Virus record (IMG/VR): IMGVR_UViG_3300005589_000070
Location: 1-34,682 of that record
Reading direction: 5' to 3' (one strand)
DNA length: 34,682 bases
Source: a virus
Shown: positions 1 to 34,682 of the stretch, piece by piece
Layout of the letters: every line of letters starts with the position of its first letter
How positions within the stretch are numbered: position 1 is the first letter of the stretch
Notes under the pieces: generated by a model
The model's database searches: none
Told to the model about the DNA's origin: nothing
Seen by the model: the letters and a program-made list of their open reading frames with translations, nothing else
Position numbers and translations under genes: made by a program

Positions 1-150
1 TATCTTGCAAAAACGCTTATAGATGGCTCTATCGGAATGGGCTGGACGACTAAGTATACGTCGTTCAACAATAACCCACTACGCGCCGCCGCTACCTGCC
101 TAATCAAAAAGTTGGAGGCTGAAAATGAATCAATACTCACTACTGGTTGA
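1..150 (+). CDS. Phage protein, C-terminal fragment (5' end outside window)
   Basis: Frame 1 is open from the first base and ends at TGA 148-150, giving 49 codons of a gene that begins upstream of the window. The tail reads as a short amphipathic helix with the run NNPLRAAATCLIKKLEAE. A similar asparagine/proline-then-helix ending occurs in small phage proteins of the DUF2591 and ABA-sandwich type, but this is only a resemblance. It overlaps the next small gene by 26 nt, consistent with a compressed early-type operon read rightward. Confidence 0.55.
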   Translation, partial: YLAKTLIDGSIGMGWTTKYTSFNNNPLRAAATCLIKKLEAENESILTTG

Positions 151-223
151 GTATTTAGCGACTGCATTTTGTGCGTGTGGTTATGGTTTGGTTATTGGTA
201 GGGCTTTGGAGTTGATTTTATGA
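125..223 (+). CDS. 32-aa hydrophobic micro-protein
   Basis: ATG at 125 lies inside the end of the preceding gene, and the frame runs to TGA 221-223, which overlaps the ATG of the next gene (ATGA). The product begins MNQYSLLVEYLATAFCACGY and is hydrophobic through most of its length, so a single membrane-spanning helix is likely. The stop/start overlaps on both sides support real translation by coupling. Function is unknown. Confidence 0.5.
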   Translation: MNQYSLLVEYLATAFCACGYGLVIGRALELIL

Positions 224-507
224 AATGTTTTGGTGGTTGTGAGTTGGTATCCCACGAGGGGATTAATGTTAAAAATGGAAAGGATGAAATAAGGCTTCAA
301 ACTAAGGATGGCGCAAAAATCGCAGTGTTTGAATATGCTGGTCACTGTCAGTCCGCAGCTAAAGCGATAAACAGCCATGACGCACTTGTTGAGGCTTTGG
401 AGTCGGTTCTTGGTATGAACTTTCCCTGTGAGTATTACGATGATGATTACAACAATATCGTATCTAAAGCAGAGCTGGCTTTAAAGAAAGCAAAAGGCAA
501 CTCATGA
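220..507 (+). CDS. Hypothetical 95-aa phage protein
   Basis: Starts with ATG overlapping the stop of the upstream micro-gene and ends at TGA 505-507, which overlaps the next ATG. The middle holds the pattern AAKAINSHDALVEALE followed by a C-terminal KAELALKKAK helix. This arrangement (helix, acidic linker, helix beginning with Ala/Leu) is common in small accessory phage proteins of the early region. No catalytic motif or membrane segment is visible. I do not recognise a function. Confidence 0.75.
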   Translation: MKCFGGCELVSHEGINVKNGKDEIRLQTKDGAKIAVFEYAGHCQSAAKAINSHDALVEALESVLGMNFPCEYYDDDYNNIVSKAELALKKAKGNS

Positions 508-569
508 TTAGATCAATGGTGTTACTACTTGCAAAGGGTTTATTGATGATTGTAGCGGGGGTTTTGTGA
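504..569 (+). CDS. 21-aa membrane micro-peptide
   Basis: ATG 504 overlaps the TGA of the previous gene and its own TGA (567-569) overlaps the GTG start (566) of the methyltransferase. The peptide is almost all hydrophobic after a short MIRSM start, long enough for one short membrane helix. It may be a real micro-protein or a translational coupler that carries ribosomes to the methyltransferase start, which otherwise has no clear Shine-Dalgarno sequence. Confidence 0.4.
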   Translation: MIRSMVLLLAKGLLMIVAGVL

Positions 570-1213
570 GTAAGCCAATTTTAGTTGATTTATTTTGTTG
601 TGGTGGCGGGGCTGGCAAAGGTTATGCTGATGCTGGTTTCGAGGTTTGGGGTGTTGATATAAACCCTCAGCCCAAGTACCCGTTTAAGTTTATACAAGAT
701 GATGCTATTGAGTTTTTTAAGAAGAATCATCACTTGTTTGATGCATGGCACGCAAGCCCGCCATGCCAAAATAACACCAAGTCAACAAAGACGCACAAGG
801 CTAAAGGGAAAGTGTACGAATGCTTTATCGAAAGGGTTAGGGATATGTTTAACGAGGCTGGAGACAAGCCTTGGATAATCGAAAACACAATGGACGCGCC
901 ACTCATTGATCCGGTAATGCTGTGCGGTGGGATGTTCGGACTTAAGACATACCGCCATAGATTGTTTGAAAGCAATATTGAACTGATTGTTCCAGAGCAT
1001 CCAGAGCACATTGCAAAGAATGCAAAAATGGGGAGAGCTCCAAAAGATGGTGAGTTTATTCAGGTTGTTGGTCATTTCTCAGGAGTGCCATTTGCCAGGG
1101 AGGCCATGGGGATTAGTTGGTTAGGGCAAAAAGAATTAGCTCAAGCAATACCACCGGCTTATACAGAGTATCTTGGCAAACAGTTAATGAGGGCTGTTAA
1201 TGAACGAAAATAA
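566..1213 (+). CDS. C5 cytosine-specific DNA methyltransferase, compact phage type
   Basis: Transfers a methyl group from S-adenosylmethionine to cytosine C5 in DNA. Motif I is DLFCCGGGAGKGY (residues 8-20), the catalytic Pro-Cys is SPPCQ (64-68, Cys67), the motif VI position is ENT (107-109) where most relatives have ENV, and motif VIII is YRHRLFE (130-136). The C-terminal PPAYTEYLGKQLM fits the last conserved helix. At 215 aa it is far shorter than usual bacterial enzymes (over 300 aa) and has little room for a large target-recognition domain. The start is GTG overlapping the upstream stop. No restriction endonuclease lies beside it, so it more likely protects phage DNA from host restriction or marks it than forms a restriction-modification pair. 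Confidence 0.9.
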   Translation: MSKPILVDLFCCGGGAGKGYADAGFEVWGVDINPQPKYPFKFIQDDAIEFFKKNHHLFDAWHASPPCQNNTKSTKTHKAKGKVYECFIERVRDMFNEAGDKPWIIENTMDAPLIDPVMLCGGMFGLKTYRHRLFESNIELIVPEHPEHIAKNAKMGRAPKDGEFIQVVGHFSGVPFAREAMGISWLGQKELAQAIPPAYTEYLGKQLMRAVNERK

Positions 1214-1304
1214 CGCGTGGTTGTTACTAGGTTTGGCCGCTGTGCTTACAGGTATTGCAGGTGCGGCGATTGTTGTTGGTGAGTTGAGTAAGGGGGAGTT
1301 GTGA
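1200..1304 (+). CDS. 34-aa membrane micro-protein
   Basis: ATG 1200 lies inside the end of the methyltransferase gene and TGA 1302-1304 overlaps the GTG start of the YopX gene at 1301. The product starts MNENNAWLLLGLAAVL and continues as one clear transmembrane helix followed by a short charged tail. The exact stop/start interlocking on both sides argues it is translated. Function is unknown; it is a third hydrophobic micro-protein in this operon. Confidence 0.5.
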   Translation: MNENNAWLLLGLAAVLTGIAGAAIVVGELSKGEL

Positions 1305-1723
1305 GAGAGATTAAGTTTGAGTTTGTTGTTGATGATGAAGTTTGGACGCAAGAAGAATTGCACGAAGACCCTGACTTCAATCTCCAATTCCATGTTGATG
1401 GATTTAAGCTTTTTTGCTACGTCGAAGATGGTTTTGCTGGGTCATATAGAGGGGTTGAAATTAAGATCAGGCAATACACCGGACTTAAAGACACAAACGG
1501 TGTTGAGGTTTACGAGGGTGATCTTTACCTTGTTGATGGGTATGGTCTTGCAAAAGTAATTATAGACCCTTATCACGGAGTTTCTTTTGAAGGTGTACTA
1601 AGTGATTGGTGCGGGGTTGTTACTTTATCTTGTGTTATTCAGATGTCACTTGATTACGATCGCAAAGGCAATATCCATCAAAACACAGAATTACTAGAAA
1701 ATGCCAGCCAACCCGATAATTAA
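1301..1723 (+). CDS. YopX family phage protein
   Basis: The family is widespread in phages and has no established biochemical role. This 140-aa product shows the family layout: an N-terminal MREIKFEF strand, the central core QYTGLKDTNGVEVYEGDLY (about residues 58-76), and the closing motif GNIHQNTELLE. The usual YopX form is TGLKDKNGKEIYEGD and a terminal NIYENPELL, so the match is good. The start is GTG overlapping the upstream stop. The last 23 nt overlap a small basic ORF. Confidence 0.85.
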   Translation: MREIKFEFVVDDEVWTQEELHEDPDFNLQFHVDGFKLFCYVEDGFAGSYRGVEIKIRQYTGLKDTNGVEVYEGDLYLVDGYGLAKVIIDPYHGVSFEGVLSDWCGVVTLSCVIQMSLDYDRKGNIHQNTELLENASQPDN

Positions 1724-1784
1724 AGAATTCCTACGTCGGGTTAAGAGAGATAGAGAAATAGAAGAAGAAGCCCGTCGAAAATGA
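1701..1784 (+). CDS. 27-aa basic micro-protein
   Basis: ATG 1701 lies within the end of the YopX gene, and the frame stops at 1784 inside the terminator hairpin. The product is highly charged, with runs of Arg, Lys and Glu (EFLRRVKRDREIEEEARRK). The position at the operon end and the overlap resemble other genes here, but no homologous family is recognised and the coding status is uncertain. Confidence 0.4.
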   Translation: MPANPIIKEFLRRVKRDREIEEEARRK

Positions 1785-1794
1785 CGGGCTTTAC
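1769..1794. terminator. Bidirectional intrinsic terminator between convergent operons
   Basis: AGCCCGTC (1769-1776) and GACGGGCT (1783-1790) form a perfect 8-bp stem with a GAAAAT loop. T residues follow on the plus strand and a shorter T-rich flank lies on the minus strand. It sits between the rightward accessory operon and the end of the leftward virion operon, so it can stop both. Confidence 0.8.
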
Positions 1795-2349
1795 TTATGG
1801 CAAAGGAAGATCAAGTTCACCCTCATACCACGAAAGGTGAGAAGCTATCCTTTGGTTTCCAGAATCCAAGCTTGTTATCTTGAGCATGTAAGCGGTATTT
1901 GGGGCCAGTATGTGCTCAGGCTCAACAAGTGTTAACACCCCACCCTTTCCCTGATTTGACGCATTGCCGAACGCGTATATCGGCGCGAACAGTAGTGAGC
2001 CATCATTGGTTATAGTTGCACCCACAATTATCTGCGACAAACCAATGTTCGGTGATATATCCGTTGCGTTTTGGTATGCTGCTGGGCTTCCTCCAGTATA
2101 AGCGGGCGCTTTGTATACCTCCGCTTGAACACCTTCCCCCGTAAAGCTTACAGTCCTTCCTTTTAGCGATACCGGCAGCGCGCCAGTTAGAAACACGGTT
2201 TTCAGCTCGGTCGCCGTTGCTACCGTTCCGAAATCCGCCGAGCCCTCAAACTGGGATCCGTTCTTTATATTTGCCTCCGTGTAAGACTGTGATGTTACCG
2301 CCCTTTCGCCTGAATAAAGCCCTTTTGGTGTAACGCCTGGGTAGCTCAT
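1795..2349 (-). CDS. Probable virion structural protein (184 aa)
   Basis: The start was set at ATG 2349 because a strong AAAAGGAG site lies 6 nt upstream and this removes a long overlap with the preceding gene. The product MSYPGVTPKGLYSGERAVTS is rich in Gly, Thr and Ser with alternating beta-strand patterns, and ends ASHLSWYEGELDLPLP. It is the last gene of the head operon, two nt after its neighbour. Composition and position suggest a decoration, neck or minor virion protein, but no family is recognised. Confidence 0.75.
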   Translation of the reverse strand: MSYPGVTPKGLYSGERAVTSQSYTEANIKNGSQFEGSADFGTVATATELKTVFLTGALPVSLKGRTVSFTGEGVQAEVYKAPAYTGGSPAAYQNATDISPNIGLSQIIVGATITNDGSLLFAPIYAFGNASNQGKGGVLTLVEPEHILAPNTAYMLKITSLDSGNQRIASHLSWYEGELDLPLP

Positions 2350-2350
2350 A

Positions 2351-2719
2351 TTAACTCCTTTTGAATACATAGCCGCGGAAGTAAGCAGCTCCGGTAACTC
2401 CGAGGAGATCAACTCTAGCCCGAACCGTGCACCCATTAATTGTCTGCGGAGTATAAGCCGCGTCTGGTGGTGAAACGTTTGCGGCCAAAACCTTATCACC
2501 TACAGCCTCAAGCCAGAACCCTGACTCGTACTCGCCCCACGCTGAAACTGTACCTGCAGTAGGGGTAACAGGAGTGTCACCGGATGCGTCGGAGTAAAAT
2601 GACAGGTACACATCAGCAACATCGTTTGATACTGATAGTAGGTCGGTATAAAAGGAATCATCTGAAACGGGAATGACGGTATTCCCAGAAGGGTCTTTGA
2701 AGTACGTTCGTTTTGCCAT
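2351..2719 (-). CDS. Probable virion structural protein (122 aa)
   Basis: Starts MAKRTYFKDPSGNTVIPVSD with a TGAGG ribosome site 7 nt upstream. The rest is beta-rich with many Thr, Gly, Asp and Val residues and no membrane segment. It sits between two other probable structural genes and ends one base before the 2349 start. The about 100-nt gap upstream holds only a weak hairpin. Likely a capsid-surface or head-tail protein; the exact role is not readable. Confidence 0.7.
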   Translation of the reverse strand: MAKRTYFKDPSGNTVIPVSDDSFYTDLLSVSNDVADVYLSFYSDASGDTPVTPTAGTVSAWGEYESGFWLEAVGDKVLAANVSPPDAAYTPQTINGCTVRARVDLLGVTGAAYFRGYVFKRS

Positions 2720-2822
2720 TGTAAAACCTCATTTCCTTAGAGGGGATGCCGCGTATTACCACGGCAACCATTTTAGATAGCACTTCCCTGTGCTTCTTGA
2801 TGATAGCAAATAACCTTGCCTG

Positions 2823-3185
2823 TTACACCTTTGCGATGTATGCGGTTGATAGGCTGGTAGCCCCTGTGATTGTGAATGTTACCTCGTTCCCAATATCACC
2901 AAAATATGCCGAGATTTGATTAAGCTGAACGCTAGTCACCTCACCGTTTACACAGGTGATATCTTTTCCGCTAGATAGATCGATAGAGCCAACATTTGCG
3001 CAATCGTGAGCTGTAACACCAGCACCGAGGATGTTAACAGTAATGCTTGCCACATCCCCGTTGCTAACCAACAGTGTGAATGAGCCGTTCTTATATGACC
3101 ACGTGTGCGGGCCGGTTGATAGGTCTAGCGGGATCACCGAATTCTGAGCGGATTCAGATAAATCTAATACTGGAATAGTTGCCAT
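2823..3185 (-). CDS. Probable virion structural protein (120 aa)
   Basis: The product MATIPVLDLSESAQNSVIPL is beta-rich and repetitive in the pattern of single-domain capsid-decoration or adhesin-like folds. A perfect AGGAGG site lies just upstream of ATG 3185, the strongest ribosome site in the operon, suggesting high expression. A terminator (3234-3250) and an extended -10 (3212-3220) directly upstream mean this gene probably heads its own transcript, after termination of the capsid operon. Function is inferred from context only. Confidence 0.7.
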   Translation of the reverse strand: MATIPVLDLSESAQNSVIPLDLSTGPHTWSYKNGSFTLLVSNGDVASITVNILGAGVTAHDCANVGSIDLSSGKDITCVNGEVTSVQLNQISAYFGDIGNEVTFTITGATSLSTAYIAKV

Positions 3186-3211
3186 TGTGTTTCCTCCTGG
3201 TTGTTTAATTT

Positions 3212-3220
3212 ATTCTATCA
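3212..3220 (-). promoter_or_regulatory. Extended -10 promoter for the 3185 gene
   Basis: On the minus strand TGATAGAAT gives TGN plus TAGAAT (5 of 6 consensus) about 27 nt before the ATG, just beyond a terminator. No good -35 is seen, as is usual for extended -10 promoters. Similar TGATANAAT sites occur at 6161, 15152 and 24224. Confidence 0.5.
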
Positions 3221-3233
3221 CACATAAAGAAAA

Positions 3234-3250
3234 CCCCGCACTTGGCGGGG
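3234..3250 (-). terminator. Intrinsic terminator after the capsid operon
   Basis: CCCCGC/GCGGGG 6-bp GC stem with a 5-nt loop. On the minus strand it is followed by TTTTCTTTA. It lies a few bases after the stop of the small basic gene (3257-3427) downstream of the major capsid gene. Confidence 0.8.
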
Positions 3251-3256
3251 CTTGAT

Positions 3257-3427
3257 TTAATCTTCAGCTTTCTTTTTGGGTTTTCGCTTCGGTGTTTGCA
3301 CCTCGAAAGCCTTCTCAGCGACCTCTCGGACATGAGGCTTAAGCGATGGGTGAAGATTATCTGTGTCGATAATATCACCCTTGCTAACCTGATGGCCCCA
3401 AGGCTTTACAACCTCGTACTTAGCCAT
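3257..3427 (-). CDS. Small head-region protein with basic C-terminus (56 aa)
   Basis: ATG 3427 lies 2 nt after the stop of the major capsid gene; the frame ends at TAA 3257-3259 just before the terminator. The product MAKYEVVKPWGHQVSKGDII is followed by a C-terminal tail rich in Lys and Arg (TPKRKPKKKAED). Short proteins with an SH3-like VVKPW..V.KGDII opening are often found immediately after phage capsid genes. A role in capsid completion or nucleic-acid contact is possible but unproven. Confidence 0.75.
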   Translation of the reverse strand: MAKYEVVKPWGHQVSKGDIIDTDNLHPSLKPHVREVAEKAFEVQTPKRKPKKKAED

Positions 3428-3429
3428 AA

Positions 3430-4530
3430 TTAATCCAAGTCTGCCGCGTAGAACACACCACCGCGGTCGTTCACATCACCCTGAATCTGGAGTCCCATCG
3501 CGCCCCAGATCAGGAAGTTATAGTTATCCATTGGGTTCATTCGAGCCATTGGAACCATGCCAACAGATGCGCCGACAAGTGGAGATATAAACATTTTGTT
3601 CTTAACGTAGCAGAAGAACTCATTACCATCGCCAGCCTTGCCAGTCAGTTTAAATGTAACTTTAAACTCTTTGATGCGACCGTAGCGTAGAATATAGTCA
3701 CCAAGGGTGCCTTCTTTAAACTCGCCAGACTTTGAATACGGCTCAGAAAGGCGACGACCAAGGGCAGGCGTTACCCACATCTTATCAACGAATGCGACAT
3801 AGTTATCATCAAGCTCTTTTGCGAAATCTTTTGTATAGAACGCGATAATTTCGTCATTTGTCGCTGTAACTAGGTTGATATTAACACCACCAGCACCGAG
3901 ATTAATCTTCTTGGTGTGACGGTGGTTTCGAATGCCTTGGCCTTCGTATGATTTTTCCTTAATTTTAGCATCGCCATCAAGGAAGTAATCCGCAATGTCA
4001 GACATTACTTTGACGGTTTTGCGTCGCTGCGATGATGTTAGTAGATCGACGTTTTCAGTTTCGAGTCCAGACCAGTGACGCCAGTTAATGCCGACACCAG
4101 CACTAAAGATAGGAACAGGGTCGCCGTCAGTTTCTGTCTCCAAGTAGTCAAATACCGTTGGAGTGTGACCGTCCATCGAGCGCTCAACAGAGCCTTCAAT
4201 GTCGCCGCCATTGGTGTACAACTTCACGGTCTTGCCGATTGGCAGCGGACTAGCAACGCCCATCAAGTCGGTCACGAACTCGCGCCCCTGATCATGGTCA
4301 CGCACTTCAGTGATAACATTGTCCACCTCACGCCACCAGTCACGAGTCAGAATACCGGCGCTATTTTTTTGGAACGTGACTTCATCCATTGCATTCCCGT
4401 ACACGCCGAGAATATTTTTCTGATCGATGTTGTGAAATTTACGGATTGAATTCAGCTCGTTAAATTGAGCCTTAGTGCGACGATCCGATTCGATAGCCGC
4501 TTTGTTGAATGTCATGCAGTTAACTTGCAT
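3430..4530 (-). CDS. Major capsid protein (HK97-fold candidate)
   Basis: This 366-aa protein starts MQVNCMTFNKAA behind an AGGAG site and lies directly after the protease/scaffold and decoration-like genes, the usual place for the main head subunit. The C-terminal part has the Gly/Met/Pro-rich stretch SPLVGASVGMVPMARMNPMD and a closing WGAMGLQI segment, which fits the capsid families assigned to non-lambda HK97-fold proteins such as DUF6260. Many copies should assemble around the scaffold and be matured by the neighbouring protease. The fold assignment rests on context and overall pattern, not on a search. Confidence 0.8.
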   Translation of the reverse strand: MQVNCMTFNKAAIESDRRTKAQFNELNSIRKFHNIDQKNILGVYGNAMDEVTFQKNSAGILTRDWWREVDNVITEVRDHDQGREFVTDLMGVASPLPIGKTVKLYTNGGDIEGSVERSMDGHTPTVFDYLETETDGDPVPIFSAGVGINWRHWSGLETENVDLLTSSQRRKTVKVMSDIADYFLDGDAKIKEKSYEGQGIRNHRHTKKINLGAGGVNINLVTATNDEIIAFYTKDFAKELDDNYVAFVDKMWVTPALGRRLSEPYSKSGEFKEGTLGDYILRYGRIKEFKVTFKLTGKAGDGNEFFCYVKNKMFISPLVGASVGMVPMARMNPMDNYNFLIWGAMGLQIQGDVNDRGGVFYAADLD

Positions 4531-4540
4531 TATTTATCTC

Positions 4541-4975
4541 CTATGCGCCACGAACGCGGACTAGTTCAGCACTAGCACCGACGGTGTATGTTTCTTGTGA
4601 GAATGCAACGATATGATCTGTTGCGGGAGTGCCGATTTTAAGTTGTCCCGCGATTGCTCCAGGAGTTAGCGGAGAGTCTTTCACTAGAACGGAAGTCGCA
4701 TCAACAAGGACAGCCAACTCTCGGCCCTTTTCGATGTACTCGAATACACCAGTCGTGTCAGCAGCAACAGCTGTATCTGATGTCTCACCGACAAGATTGT
4801 CAGTGTGAGTTACGTATAACTGAATGCCAGATCCGCCGCCTGCTGTAGCGAACTTGTCATATTTGGTTGTTGTTGAGTTGTAAACTACCACTGAGCCAGG
4901 AAGGGTTGCCTCTTCGACTAGTGCCGTTTCGGTAATGCTCTTACCGTCTAAATTGATTCGGTTATAGCGTCCCAT
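4541..4975 (-). CDS. Capsid decoration or cement-like protein (144 aa)
   Basis: Located between the protease/scaffold gene and the major capsid gene, where gpD-like head-stabilising proteins are usually found. The sequence has the typical layout: PGSVVVYNSTTTKYDKFA near residues 27-44, a Gly-rich turn, and a C-terminal VGASAELVRVRGA strand. It is beta-rich and lacks membrane segments. It starts at ATG 4975 after GGGGAAATC. It probably binds the mature capsid surface; this is inferred from position and composition. Confidence 0.65.
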   Translation of the reverse strand: MGRYNRINLDGKSITETALVEEATLPGSVVVYNSTTTKYDKFATAGGGSGIQLYVTHTDNLVGETSDTAVAADTTGVFEYIEKGRELAVLVDATSVLVKDSPLTPGAIAGQLKIGTPATDHIVAFSQETYTVGASAELVRVRGA

Positions 4976-4984
4976 GATTTCCCC

Positions 4985-5410
4985 TTACTCCGGAATGTAA
5001 TCGTCTAATTCGTCTTTTGATGCGTTCGCCTGCATTCGACCACCAAGAAGACCAGCGGCCGGTTGAGCTTCAGCAAGCAGCTTATTAATCGCAGACTCTG
5101 GAAACTCTTTTAGCTCATCTTCTGCAAATGAACTGTTTCGCGCCATGATAGTTTTGATTGCGTCAGACCTTTTCTCATCGGCGTTGTCTGCAATCTGAGA
5201 TTTTAGAGAATTCACCTCTGAAATCAGAGCGTTTAACTTCTCATCAGAGGCGTTAGTTTTTGGCTCGTCTTTCTTTTTGGTCTCATCTTCGTCTTTTTTG
5301 GCTTTCGCCTCTTCATCCTTCATGGCATTATAAGCCTCGAAGACCTGATCGTCTGTCATATCTTTAGTGTCGATATTAGCCTTGTTCAAGGCCTCCAAAA
5401 ACTTACTCAT
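4985..5410 (-). CDS. Possible internal-start scaffold protein (in frame)
   Basis: Within the protease/scaffold gene, in-frame ATG 5408-5410 (Met243) is preceded by AAGGTGA at 5419-5425 with an 8-nt spacer, an optimal ribosome site. Translation from it would give a 141-aa charged helical protein containing only the scaffold half, like Nu3 nested within lambda gene C. The evidence is the site and the domain boundary; no transcript or protein evidence exists. Confidence 0.4.
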   Translation of the reverse strand: MSKFLEALNKANIDTKDMTDDQVFEAYNAMKDEEAKAKKDEDETKKKDEPKTNASDEKLNALISEVNSLKSQIADNADEKRSDAIKTIMARNSSFAEDELKEFPESAINKLLAEAQPAAGLLGGRMQANASKDELDDYIPE

Positions 5411-6136
5411 ATGATTACTCACCTTGGTGGTTAATTTGGTGTCAGGGCTTAACTGCCCATCTGGTGTAGATTTTACAGCATTCACCAACTTATTCCAAAT
5501 TTTGCTAATAAGTGCACCATCAGGATCTGATTGTTCTGAGCTGCGGTTTGCAATGATTTCATCTAGGTCCACAATGTCTGTGTCTTCAGAGTTAAACCTC
5601 ATCACAGTTGCACCCCCGCCAGCTGGGCGCTCGTCGAGAAGCATTGCCAGATGGTTATAATTCTGATTTACAGCTCGGCGTGTGTATGCCTTACCTTTTG
5701 CGTTGACACCGCTTATCTCATTTCGCTCAAAAGTAAGACCGGTACTAACACCGACGTTATCCATGTTATCAAGCGCATTCGCATAACGATCGCCGTCATC
5801 CTGCGCGCGCATGATCTTTTCTTTAATCTCAGCGCTAGCGTACCAGACGCCATCACTATTTGATGTACTGGTAATAGTCCCGCCAGAGTAGTAATCACGA
5901 AGCCCATTACCCTCCATTGCGGATACATTCTCTCCGTTAACGTGAGGATGTGACAGCGTGACAGGCTTGCCAATCATCGACTTCATGCCTTTGGCGTTCT
6001 CGGATTTGTCGTAATGGACTTTATTCATTACCTCGTCATCTACTGTAATAGGGATATCGCTGATTACGTAGTTGCCGTTAACCTTCTTGATTTGACTCTT
6101 TTTGATGTTAGTGAAAAAAAGGATATTTCGCTTCAT
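4985..6136 (-). CDS. Head maturation protease fused to scaffold (DUF2213-like)
   Basis: A 383-aa product with two clear halves. Residues 1 to about 185 include GKPVTLSHPHVNGENV (57-72) and QNYNHLAMLLDERPAGG, resembling the DUF2213 prohead-protease group, in which a conserved His in a YNHLA-type segment is expected. Residues about 240-383 are Lys/Glu/Asp-rich helical sequence with a long coiled-coil pattern, as in scaffolding proteins. The start follows an AGGAGG site. A good internal ribosome site before Met243 could produce the scaffold half alone. It acts inside the procapsid before DNA packaging. Confidence 0.75.
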   Translation of the reverse strand: MKRNILFFTNIKKSQIKKVNGNYVISDIPITVDDEVMNKVHYDKSENAKGMKSMIGKPVTLSHPHVNGENVSAMEGNGLRDYYSGGTITSTSNSDGVWYASAEIKEKIMRAQDDGDRYANALDNMDNVGVSTGLTFERNEISGVNAKGKAYTRRAVNQNYNHLAMLLDERPAGGGATVMRFNSEDTDIVDLDEIIANRSSEQSDPDGALISKIWNKLVNAVKSTPDGQLSPDTKLTTKVSNHMSKFLEALNKANIDTKDMTDDQVFEAYNAMKDEEAKAKKDEDETKKKDEPKTNASDEKLNALISEVNSLKSQIADNADEKRSDAIKTIMARNSSFAEDELKEFPESAINKLLAEAQPAAGLLGGRMQANASKDELDDYIPE

Positions 6137-6160
6137 CAGTACTCCTCCTAGGTTTTGTAT

Positions 6161-6169
6161 ATTGTATCA
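6161..6169 (-). promoter_or_regulatory. Extended -10 promoter for the capsid operon
   Basis: Minus-strand TGATACAAT (TGN plus TACAAT, 5 of 6) lies about 25 nt before the protease/scaffold ATG and just downstream of the terminator at 6184-6206. It would restart transcription of the head genes after the regulator operon ends. Confidence 0.5.
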
Positions 6170-6183
6170 CTAAACAGCAGATA

Positions 6184-6206
6184 TAAAAAAAGCCCCGAAG
6201 GGCTTA
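6184..6206 (-). terminator. Intrinsic terminator of the XRE operon
   Basis: AAGCCC/GGGCTT stem with a TTCG-type tetraloop on the minus strand, followed by seven T residues. The stop codon of the 6204-6446 gene lies within the stem. Confidence 0.85.
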
Positions 6207-6446
6207 GTCGTCTTGCCTGTATTCGCACTTACCAGGCGTGTACTTACCATGCTGATCGCCCTTATCTCTAATCTCAACAATTGAAATATCCTGCCTGTTT
6301 GTACACTCAAACTCCTTCTCAACAGTCACCAACCCATCAATAGGAACGTTTATTTTCAGTGAAATAATCCTCTCAGACTCTTGCTCAATGTTAAGAAGAT
6401 GGCAAATCTGATTCATTATACTTTGCCCTGTCATCGGTGTGTTCAT
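6204..6446 (-). CDS. Hypothetical 80-aa protein, last gene of XRE operon
   Basis: Starts at ATG 6446, overlapping the stop of the upstream 54-aa gene (ATGA), with a GGAGAG site before it. The central part reads ISLKINVPIDGLVTVEKEFE, a beta-strand pattern, and the tail is charged. No enzymatic motif is seen. Its stop codon is built into the operon terminator. It is co-transcribed with the XRE regulator, so a role in the same switch or accessory function is possible. Confidence 0.65.
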   Translation of the reverse strand: MNTPMTGQSIMNQICHLLNIEQESERIISLKINVPIDGLVTVEKEFECTNRQDISIVEIRDKGDQHGKYTPGKCEYRQDD

Positions 6447-6607
6447 AGCTCTATTCTCTCCATTTTATCAACTCTAAATAGCGGGTTCCCGTATCCGGAA
6501 ACCTCACCACTTGAGCATTTTCTTGCGTGCTCCCTGCCTGTCCATTCAGAGATTATCTGCGAGGTTGTTACGGGCTCATCCTTTTTTATGCATACAATTC
6601 TATTCAT
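6443..6607 (-). CDS. Hypothetical 54-aa protein of the XRE operon
   Basis: ATG 6607 overlaps the TAA of the XRE regulator gene (TAATG), and its TGA overlaps the next ATG, so it is tightly coupled on both sides. The product begins MNRIVCIKKDEPVTTSQIIS. The phrase PVTTSQII resembles the beginning of Rha-type regulatory domains, but the protein is too short for one. Function is unknown. Confidence 0.65.
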   Translation of the reverse strand: MNRIVCIKKDEPVTTSQIISEWTGREHARKCSSGEVSGYGNPLFRVDKMERIEL

Positions 6608-6807
6608 TACTCACCCCACTTAATAAATTCAGACACCGACACCTCAAAAACCTCAGCGATCACAGATATCATGCTAACGCTTGGTGTTTTCCGGCCCGTG
6701 CATAGGAAGCTAACGAATTGCACGCTCACCCCTAACTCACCAGCAAGCCATTTTTGACTTTTATGCTTCTTTGCCAGACCAACCCTTACCGATTCAGCCA
6801 AATCCAT
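6607..6807 (-). CDS. XRE/Cro-C1 type helix-turn-helix regulator (66 aa)
   Basis: A compact single-domain DNA-binding protein. KSQKWLAGELGVSVQFVSFL (residues 16-35) is a good helix-turn-helix, followed by GRKTPSVSMISVIAEVFEV, the usual XRE closing helices. There is no protease-cleavage or oligomerisation domain, so it is Cro-like in size rather than a full CI repressor. It heads a three-gene minus operon with a perfect AGGAGGT ribosome site and faces a divergent plus-strand operon. It probably binds the 6836-6912 region and controls one or both promoters. Confidence 0.85.
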   Translation of the reverse strand: MDLAESVRVGLAKKHKSQKWLAGELGVSVQFVSFLCTGRKTPSVSMISVIAEVFEVSVSEFIKWGE

Positions 6808-6835
6808 ACTACCTCCTGATTTAATTTATATAGCC

Positions 6836-6863
6836 ATTATGGGCTTTGCACATTTAATGTCAA
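6836..6863 (-). promoter_or_regulatory. Leftward promoter of the XRE operon
   Basis: On the minus strand a perfect TTGACA (-35, 6858-6863) and CATAAT (-10, 6836-6841, 5 of 6) are separated by 16 nt. The start codon of the XRE gene is about 29 nt downstream. Confidence 0.65.
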
Positions 6864-6873
6864 CCTATTGGTT
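6862..6873. promoter_or_regulatory. Candidate operator between divergent promoters
   Basis: AACCTATTGGTT has inverted arms AACC/GGTT and sits between the two divergent TTGACA boxes, touching the leftward -35. A second CAACC half lies at 6888-6892 over the rightward -35. A dimeric XRE protein could bind here; the operator assignment is tentative. Confidence 0.35.
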
Positions 6874-6883
6874 AATTTAGATA

Positions 6884-6912
6884 TTGACAACCACAAATCT
6901 CAGGCTTACCAT
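6884..6912 (+). promoter_or_regulatory. Rightward promoter of the island operon
   Basis: A perfect TTGACA (6884-6889), a 17-nt spacer and TACCAT (6907-6912, 4 of 6) precede the 6937 gene. It is divergent from the XRE promoter, the two -35 boxes lying 20 bp apart. Confidence 0.65.
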
Positions 6913-6936
6913 TGAGCTATCAACTAAGGGGAATTT

Positions 6937-7176
6937 ATGAAAGTTAACGCATCAATATTTAAAAATATGAGCGATACAGAGGCGGCACTGGTAATTGACT
7001 CTGACGGCGAAAAACAAACCATCGGCGGGATTAATGCGTGTAACGGTACTTGCGGGTGCTGCGTGGGCGATAAGGAGTACGAGCTGATTAAGGTTATCGA
7101 TCTCGAAACAATGGAAAGCGTGAAGTCAAAGTTCATTGCTTTAGATGTTGTTGAGTACCTTATGGGTGATGAGTGA
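6937..7176 (+). CDS. Hypothetical 79-aa protein with Cys cluster
   Basis: First gene of the rightward island operon, with AAGGGGAA before ATG. It contains ACNGTCGCCVGDKEYELIKV, in which four Cys within ten residues could bind metal. The rest is a mix of helix and strand with an acidic end. The stop overlaps the next ATG (TGATG). No family is recognised; the divergent XRE regulator probably controls it. Confidence 0.7.
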   Translation: MKVNASIFKNMSDTEAALVIDSDGEKQTIGGINACNGTCGCCVGDKEYELIKVIDLETMESVKSKFIALDVVEYLMGDE

Positions 7177-7337
7177 TGCCTAAATCAAAGAACAATCGAA
7201 AGAATGGAAAAAAGAAAGGCTCCGTCTGGAATAAGATAAAAGCAAGGCAGCGTGGGTGGGGCGGGCATTACGATGGTGATGGAAATCGCATTTACTTCGA
7301 CCCAATTAAGGTCGGTTATGCAATAAGGGGTGAGTGA
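7176..7337 (+). CDS. Basic 53-aa hypothetical protein
   Basis: ATG 7176 overlaps the stop of the previous gene; TGA 7335-7337 overlaps the next ATG. The N-terminal third is strongly basic (PKSKNNRKNGKKKGS), followed by WNKIKARQRGWGGHYDGDGN. The basic head suggests nucleic-acid contact; no family is recognised. Both junctions indicate coupled translation. Confidence 0.6.
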   Translation: MPKSKNNRKNGKKKGSVWNKIKARQRGWGGHYDGDGNRIYFDPIKVGYAIRGE

Positions 7338-7507
7338 TGATTAGTAACGGCCAAAAGGTATGCATTATCGCAACAATGATATTGTCGTTAGTCATAATTG
7401 CGGGTCATGTTATAGAAGAGTTCAGCGTTCGAAATGAGATATGGTATCTCAATATGACGCTCATTGCTGCGTGGGCGATCTGCAACGCAATTGATAATAA
7501 GGGGTGA
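7337..7507 (+). CDS. 56-aa protein with two predicted membrane helices
   Basis: Begins at ATG 7337 within the previous stop. Residues about 7-25 (KVCIIATMILSLVIIAGHV) and about 39-52 (NMTLIAAWAICNAI) are hydrophobic, so a small two-helix inner-membrane protein is likely. It ends with TGA at 7505-7507 just before the Lar-like remnant. Function is unknown. Confidence 0.6.
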   Translation: MISNGQKVCIIATMILSLVIIAGHVIEEFSVRNEIWYLNMTLIAAWAICNAIDNKG

Positions 7508-7510
7508 TTG

Positions 7511-7561
7511 ATGAGTGATTTAAAACCGTGTCCGTTTGGCATTTATTTTGTGACCATTTAA
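7511..7561 (+). pseudogene. Remnant 5' end of a Lar-like zinc-ribbon gene
   Basis: A good GGGGTGATTG leader precedes ATG 7511, and the frame reads MSDLKPCPFGIYFVTI before a stop. MSDLKPCPF is the typical beginning of Lar-family proteins, which continue with CGG and a second Cys pair. Here the frame departs right after the first Cys and ends, 33 nt before the HNH endonuclease gene. The simplest reading is a Lar-type gene cut by insertion of the endonuclease gene or by recombination around it. Confidence 0.55.
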
Positions 7562-7594
7562 GGTGAGTAAAAGGGCGTAATTAAGGTTTGGTTT

Positions 7595-8038
7595 ATGAAA
7601 AAAATAAAGAGCAGGCAGGGCGATTCGATATTGGTTTCTGACTGTGACTTTGATTGGCTTTCATCTATTGAATGGAGTGTTTATGACAGATACGCAGAAT
7701 CGGTAATCATGGGCTCCACAGTAAAGATGCATAGATTGATATTAGTGGCTAGTGAATTAAAGCATGTAGATCACATAGATGGTGATGAACTAAATAATCA
7801 AAGAGAAAACTTAAGGCTGTGCAATAGATTCCAGAATCAACAAAATAGGAAACTTAACAAAAACAGCACAACGGGGCGCAAAGGCGTAAAGTTAATGCCT
7901 AACGGTAAATTCAGAGCCAGAGTGCAAGCCTTCGGTAAAAGATATTCCCTAGGGTGCTTTGACACATTAGAAGAAGCATCGGAGGCAAGATCAAAAAAAG
8001 CAAAGGAGTTACACGATGAGTTCTACAGAGAAAAATGA
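7595..8038 (+). CDS. HNH homing endonuclease with AP2 DNA-binding domain
   Basis: A free-standing phage homing endonuclease candidate of 147 aa. The HNH core is MHRLIL (45-50) plus HVDHIDGDELNNQRENLR (57-74), containing the catalytic DH and the N..N..NLR metal-finger pattern. Residues about 91-140 (STTGRKGVKL, GKFRARV, YSLGCFDTLEEASEA) form the AP2 beta-sheet domain that grips DNA. The gene starts at ATG 7595 with an AAGG site 8 nt upstream. It lies between a truncated Lar start and an intact Lar-like gene whose first 23 nt it overlaps, so it probably inserted at this locus. Confidence 0.9.
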   Translation: MKKIKSRQGDSILVSDCDFDWLSSIEWSVYDRYAESVIMGSTVKMHRLILVASELKHVDHIDGDELNNQRENLRLCNRFQNQQNRKLNKNSTTGRKGVKLMPNGKFRARVQAFGKRYSLGCFDTLEEASEARSKKAKELHDEFYREK

Positions 8039-8414
8039 TTTACTACCTTGCCCATACTGCGGGTGTGAAGATATAGATGTTAAATACATTGGTAATGACC
8101 ACACAAAGACAAGAAAAGTACAATTGAAATGTAATTCATGCCGCATAACCCGCACGGATGGTGCTATTTATAATGATCACGAATGGTGTTACGAAACAGC
8201 GAAGAAACAATGGAACACCCGAGCCGATAGTTGGATTAGTGTTGATGAGCGATTGCCTAATCCGGATTTCGATTGGGTTCTGGTCTATTCCGATAGTGCA
8301 ATGGCGACGATGATGTACACCAAGAATAATGGTTTTCATGGGTACACACCAAATCATATAGCAGTATCGATGATAACCCACTGGAAACCACTACCACCAG
8401 CGCCAACAAAGTAA
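8016..8414 (+). CDS. Lar-like zinc ribbon fused to DUF551 domain
   Basis: A 132-aa two-part protein. Residues about 8-70 hold CPYCG and CNSC pairs and an AKKQWNTRA segment, the pattern of the Lar restriction-alleviation family, which modulates host type I restriction in Rac prophage. Residues 72-132 (WISVDERLPNP to THWKPLPPAP) match DUF551, a common companion domain in phages. The start ATG 8016 has AAAGGAG ahead and lies inside the HNH gene. The restriction-alleviation role is inferred from the family, not shown here. Confidence 0.8.
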   Translation: MSSTEKNDLLPCPYCGCEDIDVKYIGNDHTKTRKVQLKCNSCRITRTDGAIYNDHEWCYETAKKQWNTRADSWISVDERLPNPDFDWVLVYSDSAMATMMYTKNNGFHGYTPNHIAVSMITHWKPLPPAPTK

Positions 8415-8427
8415 TAAATGGACGCGA

Positions 8428-9387
8428 TTAAGCGGCCTTAGTTTTCTTCTTCACCTGCGTTTTATCCCAAGCTTTTTTCTCTTTATCCATCTTCTTGAGT
8501 GCGACCTGCGATATTACAGGCTTGCCCTCTTGGATTAATACGGCAGTCTGGGCGCAGTAACAGTTATAGCGATTGCCTCTCTCTGCATAGAATTCCTCAA
8601 CCTCCTCCCTTGTGTATATTCTCCCATGCCTTGATGCATGCCAAGGTCGAGTCGTGGGTATTAGGGCCGATGTCCATAGCATTTCCGTTCTAATGCCGTA
8701 CTGCTCGTCCGCTCGCTCATTCTCCTTGCGATTAGCCTCCCTGTACGCGCCAAGCAGCGACGTTTGAGCTATGCGCCTTGCGTCACTACGGCTAACATCG
8801 AGCCTTTCCTTAACTAGTCTAGTGGCATCCCTAGTCGACACGCCGCGAGTGATTGAATCCTTCAGGATGTTGGCAATCTCGCCCTTAGCCTTCTCTGCAA
8901 GCCCCTTCCAGCTAGTCCATGATGCAGATTCAGCGATAGATAGTCTTGTTATAAAGGGTTTGCTTGTTAGTACCTTAATCAGCGACGCCTTTTCTTCGTA
9001 TAGCGCCGACTGCGCAGCCAGGTTATTAAATGCATCCTTCGTTCCGCGCTTGGATTCGGTCTCAAGGAACTCATAGAAGAATAAATTCCTCTTCCCGCCA
9101 CTCATCAGTATCGAGTCAATGATAGCCTCAACCTCTGCCAGTAGTCGCTTGTACGATGAGCTTCCAATGTCATAGCTAACATCGGCATTCACGGAATACA
9201 GAATAGGCTCGCCACCATTAATGAATACGAACTGGTTTGTTGCTGGCGCCGGAGTTGTCGGGATGGCAAGTATCTTAGCCTTAATCTGCCGGTTGATATC
9301 CTTGTACTTCTCGGTCAGCACAGCAAATGCACTGCTGACTGTTTTGGAGCCAGCTGGAGCATTCTTGTTTCGAGGAAGGATAACCAT
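8428..9387 (-). CDS. Phage head morphogenesis protein (SPP1 gp7/MuF family)
   Basis: 319 aa following the portal gene, the usual place for MuF-like minor head proteins. The diagnostic core is TRPWHASRHGRIYTREEVEE (246-265) with GNRYNCYCAQT (271-281). Upstream, residues 165-220 form the helical region with repeated Arg and Ala (TSLLGAYREANR). The C-terminus is very Lys-rich. Its ATG overlaps the portal stop (TAATG). A few copies are expected in the virion, acting at the portal during head assembly or DNA ejection. Confidence 0.85.
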   Translation of the reverse strand: MVILPRNKNAPAGSKTVSSAFAVLTEKYKDINRQIKAKILAIPTTPAPATNQFVFINGGEPILYSVNADVSYDIGSSSYKRLLAEVEAIIDSILMSGGKRNLFFYEFLETESKRGTKDAFNNLAAQSALYEEKASLIKVLTSKPFITRLSIAESASWTSWKGLAEKAKGEIANILKDSITRGVSTRDATRLVKERLDVSRSDARRIAQTSLLGAYREANRKENERADEQYGIRTEMLWTSALIPTTRPWHASRHGRIYTREEVEEFYAERGNRYNCYCAQTAVLIQEGKPVISQVALKKMDKEKKAWDKTQVKKKTKAA

Positions 9388-10805
9388 TATTCCACCCTTG
9401 GATTAATATCGTCATCGGCATCTTCCCTTGCCTGCATTTGCTCGTCGGTAAACTCATCCAGCTCTCTGATTGAGTCGGGGCCAAGTGCGCGTATCTCGTT
9501 TGGCTTGATAATCGGCTCTGCATAGGCCTTGGTGCTTTCAACTCCAACTTTTATTGCCTTCTCCATCAGCTCAAGCTTCTCGACATCCTTGGCTTCGTTC
9601 AGGTTGGGCCATTTGAAGCTGAAATCAAACATAGGCAGAACACCAAAGCGCATCATTCGGCTTAATAGGTTCGTCAGGATTGAGTTTACATGCCCCGTTT
9701 GACGCGCCATGAATACGTTGTTCTTCTCTACGTTATCCTCTGTTGATGCTCGTTCGCCTGTTTCATTACCGATAACAGAGCGATAAGGCATCCCAGACGG
9801 TGCTATTGAATGGCGCTCTAGCATCTTTACGGTAGGTTCAGGGTCAGCTGGCGCTACGGATAGAATATCTGTTTTCATCCCCTTCCCTATAATTGCTCCG
9901 TCAACCCCAGTATTAAGCACAGCCATTCGCTCATTGAACTTTTCGCGGAATAAATTTGCCGCGTCAGGATCCGATTGATTGACACCGTAAACGGCCATCA
10001 TTTGCCCGAAGTCTGTATCCTTGTCAAAATCAATCGCTAGCTGCCTTGATGCATTCTTTCTTAACCCCTCAGCTGCACTGCCTGAGACCTTTTCTATATC
10101 CATCAATGAGTTTAGTGCGGCCTCTAGCATCGACTCACCGGACTCTAGCGTATAGTCCTCAACGCCCTCGTTGATAATGATCACTCGGTCGGGGTGAATG
10201 TTAACTAGACGAGTAGGCTTGGCAAGGTTTGTCTTATCAGCGACTGAGCTGTATTCGGTAAATGAGTACATGGTCACGTCGCCGTAATTCTCACTAGTCT
10301 CATCCTGGTTCCACTCTATGGGCTCTAACTGGTCTTCCCATACAGGGCGGATACGGAATATCGAGAACTCATTTAATGCGCCAGTTACTGGCTGGTCCAT
10401 CTTTTTTGCATCACGAATACTCAGGATTAGCGCGGAGTATTTACCAACCAGATTGCGCTTGTCACCATCCTGAATCTTTGGCCACCACGTTTTCAGGAAG
10501 TCATCAGCAGCGAGCTCATTATCAGACCGCTCGTCGTCGCTATCCTCGATATCACCCTCGATAACCTGTGGCATCGTCTGAAACGTACCTTTGTTCAGCT
10601 TTGATATAATCGCACGGGCTACAGGGTTGCGGCGGTATAGTTGATAGAATTGCTCAAACACAGGATGATCAATCCATCCGAATTCTGCATATAGGCGGGT
10701 GTGTTTGGTATTTATGTTAGACCCAGCCAACATCATACGCTGCCTCGCAATGGTTTCAGCGGCAGAGTTGGCGGCCATTGTAATTTCGTTGACTGTTAGT
10801 GACAT
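9387..10805 (-). CDS. Portal protein, DUF1073 type
   Basis: A 472-aa protein following the terminase genes and the moron-like cassette and preceding MuF. Early residues FEQFYQLYRRNPVARAIISK (50-69) match the portal pattern where Tyr..NP.ARAI is followed by a helix. Later, MAVYGVNQSDPDAANLFREKF and a SGMPYRSVIGNETGERAST segment resemble the DUF1073 family (PPxxxL-GE-like region of portals). It forms the dodecameric DNA gateway at one capsid vertex. The ribosome site GAGG and the first base of the ATG sit within a 14-bp inverted repeat. Confidence 0.85.
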   Translation of the reverse strand: MSLTVNEITMAANSAAETIARQRMMLAGSNINTKHTRLYAEFGWIDHPVFEQFYQLYRRNPVARAIISKLNKGTFQTMPQVIEGDIEDSDDERSDNELAADDFLKTWWPKIQDGDKRNLVGKYSALILSIRDAKKMDQPVTGALNEFSIFRIRPVWEDQLEPIEWNQDETSENYGDVTMYSFTEYSSVADKTNLAKPTRLVNIHPDRVIIINEGVEDYTLESGESMLEAALNSLMDIEKVSGSAAEGLRKNASRQLAIDFDKDTDFGQMMAVYGVNQSDPDAANLFREKFNERMAVLNTGVDGAIIGKGMKTDILSVAPADPEPTVKMLERHSIAPSGMPYRSVIGNETGERASTEDNVEKNNVFMARQTGHVNSILTNLLSRMMRFGVLPMFDFSFKWPNLNEAKDVEKLELMEKAIKVGVESTKAYAEPIIKPNEIRALGPDSIRELDEFTDEQMQAREDADDDINPRVE

Positions 10806-10838
10806 ATAATAGCCTCATCGGTTAATGAGGCTATTATA
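10805..10838. repeat. Perfect 14-bp inverted repeat over the portal ribosome site
   Basis: Arms 10805-10818 and 10825-10838 (TATAATAGCCTCAT and its exact complement) are separated by a 6-nt loop. On the minus strand the 3' arm contains the portal GAGG site and reaches the A of its ATG; the 5' arm contains TATAAT, a perfect -10. No T tract follows, so it is not a standard terminator. It could sequester the ribosome site or act as a DNA operator. Confidence 0.75.
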
Positions 10839-10858
10839 CATTGAGTTGGTGTTATGGG

Positions 10859-11692
10859 CTATTCTGGCGCGTTATCCATTAGTTTCTGGATTTCTGCTTT
10901 TGTTAGTGGGGTCGCAGTTCGCCAATTACCGCCAGAGTTATCAACAAACTTGCTCAACAAGGAATCCTTGTAACCTGCAATGCTAATAACTAGCTTATAG
11001 TCATCAAGAGCATCAGACACATAGCACAACACGCCACCTGCTGGGATATCTTCATACCACTCAACCTCACGCTCGACTTTGCGGTAAATTGGATCGTTAT
11101 GACGGTGCATCGATATTGCACCATACACATCAGTCTTTTTCCTCTCTTTAGTTTCAACATGCTCAAGATAAAGGCTATCACCATTCTCACACGCTAAAAC
11201 CAAATCAGATAAACTACTAAACTCACATAGCACATACTCAACCTTTGTGCGTGGCTTTAGGTCTTTATTGTGCTTGCCAGTGATGAATCCAATTATCTTT
11301 TCTTTAATGGATTTACTAGCAGCATAAGCAGCGGCAGCAGCAGCAGAATCAGCGGCAGCAGCAGAAGAATCAGCGGCAGCAGAATCAGCGGCAGCAGCAG
11401 AAGAATCAGCGGCAGCAGCAGAAGAATCAGCATAAGAATCAGCAGCAGCATAAGCAGCAGCAGCAGCAGCTTTGCAAGCCTTCCTGTTTTCTTCCGATGG
11501 TTTTTTTAGCCAAGCCTTTGCAGCCTCAATTGCTTTCTTTGGCGCATCACTGCTTCCTGTGTAAAGGTGGATAACAAGCTCTGCGCAATTAATCGCAAAT
11601 TCAACTTTTTCCGCGTGCGTGTAATCACCAATCCATTTTTTAACATTCGAATAATTAAAATTCTCAACTGTCACTTCATTTAAATCAATCAT
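10859..11692 (-). CDS. Ala/Ser/Asp-repeat protein of moron cassette (277 aa)
   Basis: ATG 11692 is chosen because GGGAG lies 6 nt ahead; a GTG one codon upstream is the alternative. Residues about 1-75 are helical (FAINCAELVIHLYTG, then AIEAAKAWLKKP). Residues about 76-127 are a low-complexity Ala/Ser/Asp run made of DSSAAAA-like units. The last 150 residues form a separate domain with WYEDIPAGGVLCYVSD and TPLTKAEIQKLMD. The N-terminal layout recalls the Ala-rich repeats of proteins labelled putative immunity (Imm5-like). It lies between terminase and portal with its own upstream terminator, so it is probably not structural. Confidence 0.7.
   Translation of the reverse strand: MIDLNEVTVENFNYSNVKKWIGDYTHAEKVEFAINCAELVIHLYTGSSDAPKKAIEAAKAWLKKPSEENRKACKAAAAAAYAAADSYADSSAAAADSSAAAADSAAADSSAAAADSAAAAAAYAASKSIKEKIIGFITGKHNKDLKPRTKVEYVLCEFSSLSDLVLACENGDSLYLEHVETKERKKTDVYGAISMHRHNDPIYRKVEREVEWYEDIPAGGVLCYVSDALDDYKLVISIAGYKDSLLSKFVDNSGGNWRTATPLTKAEIQKLMDNAPE
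11327..11470 (-). repeat. In-frame low-complexity repeat (Ala/Ser/Asp codons)
   Basis: A GCN-rich tract inside the 10859-11692 gene. A 21-bp unit recurs at 11351-11371, 11387-11407 and 11408-11428, the last two in direct tandem, with a 15-bp shortened unit between the first two. All units keep the reading frame, so copy changes would lengthen or shorten the protein by 5-7 residues. Confidence 0.8.
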
Positions 11693-11930
11693 CACTTACT
11701 CCCAATATTTTGAATTGACATCCAGTGCTATCTTTAAGTTTTTGCTTCAGACTCTCGATATCCTTATCACTCCACCATGACGTATCGAGGACTATTGTTG
11801 ACTTTTCTGATAACTCAACCATCTTTGACAGCGTCGGACACTTCTCCATAGCATCAGCCACAGTCATGACATAACCTGGGCCTAACTCTGACTCTACCTC
11901 TGAGAGAATTTGGGATTTGGTGTCAGTCAT
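11685..11930 (-). CDS. Hypothetical 81-aa protein of moron cassette
   Basis: Start taken at ATG 11930; a TTG one codon upstream is possible, both served by GAGG. The product starts MTDTKSQILSEVESELGPGY and contains WWSDKDIESLKQKLKDSTGC. Acidic and soluble, no membrane segment or enzymatic motif. It overlaps both neighbours by a few bases, showing that the three cassette genes form one translational unit. Confidence 0.65.
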   Translation of the reverse strand: MTDTKSQILSEVESELGPGYVMTVADAMEKCPTLSKMVELSEKSTIVLDTSWWSDKDIESLKQKLKDSTGCQFKILGVSDD

Positions 11931-12249
11931 CAATTGATTCCTCGTGCTTCTTCAGAATCTTCCTGGCGTGCCACTGGTCCCCATGCTCAGCCTGATTTAT
12001 TTCGCATTCATCCCATCTTTCAATCATATGCCTAAGAGCTCCAGCAAGCTCCGCCTTATCGTCATTGAGTTGTTTTATCGCTGAGTCTTTTCCAGAAAAG
12101 TACTCGATAGCGTTATTCCAAACCGCGCCAAAGTTTTTATCTGACTTCCGTGTATCATCAGAAGTACCTCGACATTGAGACCATGCGCAATCATCAGATG
12201 CCTCGCACAGCTCCTCTAAAATATCCGTCGTATCTTTTTCTTTGTTCAT
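11923..12249 (-). CDS. Hypothetical 108-aa protein, first gene of moron cassette
   Basis: Start set at ATG 12249 with GGAG 8 nt ahead; an upstream GTG has no ribosome site. The product MNKEKDTTDILEELCEASDD is acidic with three Cys in the first 30 residues, then a long helix DDKAELAGALRHMIERWDEC. No known family is recognised. It starts just after the terminator behind TerL, so either read-through or an unseen promoter must supply its transcript. Confidence 0.65.
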   Translation of the reverse strand: MNKEKDTTDILEELCEASDDCAWSQCRGTSDDTRKSDKNFGAVWNNAIEYFSGKDSAIKQLNDDKAELAGALRHMIERWDECEINQAEHGDQWHARKILKKHEESIDD

Positions 12250-12263
12250 CTTCTCCACTCCAA

Positions 12264-12300
12264 TAAAAAACCCGTACAGCTATTATCAGCAATACGGGTT
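12264..12300 (-). terminator. Intrinsic terminator after TerL
   Basis: AACCCGTA (12269-12276) and TACGGGTT (12293-12300) form an 8-bp stem with a 16-nt loop; on the minus strand it is followed by TTTTTTATT. It separates the terminase genes from the three-gene cassette before the portal. Confidence 0.75.
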
Positions 12301-12356
12301 GATTTGTATAACGGGAAAAATCGATTGATTTGAGCGGTTAGTTTCTAGCGAGTCGA

Positions 12357-13931
12357 TTACAGGAATACGAAGCCGCCTGCGCTTCTCTGGTTTTCAACTA
12401 CCGCCAGGTAACGAAATGCATCAGCGCCGTGTGATGACCAATCGTGAAGTGGGCTATCTCGCCAGCAGCCTAGCTTATCATTCCACTCCTTGCGGTATGA
12501 CTCTAAACACTTAACGCCCCGTTCCGTTTCCTTTTCGAAGAACACGCACTTAGGTAGTAGTTGCCTTACCATCTCTATGCCATCATCGATACCCAACTTT
12601 GGAGCGACATCAAAGTTGATTGAGTAGGTCACACCGCCATATTCAACACCCTCCTTAGCTAGCTCCTTGCGGGTCTTACCTTTGGATGCAAACTCTCGGT
12701 TGTTTATATCGTGCGGAGCCCAATGCTTACCATAGTGCCAACCGTTAACCTCCCCAATATCTTCAAGGTATTTTATGTAATGACCTAGCGATTCACCTGA
12801 GTTTTCGTAGTAGTGGATCACGTGTATTTCATCGCCAACATGCTGATAGAACCAAATAGATGTCGAATCCCCAACGCCGATATCCCAAGCTGTAAATACG
12901 TCAGCTTCATTCCCCCAGCCATCGCAGATACGGCCATCTTTGTATATGTCTTTAAATTGATTGGCGTAATACGCACCCTCAATTGCCTGCTCAAACGCCT
13001 CCTCTGGTGTGGATGGGTACTCTCGCTTCATTTCGTCGCCTTGATCGGCCTCGATTAGCGTGTACCACTTCTTTTGCCCGTCAGTTAACTTGATGCCTTT
13101 TTTGTGCTCTAGGATGTCAAAATAATCCAGCAGCCTAGAAGGTATATCCACATCCTCATCGATAAAGTAATTCGGATCCATCCACCATGAGAAGAAATGA
13201 AACTTGAACTGAAGCGATGCCGGGGTCTTGCCTTGCTGTTTTAGTTTCTGAGCAGCCTGGCAATAATCATAGAAATATCCCTGCTTCCCTTCAGCTGTGC
13301 TCTCAATTGTCTTTGTGCAGTTTTTACCGACAGAGTTAAACGCACCAGTTACAATCTCTTTCGCTTTCTCTGGGTACTTCTTGCATATTTTCCCGAACTC
13401 GCTGATATGGAGCGATTGCAAAGTCCCTCCACGGTAGCCGGTTGACACGCCAATCGATGATCCATTAGTGAAAACATAGCCGTTGTCTTTATCATTTGTC
13501 GGCGTCGGGAGCTTGTAGCCAATAGACTCAAGCAGCTTAATGATTGATGGCTTTATGTTCTGGTAAGCGAACCGGATCTTATTGCGGTATATATCCTTCG
13601 AGTCTTTATCGTTGTGAGCTATACACCCGGCAGAGAAATTTTTCTTAAATAAGCAACTATCAAGGTCGTGTATCATTTTCCACGTAGTAAACCCAAGCTG
13701 GCGAGCCTTAAGGATTATGTCGTTCTGGTGTGAATTCTTGTAATACTCAACCTGCGCAACGTTAGGAGAGAATCTTACTTTGTTGCCGTCCTTATCTTTA
13801 ATGAAGTAAAACGCACAAAGGCGGAAGAACTTCAGTCCTACCGCCTTCTTGAACTCTTGCTTTGTAAGGTCTCTATTGTTGAATTTGTAAACGTAATATA
13901 GAGCCTGCTCTACCTCGTCACTCTTCGTCAT
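12357..13931 (-). CDS. terL: Terminase large subunit (TerL)
   Basis: The DNA-packaging motor, with an ATPase domain and a nuclease domain, 524 aa. The Walker A variant is KARQLGFTT (75-83), the Walker B region LQSLHISEFG (171-180) with a catalytic acidic pair, and the coupling motif STAEG (211-215). The nuclease domain shows TAWDIGVGDST (347-357, Asp350) and HDWSSHGADAFRY (496-508) carrying the C-terminal metal-binding acid. It starts 14 nt inside the end of TerS with no separate ribosome site, consistent with coupling. It docks on the portal, cuts concatemers and fills the head. Confidence 0.95.
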   Translation of the reverse strand: MTKSDEVEQALYYVYKFNNRDLTKQEFKKAVGLKFFRLCAFYFIKDKDGNKVRFSPNVAQVEYYKNSHQNDIILKARQLGFTTWKMIHDLDSCLFKKNFSAGCIAHNDKDSKDIYRNKIRFAYQNIKPSIIKLLESIGYKLPTPTNDKDNGYVFTNGSSIGVSTGYRGGTLQSLHISEFGKICKKYPEKAKEIVTGAFNSVGKNCTKTIESTAEGKQGYFYDYCQAAQKLKQQGKTPASLQFKFHFFSWWMDPNYFIDEDVDIPSRLLDYFDILEHKKGIKLTDGQKKWYTLIEADQGDEMKREYPSTPEEAFEQAIEGAYYANQFKDIYKDGRICDGWGNEADVFTAWDIGVGDSTSIWFYQHVGDEIHVIHYYENSGESLGHYIKYLEDIGEVNGWHYGKHWAPHDINNREFASKGKTRKELAKEGVEYGGVTYSINFDVAPKLGIDDGIEMVRQLLPKCVFFEKETERGVKCLESYRKEWNDKLGCWRDSPLHDWSSHGADAFRYLAVVENQRSAGGFVFL

Positions 13932-14502
13932 CAGCAGCGTCGCTTAATAGCGATTCAAAATCATCAGTTAGAGCAACCTCAACCTGCTTGGCTGCGTTAT
14001 ATCCGGCCAGGTCCGCAAGCTGTTTCATTGCGGCCAATGGTGAGTGTTGCTTAATCTTGAATCCATCTTTCCCCGCCGTCACCTCTGCAATTGATGCCAT
14101 TGCATATGGGTCTTGCTCGGCTGATTCTTTAATTGACCAAAGTGTTTGTTCAACCTCCTCACCCTCAGCGTTCGTAGATCGCCCTGTGCGCCACTCAATT
14201 AAATCTGACATATTTACACGGCTAAGGTTAGATAGTCGCTCTAGCATCTCCTGACGACTCATAACGGCACATTTGACCGCTTCTTTCTTCATACTATCAA
14301 CGAAAGCCTTAACCTTAACATCCCTTAACATGCGGCTTACGGATGCCTCTCCAGACTCTCTGGTTTCAGACTTGCCACCAGCTTCAACATACGCATCAAT
14401 ATTACTCATCCCTGAAATGACGTTAACGGCTACTTTTTGCTGAAGTGGCGTTAACTTATCGAACAACTCCTTTTGCTCATCAGTCATTTCAAAGTTATTC
14501 AT
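13918..14502 (-). CDS. terS: Terminase small subunit (TerS)
   Basis: Recognises the packaging site and loads TerL. The 194-aa product has the Terminase_2 layout: LTPLQQKVAVNVISGMSNID (17-36), the helix-turn-helix part with YVEAGGKSETRESGEASVSRML (38-59), then the VDSMKKEAVKC helix. The C-terminal LADLAGYNAAKQVEV is also typical of the family. An AGGTGA site precedes ATG 14502. An extended -10 (14535-14543) lies just upstream, after a terminator, making this the head of the packaging transcript. Confidence 0.9.
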   Translation of the reverse strand: MNNFEMTDEQKELFDKLTPLQQKVAVNVISGMSNIDAYVEAGGKSETRESGEASVSRMLRDVKVKAFVDSMKKEAVKCAVMSRQEMLERLSNLSRVNMSDLIEWRTGRSTNAEGEEVEQTLWSIKESAEQDPYAMASIAEVTAGKDGFKIKQHSPLAAMKQLADLAGYNAAKQVEVALTDDFESLLSDAADDEE

Positions 14503-14518
14503 AACTCATCACCTAAAC

Positions 14519-14626
14519 CTATAATAACCAACCCATTATACCACCCACAATCAGGCAGATACAAAAAAGGCCGCATCCTGCTTTTGTGCATAGCGACCTT
14601 TCCGCGTTATTCAAAATCCTTTTCAT
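14519..14626 (-). CDS. 35-aa single-helix membrane peptide
   Basis: ATG 14626 with GGAGAG upstream opens a frame reading MKRILNNAERSLCTKAGCGL and then a strongly hydrophobic helix (FCICLIVGGIMGWLL) to a TAG at 14519-14521. The N-terminal charge and C-terminal helix suit a small lysis or membrane protein near the holin candidate. A terminator-like hairpin lies within the coding sequence, so either the gene or the terminator may be the main function here. Confidence 0.45.
   Translation of the reverse strand: MKRILNNAERSLCTKAGCGLFCICLIVGGIMGWLL
14535..14543 (-). promoter_or_regulatory. Extended -10 promoter for TerS
   Basis: Minus-strand TGGTATAAT, a perfect TATAAT with TGN, about 33 nt before the TerS ATG and about 25 nt after a terminator stem. 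It is the best single promoter match upstream of the packaging genes. Confidence 0.6.
14562..14601 (-). terminator. Intrinsic terminator before TerS (inside a small ORF)
   Basis: AAAGGTCGC/GCGGCCTTT on the minus strand gives a 9-bp stem with one G-U pair and an 18-nt loop, followed by TTTTTTGT. It would end the lysis-region transcript. It overlaps codons of the 14519-14626 ORF. Confidence 0.6.
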
Positions 14627-14642
14627 AACTCTAACTCTCCAG

Positions 14643-14759
14643 TTAATCGTCGAAATTTAATGTCTCCGCTGTGTCGTCTTCTGGTAGCTCACCAAGATCC
14701 ATTTCTTCTTTAATCTCCGCAAGCCACACCATAAAATCTTTGAACTTAGCTTGTAACAT
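14643..14759 (-). CDS. 38-aa acidic hypothetical protein
   Basis: ATG 14759 lies 2 nt after the stop of the holin candidate. The product MLQAKFKDFMVWLAEIKEEM is helical and then acidic (LGELPEDDTAETLNFDD). No clear family. Its position between membrane proteins suggests it belongs to the lysis-region operon. Confidence 0.5.
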   Translation of the reverse strand: MLQAKFKDFMVWLAEIKEEMDLGELPEDDTAETLNFDD

Positions 14760-14761
14760 AA

Positions 14762-14977
14762 CTAACCACCACTTGAATCAAGCGCTCTTTGCGCTATATC
14801 ATTTCGACGTTTGTTTTCACGCCAGTTAAGAAATAGGAATAAAACACCAGCAAAGCATGAGACTGCTGTCAGGCTAAGAGATATGATTGTTGAGTTCTGT
14901 GTCACCCACTGAGTAAGCCCACCGCCTATAGACCCTCCAGTAAGAACCGCACCAATGGTGTTACTGTTTTGACTCAT
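14762..14977 (-). CDS. Small membrane protein, holin candidate (71 aa)
   Basis: Start at ATG 14977; a TTG two codons upstream is possible. After a polar Gly-rich start (NTIGAVLTGGSIGGGLTQW), residues about 30-51 form one strong transmembrane helix (STIISLSLTAVSCFAGVLFL), followed by the basic tail NWRENKRRN. A hydrophobic core with a positively charged C-terminus is the usual architecture of small holins, which time lysis by permeabilising the inner membrane. The location upstream of TerS is also a common lysis-gene position. Not proven. Confidence 0.55.
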   Translation of the reverse strand: MSQNSNTIGAVLTGGSIGGGLTQWVTQNSTIISLSLTAVSCFAGVLFLFLNWRENKRRNDIAQRALDSSGG

Positions 14978-15122
14978 CTCCAACCCCCTTCAGCTCATCA
15001 GATTTGTTTCTCCTCTTGTATATCATTCTGATGTTTATCCCGATGCAAATCAATGTTGCCAGCTGCACTATTACAAATAGATCCACCGGCGATATACCAA
15101 TAAGCAGCAACAGTTCAGTCAT
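14961..15122 (-). CDS. 53-aa membrane protein of lysis-region operon
   Basis: ATG 15122 with AGG three nt upstream; the stop overlaps the next gene start by 17 nt. A hydrophobic helix covers residues about 3-33 (LLLLIGISPVDLFVIVQLAT and beyond), then the tail MIYKRRNKSDELKGVGDESK is basic and soluble. The layout is an N-out or N-in single-pass protein with cytosolic tail. It could be a holin partner or antiholin; this is inferred only from position and shape. Confidence 0.55.
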   Translation of the reverse strand: MTELLLLIGISPVDLFVIVQLATLICIGINIRMIYKRRNKSDELKGVGDESKQ

Positions 15123-15124
15123 TA

Positions 15125-15171
15125 CCTAACCCTATGATTGATTGTTATGCGATTATATCATAAGGGTTAGG
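15125..15171 (-). promoter_or_regulatory. Stem-loop containing promoter and ribosome site
   Basis: CCTAACCCTATGAT (15125-15138) pairs with 15157-15171 except for one bulged base. On the minus strand a perfect extended -10, TGATATAAT (15152-15160), overlaps the upstream arm, and the AGG ribosome site of the 15122 gene lies in the other arm. Confidence 0.55.
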
Positions 15172-15194
15172 GTTGGCGGTAATTGTCGAGCTCC

Positions 15195-15532
15195 TTACCA
15201 AACGTCTTGCATCCCGATTAGTTCCGGCTCTATGCCAGTAAGTTTTTTAAACTTGGTGGATTTGTTTTTTACATCCTTAATCCACTCATCAAACTTATCA
15301 GATAATGGCTCTACGTCCTTGATTGCAAATCCAATAACCTGAGATCGTTCGTCTGCATCATAGTGAAAACTATAAGTTTCCATTTCTTCACTTTCATACC
15401 AGTCATAAAACTCTTCGTGGTAATTACCGTTAACACCAAACATCATACAGTCATCATCACACTTTTCTACCGCGCTTTAACCTTGCTTGCATTGGCTCCG
15501 ATAATCATTCCACCCGAAATATCAATACCCAT
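15195..15532 (-). pseudogene. Frameshifted small phage gene (about 112 codons in two frames)
   Basis: ATG 15532 overlaps the upstream stop and reads MGIDISGGMIIGANASKVKA before a TAG at 15467-15469. The -1 frame opens immediately before this stop and continues as SAVEKCDDDCMMFGVNGN through IGFAIKDVEPLSDKFDEW to IGMQDVW at 15195. The start of the second part has no ribosome site. The two halves join naturally if one base is missing in the 12-nt window around the AAAGCGCGG segment. Either a disrupted gene, a sequencing error or, less likely, a programmed -1 shift. Function unknown. Confidence 0.65.
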
Positions 15533-16011
15533 CACACCATCTCCAAATCATCAACATATACCGTTATCTCATACTGATTGTCACATTCAGATATCATCTT
15601 GAACTCAAAATCAGCAAACCTCCCGATAATTCCATCAAATCGATTCTTTTCAATAAACATCAATTCAAGCAATCTCTTTCCATCTTTAACGCTTACCGTC
15701 ATAAACCCGTAGTCATCATCTAGGTTAAGCAGTAAACCACCATATCTGCCATTCCTGCGACCATTGCGGCCACTTCGATTACCTCTCCTGCCGCTCCTCC
15801 CACCACGTCGGCCGTTCCTTGAGTTTCTTCCAGTCCTTGTGAATGGGTCGGTATCACCTATCATTCCAAAGCTGTACATGTTCATTTTTGTTTGTATCGT
15901 TGTTCTTGATTGACTGAGTAGTCGCATTATTGTCTGACTGGTTTCTTGTCCAACCAGTGCAACTATCAGTATCGTTAACATTATTCGGGCCGTTCGCTTA
16001 TTCCACTTCAT
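15532..16011 (-). CDS. Secreted-type protein with Arg/Gly/Asn repeat (159 aa)
   Basis: Start at ATG 16011 with GGGAGG 9 nt ahead. Residues about 5-25 (KRTARIMLTILIVALVGQ) look like a signal peptide or signal anchor. A strongly basic run of Arg, Gly, Asn and Ser (TGRNSRNGRRGGRSGRRGNR and on) fills residues about 60-92, followed by a soluble alpha/beta domain to residue 159. The gene overlaps its upstream neighbour by 14 nt. Exported, RG-rich and located next to lysis genes, it might bind envelope or nucleic acid polyanions. I do not recognise a family. Confidence 0.6.
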   Translation of the reverse strand: MKWNKRTARIMLTILIVALVGQETSQTIMRLLSQSRTTIQTKMNMYSFGMIGDTDPFTRTGRNSRNGRRGGRSGRRGNRSGRNGRRNGRYGGLLLNLDDDYGFMTVSVKDGKRLLELMFIEKNRFDGIIGRFADFEFKMISECDNQYEITVYVDDLEMV

Positions 16012-16150
16012 TATCGCCAACCTCCCACCACTCATCAGAGGTCTTATCTTTCTCCATTATCTTTATCTCAGGCTGTGGCTTTACGTTTATCCATATAGCC
16101 ACGGCAACCAAACAACCAACCATAAGCATTAGTAGATATAATCCTTCCAT
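15998..16150 (-). CDS. 50-aa single-pass membrane protein
   Basis: ATG 16150 behind GGAGG. Residues 3-22 form a transmembrane helix (GLYLLMLMVGCLVAVAIWIN) followed by a soluble charged part (KPQPEIKIMEKDKTSDEWWE). The stop lies 14 nt inside the next gene. N-terminal anchor plus periplasmic-type tail resembles a very short spanin or lysis accessory protein, but it is much shorter than known Rz proteins. Confidence 0.6.
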   Translation of the reverse strand: MEGLYLLMLMVGCLVAVAIWINVKPQPEIKIMEKDKTSDEWWEVGDNEVE

Positions 16151-16210
16151 GGGCCTTAACCTCCAAGGTTCAATTGAGCCAGCTTGTTAACTGGCTTCAT
16201 GGTTTATGTT

Positions 16211-16597
16211 TTACTTATTGTTTGGCCAGTTAGACCAATCTTTTGCCCACTCATGATAAAACTCAGAATTCGTATACTCACCAGCAACAACAGAAGGAAC
16301 CGTTATAAACGGGAACATAATTGCAATGCACGGGTCTTTTGGCATCATGTAAAAGTTTTCCTTTAAACTTGATAACTCATCCTCCAACTCCTTAACCCGC
16401 AAATGGTTAGCTTTAGTGCTGGCGCTGATTTGGCTGGCCTTATATTTATCAGCACACGCCTCGACTGCGGATATTGCATCATTAAGCAGTACTCCAGAGT
16501 CTTCACCATAGCATCCATCTTTACCATATTGGATTTCATGCCCATCAGTGTCGTAACGCTCCTGAATCGCCTCCACCAACAACTCTTTTAAGTTCAT
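16211..16597 (-). CDS. Hypothetical 128-aa protein with coiled coil
   Basis: Starts MNLKELLVEAIQERYDTDGH after AAGGGGATAG. Residues about 48-80 form a long charged helix (HLRVKELEDELSSLKENFYM) likely to be a coiled coil. The C-terminus is Trp-rich (FYHEWAKDWSNWPNN). No catalytic motif. It is flanked by membrane-protein genes; function unknown. Confidence 0.7.
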   Translation of the reverse strand: MNLKELLVEAIQERYDTDGHEIQYGKDGCYGEDSGVLLNDAISAVEACADKYKASQISASTKANHLRVKELEDELSSLKENFYMMPKDPCIAIMFPFITVPSVVAGEYTNSEFYHEWAKDWSNWPNNK

Positions 16598-16661
16598 ATC
16601 TATCCCCTTACCCTTCTAATCAATTACTGTTTTATTAACTTACTTGGCTGTCCGCTAAAGG

Positions 16662-16850
16662 CTACTTACTGCACTCATAAGCAAATGCCAAAATCAGGAC
16701 TGGAATTACTATTGCCAATGGGATCCAAATCGGAGACAGTACCCACCACCAAGACCAGTCAATGTTATCAGTCAATTTCAGACCAATGAATAGCACAGCT
16801 AGCAACCCAGTAAACCCGATACCACCACTTGAATTTGTTGTCTTACTCAT
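16662..16850 (-). CDS. Two-helix membrane protein, phage fragile-X-F-like group
   Basis: A 62-aa protein with two hydrophobic segments, residues about 9-27 (GIGFTGLLAVLFIGLKLT) and about 34-58 (WWWVLSPIWIPLAIVIPVLI). The phrase DWSWWWVLSPIWIPL matches a recurrent group of small phage membrane proteins often labelled transmembrane Fragile-X-F associated. No function has been established for the group that I know of. It sits between the GIY-YIG gene and a coiled-coil gene. Confidence 0.75.
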   Translation of the reverse strand: MSKTTNSSGGIGFTGLLAVLFIGLKLTDNIDWSWWWVLSPIWIPLAIVIPVLILAFAYECSK

Positions 16851-16873
16851 AACTTACTCTCTTATCTGTATGT

Positions 16874-17398
16874 TTAATTTAATCGCGGCAACTTAACCGC
16901 ATCGGCATAAGAGAAAACACGCTCTTTTGCCAGTTTAAATGAAATATCAAACCACTCACCGGAAATCAGCCTGTCTGATAGTGATTTGTGGCATTGCTTT
17001 TCAATTGCATGTGCGATTGATGATGATTCCACCTTGTGGAAATAAGTTTCTTTTATGATCTTTCCGGATATCGATGCAACAGACGCGCACCGCTTTTCTG
17101 GATTGTCAGACTTTCCAATCTTTACAGTTCCGTCGGTGCACTGCATTACATAAACAAATGAATCTTTTTTATCTTTAGTAAAATCAACGCAATTTAATAA
17201 ATATTCATATACATCTTCAGGGCTATGTGCGCATTTATTTAGACTTACAGCTGATAAATATGACATCGCAATCGGCTCAACATCATCATTAGATAGAAAC
17301 CCAGAGTCAATCCCAACCCTTACAGCACTAACTATTGCTTCCAAGTGCTCTATTGGTGTCTTGTCTTTCATTTCTTTACCGCTAAATGGATGTATCAT
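16874..17398 (-). CDS. GIY-YIG family nuclease-like protein (T5orf172 type)
   Basis: 174 aa. The C-terminal half carries FVYVMQCTDGTVKIGKSDNP (81-100) with R103, then AIEKQCHKSLSDRLISGEWFDI, which matches the T5orf172/MUG113 branch of GIY-YIG domains: the Tyr of VYVM, the KIGKS strand, an Arg and a downstream Glu. The N-terminal 75 residues are helical and unassigned. An AAAGGAG site precedes the ATG, which lies 17 nt inside the zinc-knuckle gene upstream. Possibly a nuclease used against host or rival DNA, or a homing relative. Confidence 0.8.
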   Translation of the reverse strand: MIHPFSGKEMKDKTPIEHLEAIVSAVRVGIDSGFLSNDDVEPIAMSYLSAVSLNKCAHSPEDVYEYLLNCVDFTKDKKDSFVYVMQCTDGTVKIGKSDNPEKRCASVASISGKIIKETYFHKVESSSIAHAIEKQCHKSLSDRLISGEWFDISFKLAKERVFSYADAVKLPRLN

Positions 17399-17531
17399 TA
17401 TATTTCTCCTTTGCTTCCTTTAACTTCCTTTGAAATGCTTTCTGCTTGCAGTTATTGCTGCAATACATCGCACGACTTGTACCGTGAAACTGTTTACCGC
17501 AAAACTGGCAAGACTTTAACTCGATTGCCAT
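17382..17531 (-). CDS. 49-aa zinc-knuckle protein
   Basis: Reads MAIELKSCQFCGKQFHGTSR and then AMYCSNNCKQKAFQRKLKEA. Two Cys pairs (CQFC and CSNNC) should bind one zinc ion, followed by a basic helix. The same CxxC...YCSxxCKQKAxxR plan occurs in the 27309-27509 gene. It is the first gene after a terminator/promoter pair and overlaps the GIY-YIG gene. It is likely a small DNA-binding or adaptor protein. Confidence 0.7.
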   Translation of the reverse strand: MAIELKSCQFCGKQFHGTSRAMYCSNNCKQKAFQRKLKEAKEKYNDTSI

Positions 17532-17598
17532 TTTGTACCCCTTGTTAACTCTACATGGTTAATATTAACTGCTTACGGTTATTAATCAATACTAATTA

Positions 17599-17627
17599 GT
17601 TATATTAATATCGATTTTTAGACACAA
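17599..17627 (-). promoter_or_regulatory. Promoter for the zinc-knuckle/GIY-YIG operon
   Basis: On the minus strand TTGTGT (17622-17627), a 17-nt spacer and TATAAC (17599-17604, 5 of 6). The -35 abuts the T tail of the terminator at 17625-17659. A 12-bp perfect palindrome GTTAATATTAAC (17558-17569) lies downstream in the leader and could be an operator. Confidence 0.55.
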
Positions 17628-17659
17628 AAAGGCCGCTAGGAAATTCCAACTAGCGGCCT
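17625..17659 (-). terminator. Strong intrinsic terminator
   Basis: A 10-bp perfect stem (17630-17639 with 17650-17659, AGGCCGCTAG/CTAGCGGCCT) with a 10-nt loop; the minus strand continues with TTTTTGTG. It would end a leftward transcript from the 17.7-kb region. Confidence 0.85.
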
Positions 17660-17823
17660 CTTCTCCACACATTTTCAAATGGCTCCGGCTCCCTACCGGC
17701 GCAAGTGGTAACAGTGCCTCACGGCATCGGTGCGCATGTAGCGGTAACTCACGCTATATACTGATTTGGCTCACCTCCTTCCGAAGGCTTCCATTCCTCT
17801 TGGTAACTAATATCTAGTTTAGT

Positions 17824-17832
17824 TGGTATAAT
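17824..17832 (+). promoter_or_regulatory. Extended -10 promoter for the lysis operon
   Basis: TGGTATAAT, a perfect extended -10, lies 42 nt before the chosen endolysin ATG, giving a leader of about 35 nt. No strong -35 box is present. Confidence 0.65.
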
Positions 17833-17874
17833 GTCATGGCCAAAGATTGTTTGGTAATTAGAGAGGTTTCACTT

Positions 17875-18270
17875 ATGCAGCAACATAAATTCAGCCAGTC
17901 CAGCCTAAATAAGCTTGCTCAGTGTGACGATGATTTGCAACGTGTCGCACACATGGCCCTGAAGTACTCAAAATATGATTTCGGCATTAGTGAAGGGATT
18001 CGAACTATTGAGCGCCAAAAGGAAATGATTGATCACGGAAAGTCTCAGACAATGAATAGCCGGCACTTGCCTAACGATTACGGTGTTAGTGAGGCTATCG
18101 ACATCAAGATTTATCGCAATGGCCAAATTACGTGGGATCCAAAGTACTTCCGTAAAGTTGCCGGTGCATTCTTCAAAGCAGCCTTTGAGCTTGGTATCCC
18201 TATTGAGTGGGGCGGTCATTGGGAGAGCTTGTTTGATGGCCCTCACTTTCAACTGTCTAAGAAGGTGTGA
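17875..18270 (+). CDS. Endolysin, M15-family L-alanyl-D-glutamate peptidase
   Basis: Cuts the peptide stems of peptidoglycan during lysis. The 131-aa product has the Peptidase_M15_4 zinc site: SRHLP (62-66, His64), SEAIDIKIY (72-80, Asp76) and DGPHFQL (121-127, His124), with EWGGHW in between. Start at ATG 17875 is preferred over ATG 17836 because AGAGAGG lies about 8 nt before it and the earlier ATG would follow the -10 box too closely. No signal peptide is seen, so a holin is needed for export. The next gene is a membrane protein of holin type. Confidence 0.9.
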   Translation: MQQHKFSQSSLNKLAQCDDDLQRVAHMALKYSKYDFGISEGIRTIERQKEMIDHGKSQTMNSRHLPNDYGVSEAIDIKIYRNGQITWDPKYFRKVAGAFFKAAFELGIPIEWGGHWESLFDGPHFQLSKKV

Positions 18271-18272
18271 TT

Positions 18273-18782
18273 ATGGACTGGCTAAAGAAACTTGCAGGTT
18301 ATGCGCCTGATATAGTAGGGGCTATTGTTAGCGGTGGAGCAACGCTTCCAGCAACCGCCATCCGTATAGCATCAAAAGAACTTCTTGGCTACGAGACGGA
18401 TGACCAGAACGTACTAGCAAAGGCCGTTGAGGCAGCAACTCCAGATGAGATGCTTAAGCTAAATCAAGCCAACAACAACTTTGTAATAAGAAAACTTGAG
18501 CTGCAAAACGAGGAAATGGCAAGCGCTAGGAAGTCATACGCAACAAACCATAAACAGGCCGACGATATAGCTAAAAGTGTAATGCGATTTAATGTTATAT
18601 ACGTTGTCTTGGTTGCGCTCGCTCAAATCGCCGCAATAACTCTTACCGAGCTCCCAGATGCTGCAGTGGTTGTTATAGGAAATGTCTGTGGATGGATAAT
18701 TAAAGGGCTTCTTGATGAGCGAATACAGGTTTGTGGCTTTTATTTCGGTTCGAGTATTGGAAGTAAGACAAAAGACAAATAA
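18273..18782 (+). CDS. Holin-type membrane protein (3TM-like, 169 aa)
   Basis: ATG 18273 lies 2 nt after the endolysin stop with AAGAAGG ahead. The N-terminal helical part (IVGAIVSGGATLPATAIRIA, then LAKAVEAATPDEMLKLNQAN) precedes a charged linker and two or three membrane segments between about residues 100 and 155 (FNVIYVVLVALAQIAAITL and AVVVIGNVCGWIIKGLL). This layout fits the gene-transfer-agent-like 3TM holin family. It probably releases or activates the endolysin. A strong terminator follows. Confidence 0.7.
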   Translation: MDWLKKLAGYAPDIVGAIVSGGATLPATAIRIASKELLGYETDDQNVLAKAVEAATPDEMLKLNQANNNFVIRKLELQNEEMASARKSYATNHKQADDIAKSVMRFNVIYVVLVALAQIAAITLTELPDAAVVVIGNVCGWIIKGLLDERIQVCGFYFGSSIGSKTKDK

Positions 18783-18783
18783 A

Positions 18784-18814
18784 CAAAAGGCCTCGATATG
18801 AGGCCTTGTTTTTA
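18784..18814. terminator. Bidirectional terminator after the lysis operon
   Basis: AAGGCCTC/GAGGCCTT 8-bp stem with GATAT loop, followed by TTGTTTTTAA on the plus strand; the minus strand also ends in T-rich sequence (TTTTGTTT). It lies between the plus lysis genes and the minus gene at 18812-18969. Confidence 0.9.
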
Positions 18815-18969
18815 ACCAGCAATCAACCATGGTCCGATCGTAAATACACCATAAAATATTAAAGCGCACGCAACATACCCAACAACCTCTTTTGCGTTGG
18901 GCCAATCACGCCCCTAACGGCTTGCGTTTTTACCTTTACCCTGCAATAATCATTAACATAAGTTTTCAT
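18812..18969 (-). pseudogene. Frameshifted small membrane-protein gene (about 52 codons)
   Basis: ATG 18969 follows AAGGA and reads MKTYVNDYCRVKVKTQAVRG, then runs out of frame. In the -1 frame the coding sense resumes at once as RDWPNAKEVVGYVACALIFY and GVFTIGPWLIAG, a clear transmembrane segment ending at the TAA 18812-18814. Joining the two at the GGGG run needs one extra base and gives a 52-aa single-pass protein. Neither half alone has a sensible start and stop. Probably an indel in the G run, real or technical. Confidence 0.6.
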
Positions 18970-19006
18970 TGATATTCCTTACTCTATCTCCAAACCCTAG
19001 CCTATT

Positions 19007-19036
19007 AGCCCAGACCGATCATCTGGGCTTCTTTTT
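19007..19036 (+). terminator. Second plus-strand terminator
   Basis: AGCCCAGA (19007-19014) pairs with TCTGGGCT (19022-19029), loop CCGATCA, followed by TCTTTTTAT on the plus strand. It would stop read-through from the lysis operon into the opposing small genes. Confidence 0.7.
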
Positions 19037-19292
19037 ATCTTCCGCAAACAAATGCAATGTGAGCATTTGTAATCATCTCGAAACCGTTAGGTGTGTATCT
19101 GTCAATCATCACACACCCGCCAAGCGACCCACGAAAAGTGACAGACCAAAAAGGCTTTTTATCTATACCGACAGATAGTGAATAACTTACAAACTCCAAC
19201 CCTCCCTCGATCATGTTAGTCAAGTATCGCTGCACCTCTCGGTACTTGTAGTCTTCGCTTAGTTCTTTTTCTTCTACTGTTTGCTCAATCAT
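19035..19292 (-). CDS. Hypothetical 85-aa protein
   Basis: ATG 19292 overlaps the upstream stop (ATGA). The product opens with a charged helix (MIEQTVEEKELSEDYKYREV) and continues with a beta-rich part including KKPFWSVTFRGSLGGCVMID. No family recognised. It is the last gene of a leftward cluster of small unknown genes between the lysis and replication regions. Confidence 0.65.
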   Translation of the reverse strand: MIEQTVEEKELSEDYKYREVQRYLTNMIEGGLEFVSYSLSVGIDKKPFWSVTFRGSLGGCVMIDRYTPNGFEMITNAHIAFVCGR

Positions 19293-19558
19293 CGCAACAC
19301 CCCTTCAAGCTTAGCCGCAACAGCTTCGATGTGGTTGTGGATTGCATCTAGATCCAACACCGACTGATTAGAAAGCTCATGCTTAATTGCGCCACGTACA
19401 AGCATGTCAAACTTTGGATAATGCCCGATGAAAGAAGATTTAACGGTACCAACCTTCTCAGGCGCAACACCTTCACCAGCCTCAACCACTGATAACGAGT
19501 AAAGCGTAAATTGATGCTTATCGCTTGTTACTTTGTATTCTTCTGTTTCAAAAATCAT
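19289..19558 (-). CDS. Hypothetical 89-aa protein, DUF5405-like
   Basis: Starts behind GGAGAG. The pattern of an early strand with SDKHQFTLYSLSVVEAG, then a YPKFDMLVRGAIKHEL helix and a closing AIHNHIEAVAAKLEG helix resembles DUF5405-type phage proteins, where a short strand region precedes two helices. The match is by eye and weak. It is coupled to the next gene by overlapping stop and start. Confidence 0.6.
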   Translation of the reverse strand: MIFETEEYKVTSDKHQFTLYSLSVVEAGEGVAPEKVGTVKSSFIGHYPKFDMLVRGAIKHELSNQSVLDLDAIHNHIEAVAAKLEGVLR

Positions 19559-19622
19559 TCTCTATCTCTCCGTTGTTTGTGTGCTGTTATTATCTTGTAT
19601 TAACTTCAACTTGTCCTTTCGG

Positions 19623-20084
19623 TTATTCCTCCGTTTGACGCTTTAACCTCGAATATTCCGAGTCTTCTGGATAAGTAAGCAGCAACCCTTTCTCCACCGC
19701 CCAATGAGAGTGCTTATCCATCATGAACAGAAATCGACTCTTCTGCATATCTCTGGTTAGCTCTCTAAGGCCTTTATCGGTTGCACCTAGCCAATGGCTC
19801 ACAAACATTGCGTGAGCGTCATCAGGTTCCACTTGGCGCGTGTGAATGACCTTTCCGTGCTGGTTCTTTACTTCTATCCTCGCTCCGTTGTTATTCATCC
19901 ACTCTGCAGTCTGAGGAATCCAGAACCCCCACCATAGCGCATTCATTGATTTTGTCCTGGTGGCTTTGGTAACTGTTGTCACCTTTGCCTCTCCACCAGC
20001 CTCAACTATCTGGTCAATCTCCTGACCAAGCCTTCCAACCTCTTCGGCTATGTTAAATTGGTTTATGATCTGCTCAAGCGCCAT
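19623..20084 (-). CDS. Conserved phage protein, possibly NinB-like (153 aa)
   Basis: GGGAGAG lies upstream of ATG 20084. After a helical start, the core reads ATRTKSMNALWWGFWIPQTA (41-60), then IEVKNQHGKVIHTRQVEPDD and LGATDKGLRELTRDMQKSRF. The RTxSxNxLWW opening and the later VxPxD...T..M pattern are reminiscent of NinB/Orf-like recombination proteins, but the protein lacks enough shared motifs for a firm call. The replication/recombination context agrees with such a role. Confidence 0.55.
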   Translation of the reverse strand: MALEQIINQFNIAEEVGRLGQEIDQIVEAGGEAKVTTVTKATRTKSMNALWWGFWIPQTAEWMNNNGARIEVKNQHGKVIHTRQVEPDDAHAMFVSHWLGATDKGLRELTRDMQKSRFLFMMDKHSHWAVEKGLLLTYPEDSEYSRLKRQTEE

Positions 20085-20110
20085 TATTTCATGCTCTCCC
20101 TGTGGGTTAT

Positions 20111-20398
20111 TTACACTGTAACAAGATCGTTAATTTCTTTTATCAGATCATCGAATTTGTATTCTGATGGTTTTGGTTTCTTGCGCAGCTTGTCTTGAGT
20201 TGTGATCACGGTTGATACGCCTTTATATCCACCATCAAGTCGATATGCCAAATCAACAACCCCAAGAGTTGTTCCATCTTTGAAGTTAACTCTTATTGGC
20301 CCTTTTATTATCTCAATGATTACCGTTTCCTCTTGATTGCCTGTAGAACCGGAAAGAACATAAACCTCTTCTCCAGCTTCAAATAATTTTGCGCTCAT
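20111..20398 (-). CDS. Hypothetical 95-aa protein
   Basis: Starts MSAKLFEAGEEVYVLSGSTG with AGGGGATAGAG ahead. The first half has an SH3-like run of strands (VYVLSGS, VIIEIIKGPIRVNFKDGTTL), then a basic segment (DKLRKKPKP) and a helix to the C-terminus. No known family is recognised. Confidence 0.65.
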   Translation of the reverse strand: MSAKLFEAGEEVYVLSGSTGNQEETVIIEIIKGPIRVNFKDGTTLGVVDLAYRLDGGYKGVSTVITTQDKLRKKPKPSEYKFDDLIKEINDLVTV

Positions 20399-20420
20399 TC
20401 TCTATCCCCTATATGACAAT

Positions 20421-20660
20421 CTAAAAAATACCCATCGGAACAAATTGAACCTTGTGATTAAAGAAATCCCCATCACCGCTAGCGTGAACCTCCCAACAAT
20501 GACCGCTATCAACCTCCTGAATCTCTGCATACGTGCCATCTTCATACGTGACTACATAATCATCTGTTAAATCATTGTTCAGAAAATCACACATAGTCTC
20601 GTTATTGTCAGAGTGAGACTCTTCAGTTGACCAGTAGTAAAATTCATTATCTGTTATCAT
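20421..20660 (-). CDS. Hypothetical 79-aa acidic protein
   Basis: Start at ATG 20660 chosen because GGAG lies 6 nt ahead; the GTG one codon earlier is the alternative. The product is acidic with DDYVVTYEDGTYAEIQEVD and a C-terminal HKVQFVPMGIF. It has no membrane segment and only two Cys. Such strongly acidic small phage proteins are sometimes DNA mimics, but nothing here proves that. Confidence 0.6.
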   Translation of the reverse strand: MITDNEFYYWSTEESHSDNNETMCDFLNNDLTDDYVVTYEDGTYAEIQEVDSGHCWEVHASGDGDFFNHKVQFVPMGIF

Positions 20661-20684
20661 CACTTACTCCACTATCTAGTTTAT

Positions 20685-20978
20685 TTAAAATAATGCTTCT
20701 TGATCTTTAGGGTGTTTACGGGCCTTCGGCTTTCCGTACGAGAACGGCTTTCCGCCAACCTTTTTAGGCTTCTTGAACTTATACTTACCGTCGTGATGCT
20801 GTGCCCAAATCATACCGGCATGACACAGGCTATCGAAATACGGGTCTTTAAGGTTCCCTTTTTTGAAATGCTCAACTCCTTTTTTTGCCGCAGTCAGTGC
20901 TGCTGATGGGTTGCAGCCATCGGACTTTAGGTAATCAAGAATCTGATCGTGAATCATTTGCTCTATCTTGTTCATCAT
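20685..20978 (-). CDS. Hypothetical 97-aa basic protein
   Basis: Starts MMNKIEQMIHDQILDYLKSD after GGAGAGAG. The N-terminal part is helical; the C-terminal third is Lys/Pro/Gly-rich (KFKKPKKVGGKPFSYGKPKA). The basic tail suggests nucleic-acid binding. No family recognised. Confidence 0.65.
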   Translation of the reverse strand: MMNKIEQMIHDQILDYLKSDGCNPSAALTAAKKGVEHFKKGNLKDPYFDSLCHAGMIWAQHHDGKYKFKKPKKVGGKPFSYGKPKARKHPKDQEALF

Positions 20979-20998
20979 CTCTCTCCAGTGTTTAGTGG

Positions 20999-21338
20999 TT
21001 ATTTACCAGCCATTCCGAGTATTGTCTTTCTCTGGCGGTTTGGCTGTTTTCGTATCTGATCTATCTTGTCTTGCAGTGGGTTTGCATTGGTACTTGTTAT
21101 GGATTGCACCGGCGCGTCATGCTGTCGACCATGCTCATTGCAGTAATCAAGTAACCACTGGTTGGCGACATTTCTACCCTGTTTTAAGTAAACCTCTCGA
21201 TACTCATTACAGGCCAGCTTCCGAGCTTCGAATGCTAGCCTTGATAGCTGTCTCCCCCAACCAATCACGATCACCTGTTTTGTAAAACTCTGGATAGGTC
21301 AATTGCTCTTCTGACCATTCGTGAAATTTAATGCTCAT
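20999..21338 (-). pseudogene. Frameshifted phage gene (about 112 codons)
   Basis: ATG 21338 overlaps the stop region of the replication gene upstream and reads MSIKFHEWSEEQLTYPEFYK and TGDRDWLG; the frame then drifts to a TAA at 21207. In the +1 frame the sense continues as RQLSRLAFEARKLACNEYRE through VANQWLLDYCNEHGRQ to 20999. Both halves join if one G of the GGGGG run is skipped. The second half on its own would need a GTG start without a ribosome site. Likely one gene with an indel; function unknown. Confidence 0.6.
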
Positions 21339-21924
21339 TGACATCACCAAGATCTGGAAGTCCATGATCTGCGCGGAATTTATTCATGCCATCAACAAGA
21401 GATTTCATTTGTCCTTTCGATTCTTTCTTGTGATTCTCGATTTCAGCAATTCCAGGCAAGCTGCTTGGTAACAATTCGATAGGCGTTCGTTCGAATGTTT
21501 CATAAAGACTAATAAACTCCTTCCTCTTCCACTGCATTTCACTTTCAAGGCTCATGCACAGTGAGCGCCAGCCGCCCATATTCTTTACCGCAGCAAGAGC
21601 TTGCTTATCTTCAAGCTCAAGATTGCTATATGCACCACCGCGACGAATTGCGTTTTCCACCTGCAGCCATGCTAGAGCGGCTTTATCCTCAGCGCTTTGC
21701 TCGTTAGCTGACAGTTGACGAACAATATCTGCAGGCTTAGGGAAGAATGTGCCGTGTTTAGGATCAACTAGATGCTTACTGAATGCTGCAGCAACATCAT
21801 CAATTGGGTATGACTGCAGTGCGCCGAAGTAGATCTGCAGTAATGGCTTGGTTACTTCCTTGCCATAAGTCTCGCCCGCACCAACCATTAAAGTTTTAAA
21901 TTGGTTCTTATCTTGCTCGTTCAT
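21328..21924 (-). CDS. Replication-associated protein, DUF6475-like (198 aa)
   Basis: The gene follows the replication-type gene 21924-22397, with overlapping stop and start (TAATG). The motif TKPLLQIYFGALQSYPIDDV followed by HGTFFPKPADIVRQL (about 57-71) is typical of phage proteins at the helicase-loader position (lambda P or DUF6475 type), where a GxFxPxPxDI core is conserved. The rest is helical. It probably helps load host helicase on phage DNA; this is inferred from motif and location. Confidence 0.7.
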   Translation of the reverse strand: MNEQDKNQFKTLMVGAGETYGKEVTKPLLQIYFGALQSYPIDDVAAAFSKHLVDPKHGTFFPKPADIVRQLSANEQSAEDKAALAWLQVENAIRRGGAYSNLELEDKQALAAVKNMGGWRSLCMSLESEMQWKRKEFISLYETFERTPIELLPSSLPGIAEIENHKKESKGQMKSLVDGMNKFRADHGLPDLGDVNEH

Positions 21925-22397
21925 TACCAGTCGCCTTCTAGGTTATTAAGGTTTTTCTGCGTTACTCGTGATAACCCAGATTGTTGAGCATTCCCCAGCC
22001 CGTTACCTCCCTTGTCCTGAGCTCGCTTAAGCCATGCATTGATAAACCGCTTGATGCCCGATGCTGTCTTACGGTTTTGAGTGTTAGCGTCACACCATCC
22101 GATCATCGCTCGGAGCTCTGCAGAAATATCGACTGCAGGATACAACTGAATGTATTTATCAATGTCTGATTGAGTTACACCATGCTCACCAGAGTTAAGC
22201 GGAATGAACATCACTGCAGGCTCTGTTACTGCAGGCGTGCTAGCTTTTGGCTTCGCCTTCTTTTTGCCTTTGTTCAAATATGCTTCGAGAGCTCGGTTTA
22301 GTATCCAACTTCCCGATCGGTCGTCATCCTTGCCTGCAGCAATGGCAGATTTCCACAGCTCGTTATCCAACATTACGTTTGTTCTACAAAGCCCCAC
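21924..22397 (-). CDS. Replication protein, DnaT/O-like C-terminal domain (157 aa)
   Basis: The start is set at GTG 22397 because GGGAG lies 8 nt upstream; the ATG at 22436 lies within the promoter region and would be leaderless. The N-terminal part contains WKSAIAAGKDDDRSGSWILN. The C-terminal GVTQSDIDKYIQLYPAVDIS and MIGWCDANTQNRKTASGIKR are the DnaT-like replication domain common in phage proteins, ending with the FINAWLKRAQDKG segment. It probably binds the origin and hands over to the P-like partner. Confidence 0.75.
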   Translation of the reverse strand: MGLCRTNVMLDNELWKSAIAAGKDDDRSGSWILNRALEAYLNKGKKKAKPKASTPAVTEPAVMFIPLNSGEHGVTQSDIDKYIQLYPAVDISAELRAMIGWCDANTQNRKTASGIKRFINAWLKRAQDKGGNGLGNAQQSGLSRVTQKNLNNLEGDW

Positions 22398-22438
22398 TAT
22401 ATCTACTCCCGTGTAATTATTGTGTAGTTGGTACATAC

Positions 22439-22444
22439 ATTATA
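22439..22444 (-). promoter_or_regulatory. -10 box upstream of the replication genes
   Basis: A perfect TATAAT on the minus strand, 21 nt past the stem of the terminator at 22466-22486. The -35 region is T-rich with no consensus. Transcription would start near 22433, upstream of the GTG start. Confidence 0.45.
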
Positions 22445-22465
22445 CACACCCAGAATTAAAATAAA

Positions 22466-22486
22466 AGGGAAGGTGATCACTTCCCT
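22466..22486 (-). terminator. Intrinsic terminator of the methyltransferase operon
   Basis: AGGGAAG/CTTCCCT 7-bp stem with a GTGATCA loop; the minus strand continues TTTTATTTT. The stop codon of the 22477-22671 gene is part of the hairpin. Confidence 0.75.
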
Positions 22487-22671
22487 ATCTTTGCTTTCTC
22501 AAATATCAATGACTGCTCAAAGTGCAATAGCTTCGACTCGAGCCGCCTTATCTCATCACTGGCGGCTATCTTGTCGCTTGTCTCTTTGCTGTATATGAGT
22601 TTGTTTTTCTGGTTCGTTATCTTCTTATTAGTCTTTGCTATGTACTTTCTTAGTGTTAATGGGCTAGGCAT
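22477..22671 (-). CDS. Basic coiled-coil protein (64 aa)
   Basis: Starts MPSPLTLRKYIAKTNKKITN, overlapping the end of the methyltransferase gene. It is Lys-rich and helical, with a leucine-containing heptad pattern in SDEIRRLESKLLHFEQSLIF. No family recognised. Its stop codon lies inside the terminator. Confidence 0.6.
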   Translation of the reverse strand: MPSPLTLRKYIAKTNKKITNQKNKLIYSKETSDKIAASDEIRRLESKLLHFEQSLIFEKAKIGK

Positions 22672-23161
22672 TTTTCATTAAGTCACTCTTCATGAATAAA
22701 ATCCAATGCGTGTCAGCACTTTTACCAGCCCGTTTATGCCCTATCATTGGCTTGTAATTGCAGCAATCCAACACCTTGCTTACCGGTATTTGCGTCTCAT
22801 TCCACTTAAAGACCAAAACGCCATCAGTTTCAAGCACGCGAAAGCACTCAGCAAACATATCGGTTAAATATTCAGACCAATATTTTTCTCCCTTTGGTAA
22901 TCGACCGTACTTAAGCACCTGCCACCCAGAATCGCCGCCAGTATCAAAGTGTGGCGGATCCAAAACAACAATTTTAAATTTATCGTCTGGCCAATGCATC
23001 TTTGTGAAATCACCGATAACATCAGGCTTAACCACCAACTGACGACCATCACAAAGGGTGGTGTCAAGCTCTCGCTTGTCTTGAAAAACCGTCAATGGGT
23101 TATTCCCGTCAAACCAAAACATTTTTGATCCGCAACATGCATCCAGAGCCTTTTTCATCAT
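22664..23161 (-). CDS. SAM-dependent methyltransferase, DPPH type
   Basis: 165 aa. LDACCGSKMFWFD (6-18) is the glycine-loop region for S-adenosylmethionine, and VVLDPPHFDTG (65-75) is the catalytic DPPH motif, a variant of the DPPY/NPPY motif of N6-adenine and N4-cytosine methyltransferases. ETDGVLVFKWNETQIPV (110-126) is the following conserved strand. It is small, with no obvious target-recognition domain. Such solitary enzymes are common in phage genomes. The substrate may be DNA or RNA; DNA modification against host restriction is the best guess. Confidence 0.75.
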   Translation of the reverse strand: MMKKALDACCGSKMFWFDGNNPLTVFQDKRELDTTLCDGRQLVVKPDVIGDFTKMHWPDDKFKIVVLDPPHFDTGGDSGWQVLKYGRLPKGEKYWSEYLTDMFAECFRVLETDGVLVFKWNETQIPVSKVLDCCNYKPMIGHKRAGKSADTHWILFMKSDLMKNA

Positions 23162-23187
23162 TACTTTCCTTTAGGTAATAGTTCATC

Positions 23188-23732
23188 TAAGACCTTAGCA
23201 AGCTTAAAGCAAGCCAAGCATTTTGTTTGTTTTTGCAAATTCGCCATATATTCTTACCGCCGCATCATCGTAGGCTTTCGCTGCATCTTTTATGTCATCG
23301 TAAACACCTAGATAAACACGCTTCTTATTATCTTTAATCTGGGCGTGCCATTTCCCGCAAGACTTGTTCCAAGTCACCCCTTTGTAACCGCTGGTGTTAG
23401 CCTTATTAATCCCAGTATTGGCATTATTCTGACTCTGATTGCAAGGCCTTAGGTTTTCTATAGCGTTGTTTTCCGGGTTGCCATCAATATGATCTATGTA
23501 GTTCGGATCCTCACCTGTAGACAACCAGTAAACAATTCTATGGTATGTATTTTGATACTTTCCATGAAGGACAATATCGTAACCATCACTATGCTTTGTT
23601 AAGGACATCTTTTTACCGTCATTTCTAACTAAAACACCGTCAACAAGTGATAAGCTATCAACGGCATAGGACATACTCATTCGCCCACTTCTCATAAAGT
23701 TTCCTTTTAACAATAAGGTCAATTAAGACCTT
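23188..23732. repeat. 9-bp direct repeats flanking the second HNH gene
   Basis: TAAGACCTT occurs at 23188-23196 and 23724-23732, just outside the two ends of the HNH-AP2 gene. Downstream of the HNH stop a short open stretch reads KVLDELLPKGK and ends in TAA overlapping the methyltransferase ATG. The repeats may mark the insertion of the endonuclease gene, but 9 bp can recur by chance. Confidence 0.35.
23204..23695 (-). CDS. HNH homing endonuclease with AP2 domain (second copy type)
   Basis: Start at ATG 23695 with AAGGA 7 nt ahead. HRIVYWLSTG (52-61), YIDHIDGNPENNAIENLR (66-83) form the HNH core; TSGYKGVTWNKSCGKWHAQI (101-120) and YLGVYDDIKDAAKAYDDAA (128-146) form the AP2 domain. It has the same plan as the 7595 protein but low identity, so the two are separate arrivals, not a recent duplication. 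It probably spreads its own gene into related phages and may cut near this site. Confidence 0.9.
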   Translation of the reverse strand: MRSGRMSMSYAVDSLSLVDGVLVRNDGKKMSLTKHSDGYDIVLHGKYQNTYHRIVYWLSTGEDPNYIDHIDGNPENNAIENLRPCNQSQNNANTGINKANTSGYKGVTWNKSCGKWHAQIKDNKKRVYLGVYDDIKDAAKAYDDAAVRIYGEFAKTNKMLGLL

Positions 23733-24076
23733 GTCCTTGAAATACCAAAGGGTCATTTAATTTAAAAGAATGGATGGTTTAGTATCAGGCCATATTTTAG
23801 ATGTTCGCACATCAGTCCGCTTTCGCTTTCAAGGACACCAAGCTCTGTTTATCGCGTCTTAACGTCAAACGATCCATTCCAGATAAATTGTCTTGTTTGG
23901 TCTCCGGTCAACTCCGGCAGTATGGGCGGATAGCTACTGTAGGCTAAGGTGTGAACTCAGTGAAGAGGCTTAGAAGGGATTTATGCCTGCCGCAGGAGGT
24001 TAGTTGTTATCCTGCTTTGTGCGTTTAAGTCTTCGCTAGACTGCTGCCAGTAACCAAAAGGCCATCTAACAGGCAT

Positions 24077-24217
24077 AAAAAAGGGCTTAGGTAGTAACAA
24101 CCCCGTTTGAAAGAGGGGCACAACCTGACAGACCAAAGCCCACCGAGATTGCTACTAACTAAACCCTCTGTCATTGTTTTCTAAGCGGTCTTTCAACTCC
24201 GCTGCACCAAAAGGTAC
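24077..24217 (-). ncRNA. Candidate structured small RNA with kissing-loop complementarity
   Basis: On the minus strand a promoter (24224-24253) leads into about 140 nt ending in six T residues at 24077-24082. Hairpin 1 has stem 24184-24188/24199-24203 (AGCGG/CCGCT); hairpin 2 has stem 24101-24104/24115-24118 (CCCC/GGGG). Their loops carry perfectly complementary 8-mers (24189-24196 and 24107-24114). A GGGCTT/AAGCCC outer stem (24083-24088 with 24136-24141) precedes the T tract. A competing 14-nt pairing joins 24087-24100 with 24149-24162. A 49-codon ORF (ATG 24172-24174) overlaps but lacks a ribosome site. The rest of the gap, 23733-24076, contains only micro-ORFs. Confidence 0.5.
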
Positions 24218-24223
24218 GTATGT

Positions 24224-24253
24224 ATTATATCAACTCCTTGATCATGTTTTCAA
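24224..24253 (-). promoter_or_regulatory. Promoter for the candidate small RNA
   Basis: On the minus strand TTGAAA (-35, 24248-24253, 5 of 6), an 18-nt spacer and TATAAT (24224-24229, perfect) extended by TGA. It lies at the end of the last gene of the antirepressor operon and has no coding gene directly downstream. Confidence 0.65.
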
Positions 24254-24402
24254 TGTATAACGTAAAAATTATGCGTATATTCATCACCAGTTTCCTCCTT
24301 ACCGTCTTGGCAGTGTGTGACAGCACTCCCATAATCCATTTTTTGCGAGTAATAAGCCTCTCCAGACTCGACCTCGATAATCTCAATCATGTAGCTAATC
24401 AC
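24250..24402 (-). CDS. Hypothetical 50-aa acidic protein, last early-operon gene
   Basis: GTG 24402 overlaps the TAG of the previous gene and has GGAG 7 nt upstream; an ATG four codons later is the alternative. The product includes MIEIIEVESGEAYYSQKMDY and a C-terminal EYTHNFYVIH. It is acidic and soluble with no recognised family. The -35 of the small-RNA promoter overlaps its stop codon. Confidence 0.55.
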   Translation of the reverse strand: MISYMIEIIEVESGEAYYSQKMDYGSAVTHCQDGKEETGDEYTHNFYVIH

Positions 24403-24848
24403 TAAACCACTCCTTTGTTACTTAGCTCAACTATCCGCTCACGCCAGTAGTTAATCCATTCCGGCGATGGCGCCATAGCCTCAGCTGTCTGCTTGATAGT
24501 CATGCCAGAGCTCAACATGTCGGATACACGCTTGATTTTGTGGTTGTGAGCATCGAGCTTGTCACGTAGTTCCTGGCAATCTTCGTAAACAACCCATCCG
24601 TCCTTTGTGCTTTTCTCGTATGACTTGGGTTCGCGTTCTTTTAATACGCCGGACTGCTTTGCTATTTCATGCTTGAGTGCCTGCGTATCAACACCTAGGC
24701 ACTTTAATGTATCTGACTTACTGCTTATTACCCCTGATATTTCGGATGAGCTGACGCGCTTCTTTGATGTCTTCCTGAGTACTGCGATTTCACTTATGCA
24801 GCATCTGGCTATCGATGCTAGGGCGTTTTGGGCTGCGTAATCAATCAT
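24402..24848 (-). CDS. Helix-turn-helix type protein of early operon (148 aa)
   Basis: ATG 24848 overlaps the stop of the upstream winged-helix gene. The C-terminal 45 residues contain MLSSGMTIKQTAEAMAPSPE, a standard helix-turn-helix (a short helix, turn, then recognition helix), ending near WINYWRERIVELS. The N-terminal part is helical with a Ser-rich stretch. It resembles phage regulators with a small C-terminal DNA-binding end, but no named family is evident. Confidence 0.65.
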   Translation of the reverse strand: MIDYAAQNALASIARCCISEIAVLRKTSKKRVSSSEISGVISSKSDTLKCLGVDTQALKHEIAKQSGVLKEREPKSYEKSTKDGWVVYEDCQELRDKLDAHNHKIKRVSDMLSSGMTIKQTAEAMAPSPEWINYWRERIVELSNKGVV

Positions 24849-25024
24849 TAGAACACCATGTCTTTTCTGAAGTACGGTTTACGTTCGATCACACCTCGAG
24901 ATTTTAGCTCTTTTAGTTTGTAGCTAATACTCCAGTATGTTCGGCCCATAGCTTCTGCTATCTGGGAAATTGTCATATCACCCATTATGCCGATTAGTTT
25001 ATTTTCTTCAGTGGTTGTCCACAT
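24848..25024 (-). CDS. Small winged-helix regulator (58 aa)
   Basis: Reads MWTTTEENKLIGIMGDMTIS and QIAEAMGRTYWSISYKLKEL KSRG in order: a helix, a helix-turn-helix with QIAEAMGRTYWSISYKLKEL, and a final basic wing (ERKPYFRKD). The size and layout fit a compact transcription factor. Its stop overlaps the next ATG (TAATG), suggesting that the two regulators are made together. Confidence 0.7.
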   Translation of the reverse strand: MWTTTEENKLIGIMGDMTISQIAEAMGRTYWSISYKLKELKSRGVIERKPYFRKDMVF

Positions 25025-25057
25025 AGTTATCCTTATTAGGCGCGTTAACGCCTCTGG

Positions 25058-25249
25058 TTATTTGGCTTCAGCTCTTAATCTATATTGAGTTATTGCTATA
25101 GTTCGTTCAAATGTTATAAGCCATTCCATTTTTTGGAATGATTTCGCTGCGTTTATAGCTAACCTAGAGTAGGTAATAGCATTTTCTAGCTGTTCTTTTG
25201 TATTGCATGACCAGATCACATCAATTACTTTTCCTTTTAGGTCACTCAT
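25058..25249 (-). CDS. Hypothetical 63-aa helical protein
   Basis: Starts MSDLKGKVIDVIWSCNTKEQ behind AGGAGTGAGAG. Almost the whole protein is predicted helix (LENAITYSRLAINAAKSFQK and WLITFERTIAITQYRL). Slightly basic, with one Cys. No family recognised; it lies between MazG and the small regulator. Confidence 0.65.
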   Translation of the reverse strand: MSDLKGKVIDVIWSCNTKEQLENAITYSRLAINAAKSFQKMEWLITFERTIAITQYRLRAEAK

Positions 25250-25295
25250 CTCTCACTCCTAATAAACATCACTTAAAACAATATCGACACATCAA

Positions 25296-25892
25296 TTAAA
25301 ATGGGAATGTTTCGCCGCACTTGTCGCACATGTACGGATCTTTATTGTCATCAGTCTTAACTCTACCTATAAGAATTCCGCCATTACATGCTGCACACCT
25401 AAACCCTGCGAAATCATCCTTTACAACCTCTACTGGCTCCTGCGAGATATCAGTATCACTCCACATTTCAGGAGTTATTACCGCCGGTGAATATGTGGTT
25501 GGTTTAATTACTTTTCCAGTGTCGGCGCATTTCATCACAAGGATTTCTCCGTTCTCAACAAGCTCTGCGTTAGGGTATCGACGCTTTGCCGTCTCAAGCT
25601 CTGAGCTGGATGACCAAAGAACTTGCTTGCTCATATTGCTCCTGTGAACCTCCGCGAGCGCTGCTTCGACGTTTACGCCGCGCTCGCGTAGCTGTTGGCA
25701 GGTGATATAAATAGTGTCGATGGCCTCTTTTATGATGCAATCTGAACCTTTATCAAAATCTATATCAAAACTAAGCTCTTCAACCTCATCGCTAATTAGT
25801 TTGTACATTGAATTAAGATCGTGATTAACTGGCTTTTTTGTTAGCCCATACAGCTCGTTAAACTCATCAAACATTTTATTTAAACTCATCAT
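25296..25892 (-). CDS. MazG-like nucleotide pyrophosphohydrolase with zinc-ribbon tail
   Basis: Hydrolyses nucleoside triphosphates to monophosphate and pyrophosphate in the MazG superfamily. The N-terminal domain shows the metal-binding DEVEEL (35-40) and KEAIDTIYITCQQL (55-68), then the AALAEVHRSNMSK segment typical of phage MazG-like proteins. After a linker, a C-terminal zinc ribbon has CAAC and CDKC pairs (about 170-196). MazG-like enzymes in phages are thought to alter nucleotide or alarmone pools. The start overlaps the upstream stop by four bases. Confidence 0.85.
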   Translation of the reverse strand: MMSLNKMFDEFNELYGLTKKPVNHDLNSMYKLISDEVEELSFDIDFDKGSDCIIKEAIDTIYITCQQLRERGVNVEAALAEVHRSNMSKQVLWSSSSELETAKRRYPNAELVENGEILVMKCADTGKVIKPTTYSPAVITPEMWSDTDISQEPVEVVKDDFAGFRCAACNGGILIGRVKTDDNKDPYMCDKCGETFPF

Positions 25893-26218
25893 CTTACCCC
25901 TTTAATGCTTCGTAAATAGTTAACTAACTCGGTTGTATCTGTATCGCTTGACCTCTGTGTATCCTTTGTAACTCGGCGTATCTCCTCAAGTTCGGCGTGG
26001 TCGTGCTTTATTCGGCCTTTCCTGTCATTCCACACCCTGCCAGATGTGACCACCTTTAGGCATTGAACTGAATCGTGTCTTATTGCCTCTCTGGAGTAAC
26101 AATCGACCCTGTTCTGAATGTAACTTACGAATGCCTGGTTGATTTGCCGCATATTGTCGAATGTGTCCGTCATGAATAATTTAGCGGCGGAGTTCATTAG
26201 CTGCTCATATTCACTCAT
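25889..26218 (-). CDS. Hypothetical 109-aa protein
   Basis: ATG 26218 overlaps the upstream stop; GAGGTAATGCG lies just ahead. The product is mostly helical (MSEYEQLMNSAAKLFMTDTF) with a basic patch (SGRVWNDRKGRIKHDHAELE) and an acidic C-terminal region. No catalytic or membrane motif. Unknown function in the antirepressor operon. Confidence 0.65.
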   Translation of the reverse strand: MSEYEQLMNSAAKLFMTDTFDNMRQINQAFVSYIQNRVDCYSREAIRHDSVQCLKVVTSGRVWNDRKGRIKHDHAELEEIRRVTKDTQRSSDTDTTELVNYLRSIKGVR

Positions 26219-26592
26219 CGCATTACCTCTAAAACTTGGCCTTTATCGTAAATATTCTTCCAGTCGCCAATCCGTAATCGTTCGGTTATTTCTGTGTCAC
26301 CCTTAATCATTGACCACATAACAGACTCTGGGCATTGCTTGAACTTCGCACCAAACCCGTTAGCTATGTTTCTTAGAGCCTTTGTTACCTCTGAATACTC
26401 ACTGCCTGTCATTAATGTGATGCCTATGCAGCTCTTTGGCTTGGTGCATGGGTCCATGTTCAGCATTTGGTATGCTTTAACAACCTGTCGCTCAGTCACA
26501 CGTAGATGAATTGAGTATTGTTCTATTGGCCATAATGGGTGCCTTATGATGAATAGGCATATACGGCGCTGATCTGCGTTCATCCAACTCAT
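26215..26592 (-). CDS. HTH-like hypothetical protein (125 aa)
   Basis: Starts MSWMNADQRRICLFIIRHPL, continuing with EQYSIHLRVTERQVVKAYQM, which looks like a helix-turn-helix of the winged type. The C-terminal half includes SCIGITLMTGSEYSEV and a basic segment. It is coupled to the preceding gene by ATGA. A regulatory role is likely but not specific. Confidence 0.6.
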   Translation of the reverse strand: MSWMNADQRRICLFIIRHPLWPIEQYSIHLRVTERQVVKAYQMLNMDPCTKPKSCIGITLMTGSEYSEVTKALRNIANGFGAKFKQCPESVMWSMIKGDTEITERLRIGDWKNIYDKGQVLEVMR

Positions 26593-26750
26593 TCTCTCCC
26601 CCAGTATTTACCTTGCTTGAACTTCCATACTTCTGGCGCATTAAGGCCGTAGATCATTATTTTTGTCACATCACCACAAGGAACTTCGCGGTATTTTGTA
26701 TGGGCCTTATCAAGATTTGCTTTGAATTGCGTTAGTGTTAGTACTCTCAT
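26589..26750 (-). CDS. 53-aa hypothetical protein
   Basis: ATG 26750 overlaps the end of the antirepressor gene (stop at 26747-26749), and its stop overlaps the next ATG. The product MRVLTLTQFKANLDKAHTKY carries a central strand (VTKIMIYGLN) and a C-terminal APEVWKFKQGKYWGRE. No known family recognised. The overlap pattern supports coding. Confidence 0.65.
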   Translation of the reverse strand: MRVLTLTQFKANLDKAHTKYREVPCGDVTKIMIYGLNAPEVWKFKQGKYWGRE

Positions 26751-27406
26751 AGCTTTATCCCCTCAAGCTTGTTAGTGAAGTAACTCAAACCTTTCGTGGT
26801 TACCCGGCCTTGCGTGTATTCATGGCCAGTGTCGCCATTAACTCCGGTGTGCATCTTGAATAGGCCTTGAGTTATATACCGTTGATAAGGCGTATTTAGC
26901 TTGTCGATATATCCATTGTCACGTAGCCATGCAACAAACTTGTTAGGGCGTTGCTGTATCTTCTTGCCAGCCTCTTGGTATTTGTATGTGTGCTCAGACT
27001 GGGTTACAGTATCGTGGAACTCAACTTTCGGTTTAGCTTCTTCAATTAGCTTGGCTTGGTCGGCGGCTAATTGGAGGGCTTCCGCAAATGTTTGGGGTAG
27101 TGCTGGCTTATTACCGCCCTCTAGCTCATGCCATCGCTCAATAACCCTCATTCTTGCCTTTACCGAATACCCAGTAAGAAGGCAGTCAGTATGCTTCCTG
27201 TCTAAGTAGATCATTTCGCAATAACCGCGACCATCATGCTTAAGTGTAATTCCGAACTTTGAATCATGGTACACATCTGTACCATACCCAAGCTGATCGG
27301 CCATTGACTTAATATCCCTGTGAATCGTCTTCTTTTCCTTGCCGGTCAACTCCGCAATCTCTCGGCTGCTCATTGTTATGGCTTGGCTCTTTATCATTAA
27401 GTTCAT
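26747..27406 (-). CDS. Phage antirepressor, Rha N-terminus and KilAC C-terminus
   Basis: A 219-aa two-domain regulator. Residues 1 to about 90 (SSREIAELTGKEKKTIHRDI and MIYLDRKHTDCLLTGYSVKA) are the Rha/antirepressor-type domain, including YSVKARMRVIERWHELE. Residues about 105-219 (EAKPKVEFHDTVTQSEHTYK, then YIDKLNTPYQRYITQGLFKM and TTKGLSYFTNKL) form the KilAC DNA-binding domain. In temperate phages such proteins inactivate repressors and promote lytic growth. Its operon starts at a promoter overlapped by a palindrome, consistent with repression by a phage repressor. Confidence 0.9.
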   Translation of the reverse strand: MNLMIKSQAITMSSREIAELTGKEKKTIHRDIKSMADQLGYGTDVYHDSKFGITLKHDGRGYCEMIYLDRKHTDCLLTGYSVKARMRVIERWHELEGGNKPALPQTFAEALQLAADQAKLIEEAKPKVEFHDTVTQSEHTYKYQEAGKKIQQRPNKFVAWLRDNGYIDKLNTPYQRYITQGLFKMHTGVNGDTGHEYTQGRVTTKGLSYFTNKLEGIKL

Positions 27407-27509
27407 TGTTTTTTCTCTCTCTATAGGCCTTTTGTTTACAAGCTTCTGAGCAATACTTCCGCTTTCCAGCGAACTGCCCTAGCTCAGTAGGGCACATCAA
27501 ACACTTCAA
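27309..27509 (-). CDS. 66-aa zinc-knuckle protein
   Basis: TTG start at 27509 with GGAG 6 nt ahead. The N-terminal half reads MKCLMCPTELGQFAGKRKYC and then SEACKQKAYRERKN: two Cys pairs plus a basic helix, the same plan as the 17382-17531 protein. The last third (residues 34-66) overlaps the antirepressor gene out of frame by 98 nt and is low in information. Perhaps a DNA-binding partner of the antirepressor. Confidence 0.6.
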   Translation of the reverse strand: MKCLMCPTELGQFAGKRKYCSEACKQKAYRERKNNELNDKEPSHNNEQPRDCGVDRQGKEDDSQGY

Positions 27510-27512
27510 TAC

Positions 27513-27713
27513 TTACTCCTGATAAGATTCGATTTCTTCTTGATCTGTCGTCCAGTAAATTTTACCAGCGACGCGGCTTGAGCGTTCTAGCATTTCAATA
27601 TTCTCATATTCAACTGGAGCTTCTAGGTTTAAGTTTGCATCCTCAACAGCATCAAATAAAGTCTCTCCAGTGCCAAATATTGCGTAACCGTGCTGGATAA
27701 TTGCGTATGTCAT
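27513..27713 (-). CDS. First gene of the antirepressor operon (66 aa)
   Basis: Start at ATG 27713 with GAGG 8 nt ahead, preferred over ATG 27749, which would lie at the -10 region. The product MTYAIIQHGYAIFGTGETLF reads like a small alpha/beta protein with an acidic middle (EDANLNLEAPVEYENIEML). Proteins with an AIIQHGYAIFGTGET-like start are common in phage early regions but lack a known role. Confidence 0.65.
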   Translation of the reverse strand: MTYAIIQHGYAIFGTGETLFDAVEDANLNLEAPVEYENIEMLERSSRVAGKIYWTTDQEEIESYQE

Positions 27714-27751
27714 GATGTTTGCCTCGTTGTGTATTTCGTTTCGATGCAATA

Positions 27752-27780
27752 ACTATAGCGTTACGTTAATCGTAACGCAA
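27752..27780 (-). promoter_or_regulatory. Operator-spanned promoter of the antirepressor operon
   Basis: On the minus strand TTGCGT (27775-27780), a 17-nt spacer and TATAGT (27752-27757, 5 of 6). The spacer is almost exactly a perfect palindrome, GCGTTACG-TTAAT-CGTAACGC (27758-27778), with an extra GTAACG half at 27781-27786. A bound dimer would block polymerase, so this is a strong candidate for a repressor-controlled lytic promoter. Confidence 0.7.
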
Positions 27781-27804
27781 GTAACGATTTGAAATATAAA
27801 ACGC

Positions 27805-27834
27805 ACAAAAAAGCCGCTTAGGTTATAAGCGGCT
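27805..27834 (-). terminator. Intrinsic terminator after NinG
   Basis: AGCCGCTTA/TAAGCGGCT 9-bp stem with a GGTTA loop; the minus strand ends in TTTTTTGTG. It isolates the NinG operon from the antirepressor promoter 25 nt further on. Confidence 0.85.
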
Positions 27835-27840
27835 GGTTGG

Positions 27841-28401
27841 TTAGTCTATCTCTTTGCACTTCTGTTTGTATGTTTTGATTATCTTTTTGCAGTCATCGAT
27901 AGTGTGCTTTGCTGGTTCGTGTGGCCCTTCCAGCCATTCCACTTTTTCTAATCCGATCTTCCTTATCAGGCTGGGCCTGTAGTTTGCTATATTGCCTGAC
28001 AGGTGGTTATTGCATGGGGCGCATTGCTTGTGATTGTTGATCTCAATGAACCGCAATTCAGGGTTAGCTCCTACACTAAGGTAATGACCAGCATGATATT
28101 GCCCTTGATGATGCCTGCCGCAGCTTATACAGGGATCACCTTTATCTCTAAGGCGGATGTATCGGTTAAACCAGCATTGCGCATCCTTAAGCCACTGAGC
28201 TCTAGTCTTGATGCTTTCCTTTTTCTTTTTCGTCTCGGCACGTTGAATCTTCTGTCCCTGTTTAACCAGCTTGTCCTTATTCTTAACTTGGTTTTCAATC
28301 CAGTGATCGACATTGCAAAACGCCTGACACCCGACTATATGCATTGTTTCTGCTGGCTTCCTTTCCCCGCAGTATCCGCACTTGCGCTTACTGTTCGCCA
28401 T
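27841..28401 (-). CDS. ninG: NinG/Rap recombination nuclease
   Basis: Lambda NinG (Rap) is a structure-specific endonuclease acting on recombination intermediates. This 186-aa protein shows the family plan: N-terminal CGYCG (8-12) and CNVDH, a long Lys/Glu helix, then CISCGRHHQGQYHAGHYLSV and CAPCNNHLSGN, with NPELRFIEINNHKQC between. The Cys/His pairs bind zinc and the HxxGH-like motif belongs to the nuclease centre. It lies in a small minus operon facing the plus-strand exonuclease operon, so both belong to the recombination module. Confidence 0.9.
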   Translation of the reverse strand: MANSKRKCGYCGERKPAETMHIVGCQAFCNVDHWIENQVKNKDKLVKQGQKIQRAETKKKKESIKTRAQWLKDAQCWFNRYIRLRDKGDPCISCGRHHQGQYHAGHYLSVGANPELRFIEINNHKQCAPCNNHLSGNIANYRPSLIRKIGLEKVEWLEGPHEPAKHTIDDCKKIIKTYKQKCKEID

Positions 28402-28511
28402 GATTGAGCCTGTCTCCGTAGTGATTGAATGTGTTCCGCCTTGGTTTTATCACCCAGCGTTGACCTGGTTGCGTCGGCTAGGGAGTTTGTTCTACTGCTG
28501 ATTATTTCCAT
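28335..28511 (-). CDS. 58-aa protein overlapping ninG
   Basis: ATG 28511 overlaps the stop of the upstream gene (TAATG). The first 38 residues (MEIISSRTNSLADATRSTLG, DKTKAEHIQSLRRQAQSW) look like a natural small helical protein; the rest overlaps the start of ninG out of frame by 67 nt. Coding is likely from the junction and composition; function is unknown. Confidence 0.5.
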   Translation of the reverse strand: MEIISSRTNSLADATRSTLGDKTKAEHIQSLRRQAQSWRTVSASADTAGKGSQQKQCI

Positions 28512-28672
28512 TACATACCCTTAGCGTATTCATACGCCTCTATTTGTATCTCTACCATCCTTTTATCCCATACATCTTTACACCAGTTAACAAAGCTCAT
28601 CTTTGTTCCTGATAGTCTCCAATCGTCTTCAAGCATTTCTCCAAACGCCTCTTTCCACTCTTCATAATTCAT
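28511..28672 (-). CDS. 53-aa hypothetical protein, first gene of the NinG operon
   Basis: Start at ATG 28672 with AAGGAG 8 nt ahead, preferred over an upstream start that would lie in the promoter region. The product MNYEEWKEAFGEMLEDDWRL is acidic and Trp-rich, with a central SFVNWCKDVWDKRMVEIQIE. It lies just left of the plus-strand recombination promoter. Function unknown. Confidence 0.6.
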   Translation of the reverse strand: MNYEEWKEAFGEMLEDDWRLSGTKMSFVNWCKDVWDKRMVEIQIEAYEYAKGM

Positions 28673-28693
28673 TGAAACATCTCCTTGCGTCAC

Positions 28694-28734
28694 TTGACAC
28701 AGAGAATCATAACCCATAATATTGTGTCACACAA
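28694..28734 (+). promoter_or_regulatory. Promoter and palindromic operator of the recombination operon
   Basis: TTGACA (28694-28699, perfect), 17-nt spacer, TAATAT (28717-28722, 4 of 6). Immediately after it, TTGTGT-C-ACACAA (28722-28734) is a perfect odd palindrome covering the expected start site. A repressor bound there would block the exonuclease operon. Confidence 0.6.
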
Positions 28735-28754
28735 CACAGAGTTAGGGATTAAAT

Positions 28755-29264
28755 ATGAGCAACTTAGTTTACCAGCCATCACAGACTACGCACTGGAGAA
28801 ATCTGTTTGAAAGCAAAACGATGCTTCTTGGCTCTCACAATCTTAATGAAGGCGAGGAGTTAGTGGCACAGATTAACCATGTTGCAATTCAAGAAATTAG
28901 AAACACAAATGGGAAAAAGGAAAAGGTACCGGTAATACAGTTTTTTAATGCGCCGCCTATGGTTTTGAATATAACCAACACCAGAACAATTGCTAGTTTG
29001 TATGGCGACAATTATGACGGTTGGTGCAATCAATACATTCAAGTTTTCGCAACAAAGGTCAAAGCTTTTGGCCAAGAGCAAATGGCACTTAGAATACGAC
29101 AATCAAAGCCATCAGTCGGAGAGGATACGTCGGGTTATGAGCAGCAATTACGTGACTGCACTGATATTGGAATGCTTCAGAATGTGTTTATGGCAATACC
29201 TAAGCACATCAAGCCAAAGCTAAATGCACTTAAGAATGAAATGAAGGGGAAGCTAAATGCATAA
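28755..29264 (+). CDS. Phage recombination-associated protein, ssDNA-binding candidate (169 aa)
   Basis: First gene of the recombination operon, behind TAGGGATT. The core APPMVLNITNTRTIASLYGD (66-85) followed by WCNQYIQVFATKVKAFGQEQ and MALRIRQSKP is a recurring phage pattern found beside exonucleases, with a conserved NxTNxxTIxxLYG and VKAFG. The C-terminal part is charged and helical. The stop overlaps the exonuclease start by eight bases. It probably binds single-stranded DNA made by the exonuclease; this is inferred from context. Confidence 0.65.
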   Translation: MSNLVYQPSQTTHWRNLFESKTMLLGSHNLNEGEELVAQINHVAIQEIRNTNGKKEKVPVIQFFNAPPMVLNITNTRTIASLYGDNYDGWCNQYIQVFATKVKAFGQEQMALRIRQSKPSVGEDTSGYEQQLRDCTDIGMLQNVFMAIPKHIKPKLNALKNEMKGKLNA

Positions 29265-29916
29265 GTTAAATGTCGAACAAGGTTCTCTGGAATGGCACGA
29301 TGAGAGATTCGGATCGGTTACTGGAACAAGGCTTCAAAGTGCTATTGGTGCTAAGTGGGATGCTCGTAAATCATGCTGGAAACTTGGCGATGAGAAGGTT
29401 CAAAACACACTGATGTATGAGCTCCTATCTGAGCGTATGTCACAAAATGAGGTCGTAGAGCTTAATACATCAGCAGTGATACGAGGTAAGGAGCTTGAGC
29501 CATTCGCAATAAAGGCAGCATCAAATGAGAGAGAAATTGAATTCACAGAGTGTGGAATGCTTATTTGTGACTGGGTCGGCAACCTTAAGTTTTCTCCTGA
29601 TGCAATCCACGAGGTCGGCGGTGTTATAGTTGGCGGCCTTGAAACGAAGTGCCCTAACGGTAAAAAGCATGTTGAATACTTACTTAACGATGAAGTTCCA
29701 CGAGAATATTTCTGGCAAGTTATTGGGCCTATGATTCTATCTGACAGCGTCAAATGGTGGGACTTCGCAAGCTATGACGACCGAAATTATGAGAGAGGGC
29801 TATTCATTATTAGAACTTATAGATGTGATGTTGAGGACTTGATAAACGAGTCGCGTAAAGTGCTTCTTAAATTTCTTGGTAAGGTCGACGAGGTTCACAT
29901 GGGGTTAACATTCTAA
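29257..29916 (+). CDS. YqaJ-type viral recombinase exonuclease
   Basis: A lambda-exonuclease-fold enzyme that resects 5' ends of double-stranded DNA for recombination. The 219-aa product has EQGSLEWHDERFGSVTGTRL (7-26), the RGKELEPFA motif (76-84), the catalytic FSPDAI (112-117) and GGLETKCP (126-133) with Asp115, Glu129 and Lys131, and REYFWQV (149-155) with Gln154. The ATG overlaps the end of the preceding gene. With its partner it forms an annealing/resection pair, and ninG is on the facing strand. Confidence 0.9.
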   Translation: MHKLNVEQGSLEWHDERFGSVTGTRLQSAIGAKWDARKSCWKLGDEKVQNTLMYELLSERMSQNEVVELNTSAVIRGKELEPFAIKAASNEREIEFTECGMLICDWVGNLKFSPDAIHEVGGVIVGGLETKCPNGKKHVEYLLNDEVPREYFWQVIGPMILSDSVKWWDFASYDDRNYERGLFIIRTYRCDVEDLINESRKVLLKFLGKVDEVHMGLTF

Positions 29917-30122
29917 TGAAAATAACATCAATCCCAAAGCTTATGAACGAGCTAAAGCTTAACGCATATCGACTTGCGCCCGTTATCGGAGAGGACAGGC
30001 TTTTTGTTAATGAGTTCAAGCTTGATTATGACAACGAAAAGCATGTTGTTATAGAGAAGGATGGCGAATATCAGCTAATGCACGTTACTCGCAAGCATAG
30101 AAATACAAGACACTCTAAGTGA
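29916..30122 (+). CDS. Hypothetical 68-aa protein, end of recombination operon
   Basis: ATG overlaps the exonuclease stop (TAATG). The product MKITSIPKLMNELKLNAYRL carries a beta-rich middle (RLFVNEFKLDYDNEKHVVIE) and ends with the basic string MHVTRKHRNTRHSK. It is likely a nucleic-acid-binding partner of the recombination proteins; no family is recognised. Confidence 0.65.
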   Translation: MKITSIPKLMNELKLNAYRLAPVIGEDRLFVNEFKLDYDNEKHVVIEKDGEYQLMHVTRKHRNTRHSK

Positions 30123-30225
30123 TGTAGGGCTTTTTATGTGCATACTACGGATATTCAATGGTTGAAAGCCGCGTATGGGTTAATTGTGTTGTTGGTTTGC
30201 AGGTTTTGGGTAATAGCCTTAAATG

Positions 30226-30258
30226 AAAAAAGCCCTCGGTGTGAGGTGAGGGCTTTTT
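30226..30258. terminator. Bidirectional terminator between recombination and tail genes
   Basis: AGCCCTC (30231-30237) pairs with GAGGGCT (30248-30254), 10-nt loop, with T tracts on both strands. It lies between the plus-strand operon and the convergent tailspike gene. Confidence 0.9.
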
Positions 30259-30260
30259 GT

Positions 30261-33179
30261 TTATACGCTAACCAGGCAGACGCTTAAGTTTCTCGGTATT
30301 GTCCCGCTACTCAATTGAACAGATAAAACACCAGATGGGTAACCTACAGAGGTTAGCCCAGTTATATTGTTTGCAATTTCTATACAAATCCCTGTTCCAA
30401 CATCGCACTGATATGTAGCCATGCCTCCCGAAGTTTTATCCTTAATAATTAACAGTCCAGATTGTGAAGCGGCATAACCTAAGCTAGTCCACGTTGATAG
30501 TGCAGTTACTTGTACCGTATAGTCATCATTTGTAAACAAACCATTGCTAGACTTGACCTCGGCGGCTGTCATATTGCCAGTGGTGTTATATGATGCATTT
30601 GAAACTATCGTGTTCAGATTCGGTAAAAAACGGTGAACGTTAATTGTCGCTCCGTTGAATAACTCCAAAGGATTTGAGCCATAATCAAGGAATGTGCCTA
30701 GGATGTTTATTGAACCCGTACCGGAACCTGTTGATCCAAATACGCCACCAGTACTTGATGCATTGATGAACGCTTCACCGCCTACCATGTTTAGAAAGCA
30801 AGGTGAGTCGATATCGAAAACCGGCACCGTGGTTGCATTCTTGACAGCAACATTATTGCTATCCCACGATATGTAGCTAAATGAAGTTGTACCATTAACC
30901 CATAAAACCCTGTGATCTGATGGTTGACTGCCGCCTGTCTCAATATCACAATATGCGACTTCAAGATTTCCGCCTTCTATAAGAAAATCAACAGTTGATA
31001 TACCAGCAATCACACACCCGATAAAGCTAGTGCTGCCTGATGATGCGTTTTTCAGGTTCGCACCATTATCAGAATTAAAAAATCTACAATGATCAAATAC
31101 AGTCCTTGCTCCAGCGTTGCTGTGTTGCTCTGCTGTCACACATGTTCCAGAAAAGAAGAACGAGCATGACTCAAATGTAAGATGGTAAGCGTTATCACCC
31201 AGAACTAGATCCGTTTCAAAGTCATGAATAATTACATCTTTTACAGTAACGTCATTTGACCCCTGTATGTCGTCATCATCAAACAAAACCCCCTGAGATC
31301 CTGAAGAGGCTTTGCCAGGGCCAATTATCTCAACTCCACTCAGCGGGTTAATACCGTTTAGGAATGGCGCGCCAGAAATTGTTCTGCTGCCCCCGGTTAT
31401 TCTTACAGCAGCTCCAGATGTTACATCTGAGAAATCTAATATTGCAGATTGTCCATTTACTCTAAGCTGAGAAATATCATACTCAAACTGGCTCTGAAAC
31501 TTGTATTTAGAAGCTGGAATAACTAACTCTTTAGTTTCCTGCCCAGATCTAAGATAGTTTTTCCCTGCTGCAAAAGGAGCATCATCATAATCTACGCCGT
31601 TTCCTTTCGCGCCCCAATCCTTGGCAGTCGGGGCTACCTTCATTATCTGCTCTAATTGAAAGCCAGAACCCTGAACAAACTTACCGCCATCAGCAGTGCC
31701 GGTCCCATCAGCTACAACATTGAAAAATAATACGCCTGAGTTATTGCCGGGCGCGTAATCATCAACAGCAATGCGATCCCCAACAGAAGTGCTATGCACG
31801 TTGAGTTCTGTGTATGTTCCATCCGTAAAGAGAGAAGAGAAAACTTTAAATGGCGATGGCCTTTGTATGCCATGCCCAGTTGCCACGCTCCCCTGCTCAA
31901 ACTTCACAGAACCCAAAGGGGTTGGATTAGCACTAACATCTTCAAGCGCATCGGTTGTCACGGTGATACGGTATTCATCACCAACAAGCGCATAAGAAAC
32001 GCCTCGAGTTCGTGGTTTGCCGTCAAAGTCAGCCACCGACGCAACAAAGTTGGTTAATCGTTCAAGGCCGCCTGAATTTGGTACGGGAAAATAAAAATCA
32101 CCGCCAGAGAATGATAACCGTCCATCAATGTAAGTAAGGTTTGTAATGCCGGTTGTTTCATTGGCAAATACGCCAGAAAAGATTTCAAACGACGGCGGGT
32201 AGCTTCTAGGTGTCGCATCTGGTTGCGGCTGTGAATCGTCAGGTGTTTGAATTAAGAAGTTATGGTTTGAAAGCAGGTTTGCAAGAGACGCCCTGTCATT
32301 TACATACTGCTCTGTAACCTGATCGCTAGGGTATAGATTTGCACTATCACTTTGCGGGTCTGGGTATGCTACAGAGTCAACGATGTAACCAAGTGGGACA
32401 GATTGCTTTAGATACCAGCGCTCAATTGTCCCAGCCCTATCGTATGTTGTGTACTGATTGTAAGCTGTGTACGTTGGGTTCGTTGAGTACAGCCCAATAT
32501 CTACACCATCAATTCCTGATATTGCAATGTCAAACTCAGACTCTTTTTGTGCGAGTGAGTTATCCCAGATTGACTCTCTAGCTGTTAGTGATGCATCGGC
32601 GTCGGCGTCCCAACCTGCAACGGCCGCGTCAAACTGACCTTGGTAATAGGTTATCAGTCCACCCTGCAGATCAAGCACAGCGTCGTTAGTCTCTGAGTAC
32701 CAATAAACGGTTATCGTCTTAGGTGTACCAACGCTTGCCGTGATTGGCGGTGTGAACGTAATAGTGCCCAGTTCGTTACTTGTGATAGACCAATTAACTA
32801 CACCGTCACCGTTGTCAGGAGGTAGGTAATCGCCATCAACATAAACTGATGCACCAAAAATCGCGCCGGATTTTGATACCGTTGATGTGTCAGATGTCAG
32901 ATAGTAACGCTGAACCACGTTATTTGATGTTTGAGTGCCGATTTGCACATCAACAAACTCAAACGATTTACCGGAATAAGACGCCTTGATGTTGTAGGTG
33001 CCTGCGTCTGCGTAGAACAAGGCGTAACCGTCATCACCTGTTTGAAATGGGTTTGCCTTTGGAGCTCCGTCTTTATCTGAGTAAATAGGAACTAAGTCAC
33101 CATCGTGCCTAACCTCTATCGATGAGAATGGCTGCTCAATGCCTTTATCTAAGACGAAAAACTGATATGCTGATTTCAT
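30261..33179 (-). CDS. Tailspike with beta-helix, receptor-binding protein (972 aa)
   Basis: The host-recognition protein and probably a glycan-active enzyme. Residues 1-85 (KSAYQFFVLDKGIEQPFSSI, then ADAGTYNIKASYSGKSFEFV) form the virion-anchoring region. The middle is linker and beta-sandwich-like sequence. From about residue 520, KDWGAKGNGVDYDDAPF begins a pectate-lyase-like right-handed beta-helix, with repeated strands such as FDHCRFFNSDNGANLKNA and SFIGCVIAGIST. The terminal 90 residues, rich in Val, Ser and Gly, may mediate trimerisation. Catalytic residues cannot be placed by eye. Confidence 0.8.
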   Translation of the reverse strand: MKSAYQFFVLDKGIEQPFSSIEVRHDGDLVPIYSDKDGAPKANPFQTGDDGYALFYADAGTYNIKASYSGKSFEFVDVQIGTQTSNNVVQRYYLTSDTSTVSKSGAIFGASVYVDGDYLPPDNGDGVVNWSITSNELGTITFTPPITASVGTPKTITVYWYSETNDAVLDLQGGLITYYQGQFDAAVAGWDADADASLTARESIWDNSLAQKESEFDIAISGIDGVDIGLYSTNPTYTAYNQYTTYDRAGTIERWYLKQSVPLGYIVDSVAYPDPQSDSANLYPSDQVTEQYVNDRASLANLLSNHNFLIQTPDDSQPQPDATPRSYPPSFEIFSGVFANETTGITNLTYIDGRLSFSGGDFYFPVPNSGGLERLTNFVASVADFDGKPRTRGVSYALVGDEYRITVTTDALEDVSANPTPLGSVKFEQGSVATGHGIQRPSPFKVFSSLFTDGTYTELNVHSTSVGDRIAVDDYAPGNNSGVLFFNVVADGTGTADGGKFVQGSGFQLEQIMKVAPTAKDWGAKGNGVDYDDAPFAAGKNYLRSGQETKELVIPASKYKFQSQFEYDISQLRVNGQSAILDFSDVTSGAAVRITGGSRTISGAPFLNGINPLSGVEIIGPGKASSGSQGVLFDDDDIQGSNDVTVKDVIIHDFETDLVLGDNAYHLTFESCSFFFSGTCVTAEQHSNAGARTVFDHCRFFNSDNGANLKNASSGSTSFIGCVIAGISTVDFLIEGGNLEVAYCDIETGGSQPSDHRVLWVNGTTSFSYISWDSNNVAVKNATTVPVFDIDSPCFLNMVGGEAFINASSTGGVFGSTGSGTGSINILGTFLDYGSNPLELFNGATINVHRFLPNLNTIVSNASYNTTGNMTAAEVKSSNGLFTNDDYTVQVTALSTWTSLGYAASQSGLLIIKDKTSGGMATYQCDVGTGICIEIANNITGLTSVGYPSGVLSVQLSSGTIPRNLSVCLVSV

Positions 33180-33358
33180 TCTGATGCCTCTTTTATCTCA
33201 CCATAATCGCCATTTATTGCCCGCTGGTATATCTCAACGCCGTGCGGCTCGCAGTCATTTTTGGATGCAGTGAACGGTATCCACCCAAATATATGATGAT
33301 TAAATTCAAGATCTATGGTGCCATTTTTGTTTAACTTTAGGTTTCTCGCCTGAATCAT
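33176..33358 (-). CDS. Small tail-region protein (60 aa)
   Basis: Start at ATG 33358, overlapping the upstream stop (TAATG), chosen over a longer frame. The product reads MIQARNLKLNKNGTIDLEFN and FGWIPFTASKNDCEPHGVEI, a compact motif found in small phage proteins next to tail-fibre genes. It overlaps the tailspike start by four bases. A chaperone or connector for the tailspike is possible. Confidence 0.7.
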   Translation of the reverse strand: MIQARNLKLNKNGTIDLEFNHHIFGWIPFTASKNDCEPHGVEIYQRAINGDYGEIKEASE

Positions 33359-33822
33359 TATGCCACCCTCAAGACTAAGCTTACGTTTAGGTCGGGGCCA
33401 CCGCCGCTTATGTACCCCATAATGCGCCATGTCCCACTAAGCCCTCCGCCCAAGGCGTTTCCCTCGACATCGCTAGCAAATAATTGAGATCCAGCAACAA
33501 GAGCCCCACCAGTACCGCCCGTCCCTACATTAGCTTGCGCCATAACATAAGAACCAACAGCGTCAAATGCAGTCGCTGCAACCCTAGCAAGAACCCAGTT
33601 GACCTCATCCTGTCCAGCCTGAAGTTTTTCCGCACCAAGGGTGGAATTTGCGACTTTATCGTTTGTCACTGCGCCAGTGGCAATTGCTGCGTTTTGCACT
33701 TTTGGAGCTCCCGCCGCGCCCGCTGCTATTGCTATTGGGTTGTCGTAGAAAATCAACGCGTGCTCTGATTTACCAGCCTTGCCGGGCGCAACATCTTGAG
33801 GATCTAGTATTGTGAATCCCAT
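33358..33822 (-). CDS. Tail-associated structural protein (154 aa)
   Basis: The product is Ala/Gly-rich and beta-prone, with APKVQNAAIATGAVTNDKVA and STLGAEKLQAG, a repeat type seen in tail-fibre and collar proteins. The C-terminal domain starts after QAGQDEVNWVL and ends GPDLNVSLVLRVA. ATG 33822 overlaps the stop of the tail gene upstream. Probably a short fibre or adaptor linking the tailspike to the tail. Confidence 0.65.
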   Translation of the reverse strand: MGFTILDPQDVAPGKAGKSEHALIFYDNPIAIAAGAAGAPKVQNAAIATGAVTNDKVANSTLGAEKLQAGQDEVNWVLARVAATAFDAVGSYVMAQANVGTGGTGGALVAGSQLFASDVEGNALGGGLSGTWRIMGYISGGGPDLNVSLVLRVA

Positions 33823-34682
33823 TAAAAGTACCTATATCCGTCATCACCATTAGGCATTTTACCATTACTGTCGGCGTAATAGTAACCTGTGTCTTTTTCT
33901 TCTTGTGTGGCGCTGCTGTAATCTGGTGTGTAATCGCTAGGCGAGTATCTGATATACCTCAAAGAAACATCACCGGCATAGTCATAAAGCTGTGCGTCAA
34001 CCTTCAGCTTATGACCCATAACTGAGTCCTCCTTGCTGATCACTTCGAATCGCCGCTCTATCTGATCACCAAACACATCGGTTAGATTTCTGTGTGAAAC
34101 ATCCAGAACATCACCAACCCCAAGCAGACCATCCTTATTATCAAGCTCGATGGTTACAATCCTTGGTGGGGTTCTGTATCTTGCTAGTAATCTAAATCCG
34201 AGAGTTAGCGCCTGCGTTGAGTTGTTTATCCATCTAGAATAGATCTTCATAATCCTAGGCTCACCATACTGATTATCAGACTCCGCATCCTCGTCAGCAT
34301 TAACCTGTAGGTTTGTATAGTTTGAGTCTTTATCTAGGCTTTCAGTTGCATCGCGTCGACCAAAGAAAACCCAAACCTGCGTCTTTCTTGATTTATCATC
34401 AACGCTTTCTTTGTATGTTCCGGCAAGAATGCTCTCTGTGTCATTTATTTTTGTCACGTTGTCGCCTGGTAGCTGAAAGGGCTTAATCTTGATCTCTTGC
34501 TCGTAAGCGTCCCACCAAATATAAAACAGTGATTGCTGGGTAAGCTCAGAGACCAACTTGTTAACGTCAGCAGCCTCGGTTAGTAATGTGCTCACATCAA
34601 ACGTGTTAATCCAAGGCTCACACTCAGCATCCCACGCGGCGTTATCGATGTACTGGCTTGGTATCTTTGCTGGCCCCTCGAG
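33822..34682 (-). CDS. Tail hub or tip protein, 5' end beyond window
   Basis: The frame is open from the last bases of the window (reading LEGPAKIPSQYIDNAAWDAE) to a TAA at 33822, 286 codons without an apparent true start, so the N-terminus lies outside. The sequence includes SLFYIWWDAYEQEIKIKPFQ and ELDNKDGLLGVGDVLDVSHR, a pattern found in phage tail-tip or central-tail proteins, ending with a Tyr- and Asp-rich tail. The interior GTG at 34595 is not considered the start. The role is inferred from position and composition. Confidence 0.7.
   Translation of the reverse strand, partial: LEGPAKIPSQYIDNAAWDAECEPWINTFDVSTLLTEAADVNKLVSELTQQSLFYIWWDAYEQEIKIKPFQLPGDNVTKINDTESILAGTYKESVDDKSRKTQVWVFFGRRDATESLDKDSNYTNLQVNADEDAESDNQYGEPRIMKIYSRWINNSTQALTLGFRLLARYRTPPRIVTIELDNKDGLLGVGDVLDVSHRNLTDVFGDQIERRFEVISKEDSVMGHKLKVDAQLYDYAGDVSLRYIRYSPSDYTPDYSSATQEEKDTGYYYADSNGKMPNGDDGYRYF

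Follow-up and report, generated by a model that had tools for sequence, protein, structure and literature searches.

GOLLD, a phage-encoded RNA that sits near tRNA islands, is composed of a less conserved 5' region and a 3' region, with tRNAs sometimes contained in the linker (PMC12286853), and ROOL, a phage or prophage RNA also located near tRNA islands, possesses several pseudoknots (PMC12286853). The role of such tRNA-linked large phage RNAs is a long-standing question. In phage lambda, 6S is a short RNA between the promoter pR' and the promoter-proximal terminator tR', ahead of the packaging and structural genes, and the 3' end of the non-coding RNA MALAT1 is formed by RNase P at a tRNA-like element, mascRNA. 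To our knowledge, neither conservation nor a pseudoknot is known for lambda 6S. Lambda Q acts at the late promoter (PMC6606751), and in phage HK022 the put RNA alone controls termination (PMC9378689), acting in cis through the zinc-binding domain of RNA polymerase beta'.

The DNA analysed here (hereafter, the window) is a 34,682-base virus record that encodes NinG, an antirepressor, NinB, an endolysin, a small terminase, a portal protein, a head morphogenesis protein and a large-terminase candidate with a weak match to those families. Comparison with related sequences identified its minus-strand segment 24217-24077 as the 5' third of an undescribed modular phage RNA family, which keeps its shape while the sequence changes and often has phage tRNA genes in its middle. 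A preliminary description had presented this segment as a small self-contained unit running from a promoter to six T; the six T are present, but the conserved unit continues to about position 23713 and comprises two structured domains with a linker, a tRNA or tRNA-like, between them (Table 1). To judge from the sequences, this architecture is near certain: the helices and the loop pairing, the constant promoter, the U-tract, and the occurrence of both domains together.

Table 1. Positions and sequences of the predicted RNA elements and neighbouring features in the window.
Feature	Sequence	Position	Strand	Basis or remark
Sigma-70 promoter	TTGAAA-18-TG.TATAAT	24224..24253	-	Promoter scoring, 11/12 matches
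Optional 5'-terminal hairpin	GUACC-UUUU-GGUGC	24204..24217	-	Sequence comparison
Hairpin H1	Stem AGCGG/CCGCU, loop AGUUGAAAGA	24184..24203	-	Stem covaries
Loop-loop pairing, H1 half	UUGAAAGA	24189..24196	-	Watson-Crick complement in 21/21 distinct homologs tested
Helix P2, 5' strand	ACAAUGACAGA	24167..24177	-	97% of cells paired
Helix P3, 5' strand	GGGUUUAGUUAGUAGCAAU	24148..24166	-	93% of cells paired
Helix P2, 3' strand	UCUGUCAGGUUGU	24120..24132	-	Covariation; P2 crosses P3
Hairpin H2	CCCC/GGGG	24101..24118	-	Comparison with relatives
Loop-loop pairing, H2-loop half	UCUUUCAA	24107..24114	-	Complement of H1 loop
Helix P3, 3' strand	UUGUUACUACCUAAGCCC	24083..24100	-	Covariation
U-tract directly after P3		24077..24082	-	Intrinsic-terminator-like; 5-7 T in homologs listed
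tRNA-like insert	Closing stem UUAUGCCUGUU/GGCAGGCAUAA	23981..24078	-	Arms covary with L098
3' structured domain (type A)		23713..23981	-	Profile matches in L001, L024, L074, L076
Helix P5, 5' strand	GGAAUGGAU	23872..23880	-	Same geometry, seven phages
Helix P6, 5' strand	UGUCCUUGAAA	23827..23837	-	Crosses P5
Helix P5, 3' strand	AUCCAUUCU	23767..23775	-	Same geometry, seven phages
Helix P6, 3' strand	UUUCAAGGACA	23732..23742	-	Pairs with 23837-23827
HNH (homing-type) endonuclease gene, next co-directional gene		23204..23722	-	Directly behind the RNA in the window

Approximately 25 distinct relatives were collected from marine phages that infect Vibrio or Pseudoalteromonas, from contigs in IMG/VR and from a single Psychromonas MAG contig (L048), and an RNA-family annotation was absent from the records of all of them. 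A blastn search with 551 bases around the site matched ten Vibrio phage records, in the RNA part only, and the set was grown by walking outward from each relative. The RNA occurs in the Vibrio phages 1.275.O, vB_VaM_H2, BT-1011, Seahorse, 1.240.O, 1.242.O, 1.110.O, 242E40-1, 1.054.O, 1.122.A, NF (two copies) and 1.085.O, together with near-identical sisters, and in the Pseudoalteromonas phages HS2, BS5 and Pq0. Common to the relatives are the promoter, H1 and the P2/P3 pseudoknot, with 5-7 T directly after P3 in the homologs listed. A pattern scan of genome contigs returned 49 loci, only L048 being real after inspection; plasmids gave no match to the RNA, and among 395 bacterial genomes of the Psychromonas MAG's order that MAG alone was retrieved, under strict filters that could miss weaker matches. 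Phage ICP1 makes a transcript of about 800 nt without an ORF (PMC7567579), which was rejected as a relative, a model match being absent (E 0.86).

As the preliminary description, which could name no RNA family for the site, had implied, no family in Rfam 15 scored above its gathering score, and cmscan at permissive E values, up to 10 for positions 23650-24260 and up to 1 for nine other loci, gave no relevant family and no match to the GOLLD and ROOL models. An earlier description of the family was not found in the literature searched, in which few subscription papers were covered. The RNA adds a well-supported family, absent from Rfam 15, to the few large phage RNAs tied to tRNA genes.

The proposed promoter was borne out by its scoring and by a TG ahead of the second hexamer. 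The relatives have an equivalent promoter upstream, with 5-7 nt between the end of the -10 element and H1 in most and a larger distance in those with an extra 5' hairpin. This optional hairpin, which resembles a 5'-protecting cap, separates the start site from H1 in four homologs (the window and, with other sequences, L001, L017 and L076) and is missing elsewhere. The minus-strand RNA 24217-24077 folded better than 200/200 shuffles (z = -3.98). The 5' domain, of about 125 nt, contains H1, the P2/P3 pseudoknot and H2, whose loop pairs with that of H1, and ends in P3 and the U-tract.

The stem of H1 varies to GUAG/CUAC in L078 and GCAGC/GCUGU in L048, and in all 21 distinct sequences its loop finds a Watson-Crick partner, 5-8 nt long, within its own RNA. 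At least nine different loop sequences occur, each with its own complementary partner, and the mean best match was 6.7 with the own partner versus 4.0 with the partners of other sequences; single-sequence shuffle tests were modest (to 0.495 for L004), the strength of the loop pairing coming from the whole set. The exact 8-nt complementarity originally noticed in the window (24196-24189/24114-24107) was upheld, and the compensation between the loops proposed as a test was found in the relatives, where the pairing is re-formed by matching changes. Three types of the 5' domain were distinguished: type I, to which the window belongs, has the H2 stem given in Table 1; type II has CCUC/GAGG or CCUUC/GAAGG (L018, L076, L077, L078, L082, L083, L092 and L093); and in type III (L074, L075 and L098) the partner of the H1 loop is shifted into the loop between P3 and P2 with complementarity kept (GUAGGAG/CUCCUAC and GUGAGAG/CUCUCAC). 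Within type I, GGGC occurs together with GCCCC and GGGU mostly with ACCCC, L024 (GGGU with GCCCC) being the exception. A CRISPR-repeat-like stretch after H1, CUUAGAAA, which looks like a type I-F handle, was dropped as it is not conserved among the relatives.

Helix P2 was overlooked in the preliminary description, while its 14-nt pairing (24162-24149/24100-24087) turned out to be the core of helix P3. On a hand-made alignment, biased towards the structure, P2 was 97% paired, versus about 63% with whole strands permuted among the sequences, and showed double changes at 12/12 positions; P3 was 93% paired there, with double changes at 10/18 positions, and 91% paired when MAFFT was used for an independent alignment. 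Tested on a plain MAFFT alignment, the structure beat all 500 shuffles on four of the five measures as well as all slid controls. Since P2 and P3 cross, the 5' domain is a pseudoknot. In the homologs listed, rearranged types included, GG/CC closes P3 and is followed by 5-7 U, so that the base of the helix directly before the U-tract is G+C-rich as in an intrinsic terminator. The terminator scan reported no compact hairpin terminator at 24077, because P3, the helix before the six T, spans a long loop.

Two alternative folds had been proposed on the basis of a 6-bp stem (24088-24083/24141-24136) exclusive with the 14-nt pairing. This stem can form in the window but is not conserved across the family: of 13 type I sequences scored, 10 can form it, it is broken in L001, L003 and L008, and its 5' motif is missing from types II and III. 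A conserved exchange nevertheless exists, in which the 3' strand of H2 can pair instead with 24148-24144 (UCUCG/CGGGG) and extend P3. The overlap between H2 and this extension is kept in nearly all homologs (exception L024, 2 pairs), and the changes, mostly consistent rather than double, support alternative pairing as a feature of the RNA family. The matched variation noted above for type I, at segments 24141-24137 and 24119-24116 and their counterparts in relatives, hints at a further pairing, between the P3-P2 loop and the 5' side of H2.

In most relatives with continuing sequence, a new element, either a tRNA or a stem-closed insert, begins at the U-tract. The true tRNAs (Ser, Met, Trp, Gly and Val, with Arg in second place) begin 2-4 nt past the Ts, and the other linkers hold an insert of 32-110 nt that is closed by 7-14 bp (UUGUGUCUG/CAGACACAA or a variant) and resembles a degenerate tRNA in several phages; L083, without a clear stem, and L003, with gene sequence at this place, are exceptions. 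The insert of the window adopts a cloverleaf-like fold with inner arms AGUCU/AGACU and CAGGA/UCCUG, which covary with L098, and ARAGORN found no tRNA in the window, though in relatives this position is taken by true tRNAs. The corresponding insert of 242E40-1 bears the annotation tRNA-Und. The arrangement is reminiscent of MALAT1-mascRNA, in that a non-coding RNA is followed by a tRNA-like element with an acceptor-like stem kept, although here the closing stem alone is constant and the likeness comes from sequence only.

The 3' domain comprises 260-330 nt of non-coding sequence, falls by profile search into five partly interrelated sequence types and is not in Rfam. Seven phages, the window included, have two long crossing helices, P5 and P6, whose arm sequences differ at a constant spacing of 39-45 nt between the 5' arms and 35-44 between the 3' arms. 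The P5/P6 score was equalled by 0/150 dinucleotide shuffles in each of the seven, with a spacing window picked after the helices had been seen; under the same constraint the helices were missing from 3' types C and E and were unconvincing in L002 and L010. Type C domains (L008, L018, L048 and L083) contain near their 3' end a conserved GGGGAAAAAGGG that P5/P6 do not explain. The 3'-domain match is weak in 1.110.O (L007). In BT-1011 (L003), the 5' domain is kept and no 3' domain is recognisable within 2.5 kb downstream; a truncated tRNA follows its 5' domain, with homing-endonuclease genes directly behind. Between the 3' end of the window RNA and the next gene, the terminator scan found no terminator-like site, and the short distances from 3' domain to gene arise partly by construction, because the domain end was drawn at the next gene.

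A search with a pattern derived from the 3' domain alone yielded nine new contigs. Six of them extend far enough upstream and match the model, and all six have the 5' domain there, identical in three of them and, in another version, in two; L094 and L097 are without the needed upstream sequence. In L096 (1-700, minus strand), a divergent 'type IV' 5' part unrecognised by the model has a B-type 3' domain behind it and follows the plan of promoter, H1 loop with a 7-nt complement, 13-bp P3 and six T. The 5' and 3' types also recombine: 1.275.O (type I) and 1.122.A (type III) are 98% identical in the downstream part, and a downstream part is likewise shared between 242E40-1 (type I) and 1.054.O (type II).

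In most phages the RNA is co-directional with the structural and packaging genes and lies ahead of or inside them. It is located upstream of the terminase genes in Seahorse, VaM_H2, BT-1011, NF (copy a) and 1.085.O (several kb upstream of the terminase in the window), upstream of the portal gene in 1.054.O, and within the structural genes in Pq0, 242E40-1 and BS5. The genes downstream vary by phage (methylases, phosphoesterases, HNH, small proteins), and the HNH gene next to the RNA in the window is not conserved in other phages. Vibrio phage NF (MN812722.2) has copies at about 10.7 kb (L075, type III) and 21.8 kb (L076, type II) on opposite strands; the two copies stand before different gene clusters, one of them ahead of replication genes. 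A blastp comparison (1e-4) of eight genomes found no protein common to all, which is compatible with a host partner such as RNA polymerase.

We tentatively propose, at somewhat less than an even chance, that folding of the RNA controls termination and readthrough where a late or accessory transcription unit begins. Transcription from the RNA's own sigma-70 promoter would produce the 5' domain ending in P3 and the U-tract, a putative promoter-proximal intrinsic terminator; if these terminate, a short RNA would be made by default. P2 and the loop pairing would sequester the strand into which P3 has to invade, and together with the exchange between H2 and the P3 extension they may set the frequency at which the polymerase reads through. 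Since P3 forms in both alternative states, this exchange alone would not switch the terminator off. Readthrough would give the tRNAs or tRNA-like insert, the 3' domain and the co-directional phage genes, and tRNA expression would need it because the sole promoter seen lies upstream of the RNA. The covariation, the at least nine rewired loop variants, the promoter near H1, the U-tract, the domain linkage and the co-directional late genes argue for this proposal, and against it the structure, the 3' domain above all, exceeds the needs of a simple attenuator, and one of the two NF copies lies in the replication region. Of the switchable phage regulatory RNA envisaged in the preliminary description, the structured RNA gene and, in changed form, the alternative pairing stand, but not the extent; a decoy role or control of the operon ending upstream found no support, the anatomy pointing downstream.

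Like HK022 put, the present RNA is structured and lies at a phage promoter or shortly behind it; put works without any phage protein (PMC9378689), as the present RNA would. Compared by description, put is about 70 nt long, forms two stem-loops, belongs to early operons and has no pseudoknot, loop-loop pairing, end terminator or tRNA, whereas the domain here is about 125 nt long, pseudoknotted and ends in a U-tract. The layout would also parallel lambda pR'-tR', with a short RNA from promoter to promoter-proximal terminator upstream of the late genes, but the eight phage genomes have neither a Q-like protein nor any other protein in common. A broader and less probable proposal is a new large modular RNA class in which two independently pseudoknotted domains enclose tRNAs and govern their release and downstream reading by RNA alone; such a class would be held to architecture rather than sequence and would do without any conserved phage protein. 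The family is modest in size, is present in isolated phages and has a precise covariation model, which makes it an accessible test case for the role of such RNAs and for whether RNA structure controls phage tRNA expression.

Nearly as likely as RNA-controlled readthrough is a large ornate RNA of the GOLLD/ROOL kind that stands alone and acts in trans, late in infection. The 5' region, tRNA linker and 3' region might then constitute one folded, perhaps oligomeric, RNA, and the U-tract might be merely a structural junction or weak stop, each of which we hold possible at about the same level. The anatomy of a 5' region, a linker possibly holding tRNAs and a 3' region in a phage-encoded RNA is that of GOLLD (PMC12286853), two pseudoknots are present as several are in ROOL, the 5' and 3' types recombine freely and the downstream genes differ between phages. 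Against this, neither model matched even at the permissive thresholds given above and homology to GOLLD was undetectable; the length is about 500 nt versus 660-800+ nt (GOLLD often exceeding 800 nt); a near-invariant U-tract lies mid-RNA behind a long helix, after the 5' domain, where the strongest conservation was found here; and the 3' end has no terminator-like site before the next gene. ROOL further differs in layout, and a linker tRNA is not described for it in the part of the source consulted (PMC12286853).

It is rather improbable that the 5' domain alone is a terminated sRNA of 125-140 nt acting in trans on a host RNase, RNA polymerase or mRNAs, and equally so that the tRNA and 3' domain are separate elements sharing the locus by chance. 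Such an sRNA would agree with the own promoter, the terminator-like end and BT-1011, where only the 5' domain was recognised, but the two domains are linked near-constantly across unrelated phages, and loops paired to each other leave little for target pairing. Functionless remnants of decaying tRNA islands or chance hairpins, which the degenerate-tRNA look of several inserts might suggest, are very unlikely given the strong compensatory change in P2, P3, H1 and the loops and the conserved promoter, and for the 5' domain this reading is refuted by covariation. Least probable of all is a 49-codon peptide gene: the ORF is open in the window, but its ATG is unique to the window among the sequences compared and the relatives show indels and compensatory RNA changes, which rules such a gene out, and the ORF conservation that the preliminary description had set against a structured RNA was not found.

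Two annotated hypothetical proteins antisense to or overlapping the RNA region, ANY29572.1 of BS5 (L082) and AKN44297.1 of Pq0 (L083), are probably spurious. In the window, the endolysin gene and a small gene (17836-18782, plus strand), read in the opposite direction, separate the RNA from the terminase genes, and the lysis genes of 1.275.O are placed likewise.
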